64,000 bases of DNA from positions 1-64,000 of the forward strand of contig JACQWO010000017.1 of NCBI GenBank assembly GCA_016209225.1, in the 5' to 3' direction. The translations under genes and the position numbers were made by a program. The first letter of the stretch is position 1. The number at the start of each line of letters is the position of its first letter. The DNA is from Desulfobacterales bacterium. Lineage in GTDB: Bacteria; Desulfobacterota; UBA8473. The notes beneath the pieces were generated by a model, which saw nothing but the letters and a program-made list of their open reading frames with translations, did not search any database and was not told the origin of the DNA. Below are positions 1-64,000 of this stretch, piece by piece.

Positions 1-305
1 GCATGGACAACATATTTATTGAGCGCTTGTGGAGAACAGAGAAATATGAGAACATTTATCTCATGCATTACGGATCTGTTCCCGAGGGAAGGCAGGGGAT
101 CAATTCCTACTTCGGTCTCTACAATGATGACCAGCCTCACCAGGCGCTGAAAGATCAGACGCCGTCAGAAGTATATTTTCAAAGAGCGAGGTGTTGATTC
201 AGTTCATGGCTTTCGACGGGGTATGAGCGCAGGTGGAAAAAAACAAAAAACCGCCCCAGGGTGTAACTTAATTTTTCGAAAAAATTGTCTTGACAAATGG
301 GTCCA
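1..305 (+). mobile_element. 3' end of an IS3-family insertion sequence (partial)
   Basis: The window opens inside an insertion sequence. It holds the C-terminal part of an IS3-type transposase (3-197) followed by about 100 bp of non-coding DNA. The motif TGGACC, read on the minus strand at 300-305, resembles the terminal bases of IS3-family elements, so the element probably ends there, just upstream of the yacP-like gene. The left end lies outside the window, so no target duplication can be checked. Confidence 0.6.
3..197 (+). CDS. IS3-family transposase OrfB, C-terminal fragment
   Basis: These 64 residues are the tail of an IS3-type DDE integrase-like transposase, which catalyses cut-and-paste or copy-out transposition. 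Recognisable features are FIERLWRTEKYENIYL, which contains the last catalytic glutamate region of the rve core, and the typical ending YNDDQPHQALKDQTPSEVYF. The gene is cut by the window edge, so the true start, the OrfA frame and any programmed frameshift are not visible. It is read in the same direction as the downstream yacP-like gene but is not related to it functionally. Confidence 0.85.
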   Translation: MDNIFIERLWRTEKYENIYLMHYGSVPEGRQGINSYFGLYNDDQPHQALKDQTPSEVYFQRARC

Positions 306-327
306 CCTTAGACTCTTAGGGTACTAA

Positions 328-858
328 ATGGCTGTTCATATAATTATCGACGGATACAATTTGATTAAGCAATCCCCGGTCTTGAGCAGATTGGACCACA
401 TGGATATACAAAAAGGGCGAGATGAATTAATCATCAGACTGGTTGCCTACAAGAAGGTAAAGAAACACGGGATTACCGTAGTTTTTGACGGCTGTAAGGG
501 AGGTGGTATTAAACAGGAGAGAACCAGAGATAAAGGGATTGACATTGTCTTTTCAAAAAAAGGCGAAGAGGCAGATGAAGTGATAAAGAGGGTTGTCAAG
601 GTTGCAAGGGAAAAGATGGTTGTGGTAACCTCTGACCGTCAAATAGTCGATTTTTCTGAAAGACAGGGGGCCTCTGTTATACCTTCTGGTGAATTTGAGA
701 TGAGGATGGAGATGGCGATCTTTGCCAAAGAAAAGGGGTATGATGACGAGCCTGATGATGAGCCCATTAATGAGATTATTCACACGCAAAAGAAAGGGCC
801 GTCAAAAAAGCTTCCTAAGTCCCAGCGCAGAGCTAGAATAAAGATTAAAAAACTCTAG
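328..858 (+). CDS. NYN/PIN-fold ribonuclease-like protein (YacP family)
   Basis: A 176-residue protein of the YacP (NYN domain) family, predicted RNA-processing nucleases of PIN fold that act in the cytoplasm. The N-terminus has IIIDGYNLI with the first acidic residue. Further acidic positions follow in VVFDGCKGGG and VVTSDRQI, the arrangement expected of a metal-dependent NYN nuclease. The C-terminal 40 residues are lysine/arginine rich (KKLPKSQRRARIKIKKL) and could bind RNA. It stands alone between the IS end and a convergent FabK-like gene. A TTGACA hexamer at 290-295 falls at the IS end and may drive it, but the -10 is weak. The biochemical role is inferred from the family only. Confidence 0.8.
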   Translation: MAVHIIIDGYNLIKQSPVLSRLDHMDIQKGRDELIIRLVAYKKVKKHGITVVFDGCKGGGIKQERTRDKGIDIVFSKKGEEADEVIKRVVKVAREKMVVVTSDRQIVDFSERQGASVIPSGEFEMRMEMAIFAKEKGYDDEPDDEPINEIIHTQKKGPSKKLPKSQRRARIKIKKL

Positions 859-875
859 GAAAAACTAGGTGGTTT

Positions 876-1820
876 TTAAGATAATACCTTTTCTTTAAGG
901 GGAGCTACTATATCCTCTGCCTCTTTTACTATCCGATCAATGAGTTCTTTACAGGTTGGTATGTCAGTAATGAGCCCGGCGACCTGTCCGCAGGCAATGG
1001 AACCCTCATCCAGATCGCCTTCAACAAATGCCTTCCTGAATCTGCCTCTGGCATGCTGCATCATCTCCCAGGGAGAGACGTTTCGTTCTTTCATATCCAG
1101 AAGGTCTTCGGCAAATTTGTTCCTCAGAACCCTGCACCGTATACCAGTTAAGTTATCTGTAACCACAGTATCTTCCTCACTGGATCGGACTATCCACTCC
1201 TTTGCGTGAATGGTGATAGGACACTCCTGAGTGGTTATGAATCTGCTTCCCATGGAAATCCCCTCAGCTCCCAGCGCCAGGGCGGCAACAAGCCCCCTCC
1301 CATTGCCAAATCCACCGGCAGCCACTACAGGTATCTTTACCCTTTCGGCAACCATTGGCACCAGTATGGAACTGGCAACAAAACCTGTATGACCTCCCCC
1401 CTCTGTTCCTTGAACAATAACGGCGTCGGCTCCATCCTGCTCTGCTTTAATAGCATGTCTGACTGCCCCCATAGTGGGAAGGTTTATTATATTATGGGGT
1501 TTTGTCTTTTCTATAATCTTCTTGGGATTTCCCTTGCCGTAGCTGGCTATCGGCACCTTCTCTTCGATTATGATGTCTAGAAGTTCCTCCAATACGGGGT
1601 TTTCCGGCATAAAATTCACTGCAAAGGGTTTTTGGGTAAGTTCCTTTACCTTTCTTATGTTTTCTCTGAGTTCATCGGGTAACATAAAGGATGAACCCAG
1701 TATTCCAAGACCTCCTGCATTTGAAACCGCAGCAACCAATGGAGGAAGAGAAACCCATGCCATGGCCCCTTGTATTATAGGATATTTTATTCCTAATAGT
1801 TCTGTAATCCTTGTTTTCAT
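876..1820 (-). CDS. FMN-dependent nitronate monooxygenase / enoyl-ACP reductase II (FabK-like)
   Basis: A 314-residue TIM-barrel flavoprotein of the NMO/FabK family. It begins with TELLGIKYPIIQGAMAWVS, the usual first strand and FMN-contact region. It contains QGTEGGGHTG and VVAAGGFGNGRG, the phosphate-binding glycine motifs, followed by GAEGISMGSRF. Family members either oxidise nitronates or reduce enoyl-ACP with NAD(P)H, and sequence alone does not settle which applies. A good ribosome site (AGGAGG) precedes the start. It is the last gene of the minus-strand block and lies just downstream of tRNA-Pro. FabK orthologues usually sit in fatty-acid operons, and no such genes are nearby, so the NMO reading is at least as likely. 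Confidence 0.8.
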   Translation of the reverse strand: MKTRITELLGIKYPIIQGAMAWVSLPPLVAAVSNAGGLGILGSSFMLPDELRENIRKVKELTQKPFAVNFMPENPVLEELLDIIIEEKVPIASYGKGNPKKIIEKTKPHNIINLPTMGAVRHAIKAEQDGADAVIVQGTEGGGHTGFVASSILVPMVAERVKIPVVAAGGFGNGRGLVAALALGAEGISMGSRFITTQECPITIHAKEWIVRSSEEDTVVTDNLTGIRCRVLRNKFAEDLLDMKERNVSPWEMMQHARGRFRKAFVEGDLDEGSIACGQVAGLITDIPTCKELIDRIVKEAEDIVAPLKEKVLS

Positions 1821-1878
1821 TTAAACCTCCTGAATATGGTACGGCCATTTTGTAAGGTTTTGGTACCCTGATTTTCAA

Positions 1879-1955
1879 TGGTCGGGACAGGGGGATTTGA
1901 ACCCCCGACCCCTGCGTCCCGAACGCAGTGCTCTACCGGGCTGAGCCATGTCCCG
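1879..1955 (-). tRNA. tRNA-Pro (anticodon CGG)
   Basis: Read on the minus strand, the gene folds into a full cloverleaf. The acceptor arm CGGGACA pairs with TGTCCCG, the anticodon loop TTCGGGA sits on a CTGCG/CGCAG stem, and the T-loop is GTTCAAATC. The discriminator base A is followed by a genomically encoded CCA, giving 77 nt. Anticodon CGG reads the proline codon CCG. Confidence 0.95.
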
Positions 1956-2034
1956 TCTTTATTACTTTCAGCATAAACAAGTTAATTTAGAAACCATAAT
2001 CCTATACATCTTAGCATAATCCTGAAGACATTTG

Positions 2035-3366
2035 TCAAGATTTTATCCCCCTTTTTATTAATCTGGCAGCAAAAAAGCCGTCCATGTTGTGAAGGTGAGG
2101 ATAGGACTTAAAGAACCCTCGATTGTCAACCAGGTGACAACAACTGGCTGGAAGAATATCTGAGATGCTGTCCAAAGCAAACTCTGAGTGATTTGACAGA
2201 AAATCATCAATAACCTCTTCATTTTCTTCAGGAGTAACAGTGCAGGTGCTATACACAATTAAGCCATCTTCCTTGAGATAATCTGCCAGATTATTCAAAA
2301 TGCTTAATTGAAGCCTTTTAAGAGGGACAATGTCTTCTTCGCTTTTCTTCCATTTGCTGTCAGGGTTCCTTCTAAGCGCTCCCATACCAGAACATGGAGC
2401 GTCTACTAAGATTCGATGGAATTTCCCTCTGAATCCCAATGGGAGCGAGGCATCTTTTTTAAAGGCTTTCACATTGGTAATCCCTAGCCTTTTACAGTTC
2501 TCCCCAAGAAGGGCAAGCCTGGAAGAATTGATGTCAAGGGCAAATATCTCACCTCTGTTTTCCATCAGTTGGGCTATATGGGTTGTCTTGCCACCCGGTG
2601 CGGAGCAGGCATCGAGCACCCTCTCTTCTGGTTTGGGAGCAATGATATAAGCCACCAACTGGGATGCCTCATCCTGGACCTGAAACAAACCCTTTTCAAA
2701 GGAAGAAATTGCTGTAATGTCAGAAGCGCCTCTAATCTGTAACCCTTCAGAGGAGCATGGGGTTAAAGATACCTCCTTTACATTCATTTCCAGCTCATGG
2801 AACAGTTCTTGTCTTGATGTCTTTAATGTGTTGGTTCTGATCGTAAGGGGCGGTGTCTCATTATTGCTCTGGCAGAAATTGATAGTAGCTTCTAGCCCAA
2901 AGGTCTTTACCCACCTCTTCACCATCCAAAGGGGGTGGGAATATGCCACAGATATGTGGAAATCGGGATCTCTTTCAATATCAGGATACTCTATCTTATC
3001 CCGTCCCCTGTCAACTGCCCGGAGATTGGCATTTATAAATCCTACTTTACCCTTACCTCCGTAGATATCTGCCAGTTTAGCCGATTCATTCACGGCTGCA
3101 AAAGGGGGCACTTTGGTTAAAAAAAGGAGCTGATAAACCCCCAGCCTCATTATATTTAATATCAGGGGATCCAGTTTGTTTGTGGGGATATTGGAAAACT
3201 GGCTTATAATCCAATCAATCCTTCCTCGCCATCGAAGGGTGCCGTACACCAGTTCTGTTATGAAGGCTCTGTCCAGAGGGGTAAGGGAATCACTCTTTCT
3301 AAGGGCGCTATTCAACGAGATATCTGCGTATGCCCCCTGGGTGTCCACCTTCTCCAATATCTCCAA
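2035..3366 (-). CDS. rsmB: 16S rRNA (cytosine-967-C5)-methyltransferase RsmB
   Basis: A 443-residue RsmB/Sun protein. The N-terminal 140 residues form a NusB-like all-helical RNA-binding domain (RAFITELVYGTLRWRGRIDW). The C-terminal half is the SAM-dependent m5C methyltransferase. SAM-binding motif I is LDACSAPGGKTTHIA. The two catalytic cysteines lie in VDAPCSGMGALRRNPDSKW and YSTCTVTPEENEEV. It methylates C967 of 16S rRNA before subunit joining. It is the last protein gene of the priA-def-fmt-DUF116-rsmB block, a gene order conserved in many bacteria, and starts 44 bp downstream of the DUF116 gene. Confidence 0.93.
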   Translation of the reverse strand: MEILEKVDTQGAYADISLNSALRKSDSLTPLDRAFITELVYGTLRWRGRIDWIISQFSNIPTNKLDPLILNIMRLGVYQLLFLTKVPPFAAVNESAKLADIYGGKGKVGFINANLRAVDRGRDKIEYPDIERDPDFHISVAYSHPLWMVKRWVKTFGLEATINFCQSNNETPPLTIRTNTLKTSRQELFHELEMNVKEVSLTPCSSEGLQIRGASDITAISSFEKGLFQVQDEASQLVAYIIAPKPEERVLDACSAPGGKTTHIAQLMENRGEIFALDINSSRLALLGENCKRLGITNVKAFKKDASLPLGFRGKFHRILVDAPCSGMGALRRNPDSKWKKSEEDIVPLKRLQLSILNNLADYLKEDGLIVYSTCTVTPEENEEVIDDFLSNHSEFALDSISDILPASCCHLVDNRGFFKSYPHLHNMDGFFAARLIKRGIKS

Positions 3367-3410
3367 TGCTATCTGCCGGGCTGATTTTATCTTTTCCCCC
3401 TCTGGATGAT

Positions 3411-4202
3411 TTACCTTAAAAATAACCTAATTGCCTTTTTAACCTCACTCATGTCCACCTGAGTATTGAAACAGGGCCCATAAGGTCGTTTGTTTAGTAT
3501 GCCATAAACTGGGATAGGGTAACTGTCTTGAATGCCACTGGTAAGATCTCTCTCACAGGCTGTTGCAATAATTAATTCCGGCTTGTTCTCCACTACAATC
3601 CTTCTGGCAATGGTTCCTCCTGTGGCTATAGAGAGTTTTACATCGTTCTCATCAGCTAATTCCACTAACTCCTTGATTTCGCATCTTCCACACCTTTCAC
3701 AGTTTCTTACATCTCCTGTAACCCTTACCTTACATTCATTGTCCTGAAGACAATGGGGCATCAACAGCAGCAACCTTTCCGGTTTTACCTTAAAGGGTAG
3801 AGAAACAACAAGTTGATTATTTATCTCAACAAAGGACTGCTGGATTCTTTCTTTTGGTATCCGTAAAACTCTGCCCAGCAATACCATTAATGGAAATACT
3901 ATTTGTACTACAGCCCCCCTTAATCTATGAGAAAGAAATATTTCTCTTCCCAATACCACAGTTGAGATTAAGAGCACTATACCGGCTATTATTACCAGGA
4001 TTATACCCGACAGAACCCCCCCATAAATTAAAGGTAAACCGTGGTAGATATTGGTGAGGCCTATATACGGCACCCACCAGAGAAGAAAGGCTATAGCAAG
4101 TAAAATCAAACAGGAAAATGCCAGTAGACCTATAAACATCGGTTTTTGAGATTTGTCTGGCTTCTTTTTAATATCCTGCGATAAATTCGAATCCATTTTC
4201 AC
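3411..4202 (-). CDS. DUF116 family membrane protein
   Basis: A 263-residue DUF116 protein. Two hydrophobic helices near residues 22-45 and 57-84 place it in the inner membrane, with a cytoplasmic C-terminal domain. That domain carries a cysteine cluster (CLQDNECKV and CERCGRCEI) which could bind a metal or Fe-S centre, and a conserved block ending GPCFNT. The function is not known; the family often lies between fmt and rsmB, as here. The start overlaps the fmt stop (ATGA), so the two are translationally coupled. An activity cannot be assigned from sequence. Confidence 0.85.
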   Translation of the reverse strand: MKMDSNLSQDIKKKPDKSQKPMFIGLLAFSCLILLAIAFLLWWVPYIGLTNIYHGLPLIYGGVLSGIILVIIAGIVLLISTVVLGREIFLSHRLRGAVVQIVFPLMVLLGRVLRIPKERIQQSFVEINNQLVVSLPFKVKPERLLLLMPHCLQDNECKVRVTGDVRNCERCGRCEIKELVELADENDVKLSIATGGTIARRIVVENKPELIIATACERDLTSGIQDSYPIPVYGILNKRPYGPCFNTQVDMSEVKKAIRLFLR

Positions 4203-5137
4203 CTTAAAGTAGCCCCCACACTGATTTTGTGTTTCTGCCCTCTGAGAAAATCGGCTACCCCCATTTTCTTATGATCCTGCAACTGGATTTCTTTTATCAA
4301 AAGAAACCCTTTGCCTGTAGAGATCGTTATACCTTTTTCATCTATCTCTATAATGGTTCCTGAGTTAATGTTCTTTGAATCTCCTTCGAGGGCAACAACC
4401 TTAAATATCTTGAGTATCTTCCCCTGAAGGTGGGTAAAGGCACCAGGCCGGGGTGTCAGGGCTCTTATCAGGTTTGAGATTTCCTTAGCCCCTTTTTCCC
4501 AATCTATTAATCCGTCTTCCTTTTTTAACATGGGAGTCATGGTTGCCTTGGAGTGATCCTGGGGGATAGGTGTTATTTTACCTTCTTTTAACCTATAGAG
4601 GGTTTCCAGTAACAATTTGGCCCCTGTCTTTGCCAACTTGTCATGGAGGGTTTCGGCAGTATCGCCCTCTTCAATCTCTACTTCTTTTTGAAGCAGGATG
4701 TCTCCTGTATCCAACCCCTCATCCATAAGCATGGTAGTTACACCTGTCACCTTATCCCCGTTGATAATAACCCAATTAATGGGGGCAGCCCCTCTATATT
4801 TGGGAAGGAGAGATGCATGCAAATTAATACAACCAAATCGAGGGATTTTAAGGATTTCTTTTGATAGAATCTGACCAAAGGCTACCACAACAATCACATC
4901 TGGGTTTAGTTCTTTCAATTTCGAAATGAAGAAATCGTCTCTTATTTTTCCAGGTTGAAATACAGTGATACCCTTACGCTCTGCGGTCTCTTTAACTGGT
5001 GGAGCTTTTAGCTTCCTTCCTCTCCCTTTAGTGCGGTCAGGCATTGTCACTACACCAACTATATTTTCCCCGCTTTCTATAAGGAGATCCAGGGCAGGGA
5101 TTGCAAAGTCTGGGGTTCCCATGAATACAATCTTCAT
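4199..5137 (-). CDS. fmt: methionyl-tRNA formyltransferase
   Basis: A 312-residue Fmt, normal length, which formylates initiator Met-tRNA with 10-formyl-THF. The N-terminal formyltransferase domain starts MKIVFMGTPDFAIPALD. It contains the active-site segment INLHASLLPKYRGAAPINW, with the catalytic His and the SLLP loop, and DEGLDTGDIL. The C-terminal OB-like tRNA-binding domain occupies about residues 205-312. It is read directly after def (19 bp gap) and overlaps the DUF116 gene by 4 bp. The 10-formyl-THF it uses is also made by fhs at 37.8 kb. Confidence 0.96.
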   Translation of the reverse strand: MKIVFMGTPDFAIPALDLLIESGENIVGVVTMPDRTKGRGRKLKAPPVKETAERKGITVFQPGKIRDDFFISKLKELNPDVIVVVAFGQILSKEILKIPRFGCINLHASLLPKYRGAAPINWVIINGDKVTGVTTMLMDEGLDTGDILLQKEVEIEEGDTAETLHDKLAKTGAKLLLETLYRLKEGKITPIPQDHSKATMTPMLKKEDGLIDWEKGAKEISNLIRALTPRPGAFTHLQGKILKIFKVVALEGDSKNINSGTIIEIDEKGITISTGKGFLLIKEIQLQDHKKMGVADFLRGQKHKISVGATLR

Positions 5138-5156
5138 ATTTGAAATCTCTAAGAGG

Positions 5157-5651
5157 CTACTTAAATTTTTTCGTTAGCTTTTTTTTGAAGATATCCCTCT
5201 TCAATCGGCTGACTCTATCTATTATAAGAATCCCGTCTAAGTGGTCAATCTCATGTTGGAAGGCAATGGCGAGTAAACCCTCTGCAGGTATCTGTATCTT
5301 CCTTCCTTCAAGGTCCAACCCCTTAACCAGCACCTTCTCCTTTCTTTGGACAATCTCTTTAAAGTCTGGAACGCTTAAGCAGCCCTCTTCCTCGGTACAT
5401 TCACCCTCTGAAGATATTATCTCCGGATTAATCAATACTATAAGACCTTCTTCTTTGCGGGTCACATCAACGGTGATCACCCGAAGAGACTCACCAACCT
5501 GAGGTGCCGCTAAACCTACCCCTGGAGCGGCATACATAGTTTCGATCATATCTTCTGCCAGCTTTTTTATCCTTTCATCTATAATTTCAACTGGTTTTGC
5601 CTTCTTTTTCAGAACAGGATCAGGATATGTTAGGATTTTTAAAATAGACAT
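5157..5651 (-). CDS. def: peptide deformylase
   Basis: A 164-residue type I peptide deformylase that removes the N-formyl group from nascent proteins. All three metal/active-site motifs are present: PGVGLAAPQVG, EGCLSVPD (metal Cys) and QHEIDHLDG (HExxH zinc/iron site). It lies directly upstream of fmt in the usual def-fmt order. The 200 bp before its start hold a palindromic dispersed repeat rather than an obvious promoter. Confidence 0.96.
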   Translation of the reverse strand: MSILKILTYPDPVLKKKAKPVEIIDERIKKLAEDMIETMYAAPGVGLAAPQVGESLRVITVDVTRKEEGLIVLINPEIISSEGECTEEEGCLSVPDFKEIVQRKEKVLVKGLDLEGRKIQIPAEGLLAIAFQHEIDHLDGILIIDRVSRLKRDIFKKKLTKKFK

Positions 5652-5676
5652 GTGACGACTTCCTTTTTATCCAAGT

Positions 5677-5834
5677 TTGATGGCTTCGTAAAAAGTCCAT
5701 CTGCGGCGTTGCACTGCATCCTTCGTCGTTGCGGCGTACCCCTAAGTACGCCTCACTTCTTCGGATTTGCGCGCCTTGCATCTGGAGCTTTTTACTTTGC
5801 CATCCCAATTTTGACTTTTTACGAGTTCGTCAAG
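5677..5834. repeat. dispersed repeat with inverted ends (CGTAAAAAGTC family)
   Basis: A roughly 158-bp element sits between priA and def. Its ends are inverted copies of each other: TGATGGCTTCGTAAAAAGTC on the left, and GACTTTTTACGAGTTCGTCA on the right. The interior has further short palindromes, such as GCGGCGTACCCCTAAGTACGCC. Similar units are, from memory, frequent in Desulfobacterota genomes. There is no credible protein in it, so it looks like a non-autonomous mobile or REP-type element that splits the priA-def operon. Confidence 0.7.
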
Positions 5835-5849
5835 TTTCAGGTTATTTAA

Positions 5850-8402
5850 TCACAGCATATTAATCGGGTCAACATCCACAGACAATGTAACCCCCCTTCC
5901 TTTTATCCTTAAAGGCGCTTCTTGTATTACCTGTTTTGCGAAAGAATGAAGCAGATTTGATTTCTTACCTTTGATCAACATCTGCCATCGATACTTACCC
6001 CTTAACTTTTCAAGGGGAGCAATAACCGGTCCAAGTATCTCTATATACTTATGGTAATTGCTGTTTTTCCCTAACAGGTCCTCACAAAGTCCCCCCAAAT
6101 CCTCAGCGTATTCTGCTGTGTCTCTTTTACTGTTACCTGAAACCCTGAAGTTAATAAGGCGGCAAAAAGGGGGGTAGTTTAATTCTCTCCGAAAAACAAT
6201 CTCTTCTTTATAGAAATTTGTAAAATCATGGAGTTTGGCCTGCTGTATGCTATAATGCTTGGGATTAAAGGTTTGGACAATAACCTTCCCCAGGAGTGTC
6301 CCCCTTCCAGCCCGGCCGGCTACCTGAGTCAACAGCTGAAATGTCCTTTCACCTGCCCGAAAATCAGGAAAACCCAGGGAGGTGTCGGCAGATATAACCC
6401 CCACCAGAGTTATTTTTGGCAGATCATGTCCCTTAGCGATCATCTGGGTACCAATAAGTATATCTGTCTCTCCTGCTTCGAACTTCCCTAATATCCTATG
6501 GTGAGATCTCTTTTTGGCAGTAGTATCTCTGTCCATCCTTGCAACCCTGGCATCAGGAAAAAGCCTCTTTACTTCTTCCTCTACCCCCTGGGTACCCAAC
6601 CCAAACGATCGGACCCCCGGCTTTCTACATCCTGAACAGAGATCCGGCATTTGTCTGGAATAATCACAGTAATGGCAATGGAGGGCATCCCCTTTGAGAT
6701 GATGGACAAGGGAGACACTGCAGTTAGGGCATTTAATAATTAATCCGCACTCCTCACAGATAGCAAAGGTTGCAAGTCCCCGTCGGTTTAGAAATAAGAG
6801 AACCTGTTCTTCTTTTGCCAGAGTCTCTTCGATAGCTTTTTCCAATCTCTTTGAAAATATCAGACCTTTGCGGGAACTCTCTTTAACCTCATCTCTCATG
6901 TCTACCACTTCCACCAATGGGAGGGGCCTATTCTCGATCCTCTCGGGCAGACTCAAGGGGGTCAACTTGCCAGTTTTTGAATTATAATAGGATTCCAGAG
7001 AGGGTGTAGCTGAACCCAGAATCACCACTGCTTTTGCAAATTTTCCCCTTACCATTGCCAGATCCCTTGCACTGTATCGTAGCTTATCTTCCTGTTTGTA
7101 GGAAGTCTCATGCTCTTCATCTACGATAATTATCCCAAGATTTTCAAAAGGAGCGAAGATAGCAGAGCGAACCCCTACGGCTATCTTGACTTCCCCTTTC
7201 TTTATTCGTCTCCATTCATCGTATCTCTCCCCTTCTGATAGCCTACTATGTAAGAGTGCTATGTTATTGCCGAATCGCGATCTAAAGCGACTCACCAGCT
7301 GAGGTGTCAGGGATATCTCGGGAACCATGACGATTGCTTCCTTGCCCAATCTCATCACCTCTTCAATAGACCTCAGGTAGACCTCGGTCTTGCCGCTCCC
7401 TGTCACACCATAGAGGAGAAACGGAGAGAACTTGCCGGAGCTGATACCTGCAATGATCCTGTTTAGAACCTCCTGCTGCCTCTTCATCAACCTTGGTGGC
7501 GTATCCTGGCTATAAGCATATTCTGAGAAGGGATCACGATACACCTCTTCCTGGGACACAGAGATTAATCCCTTCTCCTTAAGCCTTTTAACACTGACGG
7601 ATGAATTACTGAACTCTTTTTTAAGGAGTCGAAAAGAGACCTTCTCTTTATCCCGCACAAATCTCAATATGGTTGCCTGTTTGGGTGCCTTTTTTTCCAA
7701 TATATCCATAGAGGAGGTAAAATCTTTTTTCGATAGGCTATCCCCTTCATACCTTACGAATCTCTCGATTTTAGGCTTGATCCGTATCCCCTTCTGTTTG
7801 AATTCTATATTAACCAGCCCTTCATCCCTTAACTTAAACAGTAGAGAGCGGGGGGTATTTACAGTAAGCCTCTTTATAAGGTGCCTTAAGGTAACACCTT
7901 TCCCCCCTGAAATTTCCTTTAATATCCGATAAGTTCCGTTAGGGACAGCATCCCTTACGGGATAAACAGGAGAGTCGCCATTGTATGAGGCGAGAATGTT
8001 GGCCCCCTTTTCAGCAAGGGAAAATATTTGTAATGTCTCGATATTAATTCCCTTTGGCAGGGCAGTCTTTATCACTTCCCCAATAGGAGAGAAATAGTAG
8101 CTTGAGACCCAGCTGTAAAAGATTAACTCGTCTCTCCTAAATAGAGGGAGATCATCAAGGACATCAAGGACATCTTTGGTATCTTTGATCTCGATCTCTG
8201 AAGGAAACCCCAGAACATAACCGGTTATCCTCCTTTTGCCCAAAGGAACCAGCACCCTTTTGCCTATTTCCAGGTTATCCTTTAAGTTTTCGGGTACCTG
8301 ATAATAAAAGGTCTTTGAAAGGGGCAGACTTGGGGCTATCTCAACAAATCTTTTATCTTCCATCAGTTGTTTTGCTTTTACGACCAGCGTTTCCAGTATC
8401 AT
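5850..8402 (-). CDS. priA: primosomal protein N' (replication restart helicase PriA)
   Basis: An 850-residue superfamily 2 DNA helicase that reloads the replisome at stalled forks. Walker A is GVTGSGKTEVYLRS, motif II is DEEHETSYKQ, and later motifs include LFLNRRGLA and QVAGRAGRG. Two zinc sites are formed by CEECGLIIKCPNC and CHYCDYSRQMPDLCSGC. The N-terminal fork-binding domain begins near FVEIAPSLPLSKTFYYQVP. That places a natural PriA start at the internal Met at 8363, although the longer frame opens at 8402 and neither has a clear ribosome site. The protein is rather longer than E. coli PriA (732 aa). It heads the priA-def-fmt-rsmB block. Confidence 0.95.
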   Translation of the reverse strand: MILETLVVKAKQLMEDKRFVEIAPSLPLSKTFYYQVPENLKDNLEIGKRVLVPLGKRRITGYVLGFPSEIEIKDTKDVLDVLDDLPLFRRDELIFYSWVSSYYFSPIGEVIKTALPKGINIETLQIFSLAEKGANILASYNGDSPVYPVRDAVPNGTYRILKEISGGKGVTLRHLIKRLTVNTPRSLLFKLRDEGLVNIEFKQKGIRIKPKIERFVRYEGDSLSKKDFTSSMDILEKKAPKQATILRFVRDKEKVSFRLLKKEFSNSSVSVKRLKEKGLISVSQEEVYRDPFSEYAYSQDTPPRLMKRQQEVLNRIIAGISSGKFSPFLLYGVTGSGKTEVYLRSIEEVMRLGKEAIVMVPEISLTPQLVSRFRSRFGNNIALLHSRLSEGERYDEWRRIKKGEVKIAVGVRSAIFAPFENLGIIIVDEEHETSYKQEDKLRYSARDLAMVRGKFAKAVVILGSATPSLESYYNSKTGKLTPLSLPERIENRPLPLVEVVDMRDEVKESSRKGLIFSKRLEKAIEETLAKEEQVLLFLNRRGLATFAICEECGLIIKCPNCSVSLVHHLKGDALHCHYCDYSRQMPDLCSGCRKPGVRSFGLGTQGVEEEVKRLFPDARVARMDRDTTAKKRSHHRILGKFEAGETDILIGTQMIAKGHDLPKITLVGVISADTSLGFPDFRAGERTFQLLTQVAGRAGRGTLLGKVIVQTFNPKHYSIQQAKLHDFTNFYKEEIVFRRELNYPPFCRLINFRVSGNSKRDTAEYAEDLGGLCEDLLGKNSNYHKYIEILGPVIAPLEKLRGKYRWQMLIKGKKSNLLHSFAKQVIQEAPLRIKGRGVTLSVDVDPINML

Positions 8403-8411
8403 TGGGGCATT

Positions 8412-9095
8412 TCAGAACTCATAAAATATCTTTCTGGTTCTTTCCTGGTTGTCCACAATATACAGAAGATCGAATCTTTTTAGTTCATTTATTAACTTGT
8501 TGAGTCCTTCCCTGTCAATATTCTTCATGCGGATATAGACCTGCCGATATCCTTCCTCAGCATGTTCATAGGATGTCATGATGCTAAGCATACTTCCCCC
8601 ATAGGACCGGAATACATCGGCTACCTCCTTAATAGAACCAGATTTGTCGGGAAGATTAAAGGCAAACTGAATACCGCCCTGCTTAATACCAGTCATACTG
8701 ATAATGACCTTAAATATATCAGATTCGGTAATTATGCCTATCAGTTTTCCATTGGAATCAATCACTGGAAGACTGCCGATCTTCTGTTCTAACATGACCA
8801 CCGCCGCTTCTTCCACCGTATCGTGGGGGGAGATAGTCTTTGGGTTGGCACTCATGATATCCTTCACTTTAATCTTTTCAATAAGGTAGTTCAGTTCACT
8901 GACTGCCAGAGCATTAGCCTGGGAAGCAGACTCCCGGTTAATATCAAGATATGATACTATTCCCTTTAGTCTATCCTTCTTCAAAACAGGGATGCGGCGA
9001 ATGTTATAATCTTCCATTAACTTTATGGCAGTCTTCATTGAATCATCAATGTCAACTGTAATGACATCTTTGGACATCCAATTTTTTACCAGCAT
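8412..9095 (-). CDS. CBS-pair plus ACT domain protein (AcuB-like)
   Basis: A 227-residue cytoplasmic protein with two CBS motifs: about residues 1-58, beginning MLVKNWMSKDVITVD, and about 78-132, with VKDIMSANPKTISPHDTV. An ACT-like domain follows from about 140 to 215. CBS pairs bind adenosyl nucleotides and ACT domains bind amino acids, so this is probably a sensor or regulatory subunit. The order matches AcuB-like proteins, whose role is poorly defined. It ends 10 bp before priA in the same direction. No ligand can be named from sequence. Confidence 0.8.
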   Translation of the reverse strand: MLVKNWMSKDVITVDIDDSMKTAIKLMEDYNIRRIPVLKKDRLKGIVSYLDINRESASQANALAVSELNYLIEKIKVKDIMSANPKTISPHDTVEEAAVVMLEQKIGSLPVIDSNGKLIGIITESDIFKVIISMTGIKQGGIQFAFNLPDKSGSIKEVADVFRSYGGSMLSIMTSYEHAEEGYRQVYIRMKNIDREGLNKLINELKRFDLLYIVDNQERTRKIFYEF

Positions 9096-9171
9096 GTAGG
9101 CGTTCCCCTTTCCTCCCCCTCCCCCCAGGAAGCTTTTCAGGTCTCCTCCGGAGGGAGGTATAGAGTTCCTC

Positions 9172-9288
9172 TTAACACCTCTTTCTTATCTTCTCCATGT
9201 AGCACTCCTCGCAAAAGACAGCCTCTCCTTCCTTCATGGCCTCATCCTCTTCTATTTCTGTCTTGCAGATGTCACATTTTACTTTCAT
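9172..9288 (-). CDS. 38-residue zinc-ribbon-like small protein
   Basis: A short ORF reads MKVKCDICKTEIEEDEA at its start and ends CEECYMEKIRKRC. The two CxxC pairs (C5/C8 and C26/C29) form a probable zinc knuckle. It has a convincing ribosome site (AAAGGGGTGAG, 4-5 bp before ATG) and runs in the same direction as the CBS-ACT gene 77 bp downstream. No family can be named. The codon pattern, the spacing of the cysteines and the ribosome site argue that it is real. Confidence 0.6.
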   Translation of the reverse strand: MKVKCDICKTEIEEDEAMKEGEAVFCEECYMEKIRKRC

Positions 9289-9802
9289 AATCTCACCCCT
9301 TTCTGTCATTTTTTATGTTTAAGGACTTCTTACGGGATCATCATGTCTAAATATATCAACCACAAAGAACTGTGTCAAGCCAAGAATCTTCTGTTCCCTT
9401 CCCCTACCTTAACCAGTAGAAAACAAGAGTTTTTCAAAGTTAGAGGAGCAATATGAGTAGCTTTTCCAGCATATCTGGCCATAAAAAAATAATGGGACAT
9501 TAAAATTGACTTTCAATTGGAATTATGTGTATTATTCCAGAAGGTCAGTAACACAGTAGGGACGACATAAAAACTACACAAGTGATATTACATGGAGACA
9601 GAAGCTGCTTTTTCGGAGTGAGGAGTGGTTTGAATTACCCGAAACGGTAGCTTTTCAACTCAAAGAGGTGTTTGCAGCCTAAAATAGATTAGCTGGTCAG
9701 ATACAGATGGGTGATTAGATGGTGGATTTAGGTTGATAAAAGGTATTGCTTTTTCCAGGATAATTCGGTAAAAGAGAGGTATAAAATTGAAGGAGCTGGC
9801 TG
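9289..9802. other. 514-bp intergenic region, no gene recognised
   Basis: This AT-rich stretch separates two divergently read blocks. It should therefore contain promoters for the small zinc-ribbon/CBS/priA block and for the DUF47-pit pair, but no clear -35/-10 pair was identified. A ribosome site (GAAGGAG) lies just before 9803. No PHO-box-like direct repeats were recognised by eye. Confidence 0.5.
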
Positions 9803-10423
9803 ATGCGATTCATACCAAGGGAAGGAAAATTTTTTGACTATTTTGAAGAACTCGCGGAGAAGATTGAAGAGGGGGGGTTACTCTTCCTGGAAATGGTTGA
9901 AAGCTATGAGTATTCCGAACCAAAGATTGCAAAACTGAAGGAAATCGAAAACGAGGCAGACAATATCACTCATAGAACTTATGAAAAGATGCACAAGACC
10001 TTCATTACCCCTTTAGACCGCGAAGACATCTATAACCTGACCAATAAGATGGACAGCGTCCTCGATATGATCGAGGCCTCAGCCACAAGGATGTATCTTT
10101 ATAAGGTCAAAAAACCGGCGAAGGAGATCGTTACTCAGGCCAAGATTTTAAATGAGGCTATCAGAAGGATAAAGAGAATCGTTCATGGTCTCCGGGACAT
10201 GAAGAATGCGGAAATGATCCTGGAGGCTTGTGTAGAGATCAACACTCTCGAAAATGAAGCTGACCAAATCATGAGAACAACAATAGCTTCTCTGTTTGAA
10301 CATGAAGAAGATGTGTTTGAGCTGATTAAATGGAAAGAAATATTTGAAATGATTGAGGAGGCTATGGATGTTTGCGAGGATGTCTCCAATATTGTAGAAG
10401 GTATCGTTCTGAAAAATGCTTGA
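9803..10423 (+). CDS. DUF47/PhoU-like phosphate transport accessory protein
   Basis: A 206-residue all-helical protein of the DUF47 (PhoU_div) family, distantly related to PhoU. Characteristic acidic helix segments are EIENEADNITHRTYEKMHKTF, near residues 50-70, and ENEADQIMRTTIASLFEHE, near 150-170. Each has the E-x-x-A-D pattern that binds metals in PhoU. It overlaps pit by 8 bp, the typical DUF47-pit arrangement in which the DUF47 protein is thought to modulate PiT-type transport. No phosphate-sensing genes are adjacent. Confidence 0.88.
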   Translation: MRFIPREGKFFDYFEELAEKIEEGGLLFLEMVESYEYSEPKIAKLKEIENEADNITHRTYEKMHKTFITPLDREDIYNLTNKMDSVLDMIEASATRMYLYKVKKPAKEIVTQAKILNEAIRRIKRIVHGLRDMKNAEMILEACVEINTLENEADQIMRTTIASLFEHEEDVFELIKWKEIFEMIEEAMDVCEDVSNIVEGIVLKNA

Positions 10424-11414
10424 ATCTTTAAGCTTTGTTGTTTTTCTTATTCTGGTAGCCCTGGTTTTCGATTTTCTTAACGGTTTTCATGACGCTGCCA
10501 ATTCGATTTCCACCATTGTTTCCACCAGAGTTCTCTCGCCTCAATATGCCGTCATCTGGGCAGCTTTCTTCAACTTCGTAGCTGCCTTTTTGATAGGTAC
10601 CCAGGTCGCTCATACCATTGGAACCGGTATTGTCAACCCTGACATTGTTGAAAATGCTATCATCCTCTCTGCATTGGGAGGGGCAATTGCCTGGAACATC
10701 ATCACCTGGTATTTCGGTTTGCCCAGCAGTTCTTCCCATGCCCTCATAGGCGGTCTGATCGGCGCGGGCATGGTAAAGGGAGGCGCCTCGGTACTTGTCC
10801 TGAATGGCATAACAAAAACAGCCCTTTTTATCGTTATTGCCCCAACAATCGGTCTGGTACTCGGACTGGGCATAATGATTTTGGTCCTGAACATCAACTA
10901 CCGTTCCACTGTTGCCAGATCGAACAACATATTCCGCAAGTTGCAGCTTTTATCCGCGGCAGTATACAGTCTGGGACACGGTATGAACGATGCCCAAAAA
11001 ACCATGGGGATAATCGCCATTATTCTCTATAACAAGGGTCTCCTGGGACCAACCTTTTATGTCCCTTTCTGGGTCGTCCTCCTCTGTCATGCCGTGATTG
11101 CCATGGGGACCATGGCTGGAGGATGGCGAATAGTCAAGACGATGGGCACGAAGATCACAAAGCTTCGTCCTATAGGGGGCTTTTGTGCAGAGACAGCAGC
11201 GGCTATTACCATTATCGGAGCTTCCTTAGCCGGTATTCCAGTCAGCACAACCCATACCATTACCGGAGCTATTGTTGGGGTGGGTACAACGAAGCGAATA
11301 ACCGCTGTCCGCTGGGGGGTGGCAGGTACTATTGTCTGGGCGTGGATATTGACGATTCCTATATCAGCACTGATTTCGGCTGCCATTTATGCCGCGTTGA
11401 AGATTTTCCTCTGA
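10416..11414 (+). CDS. pit: low-affinity inorganic phosphate transporter (PiT family)
   Basis: A 332-residue integral membrane protein with about ten hydrophobic segments. The duplicated PiT signatures are present: FDFLNGFHDAANSIST near residues 19-34 and YSLGHGMNDAQKTMGI near 187-202. PiT proteins carry metal-phosphate complexes or phosphate with H+ or Na+ into the cytoplasm. It starts inside the end of the DUF47 gene, so the two are co-translated. The length is typical of short bacterial PiT proteins. Confidence 0.92.
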   Translation: MLESLSFVVFLILVALVFDFLNGFHDAANSISTIVSTRVLSPQYAVIWAAFFNFVAAFLIGTQVAHTIGTGIVNPDIVENAIILSALGGAIAWNIITWYFGLPSSSSHALIGGLIGAGMVKGGASVLVLNGITKTALFIVIAPTIGLVLGLGIMILVLNINYRSTVARSNNIFRKLQLLSAAVYSLGHGMNDAQKTMGIIAIILYNKGLLGPTFYVPFWVVLLCHAVIAMGTMAGGWRIVKTMGTKITKLRPIGGFCAETAAAITIIGASLAGIPVSTTHTITGAIVGVGTTKRITAVRWGVAGTIVWAWILTIPISALISAAIYAALKIFL

Positions 11415-11547
11415 CCATTCCAATCTATTTCCTCCCTTTTGAAAAAGGACAATAAAAAAAAGCTTGCATTTCCATAAAATATCATGTAGTATGAATTCCA
11501 GTTGATGTGCAGTACCTGTTTGTTGTTACCAAGTTACAAAGAAGTCG

Positions 11548-11624
11548 ACCGCACAATCCTCAGTAATGGAACGTGCGGTTTTTTGTTTACACAAACAGAC
11601 TGCCAGCCGAAAGTTCGGCAAAAT
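11548..11624 (+). promoter_or_regulatory. structured leader of the cold-shock gene (two hairpins)
   Basis: Upstream of the cold-shock gene, ACCGCAC (11548-11554) pairs with GTGCGGT (11573-11579), and a T-run follows, exactly like an intrinsic terminator. A second hairpin, GCCGAA-AG-TTCGGC, follows about 25 bp later. Because both lie only 50-120 bp before the csp start and in its direction, they may form an attenuator or thermosensitive leader. Alternatively the first could be the terminator of pit. Confidence 0.45.
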
Positions 11625-11670
11625 TTTAAATGGTTCCACAGAGGGACCCAATACAAAAGGAGTAGTAAAG

Positions 11671-11871
11671 ATGGCAGAAGGAACAGTTAAATGGTTTAAT
11701 GATTCAAAGGGCTTTGGTTTTATCGAGCAGGACGGTGGCAAGGACGTTTTCGTGCATCATTCCGCGATTCAGGCAGAGGGTTTTAAATCGCTGGCAGAGG
11801 GTGATCGGGTAAGCTTCGAAGTTGTCGCCGGGCCCAAAGGTCCGGCTGCGGAGAATGTCCGGAAGCTGTAA
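11671..11871 (+). CDS. cold-shock domain protein (CspA family)
   Basis: A 66-residue single cold-shock domain, a nucleic-acid chaperone. It contains both RNA-binding motifs: KGFGFIEQ (RNP1) and VFVHHSAI (RNP2), starting [16 protein letters not shown]. The start at 11671 is chosen over an earlier in-frame ATG at 11566 because AAGGAG lies just before it and because family members begin exactly there. It is monocistronic, with a structured leader and a strong terminator. Confidence 0.95.
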
Positions 11872-11895
11872 GGCCTGAGCTTCATTTTGCGTTTA

Positions 11896-11927
11896 AAAGC
11901 TCCCCCTGTGATGGGGGAGCTTTTTTT
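11896..11927 (+). terminator. Rho-independent terminator of the cold-shock gene
   Basis: The perfect stem AAGCTCCCCC / GGGGGAGCTT with loop TGTGAT is followed by seven or more T residues, 25 bp after the csp stop codon. Confidence 0.93.
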
Positions 11928-11968
11928 GTAGGGATTCATCCAGTTTTTTTAAACAAAGGAATAAAGAT

Positions 11969-13621
11969 ATGATAAACGCATCGAACGTCGCCCTCTCCTA
12001 CGGCAAGAGGATCATCTTCAAAGACGTCAACATAAAGTTCACCCCGGGGAACTGCTATGGGCTGATCGGCGCCAACGGCGCGGGCAAATCCACCTTCCTG
12101 AAGATACTCGCGGGCGAAATCGAGCCGGACCAGGGGACTGTCTCTGTATCTCCTGGGAATAGGATAGCTGTCCTGAGCCAGGACCAATTTGCCTTTGACG
12201 ATGAAACGGTCTTTAACACCGTTATCAGGGGGCACGAACGGGTTTACGAATTGATGGCTGAACGGGAGGCGATCTACGCCAAGACCGAGTTTTCAGAGGC
12301 GGATGGAATCCGTTGCGGGGAGCTGGAGGCTGAATTTGGCGAGATAAACGGCTATGACGCCGAGTCTGAGGCTGCGGTGCTCTTGAGCGGCCTCGGCATA
12401 TCGGAGGAACTGCGCCAAAAGAGGATGAAGGAACTCGATGGGGGCGATAAGGTACGGGTGCTTCTCGCCAAGGCCCTCTTCGGCAATCCGGACATCCTCC
12501 TCATGGACGAACCTACCAACCATCTGAACCTAAAGTCCATCGTCTGGCTGGAGGAATTCCTTTCCCGTTTCCAGAATACGGTCATCATCGTCTCCCACGA
12601 CCGCCATTTCCTGAATCAGGTCTGCACCCACGTAGCGGATATAGACTTCGGTCGCATCCAGGTGTATGCTGGAAACTACGATTTCTGGTACCAGACGAGC
12701 CAACTCCATCTAAAACAGAGAGAGAGCGACAAAAAAAAGATCACCGCCAAGGCCAACGAGTTGAAAGCATTTATCCAGCGTTTCAGTGCCAACGCCTCCA
12801 AGGCGAAGCAGGCCACCTCCAGGAAAAACCTCCTGGAGAAACTCACCATCGAGGACATGCCGGTCTCATCCCGTAAATACCCGTTCATCGACTTCAAGCC
12901 CGAGCGGCCCTGCGGCGATATCATTCTGGAGATAAGTGGGCTCGGGAAGGAGATAGATGGGGTTCCCATCTTGAACAACATCACCCTCAACGTCAACAAG
13001 GGAGGCAAAATCGCCTTTGTGGGGGAAGACAGCCTGGCAAAGACCACTCTCTTCCAGATCCTCGCCGGGGAAATGGCGCCGGACAGCGGCAGCTTCCGCT
13101 GGGGGGTAACCATCAGCCCTTCCTATTTACCCAAAGAGAACAGTTGTTTTTTCAATAACGATCTGAACCTCATTGAGTGGCTCGCCCAGTTCTCCCCCGA
13201 GGCAGAGGGGCAGACCTTCGCCAGAGGTTTTCTCGGGAAGATGCTCTTCTCAGGGGAAGAGGCGAAGAAGAAGACCTCTGTCCTCTCCGGTGGGGAGCGG
13301 GTCCGCTGCATGCTCTCCAAGATGATGCTCTCCGGCTCCAACGCCCTCATCCTCGACGAGCCGACCAATCACCTGGACCTGGAATCCATCACCGCACTGA
13401 ATAACGGGTTGATCTCCTTCCCGGAGGTGATTCTCTTCTGCTCTCATGACCAACAGTTGGTATCTTCGGTGGCGGACAGGATCGTGGAGATCACCCCTGC
13501 CGGGGTCATAGACAGGATGATGGGATTCGACGAATATCTGCAAAATGAGGAAGTTTCGATGATCAGGCAGGAACTTTGCCACGGTCATCAGGGCGAGAAA
13601 GGTAAGGGAAGTACTGGATAA
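11969..13621 (+). CDS. ABC-F family ATP-binding protein (YbiT-like)
   Basis: A 550-residue protein with two nucleotide-binding domains and no membrane segments: an ABC-F translation factor that acts on ribosomes. NBD1 has Walker A GANGAGKST and Walker B DILLMDEPTNHLNLKS, with a degenerate signature (LDGGDKVR). The linker (about 240-310) is basic and coiled. NBD2 has an altered Walker A (GEDSLAKTT, lacking the usual glycine before Lys), the signature VLSGGERVR and Walker B LILDEPTNHLDLES. The altered NBD2 P-loop is, from memory, usual in YbiT-type members. The gene is noticeably richer in G+C and in C-ending codons than its neighbours, which suggests acquisition. Confidence 0.9.
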   Translation: MINASNVALSYGKRIIFKDVNIKFTPGNCYGLIGANGAGKSTFLKILAGEIEPDQGTVSVSPGNRIAVLSQDQFAFDDETVFNTVIRGHERVYELMAEREAIYAKTEFSEADGIRCGELEAEFGEINGYDAESEAAVLLSGLGISEELRQKRMKELDGGDKVRVLLAKALFGNPDILLMDEPTNHLNLKSIVWLEEFLSRFQNTVIIVSHDRHFLNQVCTHVADIDFGRIQVYAGNYDFWYQTSQLHLKQRESDKKKITAKANELKAFIQRFSANASKAKQATSRKNLLEKLTIEDMPVSSRKYPFIDFKPERPCGDIILEISGLGKEIDGVPILNNITLNVNKGGKIAFVGEDSLAKTTLFQILAGEMAPDSGSFRWGVTISPSYLPKENSCFFNNDLNLIEWLAQFSPEAEGQTFARGFLGKMLFSGEEAKKKTSVLSGGERVRCMLSKMMLSGSNALILDEPTNHLDLESITALNNGLISFPEVILFCSHDQQLVSSVADRIVEITPAGVIDRMMGFDEYLQNEEVSMIRQELCHGHQGEKGKGSTG

Positions 13622-13630
13622 GTGAATTTT

Positions 13631-15349
13631 TCAGGATGAACTACTCAGGTACAGTTTGGTGTATTGGTTGGAAATCGGAAGCCTCCAGTCTTTGCCAAAT
13701 GCCTTTGGCGTAATCTTTATGCCTGGCGGACCCTGTCTACGTTTATACTCGTTTTTATCCACCATCTTAATGACTCTCTTGACCATATCTTCATCAAACC
13801 CCATCTTTAATATCTCAGTGTAAGCCATGTCTTGCTCTATATAGGCACGAAGGATGGCATCGAGTTTGTCGTAAGGCGGAAGGGAATCCTTGTCTTTCTG
13901 GTCTGGTCTTAGTTCAGCAGACGGTTCTCTTTCTATAGTACTCTCCGGGATTACGTGCCTTCCTGCCTGTCTATTCTTAAATTCAGCCAGTTTATAAACC
14001 AAGGTCTTGGGTACGTCTTTTATTACAGCAAACCCACCTGCCATATCCCCATACAGGGTACAGTACCCCACGGCAGTTTCACTCTTATTGCCTGTAGTCA
14101 ATACCAGCCACCCAAATTTGTTGGAAAGGGACATCAGGGTGTTTCCCCGGATTCTTGCCTGGATATTTTCCTCTGTTACATCGGGCGCCATTCCATCGAA
14201 TATAGGCTTGAGCATGTCAAGATAGGATTTAAAGACCTGTTCAATGGAGATGGATATAAGTCGGATTCCAAGATTGTCCGATAGAACCCGGGCATCTCCC
14301 TTTGTCCCTTCGGAGCTGAACTGTGAAGGCATGGTCACTCCAACCACTGCCTCAGCCCCCAGGGCATCAACAGCAATCGCAGCGGTTAATGCAGAGTCTA
14401 TCCCCCCGCTGATGCCAATAAGCACCTTGGGGAATCCATTCTTTCTAACATAATCCCTTACCCCTAGGACCAAGGCTGAATAGACCTCTTCCGGATAGTC
14501 AAGCCAACGGCCCCTGACTTCAGGAATTATCTGCTTTTGCTTGGTAGCAACCGAAGGGATAGAAAACCTTCGAACCTCTCCGGTGGGGATCAGGTCTGGA
14601 CACTCATCCTCTGCGATCTCAAGGTCAAACACCAGCATGTCTTCATCAAACTGTCTGGAATTGGCAATGAGTTCCCCCTTAGGGCTGAGGACAAAGCTCC
14701 CGCCGTCAAATATCAGTTCGTCCTGCCCTCCTACCAGATTGTTGTAAAGGATGAAACATTCATTTTCCAGGGCAAGCTTTCTCAGTATATCCTCCCTTAC
14801 TTCCAGCTTTCCTGCATAGTAAGGAGAGGCAGAGATATTGACTATCAACCTGGCGCCACCTTTTTGAACCTCGACCTTTGCCGGCCCATCAGAAAACCAG
14901 GAGTCTTCGCAGATATTTATTCCAATAGGCACGCCGTTTAAGACAAGGACGAAGCCTTCTTTCCCTGGTTCAAAATATCGCTTTTCATCAAAAACCCCGT
15001 AATTTGGAAGGAGTACCTTGCGATAGATACCTATCAATTTGCCATCGTGGATCAGGGCAGCAGCATTGTAGACAGATGCCCCGCACATCTCTGGAAAACC
15101 GACGACACAGGTTATCCCGGAAGTTTTGGTTACGGTATCCTCAAGGGTCTTTCGGCAGTCATCAAGAAACTGCCGCTTAAGGAGGAGGTCTTCCGGAGGA
15201 TACCCACAGAGGGAAAGCTCGGGAAAGGTGATGAGATCTACATCTTTCTCCCTCGCCATCTCTGTATAGTGGATTATCTTTTCTGCATTTCCTGAGAGAT
15301 CACCAACAGCTGTATTGATCTGGGCTAAAGCAATGCGAAGTAGAGGCAA
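13631..15349 (-). CDS. nadE: glutamine-dependent NAD+ synthetase
   Basis: A 572-residue two-domain NadE. The N-terminal nitrilase-type glutaminase (about 1-260) has the Glu-Lys-Cys triad, with Glu in TFPELSLCGYPPEDL, Lys in YRKVLLPNYGVFDE and Cys in GINICEDSWF. The C-terminal synthetase (about 290-572) has the pyrophosphatase loop GISGGIDSALTA and the segment TTGNKSETAVGYCTLYGDM. It amidates deamido-NAD using glutamine. It converges with the ABC-F gene (9 bp between stops). A half-copy of a repeat end (ACTACTCAGG) overlaps its last codons. Confidence 0.95.
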   Translation of the reverse strand: MPLLRIALAQINTAVGDLSGNAEKIIHYTEMAREKDVDLITFPELSLCGYPPEDLLLKRQFLDDCRKTLEDTVTKTSGITCVVGFPEMCGASVYNAAALIHDGKLIGIYRKVLLPNYGVFDEKRYFEPGKEGFVLVLNGVPIGINICEDSWFSDGPAKVEVQKGGARLIVNISASPYYAGKLEVREDILRKLALENECFILYNNLVGGQDELIFDGGSFVLSPKGELIANSRQFDEDMLVFDLEIAEDECPDLIPTGEVRRFSIPSVATKQKQIIPEVRGRWLDYPEEVYSALVLGVRDYVRKNGFPKVLIGISGGIDSALTAAIAVDALGAEAVVGVTMPSQFSSEGTKGDARVLSDNLGIRLISISIEQVFKSYLDMLKPIFDGMAPDVTEENIQARIRGNTLMSLSNKFGWLVLTTGNKSETAVGYCTLYGDMAGGFAVIKDVPKTLVYKLAEFKNRQAGRHVIPESTIEREPSAELRPDQKDKDSLPPYDKLDAILRAYIEQDMAYTEILKMGFDEDMVKRVIKMVDKNEYKRRQGPPGIKITPKAFGKDWRLPISNQYTKLYLSSSS

Positions 15350-15436
15350 TATTCCAAATCCTCCGAGTTTGAAAACCTATTTAGTTCACACTGAAAAATT
15401 CCCTTTTCTGCTCCCTGGTTCAGGTTTTTTGACTAA

Positions 15437-16661
15437 TTACAATTTGGGTAAATACGTATCAAGCTCATATTGGCTCACATGGGTTCTGTACCTGTCCCAC
15501 TCAATCTTTTTATTTTCGATAAACTTATAGAAGATGTGGTCGCCCAGTGCTTCTCTCACAAGCTCACTCTTTTCCACTTCTAATATGGATTCATAGAGAT
15601 TGCCCGGCAGTTCATGGATGTTCATCTCCTTCCTCTTCTCAGGGCTGAAGTGATAGAGATCCTCCTCGATAGGGTCTGGTAAAGGATAGCCTTTTTCTAT
15701 ACCCTTGAGGCCTGCGGCCAGCATCACGGAAAAGGCAAGGTAGGGATTGCAGGCCGGGTCAGGGGAGCGAAACTCGATACGTGTAGCCTTCTCCTTGCCA
15801 GGTTTATACATAGGAATCCTTATCATAGCTTGCATGTTTCAGGAGTCCGGCAACATAGCTTTTGCCGATGTCCGAAAGGTGATATTTATCCTTGGAATTG
15901 TAAAAGGCATTTTGATCAGATTTAAACAGGGATTGATGGGTATGCATACCACTTCCATTGATTCCGAAGATGGGTTTTGGCATAAATGTGGCGTAAACCC
16001 CATTGCGTCTTGCTATCTCTTTCACTATAATCTTCAGGGTCATAGTCTTGTCAGCCATTCTTAAACCCTCGTCATACCTCATGTCAATCTCGTGCTGGCC
16101 TGGAGCTACTTCGTGGTGGCTGTATTCTATATCTATGCCTATCTTCTGCAGGGCAAAGATGGATTCTCTTCGTAACTGCCCGGCAGTATCCAGTGGGGTA
16201 GTGTCAAAATAACTACCCTCATCCAGTGGTATTGGGTTCTTATTATCGGTAAAATAGAAGAATTCCAGCTCCGGTCCCAGATAAAAAGTATACCCCTGGT
16301 CTTTTGCCTTTTGTAGAAGCCTTTTGAAGGCATACCGGGGATCACCCTTGTAGTGCGTTCCGTCTGGTTCAAGGATGTCGCAGAACATCCTGACAACAGG
16401 TTTCTCTTCATCCCGCCAGGGCAAAAACTCCAGGGTGGTGGGATCAGGCTTGGCGATCATATCGCTTTCTTCTATGCGGGCAAAACCCTCGATAGAAGAA
16501 CCATCAAAGCCCATTCCCTCGTCCAGTGCTTCATCGAGCTCGCCGGGTGTTATGGCAAAGCTCTTAAGATACCCAAGTACGTCGGTAAACCATAATTGGA
16601 TAAAACTTACATCTCTTTCCTTAACGATTTTCATTACATCTTCTTTTGTGCTGCAGATCAT
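15437..16661 (-). pseudogene. glnA: glutamine synthetase type I, disrupted by an internal deletion/frameshift
   Basis: Two frames together encode GlnA. The first (16661 down to about 15830) has the beta-grasp region, DGSSIEGF, PELEFFYF and the catalytic GINGSGMHTHQS, and breaks off after SYVAGLLKHA. The second resumes at AMIRIPMYKPGKEKATRIEFRSPDP and runs to YELDTYLPKL. Relative to normal GlnA (about 445 aa) some 36-38 residues are missing at the join, including the conserved NSYKRLVPG-EAP block, and the reading frame changes. Either the gene is truly broken or the assembly lost about 110 bp. It leads the minus-strand gene set glnB, amt, glnD, so a functional copy would be expected. Confidence 0.85.
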
Positions 16662-16838
16662 ATATCTCCTCCTTTAGGTTTGTCCTCAATTGAAACAAAA
16701 TCAACCTCTTTTTTTAAACAAAAGCTTTTGCTTATTTCATACAGTACTTATTAACATTTTTCGGGTGTTAATACAATCTTTTTCACCCCCTTTCTTTAAT
16801 GGATTGGCAATTGGGTTGTTAAAACCTTAACTCTTCAC

Positions 16839-17201
<363 letters not shown>

Positions 17202-17297
17202 TTAGCAAAGGTGTTCACTGCAGAGAGTACAGAGAAGCGGTTCTCAATTTTCTATCCTCTGCAGGGGTTTTTATGATTTATACTTTTTAAATATGCC

Positions 17298-18635
17298 CTA
17301 AGACAGTATTTCTGCGTTCACAAGACCATACCCATGCTCACCGTGGAGGGAATGGTCAAGCCCTGTCAGCTCTCGCTGTTCATCGAGTCGGAACCCCACA
17401 GTCTTTTCAACAATGAAACATATCACAAGGGTACCTATTGTTGCCAGTGCTATGGTTGCCCCAATCCCCTTCATCTGAACCAGGAGTTGTTCCCATATAG
17501 ACCAACCATTCCCACCTGCTGCTGCCGCATCAGCTATCCAACTGTCTCGAATAAAGAACGACAGGAGAAGAACGCCCATCAAGCTTCCTATACCGTGGAT
17601 TCCGAAGCAATCGAGACTGTCATCGTAGCCGAGTTTAGTCTTGGCTTTAAGGGCGTAAAAACAGGCTATGGATGACAAGGCTCCCAGGGCAAAGGCGCCT
17701 ATTGGTTTGACCACTCCCGCCGCAGGAGTAATGGCAACCAATCCGGCTAGAATCCCGGATACGAAACCAAGGGATGTAACCTTTCGGAACGCCAATGCCT
17801 CAATGATTAGCCATGTCAGGGCACCACTGGCAGCAGAGACTTGAGTCATGGTAAGGGCACGGGCTGTATCAAGTCCGCTCTGTACGGTTGAACCTGCGTT
17901 AAAACCGAACCAACCTACCCACAGAAGTCCTGCACCCATTAATGTCATGACAAGGTTATTGGGGTGCATGGCTGTCCTGGGATAGCCTAGCCGTCTTCCC
18001 AAAAATAGGGCAACTATCAGGGCACTGAAACCAGCAGAGACATGGATGACCAAACCACCGGCAAGATCGATAACACCCAACGCCCCGGCATTGTAAAGCC
18101 ACCCATCCGAAGCCCACACCCAGTGGCACAAGGGACAGTATACCAGCAGAAACCAGAGAATGATGAAAAGGGTGTACCCCCGGAAGTAAACCCGTTCAGC
18201 CAATGCTCCGCTTATGAGTGCAGGGGCAATAATGGCAAACTTGCCCTGGAACATTGCAAGCACGTATTCAGGCACCCCCTTTGTGATTTGATCATCGATC
18301 CCATTCAGGAAGAAGTAGTCGCTGCTCCAGCCTACGAACCCACCGAGGATATTCTTCCCAAAGGCCAGGGAGTAACCACAAACAGTCCACAGTACACCTA
18401 TAATAGCCATGGCCACAAAACTGTGCATCATAGTCCCCAAAACATTTTTGGTCCTCACCAGGCCACCATAAAACATAGCCAATCCCGGGACCATTAAAAG
18501 TACCAAGGCTGTAGATGTCAACATCCAGGCAGTGGCTCCCGAATCTATCGTCCCTATATCGGCAGCAAAGATTATCTGCGGATATGATAATAGAAAGGGT
18601 ATTATTAATAGGACTTTTACAATTCCTTCTCTCAT
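17298..18635 (-). CDS. amt: ammonium transporter Amt
   Basis: A 445-residue Amt channel with an N-terminal signal-like helix, then eleven predicted membrane segments. Conserved features are DSGATAWMLTSTALVL at the start of the mature part, the first pore histidine in CPLCHWVWASDG and the second in CFGIHGIGSLMG, plus the phenylalanine-gate region. It imports NH3/NH4+ in the inner membrane and is normally blocked by PII when nitrogen is plentiful. The PII gene follows 120 bp downstream and glnD lies just upstream. It is intact, unlike the second amt at 22-23.7 kb. Confidence 0.93.
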   Translation of the reverse strand: MREGIVKVLLIIPFLLSYPQIIFAADIGTIDSGATAWMLTSTALVLLMVPGLAMFYGGLVRTKNVLGTMMHSFVAMAIIGVLWTVCGYSLAFGKNILGGFVGWSSDYFFLNGIDDQITKGVPEYVLAMFQGKFAIIAPALISGALAERVYFRGYTLFIILWFLLVYCPLCHWVWASDGWLYNAGALGVIDLAGGLVIHVSAGFSALIVALFLGRRLGYPRTAMHPNNLVMTLMGAGLLWVGWFGFNAGSTVQSGLDTARALTMTQVSAASGALTWLIIEALAFRKVTSLGFVSGILAGLVAITPAAGVVKPIGAFALGALSSIACFYALKAKTKLGYDDSLDCFGIHGIGSLMGVLLLSFFIRDSWIADAAAAGGNGWSIWEQLLVQMKGIGATIALATIGTLVICFIVEKTVGFRLDEQRELTGLDHSLHGEHGYGLVNAEILS

Positions 18636-18692
18636 AGAGTCTCTCCTTATTGGCTTTTTGTGTTGATCGTGGTTTTACCTTCACCCCTAACA

Positions 18693-21287
18693 CTACAATG
18701 TACCAAGAAGGTCGCCTTTGATCCTTTTCAATAGCTTTGCATCATATATCTTCTGTCCGAATATATCTCTCACATAAAAGCTATCCGTAACACGCATAAG
18801 TCGTGTGGTTATCTTTGCGATATAGATATATATCCCCATGTCTGACATAGCCTTTGTGATCGAATAAAGAAGACCGAATCTGTCATTAGTCTCTATGTCA
18901 ATCACCGTATAAAAGTCAGACGTGTCGTTATCAATCCTTATGGTAGTTTTTGTGTCCTTCAACCCCTTTTTTTTAGAGTGAAGATAAGCCCCTTTCTTTT
19001 TTACCAATTCTTCTACTTTGGTCCTCCCATCGATTACCTTTTCAAGATCATCCTGTATTGCCTTCCACTCCTCCCGATCCACGCATTCATCACCATTTGT
19101 ATGGTTAACCCTGAGAATATCCATGGCTATGCCGTCACTCCTCGTATCTATCTGGGCATCCAGGATATTCATATTGTGATAGACCATGACGCCACAGACC
19201 TTGTAAAACAAACCATGGGAATCCGGTGTAGCTATAAGGATATCATAATAACCCTTATTCAGTTTCTGCCTTACATCAAAGGCAAGGGTTTTCTCTTCCA
19301 GGTTGTAACATAGCAGGATGTGATTCGATATTATCTCAGGGCTGTTATTTAGAAGGTATCTAGTTGGTGTTAAATCCAGATTGTATTGAATATCATCCAT
19401 GGGCATCTTCAAACGCAGCTCTGATATGACTTCATTTTTTGTTTTATCGAGTTTACAGGCTGTATCAGTCATAGTAAAGTCCCCCTTCTCAATAATATGG
19501 AATGCCCTGATATAGAGTTCCTGAAACAGGGTATTCTTCCAGGAATTAAAGGCCTCTGCCCTTGATGCCTTCATATCAGCAAAGGTCAGAATATATAGCA
19601 TTCGCAAGCTATCACTGTCTTTCATCTTTTGGGCAAACTTTATTATCAAATTTTCATCGGAAAGGTCTCTGGTTTGGGCTATACTGGGCATATAGAGGTG
19701 ATTTTCCACAAGAAAACCTAACAACTCCGTATCCTGGGAGGATAACCCCATTCTGTTTGCTATTGTGTATACAAGCTTAACACCTTCCTCTACGTGGTCG
19801 GTTTCAAATGCCTTCCCCAAATCATGAAAAAGAAGGGCCAGGAAAATCAGTTCTATCCTCTTTTCTTCTCCGGCCAGTTTGGTGAGGAAAGGAAACATTT
19901 CCTTGTACTTTCCCGCAAGGAGATTTTCGAATTCCTCAATGGCAAAAAGGGTATGGATATCAGCAGTATAGACATGGTAGTAATACGACTGGGGAAGGTG
20001 GGTTATCCTGGCAAATTCAGGGATAAACCTGCCCAGAAGTCCAAGCCTGTGCATGGTCTTTAGAACCTTTGCTACTCCTCTCCCCTCCCTCAAGATGGAC
20101 ATGAAAGAGCTATTCACCTCTCTGGAGTTTCTGAACTCTTCTCCTATCACATCGAGATTTCCTCTAATCAGTTCCTGACTATCTGAACTCACCTCTTTCT
20201 TCAGTTCCGCGGAATATTTGAAGACCTTCATCAAGGTATGTGGCGCCCGCCTGAAAAGATCAGGATCGACAACCGATATTCTGTTATTCACTATCTCAAA
20301 GCCCTTGTCCATACCTATCGAGAAGCCCTTCCCCCCCCTTTTCGATTTTCCTTGATCCTCTCTCGTCCTGTCGATTAACACAGAGGAGAGGTACTTTATG
20401 TCCTCTGCGTACTGATAGTAGTTGTGCATGAATCGTCCCACCGCGGTAGTTGAATGAGGATCAGCATAACCCAGAAGATTCGCCATCTTTTCCTGATATT
20501 CAAAGGCGAGGTGATCATTCTTTCGGCCGCTTAGAAAGTGGATGCCGTTTCTTACCTTCCACAGGAACTCCATGGACTCTTCAAGTAGAGCTATTTCCCG
20601 CGACGATAATACCCCCTTTGCCTTTAATTCATCTATCCCTCTTGCCTGAAACTGGACCCTCGCTATCCAGAGGGCGCTATGAATATCCCTCAAGCCCCCT
20701 TCTCCCTCTTTCAGATGTGGTTCCAGAAGGTAGACCGAATCCCCATAATACCTGTGCCTTAATTCCATGTCTTTCAACTGTTCTGAGATGAAGGAATTGA
20801 CACCCTTAGAGAATGCGTTCCTGTAGATTGCACCCTCAAATTCGCAGTACATGTCTTTGTCTCCCATGAGATACCGCATCTCTATCAGGGATGTCCTTGC
20901 TTTAATATCCTCTTTCATCATGGCAAGGCAATCCTTCAACGTCATATTGCTGTATCCCACTGTCAGTCCTGTATCCCAGAGGGGATAGAGTATCTTGCCT
21001 GTAACATCCTCCAGATTGCCACGAAACCTCTCCGGCATAAAAAACAGCAGGTCTATGTCAGAATACGGGCTTAATTCTTCTCTCCCATAGCCACCTACTG
21101 CAGCAATGGCATATCTGTTCTTTGTTTTCTCACCGTCCGAAGACGGCCTCGAAGAAAAAATTTCCCTGAGACATCCATCTATAAGGGAAGAGTACCTCCT
21201 GACCAAGTCTCGACCGGACAGTTGCCTCCTGTATTCTTTCCCCAACCGATCTATGCCCTCTCTTATGTAATTCTTCAGGTTTTCCAA
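18693..21287 (-). CDS. glnD: PII uridylyltransferase / uridylyl-removing enzyme
   Basis: An 864-residue GlnD, the glutamine sensor that uridylylates PII when nitrogen is scarce. The nucleotidyltransferase site is GGYGREELSPYSDIDLLF near residue 65-82, with the DxD pair. The HD hydrolase domain that removes UMP has FHDLGKAFETDH near 490. Two ACT domains occupy the C-terminal 180 residues (NDRFGLLYSITKAMSDMGI in the last). All domains are complete. It is transcribed towards amt and glnB, 57 bp apart, consistent with a nitrogen-control operon. Confidence 0.93.
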   Translation of the reverse strand: MENLKNYIREGIDRLGKEYRRQLSGRDLVRRYSSLIDGCLREIFSSRPSSDGEKTKNRYAIAAVGGYGREELSPYSDIDLLFFMPERFRGNLEDVTGKILYPLWDTGLTVGYSNMTLKDCLAMMKEDIKARTSLIEMRYLMGDKDMYCEFEGAIYRNAFSKGVNSFISEQLKDMELRHRYYGDSVYLLEPHLKEGEGGLRDIHSALWIARVQFQARGIDELKAKGVLSSREIALLEESMEFLWKVRNGIHFLSGRKNDHLAFEYQEKMANLLGYADPHSTTAVGRFMHNYYQYAEDIKYLSSVLIDRTREDQGKSKRGGKGFSIGMDKGFEIVNNRISVVDPDLFRRAPHTLMKVFKYSAELKKEVSSDSQELIRGNLDVIGEEFRNSREVNSSFMSILREGRGVAKVLKTMHRLGLLGRFIPEFARITHLPQSYYYHVYTADIHTLFAIEEFENLLAGKYKEMFPFLTKLAGEEKRIELIFLALLFHDLGKAFETDHVEEGVKLVYTIANRMGLSSQDTELLGFLVENHLYMPSIAQTRDLSDENLIIKFAQKMKDSDSLRMLYILTFADMKASRAEAFNSWKNTLFQELYIRAFHIIEKGDFTMTDTACKLDKTKNEVISELRLKMPMDDIQYNLDLTPTRYLLNNSPEIISNHILLCYNLEEKTLAFDVRQKLNKGYYDILIATPDSHGLFYKVCGVMVYHNMNILDAQIDTRSDGIAMDILRVNHTNGDECVDREEWKAIQDDLEKVIDGRTKVEELVKKKGAYLHSKKKGLKDTKTTIRIDNDTSDFYTVIDIETNDRFGLLYSITKAMSDMGIYIYIAKITTRLMRVTDSFYVRDIFGQKIYDAKLLKRIKGDLLGTL

Positions 21288-21757
21288 GTTTCTTCCCTTA
21301 AATGTTAAAACATAGAATAACTACTCAGGCACAAAGTGGCAAAGGCACATAGGCACAAAGAACAGGCTAATAGCCTGTAGCCTGTAGCCTATAGGCTAAT
21401 AGGCTAGAAAAATTTGTGCCTTTGGTGCTCTGTGCCTTTGTGCCTACCTGAATAGTTACCAACTAGAATTACATTAGCAATACTCATACCAAACCCATAG
21501 GAGCTCTTTTTATTTTCTGAAACAGATTTAAATACAACTGCTTAGCGATATATTTACAAACAGGTGAAGCTGTCTGGCAAAGATGAAGCGTTCGACTTCG
21601 AGCAGTTATAGACAGTGGGTATTAGCTAAAATGTGTGAATTTTCAACGTCTAGAACCGGCTAGCATCATATGCTCATTTTTGAGCAGATTTCTCAAAATG
21701 GGGCAGAGGGGAATGCCCTATGCCCCTGGGCAAAATTGATGGACGATAAATCGTCCT
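21288..21757. other. 470-bp gap between glnD and glnK
   Basis: Contains element E1 and then about 300 bp without a recognisable gene. Near the glnK end there are small hairpins, TGCTCATTTTTGAGCA at about 21672-21687 and GGGGCA...TGCCCC at about 21701-21727. They could end the porin-amt-glnK transcript or lie in the glnD leader, although neither is followed by a clean T-run. Confidence 0.45.
21318..21459. repeat. terminal-inverted-repeat element E1 (TAACTACTCAGG family)
   Basis: Bounded by TAACTACTCAGG on the left and CCTGAATAGTTA on the right. The interior is itself palindromic: CACAAAG-type words on the left are mirrored by CTTTGTGCC words on the right, with GCCTGTAGCCTATAGGC repeats in the centre. 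Flanking octamers AACATAGA and CAACTAGA agree at 5 of 8 positions, possibly a decayed target duplication. Its arms are nearly identical to those of element E2 at 50.2 kb. Confidence 0.75.
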
Positions 21758-22156
<399 letters not shown>

Positions 22157-22163
22157 TCACTGT

Positions 22164-23704
22164 TTATAATGTATATCCGCTTTCACCGTGCTGGCTGAGG
22201 TCAAGACCATCAGACTCCTCTTCCTCGCTTATCCTTAACCCGAGAGTTAAGTCAAGGATCTGTAATATGGCGAATGTCACAATAAAGGAATAGACCCACG
22301 CAGCGCCGACGCTTATCAGCTGATTCCATAAAAGCGATGGATTACCGAACAGCAATCCGTCATTCCCTGCGCTATGTACCATCTTTGATGCGAATAACCC
22401 TGTTGCTATTGCGCCCCATGTTCCGCCTACCCCATGAACACCGAATAGACCCACGCAGCGCCGACGCTTATCAGCTGATTCCATAAAAGCGATGGATTAC
22501 CGAACAGCAATCCGTCATTCCCTGCGCTATTTACTATCTTTGATGCGAATAACCCTGTTGCTATTGCGCCCCATGTTCCGCCTACCCCATGAACACCAAC
22601 TACATCCAGAGAATCATCATATCCAAGCTTTGTTTTTAGATTCACCGCTGTATAGCATATAACTCCTGCAACAAACCCGATAATCAGGGCAGACATAGGT
22701 CCAACAAAGCCTGATGCAGGTGTAATTGCCACAAGCCCTGCAACTGCCCCTGATGCTGCTCCGAGTACTGTTGGTTTGCTTCTGTGCGCCCATTCAGCTA
22801 TCATCCATGAAAGAGCGGCTCCTGCAGTTGCGATGTGTGTGACAACAAAGGCAGAGGTTGCCAATGCACCGGATGCAGCAGCGCTTCCTCCATTAAAACC
22901 AAACCAGCCAAACCATAGAAGCGCAGCGCCAAGGAGTGTCATTGTAACATCATGAGGGGCCATCTGTTTAATCCCGTAGCCTTTTCTTCTCCCAACAACA
23001 ATAGCAGCAGCCAGGGCAGAAACTCCGGAGCTTATATGCACTACTAACCCTCCCGCAAAATCTAGTGCGCCAAGCTCTCTTATCCAGCCTCCAACTCCCC
23101 ATACCCAGTGGGCAAGCGGAAAATACACAAATGTTGCCCATAGTACAAGGAATGCGAGATAGGTTTTGAACTTAACCCTCTCGGCGAATGCGCCTGTTAT
23201 CAAGGCAGGTGTGATCACAGCAAACATCATCTGAAAGATCATGAATGCCTGATGAGGGATGGTAGGCGCGTAATCAGGATTGGGTTCGAGCCCCACACCC
23301 TTAAGTCCAACCCAGTCAAGATTTCCTATGATATGTCCGACATCAGGGCCGAACGAAAGGCTGTACCCGTAGAGAACCCAGAGAACAGTCATCACGCCGA
23401 GGGCAATGAAGCTCTGCATGATGGTGCCGAGGACATTCTTTCGTCTGACCATGCCTCCATAAAAAAGCGCAAGCCCGGGAGTCATCAGCATAACAAGGGC
23501 TGTAGAAATCAATACCCATGCCGTATCTCCCGTATCCACCTTTGGTTTTGCCGTATTTCCGGCTGCAGGAGGTGTTGGCTGAGCAGGTATAGTCTGCTCA
23601 GTCATAGTAGGTATAGGAGGGTTTTGCGCCTTATCCTCAGCATATAAGAAGCCTGCAGAAACCAGCAATCCAAATATTAGTAATACAATCAATAGCCTTT
23701 TCAT
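22164..23704 (-). pseudogene. second ammonium transporter gene, broken by a 155-bp tandem duplication
   Basis: The first frame (23704-22427) gives an Amt protein with an N-terminal extension (Pro/Ala/Thr-rich, about residues 25-55), the channel histidines SPLAHWVWGVGG and VVGVHGVGGTWGA, and about ten membrane segments. It then ends abruptly after WVYSVFMG. A second frame (down to 22164) repeats GVHGVGGTWGAIATGLFASK and continues into the normal C-terminus ISEEEESDGLDLSQHGESGYTL. The cause is a direct duplication of 155 bp, not a multiple of three. Without it the gene would be a normal Amt of about 460 aa. It could be an assembly error. Confidence 0.85.
22288..22597. repeat. imperfect tandem duplication (2 x 155 bp) inside amt
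   Basis: Copy 1 is 22288-22442 and copy 2 is 22443-22597. They differ at two visible positions (TATGTACCATC versus TATTTACTATC), giving the protein differences M/I and H/N. The period of 155 bp shifts the reading frame of the transporter. Confidence 0.92.
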
Positions 23705-23722
23705 AATCGTCTCCTTCTTTAC

Positions 23723-24508
23723 TTAAAAGGTAGATGTAAGGTTCAATCCCACTACAACTGTTTCATCAAGGTGCCCGTTGGGATTATAACCGTGTCTCTT
23801 AGCATCATCCGAAAGCGGAAACCAATATTGGACGTTAGGCTGGAGAAGAGTATTCTTAAAGACCGGTATGCTCAGTCCTGCCTTCACCATTCCGTCATGG
23901 AATGCACTGTACTTTTTTCCTGTGCCTCCCTCGGTCTTGAAATAATCGTCATCACCTGCAAAGTATCCGGCAGATGCAGCCAGGTCGAGGCTAATGCCCT
24001 TTCCGACCCCGATCGAATGTGCAATGGCGAGGTTAACGTACGTGCCAGGGTATGAGGTAATATCACGGTATACTGAAAGAGTGGGGTGCAGCAACATATC
24101 GTATGCCACTGTTGCGAACACTTCCTCTGTCTCAGTAGCATACTTTGTGCCGTAATAAACGTAGCCGCCGGTAAGCGACAGTTTGCCTATAGGATAGGTG
24201 TAGCTCAAAGTGATGTCGGTTTCGTTAAAGCTCTTTTCGTTCTCCCTGTCAGGCACAAAGGACTGGGTTGCAGTCTCATTGCTATCTATGTTGCCCCAGA
24301 AACCGGCAGAAAAGCCTGAATAGGATACACTCAGCGCCGGCTGTATTACTGTGCTGTTTGCGCTAAGCTCGTAGCCTCTAAAAATATACCTGTTAAACAC
24401 ACCCATTGATGCACTGCCTGTTACCTTTGCCTCTTCTGCGCTTGCGGTTACCAAAGATGTAAAGACCATCATTAGTGCCAGGCTGATTGTTAAAATATTT
24501 TTCCTCAT
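23723..24508 (-). CDS. outer-membrane porin-like protein (TorF/Gcw_chp family)
   Basis: A 261-residue protein with a clear signal peptide (positive start MRKN, hydrophobic core, cleavage after ASA about residue 24). It has a beta-barrel pattern of alternating aromatic strands ending in LNLTSTF, where the C-terminal Phe is the outer-membrane insertion signal. SMGVFNRYIFRGYELS is typical of the TorF/Gcw_chp family. These genes often precede amt-glnK, and here the gap to amt is 18 bp, so the porin probably lets ammonium or another small nitrogen source cross the outer membrane. It indicates a Gram-negative envelope. Confidence 0.85.
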   Translation of the reverse strand: MRKNILTISLALMMVFTSLVTASAEEAKVTGSASMGVFNRYIFRGYELSANSTVIQPALSVSYSGFSAGFWGNIDSNETATQSFVPDRENEKSFNETDITLSYTYPIGKLSLTGGYVYYGTKYATETEEVFATVAYDMLLHPTLSVYRDITSYPGTYVNLAIAHSIGVGKGISLDLAASAGYFAGDDDYFKTEGGTGKKYSAFHDGMVKAGLSIPVFKNTLLQPNVQYWFPLSDDAKRHGYNPNGHLDETVVVGLNLTSTF

Positions 24509-24646
24509 ATCTTCCTCCCAAAAGTTTTTTGTTTTTATGAAATTCTTAATTGAAAGATTTAATAATGCTTGGCAAACAGCACTCTTTTATGCCTGTTTTC
24601 AAACCCATATTATTGCATCTCTTCCACCTCCTCCCTCCACGAAACC

Positions 24647-25021
24647 TTAGTTGAGATTATTCTTATCTATCAATTCCCTGATAATCCTCTTTATGTCCTT
24701 TGGGTCAAAGGGTTTCAGTATAATATCCGCCGCCCTCAACTTCTTAGCTGCTTTCTCCGTCAGCGTGTCGCTATAAGTAGCAGTGAGTAGTATTGGGAGG
24801 GTCAAATTTTTCTCTCTTATTATTTTCTCAGTTTTCAAGATCAACTCCTCAGAATTCTTTCCCGTATCCATAATCATCAAATCCACCTTTACTACATTAA
24901 TGATCCCAAAAGCCTCATCTAACGTGTCAGTGGTAAGCACCCGGTAGTTCTCCTGAGACAAGAATCTTTCAAAAGCCTCCAACATATTGGGGTATCTGTC
25001 GAGTATAAGGATAGTCTTCAT
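24647..25021 (-). CDS. stand-alone response-regulator receiver protein
   Basis: A 124-residue CheY-like receiver domain without an output domain. The acidic start is LILDRYPNM, the phospho-acceptor Asp is in LMIMDTGK (about residue 52), the switch Thr/Ser lies in LLTATYSD, and the conserved Lys is in ILKPFDPKD. The first acidic pair is reduced to one Asp, which may weaken metal binding. No histidine kinase is adjacent. It sits 138 bp upstream of the porin-amt-glnK genes in the same direction, so a link to nitrogen control is possible but unproven. Confidence 0.85.
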   Translation of the reverse strand: MKTILILDRYPNMLEAFERFLSQENYRVLTTDTLDEAFGIINVVKVDLMIMDTGKNSEELILKTEKIIREKNLTLPILLTATYSDTLTEKAAKKLRAADIILKPFDPKDIKRIIRELIDKNNLN

Positions 25022-25398
25022 AATCTTATTCCTTATTTTTGAAAGTCGATTTACCTCTCTTATTTAGCAACCCCTGTGCCAGGTTTGCCCTTAAAACAGA
25101 TGTGCCACCTACAAAACCCCCAACTAGCTGAGTTATAAGATATTTTAAAGTTTTTGATTTTCAACTTTGATATGGAGGGGCTATTTTAGAAAAGGAATGG
25201 TTGCTCGGATTCGAGCACAATGGGCAGGAGAAAAGATGGACGATCTCAAAGTATTCTATAGTGTAATGCTGATTTATCCCAATTGCTCGGCTTGGGGCAG
25301 AGTGGTGAAAATGCTTGATTTTATCGGATTCAAATGGTAGAAATGATTTATTGCTATCAAACTTGGGCTTGATCAAGAGTTTGAAAGGACTGTGTAAA
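25022..25398. other. 377-bp gap; palindrome TGCTCG-GATT-CGAGCA
   Basis: No convincing gene. A perfect 6-bp-arm palindrome lies at 25202-25217 and could be an operator for the methyltransferase gene downstream. A 47-codon plus-strand ORF (25197-25340) crosses it but matches nothing recognised. Confidence 0.35.
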
Positions 25399-26058
25399 AT
25401 GGACTACTGGGACGAAATATACAAGAATGGTAATTATGAATGGGGTACAGAGCCTACGATTACCTGTAAAATCTTGAGAGAATATCTGCGAAAAAAGGAT
25501 AGGGCAGGGGTTCTGGACATCGGTTGTGGATATGGGAGGGACTGTATCTTTCTGGCAAAAGAGGGTTTCGAGGTTAGAGGAATAGACATATCAGGAAAGG
25601 GTTTATCCATTGCTGAGAGATGGAAGAGGGATGAAGGCTTAGATATTGAATTTAAATGCATCGACTTTTTGACATCTTCCTTTTCTACAGACTCTTTCGA
25701 CGGCATTCTCGTTTCTAATCTAATTCATCACCTGGGAGAGAAAGAACTCGCTATTTTTATAAATAAAGTTAGAAGGATACTTGCTCCAGGTGGTATAGCG
25801 GTTTTGTTGTTTCTTTCAATATCCGATAATCAATATGGAAAAGGAGAGGAAATAAGAAAAAATACATTTAAGACCAAAGGGCTTGATGTCCATTATTTCA
25901 CTGATGATGAAATCCTGGGATTATTCAGTCTGTTTAAAGTTCTCAAGCTGGAAGAAACCGAAATCACTGAACCACACAGTAGTGGTGAGACCCATTATCA
26001 TAAAGAGTGGCTTCTAGTCATAAAGAACGAGGAGGGGAATGTTGTTCTATCTAAATAA
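25399..26058 (+). CDS. SAM-dependent methyltransferase, class I
   Basis: A 219-residue small-molecule-type methyltransferase. The start at MDYWDEIYKNGNYEWG is chosen over an earlier in-frame Met (25315) because the family begins with this W-rich segment. Motif I is VLDIGCGYGRDCIFLAKEG and the acidic end of strand 2 is VRGIDISGKGL. Post-motif II is FDGILVSNLIHHL. The architecture resembles TehB-like or thiopurine-type methyltransferases that detoxify metalloids or thiols. The substrate cannot be inferred. It converges with HU across a shared terminator. Confidence 0.8.
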   Translation: MDYWDEIYKNGNYEWGTEPTITCKILREYLRKKDRAGVLDIGCGYGRDCIFLAKEGFEVRGIDISGKGLSIAERWKRDEGLDIEFKCIDFLTSSFSTDSFDGILVSNLIHHLGEKELAIFINKVRRILAPGGIAVLLFLSISDNQYGKGEEIRKNTFKTKGLDVHYFTDDEILGLFSLFKVLKLEETEITEPHSSGETHYHKEWLLVIKNEEGNVVLSK

Positions 26059-26244
26059 TTCTCCACGAAAAATTCCCTTTTCCGCTACCGGCAGCATTTT
26101 TTTGATCCATCTAGGCTTGACCCCGGTATTTTCAGGAACTGTTCATAGTTCACGGGTTTAACGGTGAACGATTTATTTAATTATCCTGCTTATGCCTGCC
26201 CCAAGTTTTACACTTCTCATATAGTATAGAGGAGTTCCATATAA

Positions 26245-26286
26245 ACAAAAAGCAAGCATATATGACCTATGCTTGCCTTTTGTTTA
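26245..26286 (-). terminator. bidirectional Rho-independent terminator (HU / methyltransferase)
   Basis: AGCAAGCATA pairs with TATGCTTGC across TATGACC, flanked by an A-run on one side and a T-run on the other, so it can end transcripts from both directions. It lies 34 bp after the HU stop. Confidence 0.85.
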
Positions 26287-26319
26287 TCCACCTCGATTTT
26301 TAAACTCTGCAATCCTAAT

Positions 26320-26592
26320 CTATTTAACTGATTCTTTTAATTTCTTCCCTGCTTTAAATTTTGCTACCTTAGTAGCAGGAATTTTTATGTCTTTTCCTGT
26401 TTGAGGGTTTCTGCCCTTTCTGGCTTTTCTTTGAGCTACAGAGAATGTACCAAAACCAGTCAGAGTCATCTTTCCGCCTTTTTTCAAGGCACTGGTAACG
26501 TTAGTTGTAAATGAATTTAAAGCCTTTTCAGCACTTGCTTTACTTATCTTTGCGTCTTTTGCTATTTTACTTACTAATTCTGCTTTTGTCAC
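26320..26592 (-). CDS. DNA-binding protein HU
   Basis: A 90-residue histone-like protein that bends and compacts DNA. It has the family start MTKAELVSKIAKDAKISKAS and the arm region GFGTFSVAQRKARKGRNPQTG, whose Pro intercalates in DNA. The C-terminus is FKAGKKLKESV. The length is exactly typical. A strong ribosome site (GAGAGGAGG) precedes it and a bidirectional terminator follows. Confidence 0.95.
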   Translation of the reverse strand: MTKAELVSKIAKDAKISKASAEKALNSFTTNVTSALKKGGKMTLTGFGTFSVAQRKARKGRNPQTGKDIKIPATKVAKFKAGKKLKESVK

Positions 26593-26807
26593 TGTTTGTT
26601 CCTCCTCTCTTTTTAGTCAGTTACTTGTTTTAAAGTGTTTCTTCTCATCAAAACATCAACTCACTCGACCTGTTCTCTCCCTATAAACTCATAATTGGAT
26701 GTTTTACCTCTATTCCCCCCTTTCCTTTATTATTAAAAAGCGTCTAATTTGTTAAACAACCCAAATCTCCCCTGATTCTTATCAATAAAAGTAACGCAAT
26801 TTTAGCT

Positions 26808-26835
26808 TTGACAACTTTCCCCATAGAACTATAAT
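26808..26835 (+). promoter_or_regulatory. near-consensus sigma70 promoter upstream of moaA
   Basis: TTGACA at 26808-26813 and TATAAT at 26830-26835 with a 16-bp spacer. Both hexamers match consensus. It is about 180 bp upstream of moaA, leaving a long leader. Confidence 0.7.
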
Positions 26836-26938
26836 CAGTAGGGATTTCTGCCCATATAGCACAGAGGATTAAAGCTTGTCAAGGAAAAAATACAACTTTG
26901 GCATAGAATTTCCTTTAATGATCAACCATATCAAAAAC

Positions 26939-26966
26939 TTGACAACTCTTTCAGTCAGAGTATCAT
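26939..26966 (+). promoter_or_regulatory. second sigma70-like promoter, proximal to moaA
   Basis: TTGACA at 26939-26944 and TATCAT at 26961-26966 with a 16-bp spacer, about 45 bp before the moaA start. Confidence 0.6.
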
Positions 26967-27012
26967 ATATAGTTAAAAAAAATAAACTGTCCTTTTTCCC
27001 TATGAGAATAGA

Positions 27013-28002
27013 ATGAAAGATTTAGTTGATTCATTTAACAGAAGAATCAATTATTTACGGGTGTCGATTACCGATCGCTGCAATCTTAGATGTGTTTATT
27101 GCATGCCCATTGACGGGATCCCTAAAGTCAACCAGAAAGACATTCTCAGTTACGAGGAAATCCTCCGTATTGTTGAAGTAGCTGTTAAAAATGGTATCAC
27201 GAAGATCAGGATTACAGGGGGAGAACCCCTGGTAAGAAAAGGGGTTATTGACTTTGTACGTTCCCTCTCAAAAATCCATGGAGTTAAGGATCTTAGTTTA
27301 ACTACCAATGGGATATTGCTGAGGGATTTTGCCAGTGATCTATTTGACGCCGGGCTTCATCGAGTAAATATCAGTATGGATTCTCTTAATCATATGAAAT
27401 TTCAAAAAATTACTGGGGGAGGAAATCTTGAAAAGGTTTGTGAGGGAATAGAAGAAGCGCTTAGGGTGGGATTTTCACCTGTAAAGATAAACACTGTTAT
27501 TATCCACGGTTTCAATGATGATGAGGTGATTGACTTTGCCAGGCTTTCAATCAATAATCCTTATCACATAAGGTTTATTGAATTAATGCCTATTGGCTCC
27601 AATAGCAAGTGGAGTGAAGATAGATACATATCGTCCCAGGAAGCAAAAGACAAGATAGAGAGTTTTAGAAAGCTCCATCCCATTCATAAAAAAGGGGAAA
27701 GGGCGGCTGCTCGAATGTTTAGATTTGAAGGAGCAATGGGAGAGATTGGTTTTATCAGCCCCATGAGTGCCCATTTTTGCTCTTCCTGTAACAGATTGAG
27801 GTTAACAGCCAATGGGAAGCTTAGGACATGTCTTTTTTCGAACGAAGAAGTAGATTTGAAGCCCTCTCTTAGAGAGAGCTATGATAACTCTGGATTAGAA
27901 AGGCTTATTGATTTAGCCATCTCTAATAAGCCCGAGAAACATCACCTGGGAGAAAAAAACCCTAAGAAATGCTCTCGTAATATGTCGGATATTGGGGGAT
28001 AG
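27013..28002 (+). CDS. moaA: GTP 3',8-cyclase MoaA (molybdenum/tungsten cofactor synthesis)
   Basis: A 329-residue radical-SAM enzyme that starts molybdopterin synthesis from GTP. The N-terminal [4Fe-4S] site is CNLRCVYC (Cys 23, 27, 30). The second cluster is formed by CSSCNRLRLTANGKLRTC (near 256, 259 and 273). It ends in the family-typical NMSDIGG, where the terminal di-glycine is needed for activity. No other moa or mog genes are near. Tungsten or molybdenum cofactor would serve formate dehydrogenases that feed the Wood-Ljungdahl pathway encoded later in the window. Confidence 0.96.
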   Translation: MKDLVDSFNRRINYLRVSITDRCNLRCVYCMPIDGIPKVNQKDILSYEEILRIVEVAVKNGITKIRITGGEPLVRKGVIDFVRSLSKIHGVKDLSLTTNGILLRDFASDLFDAGLHRVNISMDSLNHMKFQKITGGGNLEKVCEGIEEALRVGFSPVKINTVIIHGFNDDEVIDFARLSINNPYHIRFIELMPIGSNSKWSEDRYISSQEAKDKIESFRKLHPIHKKGERAAARMFRFEGAMGEIGFISPMSAHFCSSCNRLRLTANGKLRTCLFSNEEVDLKPSLRESYDNSGLERLIDLAISNKPEKHHLGEKNPKKCSRNMSDIGG

Positions 28003-28190
28003 CAATGCATACATTTTTTGACTCATCTAAGCTCGTAAATCGTAAGTCGCGAGTCGTAAATAAAATAAATAAAAAGTATAACACCCATTCACGATTCACG
28101 ATTCACGATTTACGACTTCCGGTTTTTGACGATGTTCGCTCTCAGGGGTACATCTTCAAAGCTCTCGGCAGGTTGTGTAAAGGTCTCCTA
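28003..28190 (+). repeat. dispersed repeat G1 with nested palindrome F1
   Basis: The segment CATACATTTTTTGACTCATC at the start and GCTCTCAGGGGTACATCTTC further on recur almost unchanged at 40.46-40.64 kb. Between them lies a palindromic block of GTGAATC/GATTCAC words (28033-28119) of the F family. The short reading frame across it is not a credible gene. Confidence 0.75.
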
Positions 28191-29108
28191 TTTTAACTCG
28201 GCCCCACATTTACCACAAAAGGTGAATTCCTCAGGCAACCATCTGGTATTGCATTTAGGGCAAGCTTTTTTTGGAGGTCCCCAAAGAAAGGTGTGGGATT
28301 TACCACTGGCGGTTTTTTCCCGGAGCTTCATATGCTCAGGAACCCTCTTTTCCAAAAAGGCATTAATACCCTCAAGTGGTTCCGGAGTTGTTGACTGTAG
28401 ACTCCAGAAATCATTTCCCTGCCGTAGAGTATGGTAGACCATGTCAAACCAGACATTAATTTGGTCTTTGGTAAACCTTAAAGACCATGGTGCTTTACTT
28501 AAGAGGGTCTTGCATAACTTGTCTACTTCTTTGTCCAAATCTCCGTATGGAACTACTTTATTTACCAATCCGTATTCTAAGGCTGCCTTGGCATCTATAA
28601 CCTCATCGGTAAATAGAAACCATCGTGCTCTTCTATCTCCCATAATAGGAGTAAGAGACTGGGTCGCATAGCTGGCTACTGCCCCCACGCCTCCTTCGCC
28701 CTGTTGAAACTTGGCATTATCGGCAGCAATAACCAGGTCGCTGGCAATGAGAATTTCGCAGCCTCCTCCAGCCGTTATACCGTTTATTCTGGCAATAACG
28801 GGCTTCCCGATATACCGTAAGTTATAAATTATTCGGGCGTATTGGTTATTCATTACCCATACCTCATGAGTGTTGTTGAATAGGCCCTTGGCCCAATTCA
28901 GATCGAGACCGGGACAGAAAAACTTATCACCGCCACCCGTAATCACTACTACCCCTATCCCTGGGTCTTTTTCTGCCTCCTCTAATGCGGTACATAGGTC
29001 CTTCATAAGCTGCATATTTAAACTATTTCTCGCTTCCGGCCTATTTATAGTGATCCTTGCCACCATGTCCTTTACTTCGTAAATAACGGTATCTAATTGA
29101 ATATTCAT
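28188..29108 (-). CDS. enoyl-CoA hydratase/isomerase with C-terminal zinc ribbon
   Basis: A 306-residue crotonase-fold protein. Oxyanion-hole segments are FCPGLDLNWAKG and GRINGITAGGGCEILIASD, with acidic residues near GEGGVGAVASY. After about residue 265 a short zinc ribbon is attached (CPKCNTRWLPEEFTFCGKCG), an unusual addition to this family. It probably hydrates or isomerises an unsaturated acyl-CoA. It is transcribed with the acyl-CoA ligase upstream (29244-30806), so the two may act on the same acid. The substrate is unknown. Confidence 0.82.
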   Translation of the reverse strand: MNIQLDTVIYEVKDMVARITINRPEARNSLNMQLMKDLCTALEEAEKDPGIGVVVITGGGDKFFCPGLDLNWAKGLFNNTHEVWVMNNQYARIIYNLRYIGKPVIARINGITAGGGCEILIASDLVIAADNAKFQQGEGGVGAVASYATQSLTPIMGDRRARWFLFTDEVIDAKAALEYGLVNKVVPYGDLDKEVDKLCKTLLSKAPWSLRFTKDQINVWFDMVYHTLRQGNDFWSLQSTTPEPLEGINAFLEKRVPEHMKLREKTASGKSHTFLWGPPKKACPKCNTRWLPEEFTFCGKCGAELK

Positions 29109-29130
29109 CTTTATTAAACTCCCTCCTTTA

Positions 29131-29242
29131 ATTCGTGAATCGTAATTCGTGAATCGGAAATGGGTTTTATCCTATTTGCGACTTCTGACTTCTGATTTCT
29201 GACTCCTCTAAATTTTGCATACCTAAGGATTGCAAAATTTAG
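29131..29242. repeat. F-family palindromic words and a 12-bp hairpin after the ligase
   Basis: ATTCGTGAATCGTAATTCGT words at 29131-29155 belong to the F repeat family. Then CTAAATTTTGCA (29208-29219) pairs with TGCAAAATTTAG (29231-29242) directly after the ligase stop codon. The hairpin could pause or end transcription, or stabilise the ligase mRNA end, but it lacks a T-run. Confidence 0.55.
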
Positions 29243-29243
29243 G

Positions 29244-30806
29244 TTATATCTTTATCTCGTTACCTTTCCAGTAAATCTCCTTCAGGGGTCTCCTCAAGAT
29301 TTTTCCTGTAGGGGTTTTAGGCATATCTGATGCCGGTATAAAGTCTACGGATTTTGGTTTCTTGTAACCTGCAAGTTTCCCTTCACAGAATTTGATTATC
29401 TCCTCCTGAGTCGCCTCTTCACCCGGTTTCAAAACAACCACGGCCTTCAGTGCTTCCCCCCATTTGTCATCTGGAACCCCTATTACAGCAATCTCATGGA
29501 CCTTCGGATGCTTTGACAGTACTTCCTCTACCTCCGTAGGATAGACATTCTCTCCCCCGCTTATTATCATATCCTGTTTTCTGTCCACCAGATAAAGGTA
29601 TCCCTCCTCATCCATGCTGGCCATATCCCCTGCCGAAAGCCACTCACCCCTAAAGGCATTTCTGGTCTTCTCCGGGTCTTTGTAGTACTCTTTCATCTGT
29701 GTAGTCCCCCTGGAATAGAGCTCACCTACTTCCCCTATGGGTACGTCGTTACCATTTTCATCAAGAAGTCTTACCTCTTGACCAAAGTATGGCTTGCCAA
29801 TACTCCTGATCTTACGCAATTGATCCTCTGGAGACAGGCTTGTAACTGCCCCTGTCTCTGTGGAACCATAGCCCTCGTAAAGTTTACTGTGTTTAAAGAA
29901 GCCAAACAGGTCTTCTTTTGTTTTTGTAAGAAGAGGGGCGGATGACGATACTAACCATTGCATGGATGATACATCGTATTTATCCTTATCCGGAAGGCTG
30001 AGCATGAGGTTTGACATGGTGGGGACCATATTGGTGCAGGTGATCTTCTCTCCCTGGATTATCTCCAATATCTCCCTTGGGTTAAATCCGCCCGATGGGT
30101 ATATGTAAACCGCACCTCCTATGAAGAGGAGAAGGTTCCCGTGCCAGACAGAGTTTGAATGGAAAAGAGGCATTATAAGCAGATATTTATCATCGGCTGA
30201 AACCCCCCTTCCTATAAGATGTGATATGACTATGTTGTAAATAGACCGGTGGGGCATAACCGCCCCCTTGGGAAATCCGGTAGTTCCAGAGGTGTAACCT
30301 ATGAAATAGGGATCTGTTTCTTTGACCTCAACATCAGGCTCTATATCGGAGGCTTTCCCTAAAAAGTCCTCATACCTGATAGCATAATCGGGAATACGAT
30401 CTCCCAGAACAACATAGTTCCTTTCCTCAATCATCTCAAGATTGGGGCGTATGGTATCGACCTTGTCTATAAAGTCTTCACCCATTATCAATGCCTTTGA
30501 ATCTGAATTTCTGACGATGTACTCTATTTCAGGTACTGCAAGACGGAAGTTTATTGGAACCGAGATTATGCCTGCCTTAGCCATACCATAGTATATCTCC
30601 ACAAACTCACTACAGTTGTAAAGTAGTATTCCAACCTTATCCCCTTTCATAAGCCCCATCGCGGTTATACCGTTGGCTATCCTGTTTGCCCTGGAATCAA
30701 GTTCTCTGTATGTTATCCTTTTATCTTTGTAAATAACGGCCAACTTTTCAGGGTACTTCTGAACACTCAATTTGATTCCCCTGTGTACTAAAAGTTCTAC
30801 ACCCAT
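29244..30806 (-). CDS. AMP-forming acyl-CoA synthetase (fatty/aromatic acid CoA ligase)
   Basis: A 520-residue ANL-superfamily ligase. The ATP loop is YTSGTTGFPKGAV (about residues 172-184) and the adenylate motif is YEGYGSTETG. The hinge region is LVDRKQDMIISGGENVYPTEV, and the C-terminal catalytic Lys is in KTPTGKILRRPL. It activates a carboxylic acid to its CoA thioester with ATP. Together with the downstream enoyl-CoA hydratase it forms a two-gene degradation unit. The chain-length or aromatic preference cannot be read from the motifs. Confidence 0.9.
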   Translation of the reverse strand: MGVELLVHRGIKLSVQKYPEKLAVIYKDKRITYRELDSRANRIANGITAMGLMKGDKVGILLYNCSEFVEIYYGMAKAGIISVPINFRLAVPEIEYIVRNSDSKALIMGEDFIDKVDTIRPNLEMIEERNYVVLGDRIPDYAIRYEDFLGKASDIEPDVEVKETDPYFIGYTSGTTGFPKGAVMPHRSIYNIVISHLIGRGVSADDKYLLIMPLFHSNSVWHGNLLLFIGGAVYIYPSGGFNPREILEIIQGEKITCTNMVPTMSNLMLSLPDKDKYDVSSMQWLVSSSAPLLTKTKEDLFGFFKHSKLYEGYGSTETGAVTSLSPEDQLRKIRSIGKPYFGQEVRLLDENGNDVPIGEVGELYSRGTTQMKEYYKDPEKTRNAFRGEWLSAGDMASMDEEGYLYLVDRKQDMIISGGENVYPTEVEEVLSKHPKVHEIAVIGVPDDKWGEALKAVVVLKPGEEATQEEIIKFCEGKLAGYKKPKSVDFIPASDMPKTPTGKILRRPLKEIYWKGNEIKI

Positions 30807-30822
30807 GTTTCTGCTCCCTTTT

Positions 30823-30956
30823 TTGTTAATTGTGGTATTGTCAAAAGTTTTGCAGGTAACACTCTAAAACTCTTTGATTTTCAATATGTTGTTTCAAATT
30901 AGCTTGCTTCCCCCCTTTTATATCTTGTAGGGGAGGGGCTTGTCCCCTCCCTTACA
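30823..30956. repeat. left flanking repeat of the cassette region
   Basis: GGTATTGTCAAAAGTTT (30834-30850), then about 75 bp later the palindrome TAGGGGAGGGGCTTGTCCCC (from 30928). The same two blocks occur in inverted order and orientation at 33618-33704, so they bracket the attC cluster. Confidence 0.6.
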
Positions 30957-30985
30957 ATGGCATTGGATCAATAAATCCACTATAC

Positions 30986-31046
30986 TGATAACGTAAAAGT
31001 AAGGGGCTGCGCGCTTTTTGCCATCCACTTGAACGCCTTGTTGTGC
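30986..31046 (-). other. degenerate attC-like recombination site (cassette 3)
   Basis: Read on the minus strand, GCACAAC followed by AAGGCGTTCAAG looks like the R''-L'' half of an attC site directly after the stop of the membrane-protein cassette. The other half (GTTATCA, 30986-30992) pairs only partly, so the site may be inactive. Confidence 0.4.
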
Positions 31047-31052
31047 ATGGTT

Positions 31053-31547
31053 TTAGGATAGTAAACGTTGAAAAATTTTAAACAGGGAGAACATATTGTG
31101 ATAATCGAAAAAGAAAAGAATGCGATCGAGTTTATTGATACGTCTTTTTCTTTTTTCTATGATCTCTTCGTTTTTTTTAAAAAGGTTTCTATTATCAAAC
31201 CAAGAAGATGTATTCTCGCTATCTACTTCCTTTCTATATTCATCCCATGCAATTTGCAAGTGTTTCCTTTGCCAGATTGGAATGTAGGGCATAATAGCCT
31301 GAATGTTTCTGCTTTGGCTACTGTAGAACCTGGCAAAAACATCTCCTATAATATATCCACTAGCAATACCTCCAGTATTTATGTTAAAAATACTTTTAGC
31401 CTCAATAAATGGTTTTTTCAGATCGTCAGAAATGCGAAGGAAATTATTTTTTTTATCCCTTATTTTTGCAAATATGTGGGTAGTATAATTTATGAACAAA
31501 GCAGTGAAGAAACCGAGGGAAAAAATGATTATATCTTTGGATTCCAT
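31053..31547 (-). CDS. uncharacterised single-pass membrane protein in a gene cassette
   Basis: A 164-residue protein with one N-terminal membrane helix (IIIFSLGFFTALFINYTTHIF) and a basic cytoplasmic part. It is rich in aromatic residues and has a Lys/Arg-dense segment IEKRKRRINKLDR near 135-147. No family is recognised. It is AT-rich and lies between two attC-like sites on the same strand, so it was probably acquired as an integron cassette. Membrane anchoring near a TIR-type gene might suggest an effector, but nothing in the sequence proves it. Confidence 0.6.
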   Translation of the reverse strand: MESKDIIIFSLGFFTALFINYTTHIFAKIRDKKNNFLRISDDLKKPFIEAKSIFNINTGGIASGYIIGDVFARFYSSQSRNIQAIMPYIPIWQRKHLQIAWDEYRKEVDSENTSSWFDNRNLFKKNEEIIEKRKRRINKLDRILFFFDYHNMFSLFKIFQRLLS

Positions 31548-31607
31548 AAGTATTTTTTGCTGGGATTGTTAAGTGGTCTTTATGGTCAGCTTTCCTATCA
31601 TCTTGCA

Positions 31608-31716
31608 CAATGCGGCAGTTGAGCAGTGCCCGAAGGGCATCTGTCTCGAACTCCTGGTTCTCCCCGCAGCGGAGCGAAGGGGAAATAGGGAGTTCGCTGC
31701 TCAACTGCCGCATTCT
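31608..31716. repeat. 109-bp fold-back structure
   Basis: AATGCGGCAGTTGAGCAG at the left is matched by CTGCTCAACTGCCGCATT at the right (18 bp arms). The loop contains smaller GC-rich palindromes, for example GCCCGAAGGGC. It lies between the attC after the TIR gene and the next cassette gene. Confidence 0.75.
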
Positions 31717-31733
31717 CCCCAAGCGAAGCGAGG

Positions 31734-31795
31734 GGAGAACGCTGCTTTTCAGCGGGCGCGGCTTTTTGCGCTCCGCTGTAAAAGCCTTGTTAGCC
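31734..31795 (-). other. attC-like recombination site (cassette 2)
   Basis: On the minus strand it begins GGCTAAC and ends GTTCTCC. The inner arms GGCTTTTACAGCGG and CCGCTGAAAAGC pair with an unpaired base, the feature that gives attC its strand polarity, around a GC-rich loop. The GTT cleavage triplet is kept. It lies 29 bp after the stop of the TIR-like gene. Confidence 0.7.
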
Positions 31796-31823
31796 AACTT
31801 TTTGTTCTAAAAATAATTGGCAG

Positions 31824-32624
31824 TTAAAGAGGGAGACTGTAAAGAAGTTCAGAATAGCACTTTTCGACATTTTCATATGGGAACGGCAAATGCTCATAGT
31901 CACCCCCTACAATTCCTTTGTTAATATTCAAACTATCATCACAAAGGATAATGATGTATTTCCCTAAAGCTTTGGCGAAGGAAGTTTCACTTAGAATCCA
32001 AGAAGTATCACCAGGTGTAAAAATGCAAATAAATATATCTTGAGAACGAATTTTTTGAGCAACCTTATCTGGAATGTTTTTTGTTTCGTACCCACTTCCC
32101 TCATTTACATTAAAACCCAGACGCCTAAGGAAGGTATTGACATTGGCAGCAACCTTATTCCCGTACTCGTCAAACCTGTGAGCAAGAAAGATTGATTTTT
32201 TTAACCCGTATTTCGAAACTCTTTCAGAAGTATCCTCTAAAGGATTGCTGGCCTTGAAAAAGGTTCTTATTCTATCATGTATAGAACTAACGATATCTAA
32301 ATCATCGGAACGTACACAAACTTCCAAACCTGATCTTTTGACATTGATAATTGCTGAAAAACCTTTATCCTTCCCCTTTTTCCAATAATAATGAAGATAA
32401 ATAGGAAGTGCTCCTGGGTGTTTACTCAAAGTTCCCATAAATTCATCCAGATTTTCTGCATGAAGACGACGAAACTCCCCGTCATATATTGTTAAAGAAT
32501 GGCTTTCACTTTTTTGACCTGTAGGTGTGTATCCGTTGCTTTTTAGATATTCGTCAAAGGATTTGAACGCTTCCAATACATTCAAGTCACTAGGGTAAAC
32601 TGAATAGTCTCTATCTTCTTGCAT
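31824..32624 (-). CDS. TIR-like domain protein in an integron-type cassette
   Basis: A 266-residue soluble protein of two parts. Residues about 1-130 form an unrecognised domain (GFSAIINVKRSGLEVCVRSDD near its end). Residues about 140-266 look like a TIR or TIR-like nucleotide-binding domain. They have the first strand KSIFLAHRFDEYGNKVAAN, the segment VAQKIRSQDIFICIFTP, then SWILSETSFAKALGKYIIIL, where S-W-x3-E fits the catalytic-glutamate helix of NAD-cleaving TIRs. Such enzymes kill infected cells in several antiphage systems. A partner is not obvious, and the toxin or defence role is inferred from domain type and cassette context. Confidence 0.65.
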   Translation of the reverse strand: MQEDRDYSVYPSDLNVLEAFKSFDEYLKSNGYTPTGQKSESHSLTIYDGEFRRLHAENLDEFMGTLSKHPGALPIYLHYYWKKGKDKGFSAIINVKRSGLEVCVRSDDLDIVSSIHDRIRTFFKASNPLEDTSERVSKYGLKKSIFLAHRFDEYGNKVAANVNTFLRRLGFNVNEGSGYETKNIPDKVAQKIRSQDIFICIFTPGDTSWILSETSFAKALGKYIIILCDDSLNINKGIVGGDYEHLPFPYENVEKCYSELLYSLPL

Positions 32625-32640
32625 ATTTTTCCTTTTTTGT

Positions 32641-32707
32641 GGCTAACGCCAAAGCTCAGCGGCTGGCACGGCTTTTTGTGCCGGTCCGCTGGAGCGATTT
32701 GTTAGGC
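32641..32707 (-). other. attC recombination site (cassette 1)
   Basis: On the minus strand it starts GCCTAAC and ends GTTAGCC. The inner arms CGCTCCAGCGGAC and GCCGCTGAGC pair, then GGCACAAAAAGCCGTGCC makes the apical stem. This is the textbook layout of a 67-bp attC site. It overlaps the 3' end of the DUF2442 gene and precedes the TIR-like gene. Confidence 0.85.
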
Positions 32708-32949
32708 GATTTTTTTATTTTTATAGAATCTAAATATAAAGTGTCAGGGCATATGTCCTGTTCATGTGGCCATATTACAGTTCCATATGCCGCCCTCGCC
32801 TGTTGAAAATAAATTTTGTCTTTCAACTCAGTGAATACACCGAAATTAAGCAAAGGACTGCAATCGTATATCCCGACTTCCCCACTGGAAAATATTATCT
32901 CAAGTTTATAGTTATCTCTTGCCTTTACTGCTTTCACTCTTGGATTCAT
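32656..32949 (-). CDS. DUF2442 protein (cassette-borne, antitoxin-like pair)
   Basis: A 97-residue protein whose first 80 residues match the DUF2442 fold (VKAVKARDNYKLEIIFSSGE, then YFQQARAAYGTVIWP near residues 48-62). Its last about 17 residues read into the attC site and are probably accidental. DUF2442 genes are typically paired with DUF4160 genes, as here (3 bp apart), in integron cassettes and plasmid modules thought to be toxin-antitoxin systems. Which partner is toxic is not known. Confidence 0.8.
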   Translation of the reverse strand: MNPRVKAVKARDNYKLEIIFSSGEVGIYDCSPLLNFGVFTELKDKIYFQQARAAYGTVIWPHEQDICPDTLYLDSIKIKKSPNKSLQRTGTKSRASR

Positions 32950-32952
32950 AGT

Positions 32953-33222
32953 TTACCTCAATGGATCGATTTTAAACGGCTGCTGTCCGCTAACTGCCAA
33001 ATCCCAGTCAGCCATAAGTTCATCTTTGTGAATTTCAATCCAAGCCAAAACTAATCGCATTTTGGCTGGAGGCAATTCTCCTTCAAAGAGTTCACCGTCA
33101 GGGATTGAAATCACAGCTTCGCTATTCTGATATTTCACATGGATGTGCGGCTGCTTATGCTTCTTATTGTCAATAAAGTAAAGCGATACAACTATACCGA
33201 AAAACATTGATATTACTGGCAT
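32953..33222 (-). CDS. DUF4160 protein (cassette-borne, toxin-antitoxin-like pair)
   Basis: An 89-residue DUF4160 protein. The diagnostic segment is KQPHIHVKYQNSEAVISIPD (residues about 23-42), followed by ELFEGELPPAKMRLVLAWIE. It is the first gene of the two-gene cassette and is followed within 3 bp by DUF2442, implying translational coupling. The pair is widespread in mobile DNA. The molecular activity is not established. Confidence 0.85.
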   Translation of the reverse strand: MPVISMFFGIVVSLYFIDNKKHKQPHIHVKYQNSEAVISIPDGELFEGELPPAKMRLVLAWIEIHKDELMADWDLAVSGQQPFKIDPLR

Positions 33223-33744
33223 ATTTTTTTCCCTTATATTTATAGCCTAACAATTAATATACGTAATACTTAATTACCCTGCTGACAAACATCACTATTG
33301 AAAAGATATGTGTAATTTTATAGTTATTGATGATCAAAGTCAAAGGTTATCCTGAAAATATCCCGATAATATGTTTATTATCATTAAAAACGTAATACGT
33401 ATAATACCGTCCATTTGACAAAGAGTTGCTCAGTGACTCAAATTTTGCCTGATTTCCAAAAATATCTTGTTGATAATACATCCTGCAACCTCTACATTAA
33501 AATCATGTCTAACAAAAACTTGCCTTTTGCCTAATGAACATAGGGTTATAAAGAAAACCGTATTGGCTTGGGCATAATCAAAATCCTTTAATCTGGCAGT
33601 TTTTCGTTTTGGACATCGGGAGGGGACAAGCCCCTCCCCTACATCTTCATTTTTTATATCTTATCCTGTTTTTCATGAAACTTTTGACAGTACCTTAATT
33701 GTTCAATTGCCTGTGACTCGTAAATTCTAAATTCAGTGTCGGTG
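33223..33744. other. 522-bp gap; flanking repeat, no gene and no integrase
   Basis: This is where the leader of the cassette array would be expected, but no integrase gene or attI site is recognisable. It contains a REP palindrome (33618-33642) and the inverted copy of the AAACTTTTGACAGTACC repeat (33678-33704). The remainder is AT-rich and featureless. Confidence 0.5.
33618..33704. repeat. right flanking repeat of the cassette region
   Basis: Palindrome GGGAGGGGACAAGCCCCTCC (33618-33637), then AAACTTTTGACAGTACC (33678-33694), the inverted counterpart of the repeat at 30823-30956. Confidence 0.6.
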
Positions 33745-34314
33745 TCAGTGATCGGTGTCTCCGCCAGAGGCGGACTGATACGGACCACCGACACGGACTA
33801 CTGTCAATATTCCCTTTATCTTCTCATACTTGACCTTACCGATCCCTTTTACGTCCTTGAGTTCCTCTATGGCAGAAAACCCGTTATTTTTATCCCGATA
33901 CTCAATAATATTTAGGGCGGTCTTTGGGCCTATCTCAGGTACTACTATAAGTTCTTGCTGGGTTGCAGTATTTATATCCAGGGGGATGGAAAAGATTATG
34001 AGCTTCTGGGGTTCCATTCTTTCGATTAATACCCTTCCCATATTTCTTGATATTCTCTGGACTGTTACCTTTTCCCCTCTCTTTAATCTGGCGGATTGGA
34101 AGGATGTGTCAATGCTCAAGCTGTACCTTAGACCTCCGGCCCTTTTGACGGCATCATCAATAGTAACCCCTTCATTGAAATTATAAATACCGGGGGCTTT
34201 TACTTCACCCAAAACTTCAATATAGGTTCCCTCGTTCTCTTTATGGACTATCAGACCGTCGTCTGATCCCATGGTGTAAGGTTTGTGAATAAAATAGGAA
34301 AGGATCAAAAACAA
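33745..34314 (-). CDS. ComEA-like DNA-binding protein (SLBB plus helix-hairpin-helix)
   Basis: A competence ComEA-type protein: a membrane helix at the N-terminus, an SLBB domain (GTYIEVLGEVKAPGIYNF), then two helix-hairpin-helix units (ITATQQELIVVPEIGPKTA-like block and IEELKDVKGIGKVKYEKI). It binds DNA outside the inner membrane during uptake. The only usual start is TTG at 34314, within the membrane helix. Upstream in-frame sequence continues the helix without ATG/GTG/TTG, so the start may be non-standard or the 5' end lost beside the repeats at 34.39 kb. The last 15 residues read into a palindromic repeat and are likely an accidental extension. Confidence 0.8.
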   Translation of the reverse strand: MFLILSYFIHKPYTMGSDDGLIVHKENEGTYIEVLGEVKAPGIYNFNEGVTIDDAVKRAGGLRYSLSIDTSFQSARLKRGEKVTVQRISRNMGRVLIERMEPQKLIIFSIPLDINTATQQELIVVPEIGPKTALNIIEYRDKNNGFSAIEELKDVKGIGKVKYEKIKGILTVVRVGGPYQSASGGDTDH

Positions 34315-34390
34315 GGCACCAAAGAAGATAATCAGCAGTTGTTCTCTTTTGGCATGTCTATTAATTTGGTTCTTCTCCCATTTAGTTGGT

Positions 34391-34653
34391 GAAAAGGATT
34401 CAAGGATTCAAGGGGTCAAGGGGTCAAGGGGTCAAGTGTTTGTTTTCCAATGATTTTATAAGTGCCTTGAGCATCCTTTCAACCTCCCCTATATCAGCCT
34501 GAACTTTCTCCATCTCTTTAGCCTTCATATAGCCTAAATCACCAGATAATAATATATAATTGATAAGACTTTTGCCAAACCTTTAAATCTTTATAGTTTT
34601 TCAGCATTTCACTCGAATCCTTGAATCCTTGAATCCTTGACCCCTTGAATCCT
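34391..34653. repeat. inverted arrays of TTGAATCC/TTGACCCC octamer words
   Basis: AAGGATTCAAGGATTCAAGG followed by GGTCAAGGGGTCAAG units (34391-34436) are mirrored by GAATCCTTGAATCCTTGAAT and CCTTGACCCCTTGAATCC (about 34615-34652). The two arms face each other around the relic gene at 34424-34607. Confidence 0.75.
34424..34607 (-). pseudogene. relic of a 23S rRNA intervening-sequence (four-helix bundle, S23) protein gene
   Basis: The minus strand reads MLKNYKDLKVWQKSYQL, the hallmark start of S23-type four-helix-bundle proteins. After a frame change it continues LLSGDLGYMKAKEMEKVQAD and ERMLKALIKSLENK, which resembles the end of the same family. About 60 central residues are missing, so the gene is deleted internally. 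Such genes occur as small mobile units in spacers and rRNA. Confidence 0.65.
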
Positions 34654-34693
34654 CATAATCCATCAACTAATTTGGAGATGATCCAATTAATTT

Positions 34694-36271
34694 TTAGTCA
34701 CCACTCTTATTTTTTTTCAGTAGCTTGTAGTCTATACTGTCTACCAGTGCCTGCCAGCTGGCTTCTATAATATTATGAGAGACACCTACCGTTCCCCATT
34801 TATCCTCTTTATCGCCTGATTCTATCAGTACCCTGACCCTGGCACCTGTCCCTTCTCCTGTAGAGAGGACCCTTACCTTATAGTCTATCAACTCCATGTC
34901 CTTAAGTTCCGGATAGAATTTCTCTAATGCCTTTCTAAGGGCATTATCCAGGGCATTGACAGGACCATTTCCTACAGCGGCCGTATGTTCAATCTTACCA
35001 CCTACTTTAACCATTATGGTGGCCTCAGACTGGGGAGGAGAATCCTCTTTCCCCTTTTCATCTATTACCCTAAAGCCTATCAGGTCAAAGTACTTTTTCT
35101 TAGTTCCAAGGGCCTTCTTTATAAGGACTTCGAAAGATGCTTCAGCGCCTTCAAACTGATAGCCCTGACTTTCAAGCTCCTTCATATTTTGTAATATCTC
35201 AAGGGTGATCGGGTTGTTGTCTCTAAGGTCGATATTAAATTCAGCAGCCTTGGCTACGATATTGCTTTTGCCAGAGAGATCTGAGATCAGAATCCGTTGT
35301 TTATTCCCCACCAATTCTGGCCTAATATGCTCATAGGTCTCAGGGTTTCTCTTGACAGCACTAACATGTATTCCGCCCTTATGGGCAAAGGCGGAATCTC
35401 CCACGAATGCCTGGTGTTTATTGGGCCGAAGATTGGCCAGTTCATTAACAAATCTCGACACTTCTCTTAGCTTTCTCATCTGTTCATCGGATATGCAGTC
35501 CATGTTCAACTTCAATTTCAGATTGGGAATCACCGAGCAGAGGTTGGCATTTCCGCACCGTTCACCATACCCGTTAATAGTACCCTGGACCTGTTCAACC
35601 CCGGATTGAACTGCAATTATAGAATTGGCTACCGCCATCTCTGAGTCGTTATGGGTATGGATTCCCAATGGGGTCTTAATATTCTTTTGAACTTCTTTTA
35701 TAATTTTCTTTATCTCAAAGGGTATAGTCCCCCCGTTGGTATCGCATAAAACAAGACAATCAATCCCTGCATCGACTGCTGACCGGAGGGTCTTTAAGGC
35801 GTACTCTGGATTAGCCTTATAACCGTCGAAGAAATGCTCGGCATCATAAAAAACCTCCGGAATATTCGATTTCAAAAATTTCAATGTGTTGTGGATAGTC
35901 TCCAGATTCTCCTCCAGGGATATCCGCAAGGCGTCCCTCACATGGAGGTCCCATGACTTGCCAACTACAGTGACAGCAGATGCATGGGAATAGAGTAAAG
36001 CTTTTATATTTCTGTCATTTTCTGGAGGGGTTCCTGTCCTGGCAGTACTGCCAAAGGCAACGATTTTAGCATTGCGCAGAGGTATATGCCGGATCTTTTT
36101 GAAAAACTGCATATCTTTAGGGTTTGAGCCTGGCCATCCACCCTCAATATAGTGAATACCAAGCTCGTCCAGTTTTTCAACAATCCTGATCTTATCTTCG
36201 ACAGAAAAGGATATGTCTTCCGCCTGGGTTCCATCCCTAAGGGTAGTATCATATAACTTAACCAGTCTCAT
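34694..36271 (-). CDS. cimA: (R)-citramalate synthase
   Basis: A 525-residue enzyme of the HMG-CoA-lyase-like family that condenses pyruvate and acetyl-CoA to citramalate, the first step of threonine-independent isoleucine synthesis. It has the metal-binding start [33 protein letters not shown] with the metal histidines, and [11 protein letters not shown]. The C-terminal LeuA-type regulatory domain follows from about 400. [10 protein letters not shown] near 42-51 is typical of citramalate rather than isopropylmalate synthases. It starts 1 bp after lysC, so the two are one operon. Acetyl-CoA from the Wood-Ljungdahl cluster is its substrate. Confidence 0.9.
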
Positions 36272-36272
36272 C

Positions 36273-37499
36273 TCAGCGTTCCTTATTCTCCCCTAAGCCA
36301 AAGGCCTCGTGCAGTATCCTTACAGCCAATTCTGTATACTTAGACTCGATTACACAGGATATCTTGATTTCAGAGGTGCTTATCATCATAATATTTATTC
36401 CCTCCCTGGCAAGGACCGTAAACATCTTAGAAGCAACTCCAGAGTGACTTCGCATACCCATTCCAACGATAGAAACCTTTGCAATATTTGTATCGGCCAA
36501 TACATCCTGAGCATTAATTTCTCTTGCTGTAACCATAACCAATTCCATGGCTTTTTTAAAATCAGCCTGCGGAACGGTAAAGGTTAGATCAGTAAGACCA
36601 TCTGTGCTTACATTCTGAATTATCATGTCTACGACAATATTGGCTTCAGAAATTGGGGTAAATAGTTTAGATGCGATGCCGGGCATATCAGGTACCTTTG
36701 TGACAGTTATCTTAGCCTCATCTTTATCGTAGGTAACACCTGAAACAATGACACTCTCCATATCCTGATCCTCCTTAGTTACAATAGTACCTGTACCGTT
36801 TTTAAAAGTAGATCTTACATGGATCGCCACCTGATATTTCTTGGCAAACTGAACAGATCTAGTTTGAAGAACCTTGGCCCCCAGACTCGCCATCTCCAGC
36901 ATTTCATCATAAGATATTTTATTAAGCTTTCTGGCATCCGGGCAGATATTTGGATCAGCAGTGAAGACCCCTTCTACATCGGTATAGATTTCACAAATAT
37001 CAGCCTTAAGCGCGGCGGCTATTGCAACGGCGCTGGTATCGGAGCCTCCCCTGCCTAAGGTAGTTATGTTGTCGTTTTCATCAACACCCTGGAACCCGGC
37101 AATTACCAGTACTTTTCCATCCTTAAGCTCTCTTAATAACATCTTCGAATCGATTTTAAGAATCTGTGCCTTCCCAAAGGCACTGTCTGTTTGTATCTTA
37201 ATCTGGTGGGCCAATAATGATCTGGCATTTACCCCTAAAGACTTCAATGCCATGGCAAGGAGAGAACTGCTTACCTGTTCTCCTGTTGATATCAATACGT
37301 CCTGTTCCTTTTCATCGGGTTGATCTGAGATATTCCTAGCCAGATCCAGAAGCCTGTCCGTCTCCTCCCCCATAGCGGATACAACCACAATCACATCATT
37401 CCCATCCTGGCGGGCACTTCCTACTCGACGGGCTACATTCTTGATCTTTTCCACATTGCCTACCGAGGTACCCCCGTATTTTTGGACAATCAGTGCCAT
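36273..37499 (-). CDS. lysC: aspartate kinase
   Basis: A 408-residue aspartokinase, the first enzyme of the lysine/threonine/methionine pathway. It begins [14 protein letters not shown] (substrate and ATP site), has [14 protein letters not shown] and [14 protein letters not shown], and carries two ACT domains from about 265 to 400 for feedback control. The length matches the monofunctional lysine-sensitive class. It is the first gene of the lysC-cimA unit. A 15-bp palindrome TGGGGTCAGACCCCA lies about 25 bp upstream of the start and could be part of its control region or a dispersed repeat. Confidence 0.94.
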
Positions 37500-37823
37500 C
37501 CGTCTTTCCTCTTTTCATCGGATTTGGGGTCAGACCCCACTGACTTCTTAACTTTGGGACTTTACAACCAACTTGAACTTGATATTAAGGATATTAACCA
37601 CAGATTGTCAAGTGCAAAAAACCATATAGAAGGTATTTTTTTGGGAAAAATTCTTGACAATATAATAACCCTATGGTAGTCTTCGCCAAACGTGAATGAG
37701 CGCTCACTCACTTGATCTTTGAGGTCTATTAGGTTTTGCCTTCCATGTCTTACTAATCATCAAATAAAAAACAATAATTAGTTATAAATGATGTCCAATT
37801 TAGCACAAAGGAGGATATGATTA
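37500..37823 (+). other. 324-bp divergent control region between lysC and fhs
   Basis: Contains a GGGGTCAGACCCC palindrome near the lysC start (37525-37539), a promoter and a palindromic operator for the Wood-Ljungdahl genes (listed separately), and a ribosome site (AAAGGAGG) just before fhs. No gene is visible. Confidence 0.6.
37654..37711 (+). promoter_or_regulatory. promoter and 20-bp palindromic operator for the Wood-Ljungdahl cluster
   Basis: TTGACA at 37654-37659 with a weak -10 (TAGTCT, 37677-37682) is followed at 37692-37711 by GTGAATGAGCGCTCACTCAC. The two 10-bp half-sites match at all but one position. Size, symmetry and position just after the -10 fit a repressor operator of the TetR or similar kind. 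The regulator gene is not in the window. Confidence 0.65.
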
Positions 37824-39587
37824 ATGGCGTACGATGCGGTAAAGATGGCAGACTGGCAGATTTCCGAAGCAGCAGAGAAAAACATGCCGGCGCCGGAACA
37901 ATGGAAAGAGAAACTTGGCCTTATGTCCGATGAAATGCTTCCTATGGGCAGGCTCGCAAAGCTTGATTTTCTTAAAATAATGAACCGCCTTCAGAAGGAA
38001 GATGATGGCAAATATATCGAAGTGACTGCCATTACCCCCACACCGCTTGGTGAAGGGAAAAGCACAACTTCGGTCGGCCTCATGGAAGGCCTTGGTATGC
38101 GTGGAAAAAATGTAGGCGGAGCTTTGAGACAACCTTCAGGCGGACCGACCATGAATGTCAAGGGAACAGCAGCAGGTGGCGGAAACGCACTGATTATTCC
38201 CATGACCGAGTTTTCTTTGGGGCTGACAGGCGACATCAATGACATCATGAACGCCCACAATCTTGCCATGGTGGCATTAACATCTCGTATGCAGCATGAA
38301 AGAAATTATAATGACGAACAATTGGCAAGGCTTACCAAGATGCGCCGTCTTGATGTAGATCCAACACGTATTGAAATGGGATGGATAATTGATTTCTGTG
38401 CACAAGCACTGAGAAATATCATTATCGGCATTGGCGGAAGGACAGATGGTTTTACAATGCAATCCAAGTTTGGAATCGCTGTCGGTTCGGAATGTATGGC
38501 TATCCTTTCGATAGTCAAGGACCTAGCCGATTTGAGAAAACGCCTTGACGAAATCACTGTTGCGTTTGACAAGAGCGGTAAACCCGTCACAACCGGGGAT
38601 CTGGAAGTAGGCGGCGCCATGACCGCTTTTATGCGAAACACTATTAACCCCACTCTTTTAAGTACAGCCGAATATCAACCCTGTATGATCCATGCCGGAC
38701 CATTTGCAAACATTGCTGTAGGACAATCATCCATCATCGCAGACCGCATTGGTCTTAAGATGTTTGATTATCATGTTACGGAAAGCGGTTTTGCAGCAGA
38801 TATCGGATTTGAGAAATTCTGGAACGTAAAATGCCGAAACAGCGGTCTTAAACCCCATGTGTCAGTGCTTACCTCCACAATCCGCGCACTCAAGATGCAT
38901 GGTGGCGGCCCCAAGGTTGTTGCCGGAAAAGCACTGGATGAAGCATACACCAAGGAAAATCTTGCGCTGGTTGAGAAAGGTGTCGAGAACATGGTTCACA
39001 TGATAGGCGTAATCCGAAAAGCCGGTATAAACCCAGTAGTCTGTGTAAACAGGTTCTATACCGATACTGATGCAGAAGTTGCCCTTGTTAAAAAAGCAGC
39101 TGAAGCGGCTGGTGCGCGTTGCGCCGAATCCAGTCACTGGGAAAAAGGCGGAGAGGGTGCTCTTGAGCTGGCTGATGCTGTAATTGAAGCATGTAACGAA
39201 GAAAATAAATTCAAGTTCCTTTATCCTCTCGAGATGAAGCTTCGTGACAGAGTTGCCCTTATAGCAAAAGAAGTATACGGAGCAGACGGTGTATCATGGA
39301 GTCCTGAAGCAGAAACAAAGGCCAAAATGCTTGAAAGCGACCCCAAATACGCTGACTTTTCAACCATGATGGTTAAGACCCATTTAAGCCTTACTCATGA
39401 TCCTACACTTAAGGGTGTTCCAAAAGGCTGGACACTTCCGATTCGGGACGTTTTGATTTATTCAGGTGCGAAGTTCCTCTGTCCTTGCGCAGGAACCATC
39501 AGCCTTATGCCAGGAACGAGTTCTAACCCTGCTTTCAGAAGGATAGATGTGGATGTCGATACCGGTAAGGTGAAAGGGCTTTTCTAG
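37824..39587 (+). CDS. fhs: formate-tetrahydrofolate ligase
   Basis: A 587-residue formyl-THF synthetase that activates formate with ATP, the entry to the methyl branch. The ATP loop is [19 protein letters not shown] (about residues 73-91), followed by [20 protein letters not shown], a family signature. The C-terminus [20 protein letters not shown] is typical. It is slightly longer than the usual about 557 aa because of an N-terminal extension. It is the first gene of the plus-strand cluster and has a strong ribosome site. Confidence 0.96.
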
Positions 39588-39675
39588 CCTTTGTTCATCT
39601 TGATAGGCGTCTTTATCCCATACTTTATGTTCTCCTTGCGTCCAGGGGATTTGCCGACAGGAAGAGGGCTTTATT

Positions 39676-40431
39676 TTGAGTTTTGTAATAGCAGTGGCAG
39701 GAAAAGGGGGGATAGGCAAAACAACAATAACAGGCTTAATGATTCGTGCCCTAAAAAAAAGGGGTAATGTACCCATACTGGCTGTTGATGCGGATTCCAA
39801 TGTAAATCTGGCGGAGACAATTGGATTCCCGCAGGGAAAGACTGTTGGCGCTGTGAGGGAAAACTTTTCCTCTGACATCTCCAATATGCCGCCCGGAATG
39901 GCAAAAGAGACCCTTTTGGAGTTAAAACTCAATGAGGGATTGATAGAAGGAGAAGGGGTGGATGTCATAGCCATGGGGAGGGGTGAAGGCCCCGGGTGTT
40001 ACTGTCCTGTAAATAACATGCTAAGGAGATTCTTAGATATTCTTGCCAAAAACTATCCTTTTGTGGTAATAGACAATGAAGCTGGGATGGAACATTTGAG
40101 CAGGCGTATTTTGCAGAGAATCGATGCATTGCTGATTGTCTCAGATCCTACACCAAAAGGGATCATGACCGCAGGAAGAATCAGGGAACTTATCAGAGAA
40201 CTTGACTTATCAATAAAAGACTCTTACTTTATAATAAATAGAATCCAGGGGAAGTTGGAGCCTGTCATTGAGGCTGAGATTGAGAAACAGGGTTTCAACT
40301 CTTTTTACGGCATCCCTATGGATAAATTGATCTATGATTATGATCTCTCTTTGAAACCTTTAATGGATTTGCCCGACGAATCTATCGCAGTAGTTGCAGT
40401 TAATAAGATTCTGGATGAAATCATTAATTGA
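39676..40431 (+). CDS. cooC: CO dehydrogenase nickel-insertion ATPase CooC
   Basis: A 251-residue MinD-type ATPase that matures the Ni-containing C-cluster of CO dehydrogenase. The deviant P-loop is AGKGGIGKTTITG, with the signature lysine, and the CxC metal site is in GPGCYCPVNN near 112-114. The switch II segment is VVIDNEAGMEHLSRR. It lies between fhs and folD and not next to cooS, but it is read in the same direction. The start may be the annotated one or a nearby alternative codon, because the initiator before SFVIAVAGKGG is not ATG. Confidence 0.9.
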   Translation: MSFVIAVAGKGGIGKTTITGLMIRALKKRGNVPILAVDADSNVNLAETIGFPQGKTVGAVRENFSSDISNMPPGMAKETLLELKLNEGLIEGEGVDVIAMGRGEGPGCYCPVNNMLRRFLDILAKNYPFVVIDNEAGMEHLSRRILQRIDALLIVSDPTPKGIMTAGRIRELIRELDLSIKDSYFIINRIQGKLEPVIEAEIEKQGFNSFYGIPMDKLIYDYDLSLKPLMDLPDESIAVVAVNKILDEIIN

Positions 40432-40433
40432 GA

Positions 40434-40647
40434 GCTTTGAAAAAGCACCCCTTTTCGCTTCAGCATACATTTTTTGACCCATCTAAGCTCGCTCCATTGA
40501 AAATTCACAAGCTCACCCTTCGGGATCAAACATGTGAATTTTCTACATTACGCTCGCTAAGATGGGTTCCCCAAAAAATCTATGAATTCGCTCTCAGGGG
40601 TACTTCTTCAAAGCTCTCGGTAGGTTGTGTAAGGGGCTCTAATTAGG
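40434..40647 (+). repeat. dispersed repeat G2
   Basis: Shares CATACATTTTTTGAC, CATCTAAGCTCG, GCTCTCAGGGGTAC and CAAAGCTCTCGG with repeat G1 at 28.0-28.2 kb, in the same order. Between the shared blocks is different palindromic filler. Truncated relatives of its left part appear near 15.4 and 26.07 kb. It fills the cooC-folD gap. Confidence 0.75.
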
Positions 40648-40710
40648 TATTATGTCTATGGTTTTATCCCAAAAATGTGGGGTAAAACAATTAACATGGG
40701 GAGGATAAAA

Positions 40711-41598
40711 ATGGCGGCAAAGATCATTAGTGGAACAGAGGTGGCCGGGCAGATCAGGGAAGAACTGAGAAAAGAAGTAACCGAATTGAAGGAAAAACAC
40801 AATGTGATCCCTGGATTGGTCACCATTCTGGTAGGAGAGAATCCTGCGTCAATAAGCTATGTGACCGGTAAACAGAAGACCGCAAAGGAATTAGGGTTTT
40901 ACTCGCTACAGGACAACCAACCGGATAATATCACAGAGGAAGTTTTACTGGGGTTGATAGACAAATACAATAATGATCCCAAAATCCATGGCATACTGGT
41001 ACAGTTGCCCCTGCCGAAGCACATCAATGAAACGGAAGTGTTATATGCTATAAACCCAAAGAAGGATGTGGATGGTTTCCATCCGGTCAACCTGGGGAAA
41101 TTGATGATAGGTGAGGCTGATTACCTTCCCTGTACCCCTGCCGGAGTCCAGCAATTGTTAATCAGGAGCAATGTTGAAACTAGTGGGGCAGAGGTAGTAG
41201 TTGTGGGACGGAGCAACATTGTTGGCAAACCTGTAACCAATATTCTTTTACAAAAGCAAAAAGGTGCTAATGCAACAGTAACCATATGTCATACAGGAAC
41301 TAAAGATATGGCATCTCATACCAGGAGAGCCGATATTCTTATAGTTGCAGCAGGAAAACCTAAAGCGATAACAGCAGATATGGTAAAAGAGGGTGCCATT
41401 GTTATTGATGTGGGGGTGAACCGTATTGGAAAATCAGAATCAGGAAAGGCGATCCTTTGTGGAGATGTAGACTTCGAAGCTGTTAAAGAAAAGGCCGGTG
41501 CTATTACGCCTGTGCCAGGAGGGGTTGGCCCCATGACGATCACTATGCTGATGATGAATACGGTAAAATCTGCTAAAGTTCATGCAGGGTTAGTTTAA
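40711..41598 (+). CDS. folD: methylene-THF dehydrogenase / methenyl-THF cyclohydrolase
   Basis: A 295-residue bifunctional FolD that converts formyl-THF-derived methenyl-THF to methylene-THF with NAD(P)H. The start at MAAKIISGTEVAG is preferred over 40675 because GGGGAGG precedes it. Catalytic features are SYVTGKQKTAKELG (Tyr and Lys), VQLPLPKHINE, PCTPAGVQQLL and the Rossmann segment VVGRSNIVGKPV. The C-terminus has TPVPGGVGPMTI. It supplies substrate to MetFV encoded at the end of the cluster. Confidence 0.96.
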   Translation: MAAKIISGTEVAGQIREELRKEVTELKEKHNVIPGLVTILVGENPASISYVTGKQKTAKELGFYSLQDNQPDNITEEVLLGLIDKYNNDPKIHGILVQLPLPKHINETEVLYAINPKKDVDGFHPVNLGKLMIGEADYLPCTPAGVQQLLIRSNVETSGAEVVVVGRSNIVGKPVTNILLQKQKGANATVTICHTGTKDMASHTRRADILIVAAGKPKAITADMVKEGAIVIDVGVNRIGKSESGKAILCGDVDFEAVKEKAGAITPVPGGVGPMTITMLMMNTVKSAKVHAGLV

Positions 41599-41603
41599 TT
41601 AAT

Positions 41604-41707
41604 GTAACTACTCAGGTTGTTTAGGCTGAAGGCTGTTAGTCGCGCATAATTTCCTCTTACAGCCCCGTTGTACAACGGGGCTACAGCCTATCCATCTTTT
41701 TATTTAC
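41604..41707. repeat. terminal-inverted-repeat element E4
   Basis: Left end GTAACTACTCAGG is intact and the right end is worn (ATTTAC). The inner block TTTAGGCTGAAGGCTGTTAG followed by GCGCATAATTTCCTC is nearly the reverse complement of the interior of E6 at 58.5 kb. It also contains the palindrome CCCCGTTGTACAACGGGG. It lies between folD and acsD. Confidence 0.7.
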
Positions 41708-41729
41708 CTATAGAGGGAGGTAGAAATTA

Positions 41730-43286
41730 ATGGCATTTGAAATTACAAGATCACATTATACAGGAAAGATAAAAGAGGTGACTCTGGGTACAGGGAAAAG
41801 AACAGTAACTGTAGGTGGAGAAACCTCCTATCCATTCTATCTATTTGAGGGGGAGATGCCCAATCCTCCCAGGATTGCTATGGAAATCTGGGACATGGAG
41901 CCTGAGGAATGGCCTAAGGCTGTTATTGAACCCTTCAAAGATGTATTAAAAGATCCGGCAGCCTGGGCAAAAAAGTGTGCAGAGGAATACGGTGCTGATA
42001 TGGTTATAGTGCAGTTAAAAAGTACCGACCCAAATGGATTGAACAAAGGTCCGGGAGAGGCTTCTGCCACGGTAAAAAAGGTATGTGAAGCGGTGGATGT
42101 CCCGGTAATAGTCTGGGGATGTGGCAACAAGGAAAAGGATGTTGAAGTTTTAAAGAAAGTTGCTGAAGATAACCAGGGCAAGAATTTGCTTTTGGGTCCG
42201 GTGGAAGAGGCTAACCATAAGCAGATAGGCGCCAGCGCCCTGGGGTTTCACCAATCAGTTATTTCTTCTTCTCCTATAGACATAAATCTGGCCAAGCAGC
42301 TCAATGTGCTTCTCGATAACCTGGGAGTGAGTCCACAAAAGATTGTTATAGATCCTACCACGGGGGGATTGGGATACGGGCTGGAATATTCCTATTCGGT
42401 TATGGAAAGAATTAGGATGGCTGCTTTGACCCAGGAAGATGAGAAGTTACAGAGTCCCATAATAAATAATCTGGGCAATGAAATCTGGAAGTGTAAAGAG
42501 GTCAAACTGAGCCTTGAAGATGCCCCTACTCTGGGCGATCCGGCAAAAAGGGGAGTAATGCTAGAGTGTGTGGGCGCTGTTTCTTACCTCATGGCCGGTT
42601 CGGATATCCTCGTATTAAGACATCCGGAGAGTGTTAAGCGGGTGAAAGAGTTTATGGGCCTGATGATGACCGGTGATATGGCAATGAGTTCTGACAGGCT
42701 TTCTGCTAAGTTGAATGTTATCAATGTCAAACCGGAAGGTAATTTTCCCAAGATTGAGAAGGTAAAGGTTGAGGCAAAACCCAAAGAAGAAAAGAAGGAA
42801 GATGCGCCTAAAGCACCTCCAAAGGAAAAGGAGAAGATTAAAGTAAAAGAAGAGGAAAAGATTGCCAAAAAGCCGGAGGTAGCACAGGAAGACAAACCAA
42901 AAGCAAAAGCTGATACCAAAGCAAAAATTGAGGCGGAGGCAGAGACCAAGGCAAGAGATGAGGCAAAGGTCAAGTCTGAAGAAGAAGCAAAAGCCAAGGC
43001 AGCGGCAGAAGCAAGGGTAAGAGCTGAGACCGAAGCAAAAGCCAAGGCGGAAGCAGATGCCAAGGCAAAGGAAGAGCTCGAGAGAAAAGCTAAAGAGGAG
43101 GCCAAAGCTAAGGTCAGAGATGAAGAAGAGGCATTGAAACAGTCCAGGGCGAAAGAAAAGGCAGAGAGGGAAAAATCGCAAGAAGCACGTGCGGAAGGCC
43201 CGCGAGCCTTGAAAGTAGCGGAGGTTCAACTTTCTCCGGTGGATAAATTGTTAGCCCAGGTTAATCGGGTTAATAGAAGGAGCTAA
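41730..43286 (+). CDS. acsD: corrinoid iron-sulfur protein small subunit (AcsD/CdhD) with charged C-terminal tail
   Basis: A 518-residue protein. Residues about 1-335 are the TIM-barrel small subunit of the corrinoid Fe-S protein (SYPFYLFEGEMPNPPRIAME, MVIVQLKSTDPNG, IDPTTGGLGYGLEYS), which with AcsC carries the methyl group to acetyl-CoA synthase. Bacterial AcsD is normally about 310-320 aa. Here about 180 extra residues follow, almost entirely Lys, Glu and Ala and predicted to be a long charged helix, ending VQLSPVDKLLAQVNRVNRRS. The tail is in frame with no stop and begins near 42760. Its role is unknown; it could be a tether or assembly arm. CooS, next in order, also has a charged N-terminus. 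Confidence 0.92.
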   Translation: MAFEITRSHYTGKIKEVTLGTGKRTVTVGGETSYPFYLFEGEMPNPPRIAMEIWDMEPEEWPKAVIEPFKDVLKDPAAWAKKCAEEYGADMVIVQLKSTDPNGLNKGPGEASATVKKVCEAVDVPVIVWGCGNKEKDVEVLKKVAEDNQGKNLLLGPVEEANHKQIGASALGFHQSVISSSPIDINLAKQLNVLLDNLGVSPQKIVIDPTTGGLGYGLEYSYSVMERIRMAALTQEDEKLQSPIINNLGNEIWKCKEVKLSLEDAPTLGDPAKRGVMLECVGAVSYLMAGSDILVLRHPESVKRVKEFMGLMMTGDMAMSSDRLSAKLNVINVKPEGNFPKIEKVKVEAKPKEEKKEDAPKAPPKEKEKIKVKEEEKIAKKPEVAQEDKPKAKADTKAKIEAEAETKARDEAKVKSEEEAKAKAAAEARVRAETEAKAKAEADAKAKEELERKAKEEAKAKVRDEEEALKQSRAKEKAEREKSQEARAEGPRALKVAEVQLSPVDKLLAQVNRVNRRS

Positions 43287-43338
43287 TTTGTTTTAAGGGA
43301 AAGCAGCCTCAGGGCTGTTAAAGAAGGAGGCAAGAGAA

Positions 43339-45381
43339 ATGGCATCAGAAGAAGCCAAAGAAACTTTGAAGGTTGTAGAAAAAGAAAAAAAGAAGATCAA
43401 ACCCGAAGAAAAGAGTGTAGATCCTGCCACCATCCAAATGCTCTATAAGGCTCAACAAGATGGGGTAGAAACGATCTTTGATCGGGCTGAAACCATGAAA
43501 CCCTGCAATATTGGCATTCAGGGAACCTGTTGTAAGATGTGCGCCCAGGGTCCTTGCCGTCTTCCTTTAACCAAGAAGGATATGGAAGGAAAGGATACCC
43601 GAATGGGGCTCTGCGGGGCTACTCCAGAGACTATTGCCGCCCGCAATTTTGCCCGTATGATTGCTGCAGGAGCCGCTGCCCACTCTGATCACGGCCGAGG
43701 TGTGGCTGAGGTCTTTCTGGCTGCATCCCGTAAAGAGTCAGAGGATTATAAAATAAAAGACGAGAACAAGCTCAAAGAAATCGCCGGGGACTTTGGGGTA
43801 TCTACCACCGTATTGGTGGACGGTGAAGAGAAAGATCGGGATATATATGATATTGCCGTTGAAGTCGGCGAGAAGATATTGGGTGAATGGGGCAAACAGG
43901 AAGGAGAAATTTACTATGCCAAGCGCGCCCCCAAAGCCCGTTATGAACTCTGGAAAAAATTGGATGTTATCCCTCGAGGGATTGACCGGGAGATCGTCGA
44001 GATCATGCACCGAACCCACATGGGGGTTGATCAGGATTATGAAAACCTGATGAAACAGGGCTCCCGGGCAGCTCTGGCTGACGGCTGGGCCGGTTCCATG
44101 ATGGCTACCGATATGCAGGACGTCCTTTTTGGAACTCCGTATCCGATCCACGGGGAAATTAACCTGGGGGTTTTGAAAAAGGATCATGTGAATATCATCG
44201 TCCATGGCCATGAACCCCTTCTTTCAGAAATGATTGTCGTAGCCTCTCAGGACCCTGAGATGCTGCAGTATGCGGCTACCAAAGGGGCTAAAGGAATTGT
44301 ACTTGCAGGCATGTGCTGTACTGCCAACGAAATTCTGGTCCGCCACGGCATGCCCATTGCAGGAAACTACCTTCAGCAGGAGCTGGCATTGATTACAGGG
44401 GCAGTGGATGCTATGGTAGTGGATGTCCAGTGCATCATGGAAAATCTGGCTAATATTGCTCAATGCTACCATACAAAGCTGATAACCACCAATACACGGT
44501 GCAAGATCGCTTCCGGAGATACAATCCATATTCAATTTGACGAACACCATGCATTGGAAGATGCCAAACGGATCGTCAAAACAGCTATCGATAATTTCCC
44601 CAACCGGAAGGCCGAAGTCCTGATTCCAAAGGAGAAGGAAATGATGGTGGTAGGTTTCAGTTACGAGGCGATTAATTACCATCTGGGTGGGACCTTCCGG
44701 GGGTCTTATACGCCGTTAAATGATAACATCATAAACGGCCGTATCCGCGGGATTGGCGGCGTGGTGGGCTGCAACAATGCCCGGACTATGCATGACAGCG
44801 CTCATTTAATTGTCGTCAAGGAACTTTTGAAAAACGACGTCATCGTCCTGACCACAGGCTGTAACGCCATGGCCTGCGGGAAGGCTGGGCTCCTGACCCC
44901 GGAAGCGGCGAGGATATACTGTGGACCTGGACTCGCCGAGGTCTGCGAAACAGTGGGAATTCCACCAGTCCTCCATATGGGCTCCTGCGTGGACAATAGC
45001 CGTATACTAATGGCCGCTACTGAAGTGGTTAAGGCCGGGGGGCTGGGGAATGACATCAGTGATCTCCCTGCCGCCGGATGTGCCCCGGAATGGATGAGTG
45101 AGAAAGCCATCTCCATTGGGCAATACTTTGTTGCCTCCGGGGTCTATACTCTCTTTGGAGTCAACCTCCAGGTTGAAGGGTCTCCAGTCTTCAAGGATTA
45201 CCTTTTTAATGGGATGGAAAAGGTCTTTGGCGGCAAATGGGATCTGGTCGAAGACCCTTATGAAATGGCCCGCAAGATGATTGCCCATATAGATGCCAAA
45301 CGCAAGGCTCTGGGTATTGATAAGGCTCGGGAGCGGGTGCTCATGGATATGGCTGACCGGCAGAAACTGGAGGCAGCTTAA
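43339..45381 (+). CDS. cooS: carbon monoxide dehydrogenase catalytic subunit
   Basis: A 680-residue Ni-Fe CO dehydrogenase (AcsA/CooS type), the carbonyl-branch enzyme that reduces CO2 to CO. B/D-cluster cysteines lie in CNIGIQGTCCKMCAQGPCR (residues about 55-73). C-cluster ligands include the His in IIVHGHEPLLSEM, Cys in GMCCTANEILVRHG and Cys in GCNAMACGKAG. The first 35 residues are a Lys/Glu-rich extension. It lies between acsD and acsB, as in acetogen clusters. Its maturation factor CooC is encoded 3 kb upstream. Confidence 0.95.
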   Translation: MASEEAKETLKVVEKEKKKIKPEEKSVDPATIQMLYKAQQDGVETIFDRAETMKPCNIGIQGTCCKMCAQGPCRLPLTKKDMEGKDTRMGLCGATPETIAARNFARMIAAGAAAHSDHGRGVAEVFLAASRKESEDYKIKDENKLKEIAGDFGVSTTVLVDGEEKDRDIYDIAVEVGEKILGEWGKQEGEIYYAKRAPKARYELWKKLDVIPRGIDREIVEIMHRTHMGVDQDYENLMKQGSRAALADGWAGSMMATDMQDVLFGTPYPIHGEINLGVLKKDHVNIIVHGHEPLLSEMIVVASQDPEMLQYAATKGAKGIVLAGMCCTANEILVRHGMPIAGNYLQQELALITGAVDAMVVDVQCIMENLANIAQCYHTKLITTNTRCKIASGDTIHIQFDEHHALEDAKRIVKTAIDNFPNRKAEVLIPKEKEMMVVGFSYEAINYHLGGTFRGSYTPLNDNIINGRIRGIGGVVGCNNARTMHDSAHLIVVKELLKNDVIVLTTGCNAMACGKAGLLTPEAARIYCGPGLAEVCETVGIPPVLHMGSCVDNSRILMAATEVVKAGGLGNDISDLPAAGCAPEWMSEKAISIGQYFVASGVYTLFGVNLQVEGSPVFKDYLFNGMEKVFGGKWDLVEDPYEMARKMIAHIDAKRKALGIDKARERVLMDMADRQKLEAA

Positions 45382-45462
45382 ACACAGGTAGATAGACTGA
45401 AGGCGGAAGACTGTTAGGACACTTCAGCCTAAGCACTTCAAAAGAAAGGAGGATTTTTCTCA

Positions 45463-47676
45463 ATGTCTAAGTTAGTTGCTTTTGCCGCCATTCAAGGCGC
45501 ATACAATATCGTTTCCAAAGCCGAGGGGACTCTCAAAAAGGCCATGGACAAATACGGGCCGGATCAAAAGATCGAGTTCCCCAATACGGCTTATTATCTT
45601 CCTATTATCTATTCTATCCTTGGTATCCCGGTAAAAACACTGGGGGATGCCAGGAAACCCATGGAAGCAGCCAGAAAACTCCTGCCGGCGCATGTTAAGA
45701 ATATGCACCACCTGCCCTACTTGGGGCCTCTGTTAGATGCCGGTATGTCTGCCCTTTTTGCCGAGGAAGTGGCAGAGGCTATTCGTTACCTGGAAGACCC
45801 GGATTTCTATCTGGTCAGTGAGGACATAGATGAGACCTCGGGAAAAATATGGCTTGGAGCCGCTGAAGATACGGTCTTCCGTAAACGAGGAGTTGAATTT
45901 GTGGATGGAACCGCCCCGGGTTTTGCGGCTATCGTCGGAGCTGCTCCTGATCCTGAGACGGCCAAGTGGATTGCGGAAGAATACCAGAAAAAGAACCTCT
46001 ATGTTTTCATGTGTGCCAACCAAAATGGCACCACTTTTTCAGAGCAGCTTCTGGAAGCCGGGGTACAGATCGGCTGGAATACCCGTCTGGTTCCTTTTGG
46101 ACCTGATATCTCCGCCGCGGTGTTTGCCCTGGGTTTTGCCAACCGGGCGGCTATGGCCTTTGGGGGGATCAAACCAGGGGATTACAAGAAGATGCTTATC
46201 TATAATAAGGAACGAATCTTTGCCTTTGTCAATGCATTGGGTGAGGTGAATGCCGAATGGGCAGCCAATGCTGCCGGTTGTGTCAACTGGGGGTTCCCCA
46301 CCATTGCCGATACCGATATCCCTGAAATCCTCCCTACCGGAGTCTGCACGTACGAACATGTGGTCGCTAATGTTCCTCACAGGGAAATGCCCCAAAGGTC
46401 TATTGAGATTAGGGGTCTTAAGGTAACCGTGGCTAATGTGGATATCCCGTTGGCGTATGGTCCGGCATTCGAAGGGGAGCGGGTAAGAAAAGACGACCTT
46501 TACCTGGAGATGGGTGGTGGAAGGACCCAGGCGGTTGAGCTCTGCAGTATGGCAGACATGAAGGAGATTGAAGACGGCCAGATAGAAGTAATAGGGCCTG
46601 ATATTAAGGATATAAAGAAGGGCGATAGGCTTCCCCTTGGTATCTTTGTCCAGGTTGCAGGACGTCAGATGCAGGAAGACTTTGAGCCTATCCTTGAAAG
46701 GCAGATACATCACCTTATCAATTATGCCCAGGGTGTTATGCACATTGGGCAACGGGATATTGCATGGATCAGGGTTGGTGAACAGGCTGTGAACAAAGGG
46801 TTTACCCTCAGGGACATCGGGGTGATCCTCCATGCTAAACTACACCAGGATTTCGGTGCCATTCTGGATAAGGTGCAGGTTACTCTTTATACTAAGAAAG
46901 AGGATGTGGACAAGTTGACCGCTACTGCCAGGGAAAATTACAAGAAACGCGATGCCAGGGTGGAACAGATGACGGATGAGGGTGTGGAGACCTACTATTC
47001 CTGCACTTTGTGCCAGTCCTTTGCTCCCAACCATGTGTGCATGGTGAGCCCGGAGAGGACAGGTCTCTGCGGTGCTTATAACTGGATGGACTGCAAGGCT
47101 TCTTATGAGATCAACCCCACCGGTCCAAACCAGCCGGTAGAAAAAGGTGAATGTATCGATCCGAAACTTGGGCAGTGGAAGGGTGTAAATGATTTTATCT
47201 ATAAGGCATCGCGGCAGAATGTAACCCATTATAACTTCTATAGTCTTGTCCATGATCCTATGACCACCTGCGGATGCTGTGAATGTATCGCAGCTGTGAT
47301 TTCCGCATGTAACGGGGTGATGACAGTAGGTAGGGATTACACTGGAGAGACCCCGACGGGGATGAAATTTACGACTCTCGCCGGAGTTATGGGCGGCGGA
47401 GCATCCTCACCCGGATTCGTAGGACACAGCAAATACAATATTTGCCAGCGGAAGTTCATTTCCGGAGACGGCGGGCTGCTGCGGATGGTCTGGATGCCCA
47501 AAGGGCTGAAAGAGGAACTCAGAGAAGGATTATTAAGGCGGGGAGAGGAATTGGGATGCCCTGACTTGATCGATAGGATAGCTGACGAAACGGTGGGTGT
47601 CACCGAAGATGAGATTTTGCCTTTCTTAAAGGAGAAAGATCATCCGGCGCTAAAAATGGATCCTATCATAGGCTGA
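45463..47676 (+). CDS. acsB: acetyl-CoA synthase (CO dehydrogenase/acetyl-CoA synthase subunit beta)
   Basis: A 737-residue bacterial-type acetyl-CoA synthase, including the N-terminal domain that archaeal CdhC lacks. It joins CO, a methyl group and CoA at the Ni-Ni-Fe4S4 A-cluster. All ligands are visible: YYSCTLCQSFAPNHVC and GLCGAYNW (about residues 514, 517, 526 and 536), and the CGC pair in TTCGCCECI (about 602-604). It has a clear ribosome site (AAAGGAGG) and follows cooS by 81 bp. It delivers acetyl-CoA from the cluster's methyl and carbonyl branches. Confidence 0.96.
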   Translation: MSKLVAFAAIQGAYNIVSKAEGTLKKAMDKYGPDQKIEFPNTAYYLPIIYSILGIPVKTLGDARKPMEAARKLLPAHVKNMHHLPYLGPLLDAGMSALFAEEVAEAIRYLEDPDFYLVSEDIDETSGKIWLGAAEDTVFRKRGVEFVDGTAPGFAAIVGAAPDPETAKWIAEEYQKKNLYVFMCANQNGTTFSEQLLEAGVQIGWNTRLVPFGPDISAAVFALGFANRAAMAFGGIKPGDYKKMLIYNKERIFAFVNALGEVNAEWAANAAGCVNWGFPTIADTDIPEILPTGVCTYEHVVANVPHREMPQRSIEIRGLKVTVANVDIPLAYGPAFEGERVRKDDLYLEMGGGRTQAVELCSMADMKEIEDGQIEVIGPDIKDIKKGDRLPLGIFVQVAGRQMQEDFEPILERQIHHLINYAQGVMHIGQRDIAWIRVGEQAVNKGFTLRDIGVILHAKLHQDFGAILDKVQVTLYTKKEDVDKLTATARENYKKRDARVEQMTDEGVETYYSCTLCQSFAPNHVCMVSPERTGLCGAYNWMDCKASYEINPTGPNQPVEKGECIDPKLGQWKGVNDFIYKASRQNVTHYNFYSLVHDPMTTCGCCECIAAVISACNGVMTVGRDYTGETPTGMKFTTLAGVMGGGASSPGFVGHSKYNICQRKFISGDGGLLRMVWMPKGLKEELREGLLRRGEELGCPDLIDRIADETVGVTEDEILPFLKEKDHPALKMDPIIG

Positions 47677-47678
47677 TC

Positions 47679-47798
47679 GTAACTACTCAGGTTCAAAGTT
47701 CCAGGGTCCAAGGTTAAAGGTTAGAGCAACCAACCGTGAACCGTGAACTGTGAACCTGACAACCTGAGAACCGTGAACCTGACAACCTGAATAGTTAC
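47679..47798. repeat. terminal-inverted-repeat element E3
   Basis: GTAACTACTCAGG at the left and CCTGAATAGTTAC at the right. The interior is GTGAACC/CCTGACAACCTGA words in direct and inverted order. It lies between acsB and acsC, starting 2 bp after the acsB stop. No convincing target duplication is seen. Confidence 0.8.
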
Positions 47799-47831
47799 CT
47801 GTGTATAAATAGTTGAGGAGGAAAGATCGTT

Positions 47832-49178
47832 ATGGCTCTTACAGGTATAGAGATTTTTAAATTGCTCCCTAAAACAAATTGCAAGGAATGTGGCGTTCCT
47901 ACCTGCCTTGCCTTTGCGATGAATCTGGCGGCGGGAAAGGCTGAACTTTCCGCCTGTCCCTATGTCTCTGAAGAGGCAAAGGAGAAACTCGCAGAAGCCT
48001 CCGCTCCTCCCATAAGGCAGCTTACGGTTGGATATGGAGACAGACCGGTAAAGGTGGGAGGAGAGACAGTTCTTTACCGTCACGAGAAGACCTTTTTTAA
48101 TCCAACCGGACTGGCCGCTCTATTGACTACTGATATGGATTCAGATACTGTTGATATGAAACTGAGGAAATGGGATACCTTTCAGTATGAGAGGGTAGGC
48201 TTGAACCTTAGGCCAGAACTTGTAGCCGTCAAAGACACCAATGGCGATGCTGGAAAATTCGAGACCCTGACAAAGCAAGTGGCAGACACCAGCAATTTCA
48301 GCTATATTCTTATGAGTGAGGATAGCGATGTTATGGCTGCAGGCATCAAGGCAAAGAGTGGAACGAATCCCCTCATATATGCTGCCACCAATGACAATTT
48401 TGAAAAGATGGCAAAATTGGCAGAGGAAAGCAAATGTCCTCTGGCGATTAAAGGCACTAACATTGACAATTTAATCGAGTTGTCGGATAAGGCAACTGCC
48501 CTGGGGCTTAAAGATTTGGTGCTTGATTCAGGAGCAAGATCGATAAAACAGGTTTATGAAGATCAGATTGCCATCAGGAGGGCGGCGCTTCTTGCCAAAA
48601 ACAAGTCCCTGGGATTTCCTACGATTTCGTTCCCCTTTGAAATGGCAGAGACCCTGGAACAGGAAACACTTGTTGCCTCGATGCTGATTGCAAAGTATGG
48701 CAGCATAGTAGTGATGTCAGATTTCGATGGTGCGAGCCTTTTCCCACTTCTCCTGGAACGTTTGAATATTTACACCGATCCCCAGCGTCCCATGGTAGTG
48801 ACACAGGGGATCTACGAGATCAATAATCCGGACGAAAACTCGCCGATTTGTATTACGTCTAATTTTGCCCTTACTTACTTTATTGTTTCCGGAGAGATTG
48901 AAGGCAGCAAGGTCCCTACATGGCTTTTGATTATTGATACTGAAGGACTTTCAGTTATGACGGCATGGGCAGCAGGCAAATTCGTAGGCGATGCACTGGG
49001 GATATTTATTAAGAAGTGTGGCATCATGGATAAGGCTAAGACAAAAAAGATAATTATTCCTGGGTATGCAGCGTCTATCAGTGGAGACCTGGAAGAGGAG
49101 CTGGGAGATTGGGAAGTGGCAATCGGACCAAGAGAGGCTGCCCATATCCCTGCCTACTTGAGGCAACTGGCTGCATAA
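47832..49178 (+). CDS. acsC: corrinoid iron-sulfur protein large subunit (AcsC/CdhE)
   Basis: A 448-residue large subunit that binds both the corrinoid and one [4Fe-4S] cluster. The cluster site CKECGVPTC with a further Cys in SACPYVSEE lies in the first 45 residues. The central TIM barrel and the C-terminal corrinoid-binding region (TEGLSVMTAWAAGKFVGDAL, IIIPGYAASISGDLEEEL) are complete. It accepts the methyl from AcsE and passes it to AcsB with AcsD as partner. Confidence 0.95.
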   Translation: MALTGIEIFKLLPKTNCKECGVPTCLAFAMNLAAGKAELSACPYVSEEAKEKLAEASAPPIRQLTVGYGDRPVKVGGETVLYRHEKTFFNPTGLAALLTTDMDSDTVDMKLRKWDTFQYERVGLNLRPELVAVKDTNGDAGKFETLTKQVADTSNFSYILMSEDSDVMAAGIKAKSGTNPLIYAATNDNFEKMAKLAEESKCPLAIKGTNIDNLIELSDKATALGLKDLVLDSGARSIKQVYEDQIAIRRAALLAKNKSLGFPTISFPFEMAETLEQETLVASMLIAKYGSIVVMSDFDGASLFPLLLERLNIYTDPQRPMVVTQGIYEINNPDENSPICITSNFALTYFIVSGEIEGSKVPTWLLIIDTEGLSVMTAWAAGKFVGDALGIFIKKCGIMDKAKTKKIIIPGYAASISGDLEEELGDWEVAIGPREAAHIPAYLRQLAA

Positions 49179-49220
49179 GAAACTCGTCCATCAACTCTAG
49201 ATAAAAAGAGAGGGGTAAGT

Positions 49221-50114
49221 ATGTTACGAATCGGAGAGAATTTAAATGTAATGGTGACGAAGATTGGCGCTGCCATGAAGGAGAAAGATCCTGGCCCCAT
49301 CAGAGAGCTGGCGAAAGCAGAAGCGGAGAAAGGAGTGAACTGGATTGACATTAATCTGGGACCGGCGAGAAAAGGTGGACCTGAATTAATGGAGTGGATT
49401 GTAAAGACCGTTCAGGAGGTGGTGCCGGATATACCTCTGGCTTTAGACACATCTAATATAGAGGCTATTGAGGCAGGGCTGAAGGTCCATAAAGGAAAAG
49501 CGATGATAAACTCGATCATGGCAAGACCTGAGAGGATGGATGCTATGATACCCTTGGCGGCAAAATACAATGCCCAGGTTATAGGCTTGCTCTGGGGACC
49601 TTCGGGAATGCCCCGAGATGAAAATGAAAGATCGGAGCTCGCTGTAACTCTGGTTTCCGCCATGCTGGAAGCCGGCATAGCCCCGGAGGATATCTTCGTG
49701 GATCCCATTATGACACCGGTCAACGTCCAGCAAGACCAGATAAAGAGTATGATAAATTTTATGATGATGTTTTCCGATATAGCAGAAGCCCTGGCGCCAG
49801 GGCTAAAATCCACCTGTGGTTTATCGAATGTCTCTAATGGGGCACCTGAACACTTACGACCCATACTGAACCAGACATTTATAGTAATTTTAGAAAAGTA
49901 TGGGATGTACTCAGCAATAGTTGATGCCTTTGATGAGGAAATGACCGCCTTCTGTAAGGGTGAGAGACCGAAGATCAAGAAAATAATCGAGGATGTTTGT
50001 GACGGCAATGAACCGAATCCAGCATCATTGACAAAAGAAGAACTCGATTATGTAAAAACGGCCAAGGTTCTTCTGGGACATTCCCTCTATTCGGATTCGT
50101 GGCTTGAACTCTAA
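49221..50114 (+). CDS. acsE: methyl-THF:corrinoid Fe-S protein methyltransferase
   Basis: A 297-residue pterin-binding TIM-barrel methyltransferase that moves the methyl group of methyl-THF to the cobalt of AcsCD. It begins MLRIGENLNVMVTKIGAAM and has the pterin-contact segments WIDINLGPARKGG, LALDTSNIEAIEAGL and TCGLSNVSNGAPEHLR. It is slightly longer than Moorella AcsE (about 262 aa). It directly follows acsC (42 bp). Its product links the methyl branch, ended by MetFV, to the carbonyl branch. Confidence 0.94.
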   Translation: MLRIGENLNVMVTKIGAAMKEKDPGPIRELAKAEAEKGVNWIDINLGPARKGGPELMEWIVKTVQEVVPDIPLALDTSNIEAIEAGLKVHKGKAMINSIMARPERMDAMIPLAAKYNAQVIGLLWGPSGMPRDENERSELAVTLVSAMLEAGIAPEDIFVDPIMTPVNVQQDQIKSMINFMMMFSDIAEALAPGLKSTCGLSNVSNGAPEHLRPILNQTFIVILEKYGMYSAIVDAFDEEMTAFCKGERPKIKKIIEDVCDGNEPNPASLTKEELDYVKTAKVLLGHSLYSDSWLEL

Positions 50115-50191
50115 TTGTTTTTAAACGACTGAAAGAGTCATTATTCCCTGTTAAGAAAGCTTTCCTGATACCAAAATAGGGATTATCGAAG

Positions 50192-50320
50192 GTAACTACT
50201 CAGGCACAAAGTGGCAAAGGCACATAGGCACAAAGCAGAGCGGAGCAGGGTCGTTTCGTTGTTTTTTCCTAACTTTGTGCCTTTGGTGCTCTGTGCCTAT
50301 GTGCCTACCTGAATAGTTAC
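50192..50320. repeat. terminal-inverted-repeat element E2 with 8-bp target duplication
   Basis: GTAACTACTCAGG ... CCTGAATAGTTAC, with the palindromic interior CACAAAGTGGCAAAGGCACA mirrored by TTTGTGCCTTTGGTGC. It is flanked on both sides by TATCGAAG (50184-50191 and 50321-50328), an exact 8-bp direct repeat, the mark of transposition. It lies between acsE and hdrC. Its arms match those of E1. Confidence 0.88.
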
Positions 50321-50412
50321 TATCGAAGAAGCCTAAATTAATTAATCGAAGGGTGGGGCTCGTGAAGCAGGATTAACCGCGGGACGCCCTTTTTTAACGT
50401 GGGTAAATAAAT

Positions 50413-50979
50413 ATGGAAGCTAAAGTGCTGTTAGAAAGAAATAACAGGTCATCTTTTATTCAAGAAATAGAGGATAAACGAGAGGTTGAAATCTCTTCCT
50501 GCTTTCAATGTAAGAAATGTTCCAATGGCTGCCCGGTAAACTTTGCTATGGAAATTATGCCCCATAAGATAATACATATGATTCGTTTAGGGTTAAAGGA
50601 TGAGGTATTAAAGAGTTCTACCATGTGGGCATGTGCTTCATGCGAAACGTGCACTACCAGATGCCCAAATAATATAGATATTGCTAAATTGATGGATGCC
50701 TTAAGACAGATTGCCACTGATTCAGGGTTTGATACGGCACAAAAAGATGTTCCTATATTCCACTCAGCTTTTCTTTCATCAATTAAGAAGAGGGGAAGAA
50801 TTCATGAATTGGGTATGATAGGAGAATATAAATTAAAGACCGGGGACTTTATGAAGGATTCCAGGCTGGGGTGGGAGATGTTCAAAAGAGGAAAGTTAAA
50901 AATCCTGCCTTCTGGAATTAGAGGAAGAAAAGAGATTAGAGGTATCTTTGATGAAGCGGGGAGGAGAAAGAGATCATGA
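50413..50979 (+). CDS. hdrC: heterodisulfide reductase subunit C-like protein
   Basis: A 188-residue ferredoxin-type HdrC with two [4Fe-4S] sites, CFQCKKCSNGCPV (about 35-47) and CASCETCTTRCPN (about 77-89). It passes electrons between HdrA and HdrB. The stop overlaps the hdrB start (ATGA). In the MetFV-HdrABC-MvhD type complex, it links the flavin subunit to the site at HdrB. The gap to acsE contains element E2 and no further gene. Confidence 0.92.
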   Translation: MEAKVLLERNNRSSFIQEIEDKREVEISSCFQCKKCSNGCPVNFAMEIMPHKIIHMIRLGLKDEVLKSSTMWACASCETCTTRCPNNIDIAKLMDALRQIATDSGFDTAQKDVPIFHSAFLSSIKKRGRIHELGMIGEYKLKTGDFMKDSRLGWEMFKRGKLKILPSGIRGRKEIRGIFDEAGRRKRS

Positions 50980-51827
50980 GGGTTTCCTATTACCCGGGTT
51001 GCTCACTAGAAGGCAGTGCCCGGGATTACGATGAATCCCTTAGGGCGGTATTTGATGTGTTGGGCATTGAACTGAGGGAGCTAGAGGATTGGAATTGCTG
51101 TGGGGCAAGCTCGGCGCATATAACTGATGATTTTCTGTCAACGGCATTGCCTATGAGGAATCTGGAGATTGCAGAGAAAGAGAATAATGATTTGCTTATC
51201 CCCTGCATGGCGTGTTTTAACAGGTTAAAAAGCGCAGAAAAGGCGGCGATCGGTGAAATAAAAACGGATGTAAAGACATCCTATAAGGGTAAGATAAAGA
51301 TTAAACATATTCTGGACTTTTTAAGCGAGGATGGAAACCTAGCCCTTATAGGAAGGTTTGTTAAAAAGCCTTTAACAGGCATGAAGATTGTATCTTACTA
51401 TGGGTGTTTGTATGCGCGTCCTCCAAAGATTACGGATGTAACTGATTATGAAGACCCCAGGAGCATGGATAAATTGGTAAATATTTTAGGGGCAGAGAGC
51501 AGGCCATGGTCATTTAAGACAGATTGCTGTGGTGGCAATTTAGCCTTGACCAGGATTGACATCTTAAAGAGATTGGGCAATAACCTTTTTGATATGGCCG
51601 TTGAAGCCGGAGCTGATTGCATTGCGGTGGCATGCCCTCTGTGCCATGCCAACCTGGATACAAGGCAGAAGGAGATATCTGATGAATATGGAAAGGGATA
51701 TTATCTGCCTGTGTTCTATATAACTGAATTAATAGGGTTGTCTATGGGGCATAGTGATGTTGAAAAGTGGCTCCGAAGACATCTGGTCGATCCAATAGGG
51801 CTTTTAAGGTCAGTGGGGCTTATGTAA
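50976..51827 (+). CDS. hdrB: heterodisulfide reductase subunit B-like protein
   Basis: A 283-residue HdrB with two cysteine-rich CCG domains. The first has YYPGCSLEGSARDYDES, WNCCGAS and IPCMACFNR. The second has SYYGCLYARPP, TDCCGGNLALT and ACPLCHANLD. These bind the unusual non-cubane [4Fe-4S] clusters that cleave disulfides in methanogens. In this genome it probably transfers electrons to MetFV rather than to CoM-S-S-CoB. It overlaps hdrC by 4 bp. Confidence 0.93.
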   Translation: MRVSYYPGCSLEGSARDYDESLRAVFDVLGIELRELEDWNCCGASSAHITDDFLSTALPMRNLEIAEKENNDLLIPCMACFNRLKSAEKAAIGEIKTDVKTSYKGKIKIKHILDFLSEDGNLALIGRFVKKPLTGMKIVSYYGCLYARPPKITDVTDYEDPRSMDKLVNILGAESRPWSFKTDCCGGNLALTRIDILKRLGNNLFDMAVEAGADCIAVACPLCHANLDTRQKEISDEYGKGYYLPVFYITELIGLSMGHSDVEKWLRRHLVDPIGLLRSVGLM

Positions 51828-51899
51828 ATCGTGAATCGTGAATGGTGATTCGTAAATAAAAAAACGGTTCACGGTTCACGGTTCACGATTCACGAATAA
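51827..51899. repeat. F-family palindromic repeat between hdrB and hdrA
   Basis: GTGAATCGTGAATGG words on the left face CGGTTCACGGTTCACG and GATTCACGAAT words on the right. The same word family occurs at 28.03-28.12, 29.13 and 56.87-56.93 kb. Confidence 0.75.
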
Positions 51900-51912
51900 A
51901 GGGGTGGTTTAG

Positions 51913-54900
51913 ATGTCGGATAGTAATCAACTAAAGATAGGTTCGGTGATGATCATCGGTGCCGGCATTGCCGGAATGCAGGCATCTCTAGACCTGGCAA
52001 ATTCTGGTTTTAAGGTATATCTGGTGGATGAATCAACGTCTATTGGTGGAAGAATGGCCCAACTGGATAAGACATTTCCCACCAATGACTGTTCTATGTG
52101 TACAATTTCTCCCAAGCTTATTGAATGCGACAAGCATCTCAATATTGACATAGTAACAAATGCTAAGGTAGAGAACGTACAGGGGGAGCTGGGGAACTTC
52201 AAGGTAACAGTATTGAAGCGCCCCAGGTTTATAGATGTTGAGAAGTGTAATGCTTGCGGTGATTGTATAGAGGTTTGCCCGGTAGATGTCTTTGCCGAAT
52301 TTGAAGAGGGACTGACAGACCGAAAGGCCATTTATAAAAACTTCCCCCAGGCTATACCCAGTGCATACGCTATAGATAAAAAAGGCACCTCTCCATGCAA
52401 GGCTACATGTCCGGCTCATATCCATGTTCAGGGATATATAGCCCTTATCGCAAAGGGCAGGTATGAAGAGGCGCTGGCGCTTATCAAAAAGGATAATCCC
52501 CTTCCTGCAATCTGCGGAAGAGTATGTCATCATCCCTGTGAGGCAAGGTGTACAAGAGGTAAAGTGGATGAACCGGTAGCCATTGATTTTCTGAAGCGGT
52601 TTGTTGCAGACATAGAGCTTACATCAAAAGAGAAGAAACTGCCGGAGATCGAAGAAAAAAGGGAAGAGAGGATAGCCATTATAGGTTCAGGACCCGCAGG
52701 GTTAACTTCGGCCTATTATTTGGCATTGAAAGGCTACAATGTGACGGTCTTTGAGTCACTTCCTGTGGCAGGCGGGATGCTGGCTGTGGGAATCCCGGAG
52801 TATCGGCTGCCAAAGGATATACTCAATGCAGAGATAGATTATATAAGAGGGCTTGGGGTTGAAATAAGAACAAATACCAAAATAGGGGTGGACCTGACAA
52901 TCCAGGACCTGAAAAAAGATGGATACAGCGCCATATTTTTGGCGGTTGGCTCTCATATCAGCAGAAAATTGGGTATAGAAGGAGAAGACTTTCAGGGGGT
53001 GGTGCACGGTGTCCACTTTTTAAGGGATATAAGTCTTGGGAAGAAGGTTCCCCTTGGGGAAAGGGTGGCTGTAATAGGGGGAGGCAATGTTGCCATCGAT
53101 TCTGTTAGAACAGCCTTAAGATTGGGGGCTAAGGAGGCATTTATAATATATAGAAGGTCTATAGAAGAGATGCCTGCCAATGAGGAGGAGATAGAGGAAG
53201 CAGAAGAGGAGGGTATCAAGATTCATTGTCTGGTAGCCCCTGTCAGGATTTTGGGCAAGGATGGAAGGGTTGTCGGACTCGAATGTATAAGAATGAAATT
53301 GGGAGAGCCGGATGAGAGTGGGAGAAAGAGGCCTATCCCTATTGAAGGTTCAGGATTCGTTATGGACGTGGATGCGGTTATCCCTGCTATAGGTCAGTCT
53401 CTTGATACGGCATTTATGTCGCCGGAGATTGGACTAAAGCTGGCCAAAGGGGATATCATTGAGATAGATTCGGTTACTTATGCTACAAATATACCAGGGA
53501 TATTTGCTGGGGGAGATGCTGCTTCAGGCCCAGCCACTGTTATAGAAGCTATAGCTGCCGGTAAGAAAACCGCTGTTTCTATTGACAGGTATTTAAAGGG
53601 AGAGGATCTACACGAAGGCAGGGGTGATGTGCAGGAGGAGATAGAGGTAGATACCCACGGAATCGAGAGATCAGCCCGTCAGAGAATGCCAAGACTCCCC
53701 GTGAAAGAGAGGATAGGCAGTTTTAATGAGGTTCAGTTGGGGTTTTCTGAGTCCCAGGTCATTGAAGAAGCAAATAGATGCTTGAATTGTGGTATCTGCA
53801 GTGAGTGTTTGCGTTGTGTTGAGGCATGTACTGCAAAGGCCATAAACCACCAGATGAATGAGGAGCTTGTTGATATAGGTGTAGGCTCTATAATATTAAC
53901 CCCGGGATATGAAGAGTTCCATGCAGATATAAAAGGAGAATATGGTTATGGCAGGATGAAGAATGTAGTCACAAGTCTGGAGTTTGAAAGGATACTGTCG
54001 GCTTCAGGCCCTTACCATGGTCATGTTTTACGTCCCTCGGATCAAGCAACCCCCAAGAGGATAGCATGGATTCAATGTGTAGGTTCTCGTGATGCCTCTT
54101 GCGGCAAAGATTACTGTTCATCGGTTTGCTGCATGTATGCAACAAAGGAAGCAATCATGGCAATAGACCATGTAGAAGGTCTTGAAGCGACTGTTTTCTA
54201 TAACGATATACGGGCATTTGGAAAGGGTTTTGAGTCCTACTATGAGACGGCAAAGAAAAAATACGGGGTGAGATATATAAAGAGTATTGTCTCAAGTGTA
54301 AAAGAGCTTCAAAAGACCAATAGCCTTCTTATGAAGTACACCGCTGATGACGATCAGATCAAAGAAGAAGAGTTTGATATGGTAGTTCTATCCGTTGGTT
54401 TGGTGCCGTCACCCGGCACGAGGGAATTGGCTGAAAAGCTCTCAGTACAACTGAATCAGTATGGTTTCTGTGAGACTAAAACCCTTGCACCCAATATAAC
54501 ATCGAAGCCGGGGGTTTATGTTGCCGGCGCCTTTGAAGCGCCTATGGACATTCCGGAAGCAGTGATGACGGCAAGCAGCGCTGCATGTCTATCTTCAGAG
54601 CTCCTTTCCAGTGAAAGGGGGAGTATGGTCAGAGAGAAAACCTATCCCCCTGAAAGGGAAATCGCTTCTGAGGAAGAAAGGGTAGGGGTTTTTGTCTGTA
54701 GATGCGGGACAAATATAGCAAGGGTTGTAGATGTCCCTGAGGTAGCCGAATATGCCAAAACGCTCCCCGGGGTTGTTCATGCTGAAGAGAATCTCTTTAC
54801 TTGTTCTACCGACACCACCAGTAATATGATAGATATTATAAAGGAAAAGGGTATAAACAGAGTGGTTGTGGCATCATGCACTCCAAGAACCCACGAACCC

Positions 54901-56334
54901 CTTTTCCAGGATACCCTGAGAGAGGCGGGGCTTAACAAGTACTTGTTTGAAATGGCAAATATCAGGGATCAATGTTCCTGGGTTCATGCAAATCACCCGG
55001 CCGAGGCTACTGAGAAGGCAAAGGATTTAATCCGGATGGCAGTGTCCAGAGCCAATACATTGGAGCCTTTGCAGGAACTTCCTTTCAACGTTATTCCCCG
55101 TGGTCTTGTCGTGGGAGGGGGGGTAACTGGTATGACCGCTGCCCTTTCTTTGGCTTCTCAAGGGTACGAGACCTACCTTGTTGAAAAGACGAGTGAGCTT
55201 GGTGGTAATGCCAGGGATCTGCATTACACTCTGGATGGAATGGAACCAAGTAAGCATGTTGAATACTTGATTCAACAGGTAGAGAACCAGGATAGGATAA
55301 AGGTCTTTAAAGATTCCCATATAGTTGAATTCTCCGGTCATGTAGGAAACTTTAAGACCAGGGTTTCCACTGGCGGGGAGTTAAATGAGTTGGAACACGG
55401 TGTGGTGATAATTGCTACAGGAGGGGTTGAGTACAAACCAACAGAGTACCTCTATGGGCAAGATGAAAGGGTATTGACCCAGCGAGAATTGGAAAAGAAG
55501 ATAGTCGCATCTAAAGAGGGGTTTAAGGATATAAAAGATGTTGTCATGATTCAATGCGTGGGTTCCAGAGACGATGCACACCAGTTCTGTAGCCGGGTGT
55601 GTTGCACAGAGGCAGTAAAGAACGCCATTAAGCTTAAGGAGATTAACCCGGATATTAATGTTTATGTCCTTTACAGGGATATAAGAACTTATGCTTTCAA
55701 AGAACTTTACTATAAAAAAGCAAGAGAGGCTGGTGTGGTATTTATCCGATACGATGCAGATAGAAAACCGAAGGTTACCTCTTCCAACAGCCGGCTTGAG
55801 CTGGAGGTATTCGATGAAACCCTGGGAGCAGAGATTACTTTAAAACCAGATTGCCTTGTATTAAGTGCGGGAATCCATCCCCGTCCTGATGCTCCCGACC
55901 TGGCCACCACATTTAAGCTGCCCCTCAATATGGACGGCTATTTTCTGGAAGCCCATATGAAGTTACGACCATTGGATTTCTCTAATGATGGCATATACCT
56001 GTGTGGATTAGCCCATTCACCGAAATTCATAGAGGAGAGCATATCTCAAGCCAGGGGAGCAGTTGCCAGAGCCTGTACAGTACTCTCTAAAGATCAGATG
56101 TATGTGAGCGGGATGATATCGGTGGTTGATGAGGAGAGGTGCGCTGCGTGTCTTACCTGTGTCAGGGTATGCCCCTTTGATGTTCCGTCTATAAATGAAG
56201 AAGGAGTGGCAGTAATAGAAGCAGCATCATGCCAGGGATGTGGTATCTGTGCTTCGGCCTGTCCGAGGAAGGCCATAAGCCTTCAGAATTACAAGGACGA
56301 TCAGGTTATAGCAAAGTGTGCGGTTTTGTGCTAG
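51913..56334 (+). CDS. hdrA: giant HdrA: HdrA - GltD/NfnB-like - HdrA fusion flavoprotein
   Basis: A 1473-residue protein, roughly twice normal HdrA. Module 1: FAD loop GAGIAGMQASLDLA (about residue 16), NDCSMCTISPKL, ferredoxin CNACGDCIEVCP (about 112). Module 2, inserted: CKATCPAHIHVQGY (about 162), second FAD loop GSGPAGLTSAYY (about 257), NAD(P)-type loop GGGNVAIDS (about 387) and GDAASGPATVIEA, as in GltD/NfnB. Module 1 then resumes with CLNCGICSECLRCVEAC and CVGSRD (about 721). Module 3 is a second HdrA from about 925 (VCRCGTNIA, VVGGGVTGM about 1066, CVGSRDDA about 1214) ending in two ferredoxin sites (about 1410 and 1439). It should accept NAD(P)H and bifurcate electrons to HdrBC and MvhD. 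Confidence 0.93.
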   Translation: MSDSNQLKIGSVMIIGAGIAGMQASLDLANSGFKVYLVDESTSIGGRMAQLDKTFPTNDCSMCTISPKLIECDKHLNIDIVTNAKVENVQGELGNFKVTVLKRPRFIDVEKCNACGDCIEVCPVDVFAEFEEGLTDRKAIYKNFPQAIPSAYAIDKKGTSPCKATCPAHIHVQGYIALIAKGRYEEALALIKKDNPLPAICGRVCHHPCEARCTRGKVDEPVAIDFLKRFVADIELTSKEKKLPEIEEKREERIAIIGSGPAGLTSAYYLALKGYNVTVFESLPVAGGMLAVGIPEYRLPKDILNAEIDYIRGLGVEIRTNTKIGVDLTIQDLKKDGYSAIFLAVGSHISRKLGIEGEDFQGVVHGVHFLRDISLGKKVPLGERVAVIGGGNVAIDSVRTALRLGAKEAFIIYRRSIEEMPANEEEIEEAEEEGIKIHCLVAPVRILGKDGRVVGLECIRMKLGEPDESGRKRPIPIEGSGFVMDVDAVIPAIGQSLDTAFMSPEIGLKLAKGDIIEIDSVTYATNIPGIFAGGDAASGPATVIEAIAAGKKTAVSIDRYLKGEDLHEGRGDVQEEIEVDTHGIERSARQRMPRLPVKERIGSFNEVQLGFSESQVIEEANRCLNCGICSECLRCVEACTAKAINHQMNEELVDIGVGSIILTPGYEEFHADIKGEYGYGRMKNVVTSLEFERILSASGPYHGHVLRPSDQATPKRIAWIQCVGSRDASCGKDYCSSVCCMYATKEAIMAIDHVEGLEATVFYNDIRAFGKGFESYYETAKKKYGVRYIKSIVSSVKELQKTNSLLMKYTADDDQIKEEEFDMVVLSVGLVPSPGTRELAEKLSVQLNQYGFCETKTLAPNITSKPGVYVAGAFEAPMDIPEAVMTASSAACLSSELLSSERGSMVREKTYPPEREIASEEERVGVFVCRCGTNIARVVDVPEVAEYAKTLPGVVHAEENLFTCSTDTTSNMIDIIKEKGINRVVVASCTPRTHEPLFQDTLREAGLNKYLFEMANIRDQCSWVHANHPAEATEKAKDLIRMAVSRANTLEPLQELPFNVIPRGLVVGGGVTGMTAALSLASQGYETYLVEKTSELGGNARDLHYTLDGMEPSKHVEYLIQQVENQDRIKVFKDSHIVEFSGHVGNFKTRVSTGGELNELEHGVVIIATGGVEYKPTEYLYGQDERVLTQRELEKKIVASKEGFKDIKDVVMIQCVGSRDDAHQFCSRVCCTEAVKNAIKLKEINPDINVYVLYRDIRTYAFKELYYKKAREAGVVFIRYDADRKPKVTSSNSRLELEVFDETLGAEITLKPDCLVLSAGIHPRPDAPDLATTFKLPLNMDGYFLEAHMKLRPLDFSNDGIYLCGLAHSPKFIEESISQARGAVARACTVLSKDQMYVSGMISVVDEERCAACLTCVRVCPFDVPSINEEGVAVIEAASCQGCGICASACPRKAISLQNYKDDQVIAKCAVLC

Positions 56335-56340
56335 TTTAGG

Positions 56341-56426
56341 ATAACTGCTCAGGTGGATAGCCTGTAGACTGTTAGCCTGTAGCCTAACAGCCTTCAGCCT
56401 ACAGTCTAAACAACCTGAGTAGTAAC
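56341..56426. repeat. terminal-inverted-repeat element E5
   Basis: ATAACTGCTCAGG ... CCTGAGTAGTAAC around GCCTGTAGACTGTTAGCCTG words and their reverse. Flanking octamers AGTTTAGG and AATTTGGG agree at 6 of 8 positions, a probable decayed target duplication. It lies between hdrA and mvhD. Confidence 0.78.
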
Positions 56427-56452
56427 AATTTGGGTAAAAAGGAATACGATAT

Positions 56453-56872
56453 ATGAATGAATTTGAGCCGAAAGTAGTTGCCTTTTGCTGTCAGTACTGT
56501 GCCTATTCTGCTGCGGATTTAGCAGGTTCCATGAGGCTCCAGTACTCCCCAAACGTCAGGATTGTAAAGCTGATGTGTACTGGTAAAGTAGACGTAATAC
56601 ACTTGTTAAAGGCGTTTGAAGGTGGGGCAGATGCTGTCTTTGTTGCAGGGTGAGAGGAAGGAGAATGTCATTTCCTGGAAGGAAATCTGAGGGCTAAGAA
56701 GCAGGTGCAGTACGCCAAAAAGCTGCTGGATGAGGTTGGCATTGATAGCAGAAGGGTAGAAATGTTCAATATGGGCGCATCAGATGCCCAAAAATTTACA
56801 GGTGCGTCCGATAAGATGACAGAAAGGGCAAGGGAACTTGGCCCGAATCCCATAACGGCAAAAAAACCGTGA
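56453..56872 (+). CDS. mvhD: MvhD-type electron-transfer subunit, predicted selenoprotein (in-frame TGA)
   Basis: With the TGA at 56651-56653 read as selenocysteine, the frame encodes 139 residues, the normal MvhD size. Before the TGA are VAFCCQYCAYSAADLAG, RIVKLMCTGKVD and GADAVFVAG. After it come EEGECHFLEGNLRAKKQVQY and the family ending RARELGPNP. In ordinary MvhD proteins VAG is followed by Cys in the pattern GC-x-x-G-x-CHY, so Sec replaces one Fe-S ligand cysteine. A hairpin 17 nt after the TGA is a candidate SECIS. MvhD passes electrons between a hydrogenase, formate dehydrogenase or ferredoxin and HdrA. Sec forms of related delta subunits are known in Methanococcales. Confidence 0.85.
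56670..56686 (+). promoter_or_regulatory. candidate bacterial SECIS hairpin
   Basis: ATTTCCT pairs with AGGAAAT around GGA (7-bp stem), beginning 17 nt downstream of the in-frame TGA of mvhD. Distance and a guanine-containing loop fit the bacterial SelB-binding element. Confidence 0.55.
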
Positions 56873-56937
56873 ATCGTGAATCGTAAATGGTGAATGGTTT
56901 ACGATTTACGACTTACGATTCACGATTCACGAAGTTG
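56869..56937. repeat. F-family palindromic repeat between mvhD and metV
   Basis: CGTGAATCGTGAATCGTAAA words are mirrored by TTTACGACTTACGATTCACG around GGTGAATGGTTTACG. The mvhD stop codon lies at its left edge. Confidence 0.75.
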
Positions 56938-56949
56938 AGAGGTGAAGGT

Positions 56950-57618
56950 ATGATTGTAGCGGATAGAAAACCACTGGAACAGATCTCTTCAATGATTGAA
57001 GGTAACAACAAGATATTAATAGTTGGTTGTGGTGAATGTGTTTCAGTCTGTATGGTTGGGGGGGAGAAAGAGGTTGAGATACTTGCTTCTCAGCTCCGAA
57101 TGGCGGCAGGAAAAGAAGGAAAGAAAATAGAGATTGGAGAAGCAACCTTAGAAAGACAGTGCGATAAAGAATACCTGGAACTTCTGAAGGACAGGATAGA
57201 GAATTATGATGTGGTTGTGTCTATGGCATGCGGCGCTGGAGTTCAATTTTTGGCTGAGATGTATGACCATAAGATAGTCCTTCCCGCAACGAACACCAGG
57301 TTCATCGGTGTCACAGAGGGGGAAGGGGTATGGACAGAAAGATGCAGGGCATGCAGCGATTGTGTGCTGGCTGAGACAGGTGGGATCTGCCCTGTTACCA
57401 TATGCGCCAAGGGCCTTTTAAACGGCCCCTGTGGTGGTACAAATGATGGAAAATGCGAGGTGTCTAAAGAAAAAGACTGTGCATGGACCCTCATATATAA
57501 TAGGTTAAACAAACTTGGCAGACTCGACAGTATCCGAGAGATATTTCCTGCGAAGAAATACAATGTCCAAACCAGACCCGGGCGGAGAATCCACGAAGCT
57601 TTCAAAGAAAAGGAGTAA
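56950..57618 (+). CDS. metV: methylene-THF reductase zinc/Fe-S subunit MetV
   Basis: A 222-residue protein of the MTHFR C-terminal-like family. Cysteine motifs are CGECVSVCMVGGEKE near 20-35, RCRACSDCVLAETGGICPV near 133-151, and GPCGGTNDGKCEVSKEKDC near 160-178, binding [4Fe-4S] clusters. The start at MIVADRKPLEQ is chosen over 56887 because the upstream 21 codons lie in the palindromic repeat and GAGAGGTGAAGG precedes this Met. MetV feeds electrons from the Hdr subunits to MetF. It is followed 3 bp later by metF. Confidence 0.92.
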   Translation: MIVADRKPLEQISSMIEGNNKILIVGCGECVSVCMVGGEKEVEILASQLRMAAGKEGKKIEIGEATLERQCDKEYLELLKDRIENYDVVVSMACGAGVQFLAEMYDHKIVLPATNTRFIGVTEGEGVWTERCRACSDCVLAETGGICPVTICAKGLLNGPCGGTNDGKCEVSKEKDCAWTLIYNRLNKLGRLDSIREIFPAKKYNVQTRPGRRIHEAFKEKE

Positions 57619-57621
57619 TTC

Positions 57622-58509
57622 ATGGCAAAGTCATTTAAAGAGGCTCTTGAATCCGGAAAATTTGTTGTAACCGCAGAAGTAGGTCCCCCTAAGGGAACCG
57701 ATATAGAAGAGATGCTTCACCATATAGATCTCCTTAAAGACAAAGTGGACGGCCTTAATGTCACTGATAATCAGAGTTCGGTAATGAGGCTTTCGTCTAT
57801 ATCCGTATCTCATATAATTAAGGAAAAGGGCGGAGAACCCATCCTTCAAATGACGTGCAGAGACAGAAACAGGCTGGCATTAGAATCGGATTTGATTAGT
57901 GCAAATATTTTGGGTGTAGACAATGTTCTCTGTTTAACCGGAGATTATATTACTGTGGGCGATCATGTGGAGGCCATGCCTGTCTTCGATCTTGATTCTG
58001 TGCTTCTGCTTAAGACTGTCAGGCTACTTGAAAGTGGGAAAGACTCGGGAGGAAATGAATTAAAGGGGGCAGCCAGGTTCTGTGCCGGGGCTATCGTAAC
58101 CCCTGAGGCCAACCCCATTGAACCTCAACTTCTTAAGTTTGAGAAAAAGATAAAGGCCGGCGCTGAGTTCTTCCAGACTCAGGCCATATATGATCTGGAC
58201 AATTTTAAAAAATTTATGAAGTATGCACGGCAGTTCAATGTAAAGATACTCGCGGGCATAGTGCTTCTTGTCTCCTCAGGTATGGCAAAGTATATGAACG
58301 CCAACGTGCCCGGGATTTTCGTTCCCAAGGATTTAATTGATGAAATGGCAGGCGCTGAAAAGGGAAAGGCACTGGAAAAGGGTATCGAAATAGCAGGACG
58401 TATGATTAAAACCCTCAAAGATGAAAATATTTGTGATGGGGTACATATAATGGCTATAGGGAAAGAAGGGAAAGTGCCTGACATCCTGGCGGCTGCCGGT
58501 CTTGCTTAA
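57622..58509 (+). CDS. metF: methylenetetrahydrofolate reductase MetF
   Basis: A 295-residue FAD TIM-barrel that reduces methylene-THF to methyl-THF, the last methyl-branch step. It begins SFKEALESGKFVVTAEVGPP with the catalytic Glu, has VDGLNVTDNQSS, LCLTGDYITVGDH and AEFFQTQAIYDLDNFKKF. The length matches the Moorella-type MetF that depends on MetV, and metV lies directly upstream. It is the final gene of the Wood-Ljungdahl block. Confidence 0.95.
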   Translation: MAKSFKEALESGKFVVTAEVGPPKGTDIEEMLHHIDLLKDKVDGLNVTDNQSSVMRLSSISVSHIIKEKGGEPILQMTCRDRNRLALESDLISANILGVDNVLCLTGDYITVGDHVEAMPVFDLDSVLLLKTVRLLESGKDSGGNELKGAARFCAGAIVTPEANPIEPQLLKFEKKIKAGAEFFQTQAIYDLDNFKKFMKYARQFNVKILAGIVLLVSSGMAKYMNANVPGIFVPKDLIDEMAGAEKGKALEKGIEIAGRMIKTLKDENICDGVHIMAIGKEGKVPDILAAAGLA

Positions 58510-58519
58510 AAGATTCTAC

Positions 58520-58598
58520 GTAACTGCGAAGAACGATAGGCTGTAGGAGGAAATTATGCGTGACTAACAGCCTTCAGCCTAAACGCCTAAGTAGTTAC
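58520..58598. repeat. terminal-inverted-repeat element E6
   Basis: Right end CCTAAGTAGTTAC, left end worn (GTAACTGCGAAG). The interior GGCTGTAGGAGGAAATTATG and CTAACAGCCTTCAGCCTAAA is the reverse complement of the core of E4, with a few substitutions. Confidence 0.7.
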
Positions 58599-58610
58599 AG
58601 AGAGAGCATT

Positions 58611-60125
58611 ATGCCCGACGAATCCGAATTGCAGTTGTTGACCCAACGGGCGGAAAAACCCAATTTTCTGACCCAGACCAGGTTCGATGAACTCAACCTT
58701 CTCCCAGAGGTTCTGGCCGGCCTGCAAGACGCAGGTTTAACTTATTGTACCCCGATTCAGGCTCATGTCCTGCCCGTATCTCTGACCGGCCGAGATGTAG
58801 CCGGTCAGGCCCAGACCGGTACCGGCAAGACGGCAGTCTTTTTGGTGACCGTCTTCACCAAGCTTTTGGCCCTACCTAAGAGAAAAACCAACCTGCCTTC
58901 AGCTCTTATTGTTGCTCCCACCCGGGAATTGGCACTCCAGATATACGAGGATGCAAGGATACTAGGACGTCACACAGGTTTAACTCTGGCGCAGGTGGTC
59001 GGAGGCATTGACTATTACAAGCAGGCTGAGACCCTCCGTCAAGGAGCAGATATCATCATCTGTACCCCCGGCCGGATCATAGATTATTTAAAGCAGGGTA
59101 TCTTCAAAACCACCGGCATTAAAGTCGTAGTCATAGATGAGGCGGACCGTCTCTTTGACCTCGGTTTTACCAAAGATATGCGCTACATCCTACGTAACCT
59201 CCCCCATTATGAGAAAAGACAGTCCATGCTCTTCTCCGCCACCCTCTCCTACCGCGTAATGGAACTGACCTATGATTACATGAACCTGCCCGAGTTTATC
59301 TCCGTTACGCCGGAAGAGGTGACTGTGGAAGGAATTGAACAGTTCCTGTTCCACGTTGGCAAAAAGGAGAAACTCCCTTTACTCCTGGGTTTGCTAAAGA
59401 GGGAGGACTTGATCCAGGTACTTATCTTTGTCAATACCAAGGCCGGAGTGGAGTGGCTCACCCGGAAACTCAAGGATAACGGGTGGCCGGCCGAGGGCAT
59501 CACCGGTGACTTGCCTCAACGCAAACGACTAAGTCTGATGAAACGATATAAGGAAGGAAGCATCAAGATTCTGGTGGCTACTGATGTTGCCTCGCGGGGG
59601 ATTCATGTGGAGGATATCAGCCACGTCATTAATTACGATCTTCCCCAGGATGTAGATAACTATCTCCACAGAATAGGCAGGACTGCCAGGGCAGGCAAGA
59701 CCGGGCGAGCCCTGACGCTCGTCTGCGAGGATTACGTATTTCGCCTGAAGCCTCTCGAGGAGATGCTGGGTTATAATATCCCTGTAGTCTGGCCCGAAGA
59801 CGAATGGTTTATAAAAGACAAATCCAGGCCGTTTTCAATGGATGGAGGAAGGCCGAGAAAAAGCCCCCCGCATGAACACAGCCGTGGCAGAGACTGGGAG
59901 AAGAAGAGACCTGCCCGACCTGTCCACCGGAAGACACAAAAGAAGACCGGAGCCGGTTTTCAATCCAGCAGTGCGTCTGAATTGCCGCCTGTGCCAAAGT
60001 CCGCTGCCGATTCCAAGTCGCCGACAGCTCAAAACGAACTTCGTAAGAAAAGGAAACGCCACCGCAGAAAAAAACCCCCGACCAAGATGGGTGGAACCCC
60101 CGAATCGGCTAATGACAAAAGCTAG
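58611..60125 (+). CDS. DEAD-box ATP-dependent RNA helicase (RhlB/RhlE-like)
   Basis: A 504-residue helicase from the Met at 58611; an in-frame Met at 58560 lies inside repeat E6 and is rejected. The Q motif is FDELNLLPEVLAGLQDAGLTYCTPIQ-like and Walker A is AQTGTGKTAVFL. Motif II is VIDEADRLFD, motif III is SAT in FSATLSYR, and motif VI is HRIGRTARAGKTGRA. A basic C-terminal tail of about 90 residues (Pro/Lys/Arg rich) probably binds RNA. It unwinds structured RNA in decay or ribosome assembly. It is outside the Wood-Ljungdahl set. Confidence 0.93.
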   Translation: MPDESELQLLTQRAEKPNFLTQTRFDELNLLPEVLAGLQDAGLTYCTPIQAHVLPVSLTGRDVAGQAQTGTGKTAVFLVTVFTKLLALPKRKTNLPSALIVAPTRELALQIYEDARILGRHTGLTLAQVVGGIDYYKQAETLRQGADIIICTPGRIIDYLKQGIFKTTGIKVVVIDEADRLFDLGFTKDMRYILRNLPHYEKRQSMLFSATLSYRVMELTYDYMNLPEFISVTPEEVTVEGIEQFLFHVGKKEKLPLLLGLLKREDLIQVLIFVNTKAGVEWLTRKLKDNGWPAEGITGDLPQRKRLSLMKRYKEGSIKILVATDVASRGIHVEDISHVINYDLPQDVDNYLHRIGRTARAGKTGRALTLVCEDYVFRLKPLEEMLGYNIPVVWPEDEWFIKDKSRPFSMDGGRPRKSPPHEHSRGRDWEKKRPARPVHRKTQKKTGAGFQSSSASELPPVPKSAADSKSPTAQNELRKKRKRHRRKKPPTKMGGTPESANDKS

Positions 60126-60216
60126 GCACTAAAGCCATAGCCAATTCCACCACGCCTCATAGACAGCATCCCGCTCGCTCTGGGTGAGGCCGGGGATGTC
60201 GGTTGTTTTCATCCCG

Positions 60217-60765
60217 TTAATTCGTGTAATTTTCATCAGATTCCCAGTTCAAAGGGTTGGTCATTATATATTCCCGTATTTTATTCAATTCCGTTTCATT
60301 GCGGATTATGTGTTCGTAGTAATTGCGTTGCCATAATTTACCAACCGTACCCAATCCGTTTTCTTTTACATATCCTAACCAATCACGTATACACAATGAT
60401 TTAAATGTTCCAATAATTCTCCCAATCGTAGGGGCAGGTCTTGCGCCTGCCCTATTGTTTTGGGCAACCACACGATTAAGTGCAACCACAAGGGTTGCCC
60501 CTACATTTATTATCCCGTGGATATGATTTGGCATTATAACGAATGCGTCTAATTCAACATCAGGAAATCGTTTTAGAATCTCATGCCATTCCTGTTCAAC
60601 AATTTTTCCAAGGGTGGACAATTCCATATCGAAATTTATAATGTTACCAAAAAGACATTCCCTGTCTTTCGTGCATATCGTTACATAATATATTCCTGCC
60701 TGTGAATAATCGTATCCCTTCAAGCGGATTGAACGACGATGGTGGATGTCAGAATTGTATTTCAT
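60217..60765 (-). CDS. REP-associated tyrosine transposase (RAYT, IS200-like)
   Basis: A 182-residue single-domain HUH nuclease from the Met at 60765; the longer frame from 60849 starts within REP DNA. It has the IYYVTICTKDRECLFG start region, HUH histidines in MPNHIHGI and the nucleophile Tyr in WQRNYYEHIIRNE. RAYTs move REP palindromes rather than themselves. Here a REP palindrome (60430-60503) lies inside the gene in frame and encodes about 24 extra residues, and three or four more surround it. A 27-codon minus-strand remnant at about 60125-60208 follows the stop and is not recognised. Confidence 0.88.
   Translation of the reverse strand: MKYNSDIHHRRSIRLKGYDYSQAGIYYVTICTKDRECLFGNIINFDMELSTLGKIVEQEWHEILKRFPDVELDAFVIMPNHIHGIINVGATLVVALNRVVAQNNRAGARPAPTIGRIIGTFKSLCIRDWLGYVKENGLGTVGKLWQRNYYEHIIRNETELNKIREYIMTNPLNWESDENYTN
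60430..60503. repeat. REP palindrome inside the RAYT gene
   Basis: GGGGCAGGTCTTGCGCCTGC at the left and ACCACAAGGGTTGCCCCTAC at the right belong to the GTAGGGGCAACC / GGTTGCCCC family, which also fills 60.80-60.91 kb. Confidence 0.8.
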
Positions 60766-60799
60766 AATTCGTCTTGTCTCTATATGCATAACATATGCA

Positions 60800-60905
60800 A
60801 CCTTGTAGGGGCAACCCTTGTGGTTGCCCTTTCTTGAGGGCAGGGGCAAGCCCTGCCCCTACATTGTGGTTGCCCTCTTGGGTAAGGGCAAGCCTTACCC
60901 CTACA
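60800..60905. repeat. cluster of REP palindromes upstream of the RAYT gene
   Basis: Three units in tandem: TAGGGGCAACCCTTGTGGTT, AGGGGCAAGCCCTGCCCCTA and GGGTAAGGGCAAGCCTTACC. Each folds on itself. The cluster abuts the broken PIN-domain gene. Confidence 0.85.
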
Positions 60906-61068
60906 TTTTAAATGACATGGATTTTGCCCCGCCCTTCTTGTAATACCTTACTTCTTCAAAAACACTTCGAGTCAGGCAGACATCATATGCCTTGTTTATT
61001 TTTCCGAACAAACCAAGAGTATGGAGATCGATGACAACATCGGCATCAAGCAGCAGCAATTTTCGCAT
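60901..61068 (-). pseudogene. PIN-domain gene truncated by REP DNA
   Basis: From the Met at 61068 the product begins MRKLLLLDADVVIDLHTLGL, the first strand and Asp of a PIN nuclease, and continues CLTRSVFEEVRYYKK. It ends after 55 residues where REP palindromes begin, whereas PIN proteins of this type are about 160-180 residues. Its start overlaps the 3' end of the ImmA/IrrE gene by 23 bp, an arrangement typical of a toxin translated with its regulator. Confidence 0.65.
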
Positions 61069-62212
61069 AGTTTTCTTCACCAAACCCCGCCGCCTCAAGA
61101 TAGTCATCTATTTCAGCCCGGTCAATTTCCAGATATTCGGCAAAAGTGCCTCTTGATATCTTGCCTTCCATAAGGCATCTGCATGCAAGAGATATAAATC
61201 GTGAAGGGAACTTGGACGGCATCTCTTTGCCATATAACCCCTGGCGCATATCGCGATCCAGATCACGGAAATTCGGAGTTTCCAAAACCTTTGACGCCAG
61301 TGGTTTTTTAATTATTCCTAGGTTAACAAGTCTCCAAAGAACCGCTTCCGTTGAGACACCAAACTCTTTCGCCAGTTCAATAATATCAATGATTCTGATT
61401 GCGTTGTCGGCAGCTGTCTCTTTGAGCGCATCGCGGAGATGAACTTCTGGCAAGAGCAGGCTTGAAGCGAAGATGTCTGCGTATTGTTCCGGCCTGGTTT
61501 TTATTGTGCTGTTGCCAATTTCTTCAGGAGAGAAAACATTCCAGGTTATAATATGAAATAGCTCATGTGCCAGGTCAAAATTTCTTCTCCATGGCGCATC
61601 ATTGACGTTAATGAGTATGCCAACCCCAATAGTGTTATCTACAACACTGGCGCCGGAGACACCATCCCCCAAAGACAAATGAAGAATTTTGAAACGAAGC
61701 TTATTTTCGAGCACATTAAGCAAATTCAAGGAAGGACGAGAACCCAGGTCAAGGAAATTGTGAATATCAGCGCCAAGTTTACCGGCCTGCTCAAAGCCAT
61801 TGTAAGAGAAATCATCCCGATCATAATTTTTCTGAATATCTTTCCATCGTCGCTTGAGTCCAAGCAGGTGTTCCAGGTTACTGTAATTTTCCAGAAAAGA
61901 AAGGAATTGGCGCTGCATTTGATTTACATCTGTTTTTCCTGCCTTTCTCCACAAGGGCACAGGATCGGGAGCAACGTCGGATTCCAGGAAATAGTCCAGA
62001 TTTCTGCCATATAGACGTGCCATCATAATCAATTCATGGGCATTTATCTTCCTTGCACCTTTTTCAATGGCAGAAAGAGTCTGGTAGTTTTTAAACCCAA
62101 GTTTCTTAGCTGCTTCGGTAATTGAAAAACCTGAGGCATCTCTTGCAGCTAGAATCCTTTTCCCCAGGACATCTTCTCCCTTTCCTTTGGACATCATGAC
62201 GTCCCCCTCCAT
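61046..62212 (-). CDS. XRE-family regulator with ImmA/IrrE metallopeptidase domain
   Basis: A 388-residue protein. The N-terminal helix-turn-helix (about 12-75, LGKRILAARDASGFSITEAAKKLG, then FKNYQTLSAIEKG) binds DNA. The C-terminal COG2856 domain has the zinc-protease motif FDLAHELFHIITW (HExxH) near 215. Such proteins cleave or sense repressors and are common regulators of toxin-antitoxin or mobile modules. A symmetrical operator lies directly upstream and a truncated PIN gene overlaps its end, so it was probably the antitoxin of an XRE-COG2856/PIN pair. Confidence 0.85.
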   Translation of the reverse strand: MEGDVMMSKGKGEDVLGKRILAARDASGFSITEAAKKLGFKNYQTLSAIEKGARKINAHELIMMARLYGRNLDYFLESDVAPDPVPLWRKAGKTDVNQMQRQFLSFLENYSNLEHLLGLKRRWKDIQKNYDRDDFSYNGFEQAGKLGADIHNFLDLGSRPSLNLLNVLENKLRFKILHLSLGDGVSGASVVDNTIGVGILINVNDAPWRRNFDLAHELFHIITWNVFSPEEIGNSTIKTRPEQYADIFASSLLLPEVHLRDALKETAADNAIRIIDIIELAKEFGVSTEAVLWRLVNLGIIKKPLASKVLETPNFRDLDRDMRQGLYGKEMPSKFPSRFISLACRCLMEGKISRGTFAEYLEIDRAEIDDYLEAAGFGEENYAKIAAA

Positions 62213-62216
62213 AATT

Positions 62217-62261
62217 ATTTCTTATATTATTATTAATCGTATTAGGAATTATATAAGAAAT
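62217..62261 (-). promoter_or_regulatory. operator upstream of the XRE-ImmA gene
   Basis: ATTTCTTATAT and ATATAAGAAAT are perfect 11-bp inverted half-sites 23 bp apart, just upstream of the start of the XRE gene. They overlap AT-rich promoter-like sequence, as expected for autorepression. Confidence 0.7.
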
Positions 62262-62361
62262 ATTTACCCATTTGTCAAGCATTAAAAGTAAATTTTCATT
62301 AGGGAAATTCCAGGGTCACCATATTATCCAGCACTTTTTTAAAGTGCTGGAGTTCAACGTG

Positions 62362-62631
62362 CTAGGATTTATTGCCGACCTTATTTACGATGGATCTTTC
62401 TATCCCCAAAAGGAGTTCGTCAACTCCACAGAAGATGATATGAAAGTCATCATGAGTGGCAACGAGCTGAAGGTTGTGGATAGAATTGACAATCTGCGGT
62501 TTCCAATCCCGTTGGGAGACTACATCTCCACTGTATTGATAATTGAGATGGGAGCAGAAGAGTTCGGTGAGCTTCTCATGGCTGTTGAGATTTCTCAGTT
62601 TGTCATATACTTGCCCTTTGACAGTGTTCAT
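62362..62631 (-). pseudogene. N-terminal fragment of a type IIG restriction-methyltransferase-like protein
   Basis: 89 residues. HEKLTELFCSHLNYQYSGDV and THDDFHIIFCGVDELLLGIE recall the N-terminus of type IIG (Eco57I-type) enzymes, where a nuclease-like domain precedes the methylase. The rest of the about 900-residue protein is absent; the frame stops and a hairpin (CCAGCACTTT/AAAGTGCTGG, 62329-62350) follows. The similarity is judged by eye and moderate. Confidence 0.4.
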
Positions 62632-62663
62632 ATTGGGCGCCTCTATGTTTTCCTCAGTCTTTT

Positions 62664-62897
62664 TTATTTACCCTGAGGTGGACGGGTTAAGGGATCGCCC
62701 TGCCAGGCACCAGCCGTTTTTTCAAAAAAACCTGGATGCCAGCCTCGTGCTTCCGGCGTGTCTGCCGCAGGTTCGGATTTCAAGCGCGGCTGAACCACCA
62801 CGACCACATCCACTTCCTGATCTGTTATGTCCACGGGCATCTGTATCTTCAAAATACCGTCTTTCCCCACATGGGAGGTCAACTCTATACTTTTCAT
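62664..62897 (-). CDS. small antitoxin-like protein
   Basis: A 77-residue protein: an N-terminal beta segment (SIELTSHVGKDGILKIQMPV, then VDVVVVVQP), then a tail with WHPGFFEKTAGAWQGDPLTR. This combination is common in small genes that precede VapC-type PIN toxins. No toxin gene follows here; the next frame is the type IIG fragment. The start is supported by its fit to the family and by the upstream AT-rich gap. The role is inferred. Confidence 0.55.
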   Translation of the reverse strand: MKSIELTSHVGKDGILKIQMPVDITDQEVDVVVVVQPRLKSEPAADTPEARGWHPGFFEKTAGAWQGDPLTRPPQGK

Positions 62898-63046
62898 GAT
62901 CCACCCTCCATTACGATTGTTTTTAACAACCCTGCCCTAACATTTCAACATTTAGTCCATAAAGAGTCAGGGTATAACATTTTATTGGATAATCCATCCC
63001 TGAAAAGTTCCTGTCATGATTTTCAATATCAAGCTATACAAGCTTT

Positions 63047-63265
63047 TCAAATGTCATTTTTCTCACGTGTCTTATATTCCGCTGCCTGTTCACGGACTTC
63101 AATTTGTTCGGCAGGAATCTTGACGACCTTCCCATCTCGCCAGATTACAATGGGATGCCCTGCTCTCTTGTGAGCCGCTATGGCTTTAGCAACTGCTTTT
63201 ACAAGAGCCTCCTCAGCTCTAATTTCCAAAGGAATGTCCGTTAGTTTTTCTTCTCTTGCTTTCAT
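63047..63265 (-). CDS. small partner protein of the zeta-toxin-like gene
   Basis: A 72-residue charged protein with AKAIAAHKRAGHPIVIWRDG and KVVKIPAEQIEV. It starts in the last codon of the zeta-like gene (ATGA overlap), so the two are translated together and it is probably the antitoxin of the pair. No structure-based family is recognised. The order toxin then antitoxin is less usual for zeta systems. Confidence 0.65.
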   Translation of the reverse strand: MKAREEKLTDIPLEIRAEEALVKAVAKAIAAHKRAGHPIVIWRDGKVVKIPAEQIEVREQAAEYKTREKNDI

Positions 63266-63840
63266 TATATCTCCATATCGTCTACTATCATAGAGAAAAC
63301 ATTGCTGTCTATGATTTGTAACTTTCCGGATATTTCGAACGCAATCATCTTGGGAAAATCGGTTGAGTTATCAAAGAACTCCCAGAAATCCATTAATGGC
63401 CGATAAATCTGAAACAAATTCGATAGTCCCCTATAGAAACGGCGGCGGACAACCTTTTCAGGCACATTATGACCTCCTTGTGCCACACGCCCGGCAATGC
63501 GTTTGAGAGCAATATCAATACTGCGAACCCATAAGAAAAATAGATAGATCCGAAATCCACGCTCCCGTAAATCCTTCAAAAGGCGTACATATCCTTTTCC
63601 GGCCAAAGTTGTTTCAAATCCGAAGTCACTGCTACGGTCTGCCAGCAAATGAAGCTGTTCAATCATCAGTCTCCCGGCCCGAATCGCGGCCTGCTCCGGC
63701 GAAAATGGTGATATCCCTTCAGCAATAAGGTCGGCATTTACAAACTCCAGACATTTTACATAATTGGGGAGAAATTCTCTTGCAAAGGTTGTTTTACCCG
63801 CGCCATTTGGTCCGGCGACAATGTATACATTTGGGGACAT
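63265..63840 (-). CDS. zeta-toxin-like P-loop kinase
   Basis: A 191-residue protein of the zeta toxin family (UDP-N-acetylglucosamine kinase-like). Walker A is VAGPNGAGKTTFAREFLP (about residues 8-25), followed by FVNADLIAEGISPF and the substrate-binding DFGFETTLAG. A basic segment RVAQGGHNVPEKVVRRRF lies near 120-137. Zeta toxins phosphorylate UDP-GlcNAc and stop wall synthesis unless blocked. The start matches the usual MSPNVYIVAGPNG position. The antitoxin candidate overlaps its stop. Upstream 160 bp to the window end hold nothing recognised. Confidence 0.85.
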   Translation of the reverse strand: MSPNVYIVAGPNGAGKTTFAREFLPNYVKCLEFVNADLIAEGISPFSPEQAAIRAGRLMIEQLHLLADRSSDFGFETTLAGKGYVRLLKDLRERGFRIYLFFLWVRSIDIALKRIAGRVAQGGHNVPEKVVRRRFYRGLSNLFQIYRPLMDFWEFFDNSTDFPKMIAFEISGKLQIIDSNVFSMIVDDMEI

Positions 63841-64000
63841 AGAACTGTTTCCATTAGCAATGACACATGTGATGGGCAGTGTGATGACCGTTCATGCAAT
63901 ACGTGCACAAAACCGAATATTGCCTTGCCTTTTCCCCCCACACTTATTCTGATGAAGCAAGCGCCATCCCGTTAATTAGCTGACCATGCCGATGGGAAAA

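Follow-up and report, generated by a model that had tools for sequence, protein, structure and literature searches.

The mvhD gene, a member of the FlpD family, lies in a window of 64,000 nucleotides (the whole stretch of DNA that was analysed) from a Desulfobacterales bacterium, and it carries a TGA inside its reading frame. Does this codon end a short protein, or is it read as selenocysteine (Sec)? An earlier note made from the letters of the window had proposed the second.

Reading frame of mvhD and its in-frame TGA

The frame opens at ATG 56453, with a ribosome-binding-like AAGGA a few bases 5' of it, and runs in phase into TGA 56651-56653. Translation with table 11 gives a 66-aa ORF, the truncated gene that the earlier note had foreseen from standard annotation, and reading the TGA as Sec gives the 139 aa that it had expected, ended by TGA 56870-56872. 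Conservation was said to continue on both sides of the TGA, and it does: in a Pfam profile search PF02662 (FlpD) spans the codon unbroken, over residues 8-130 with 160.7 bits (cut-off 22.3). The solved chains nearest to the translated protein are MvhD/VhuD subunits, with 9sfi_K at the top. The TGA takes the place of the Cys in VAGC-x3-G-x-C; the motif had been given as VAGC...GxCHY, which is right for the Cys but wrong for the ending, as the window has VAGU-EEGECHF. Between the window gene and same-genus copies, dN/dS 3' of the TGA was 0.05-0.12, which means that the part behind the TGA is both translated and required.

Homologs were collected from 99 related genomes, one scan of genome contigs and 40 fetched regions, which were mostly MvhD copies, and 141 distinct MvhD homologs were aligned. 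Part of this sample was picked for having TGA, so its proportions are no frequencies (the positions are unaffected): codon 67 was Cys in 102 and TGA in 39 homologs and nothing else, TGA stood at codon 16 in 47 of the 141, and no homolog had TGA at both codons or at any other aligned codon up to 135. The TGA is thus exactly at a conserved Cys of the family, as had been claimed. Codons 13, 42 and 72 were Cys in all 141 homologs, and 7 distant members carry another residue at codon 16. Each of the four listed same-genus orthologs (G001-G004) had TGA at codon 67. Besides mvhD, a scan of the window for further TGA-interrupted genes, judged by eye, gave no convincing candidate.

Table 1. Positions of mvhD, its recoding signals and the surrounding genes in the window.
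Feature	Position	Strand	Evidence or remark
CODH/ACS cluster, upstream of hdrC	43339-50114	+	NCBIfam matches
CO dehydrogenase	43339-45381	+	NCBIfam match
Acetyl-CoA synthase	45463-47676	+	NCBIfam match
CODH/ACS gamma subunit	47832-49178	+	NCBIfam match
CODH/ACS methyltransferase	49221-50114	+	NCBIfam match
hdrC-like gene	50413-50979	+	Fer4 domains; order conserved in relatives
hdrB-like gene (CCG domain)	50976-51827	+	PF02754; order conserved in relatives
hdrA, 1473 aa, without in-frame TGA	51913-56334	+	Domain matches, alignment to 5odc_A
mvhD (FlpD family), 139 aa, Sec at codon 67	56453-56872	+	PF02662 across TGA; stop TGA 56870-56872
UGA codon 67 read as Sec	56651-56653	+	Homolog alignment: Cys or UGA in 141/141
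SECIS hairpin	56670-56686	+	Arms 56670-56676 and 56680-56686; loop GGA 56677-56679; comparative evidence
metV-like gene	56950-57618	+	PF12225; adjoins mvhD in Sec67 clade
metF (methylenetetrahydrofolate reductase)	57622-58509	+	PF02219, NCBIfam

SECIS hairpin and selenocysteine machinery

A 7-bp hairpin had been noticed 17 nt after the TGA; it exists (AUUUCCU-GGA-AGGAAAU), but begins 16 nt past the TGA, with 23 nt from UGA to loop. The published model of bacterial SECIS elements has a stem of 4-16 bp, a loop of 3-9 nt with G in the first two loop positions, a UGA-to-loop distance of 16-37 nt and an MFE <= -7.5 kcal/mol (PMC13188914). With 7 bp, loop GGA and 23 nt, the geometry of the mvhD hairpin agrees with this model. 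Its energy was -4.9 kcal/mol when imposed and about -7.0 kcal/mol in the local fold against the threshold of -7.5, and a differing fold of the 54-mer reached -7.9. By energy alone the hairpin is nothing special (z = +0.70), and its reality rests on comparative evidence.

In genes with TGA at codon 67 (Sec67), the sequence CATTTCCTGGAAGGAAAT is nearly invariant 3' of the TGA with few exceptions, and no such constraint is seen in Cys homologs. It is kept also in the Sec67 genes of Chloroflexota, where other synonymous sites are saturated relative to the window. Codons 73-78 of the Sec67 set had the six lowest synonymous diversities of 84 residue-conserved degenerate codons, and the chance of this is about 2e-7 if codons are exchangeable. 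In genes with TGA at codon 16 (Sec16) these codons vary freely, and five of the six codons with the lowest synonymous diversity are codons 21-25; in the Cys set neither stretch is constrained. The Sec67 helix pairs were kept in 97.6% of cells, compared with at most 72% in slid controls and 0 of 500 shuffles as high, and five Sec67 rows carried a compensatory U-A to A-U double change. The Sec16 hairpin varies so little that it showed no covariation. One homolog, L176, is without the common motif, and an alternative hairpin, GCCACU-AUGUG-AGUGGC, is possible there when read by eye. A scan of the mvhD locus against Rfam gave no family above cut-off, just weak miRNA/lncRNA-like chance matches.

We identified SelA (contig C58, 551 bits), SelD (contig C19, 390.6 bits) and tRNA-Sec with anticodon TCA (UCA) on contig C32. 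Near 1130-1203 of contig C19 an in-frame TGA stands at the usual Sec site of SelD, which is probably itself a selenoprotein. A search found no SelB over cut-off in this assembly, and the same search found SelB in 32 of 39 genomes; a weak match on contig C10 was the start of EF-Tu and was rejected. SelB is present in the same-genus genome G004, where selB is next to genes for a lytic-transglycosylase-like protein and a DegP-like protease. In the genome of the window, contig C58 ends with the transglycosylase-like and DegP-like genes and, after them, an insertion-sequence end that is repeated at many other contig ends. This multi-copy insertion sequence (C58 60079-60266 and C32 1-119) breaks the assembly by the expected place of selB and by the tRNA-Sec gene. 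Since C58 breaks at the place where selB is expected, the absence of SelB is likely an assembly gap; true loss of selB from the genome is the less likely reading. Of the four genes selA, selB, selC and selD that the earlier note had asked for, all but selB were thus found, and its objection of an absent machinery does not hold.

Sec67, Sec16 and Cys forms of MvhD

Some homologs appear to have exchanged Sec for Cys recently. Codon 67 is TGC beside an unaltered SECIS sequence in L077, and TGT in L087, whose SECIS sequence differs by one change. In L046 it is TGC and the SECIS is broken; L045 and L047, of the same genus, have TGA. By their sequences, we regard the codons of L077, L087 and L046 as recent Sec-to-Cys changes. 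On a tree of this short protein, in which many forks are without resolution, the three states (Sec67, Sec16 and Cys) needed 20 changes versus 62.5 in shuffles, and some Sec67 rows sit among Sec16 rows. Dehalococcoidia MAGs (L074-L092) have Sec67 MvhD 73-80% identical to the window protein in an identical gene order, which suggests transfer between phyla.

The genome of the window has two other MvhD copies with TGA. One (contig C53, 75507-75920; L025, L037) belongs to a second HdrCBA-MvhD-MetVF cluster, found some 19 kb further downstream on the contig of the window and beyond the window's end; it carries TGA at Cys16 with its own conserved downstream hairpin. The third (contig C79, 8019-8387; L029) also has TGA at Cys16, is only 40% identical and is without the common Sec16 hairpin sequence.

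We tentatively propose, at slightly less than even odds, that bacterial MvhD carries Sec at Cys16 or Cys67 but never at both, each with its own SECIS and a CCUGG-N-AGG apex common to the two, that the position has swapped repeatedly, and that both Cys are cluster-proximal. The exclusivity could stem from the bacterial SECIS needing a place inside the gene after each UGA. The SECIS of archaea is usually in the 3' UTR, and with such an element archaeal VhuD could carry Sec at both positions. VhuD (probably PDB 9sfi/9t1s) aligns end to end with the window protein and also has a non-standard residue at position 67. In chain 9sfi_K positions 16 and 67 are both X, as is the residue at the established Sec site (CxxU) in the HdrA chain of 9sfi; the X residues in 9sfi_K are therefore most likely Sec. 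VhuD thus appears to have Sec at 16 and 67, whereas MvhD of the window has it at 67, and the partner of VhuD is a hydrogenase or Fdh whereas that of the window MvhD is MetVF. Probably, then, a Sec-bearing structure of the MvhD type is already solved.

In Deltaproteobacteria and methanogens, the MvhD/FrhD proteins have long been recognised as a selenoprotein family, to which the window gene adds a well-supported case. A catalogue of 2006 already lists eight FrhD/MvhD selenoproteins from Syntrophobacter and one from Moorella (PMC1794560), Desulfobacterium autotrophicum has four (mvhD1, 2, 3 and 5; PMC2702500), and a review counts the family as verified (PMC13188914). Bacterial members such as those of Syntrophobacter fumaroxidans and D. 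autotrophicum and FrhD of Moorella thermoacetica share with the window gene the family, UGA at a conserved Cys, the HdrA neighbour and a bacterial SECIS (PMC1794560, PMC2702500); in the window gene Sec replaces Cys67 and stands within a MetVF operon. A limited literature search, which is no proof of novelty, found no description of either-or use of the two Sec positions in bacterial MvhD, nor of MvhD with Sec at Cys67 in MetVF operons common to Desulfobacterota-like and Chloroflexota genomes.

Decoding of UGA 67 and the predicted complex

That mvhD is a decaying pseudogene, or encodes a functional truncated protein of 66 residues with TGA as a real stop, would fit the standard annotation and the missing SelB match, but it is very improbable in view of the strong purifying selection 3' of the TGA, the TGA common to four same-genus orthologs and many other homologs, and the RNA hairpin conserved behind it. 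Slightly less credible still is decoding of UGA as another amino acid through a code change or near-cognate readthrough: of the 43 long ORFs in the window, 14 end in TGA, homologs always have Cys at the aligned position wherever they do not have TGA, and tRNA-Sec, SelA and SelD are present, although SelB-independent readthrough is compatible with the DNA alone. An error turning TGC or TGT into TGA, which the earlier note had named as a refutation, could be suspected in a draft of 95 contigs. It is the least probable of these readings, because the four same-genus genomes were assembled independently and have TGA, as have Chloroflexota, and an error would not produce the codon-level SECIS constraint.

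The position of the TGA, the conservation flanking it, the lineage-wide SECIS, the Cys homologs, the Sec-to-Cys relics and SelA, SelD and tRNA-Sec all agree with the selenoprotein proposed at the outset, and MvhD almost certainly is one, with UGA 67 decoded as Sec. The best explanation, with a probability of about 96%, is a 139-residue MvhD in a Moorella-type complex, in which SelB and tRNA-Sec would insert Sec at UGA 67 under the direction of the hairpin.

The gene order is CODH/ACS, hdrC, hdrB, hdrA, mvhD, metV and metF. From hdrC to metF this is the Moorella-type set (M. thermoacetica, Sporomusa ovata; PMC9430772), shared with Chloroflexota. HdrA has an N-terminal HdrA part, a GltD/NfnB-like NAD(P)H insert (about residues 159-560) and two HdrA flavin domains, the first with E692 in LEFERI and the K of CCMYATK, the second with E1194 in RELEKK and the K of CCTEAVK. 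Both pairs align with E356 and K409 of 5odc_A. E/K residues mark bifurcating flavins, and a GltD insert with E/K at both flavin sites is the Moorella-type layout (PMC9430772); both flavin domains keep this signature here beside the insert. HdrA of M. thermoacetica has the same layout with at least 1487 aa, compared with 1473 aa here; the gene set and the build of HdrA are shared with the Moorella complex, and the window MvhD is a selenoprotein at Cys67.

Several repeats and one broken gene were also observed in the window. Palindromic intergenic repeats, with a period of 7 bases (AATCGTG...), lie at 28084-28117, 29131-29157, 51827-51897 and 56865-56934, with 23 matches versus 1.3 expected; the mvhD stop codon is inside the last of them, and a similar element lies 3' of the second mvhD. 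The intergenic repeat AACAGCCTTCAGCCTA occurs at 41622-41637, 56386-56401 and 58566-58581, and two of its copies flank the mvhD-metVF genes. On the - strand (15437-16661) glutamine synthetase is split into ORFs of 285 aa and 132 aa that are out of frame with each other, and where they meet a piece seems to be missing, which may be an error or a real disruption.

In solved Hdr complexes the [2Fe-2S] cluster of MvhD passes electrons to the bifurcating FAD (PMC12350162, PMC6019823). MvhD of the window would be the [2Fe-2S] electron-transfer subunit of the predicted HdrCBA-MvhD-MetVF complex, which would act in the Wood-Ljungdahl pathway as methylene-THF reductase and is encoded next to CODH/ACS. 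Since Sec67 replaces one of four positions that are always Cys or Sec, it is probably a ligand of the cluster or in direct contact with it. Sec67 would adjust how fast, or at what potential, electrons move between the NAD(P)H/flavin part of HdrA and the bifurcating flavins; the direction of the electrons and an energetic benefit are presumed.

The reading of mvhD corrects a gene that routine annotation cuts to 66 aa, in a central electron-bifurcating complex of carbon fixation. What it adds to the known family is modest: a Moorella-type HdrCBA-MvhD-MetVF context that Chloroflexota share, and the apparently exclusive use of one Sec position in bacteria. If the either-or reading is true, selenium at one position or the other gives the needed effect. 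With Sec67, Sec16 and Cys forms occurring in nature, and Sec-to-Cys conversions inside a single genus, the role of selenium beside an electron-transfer [2Fe-2S] cluster becomes directly testable.
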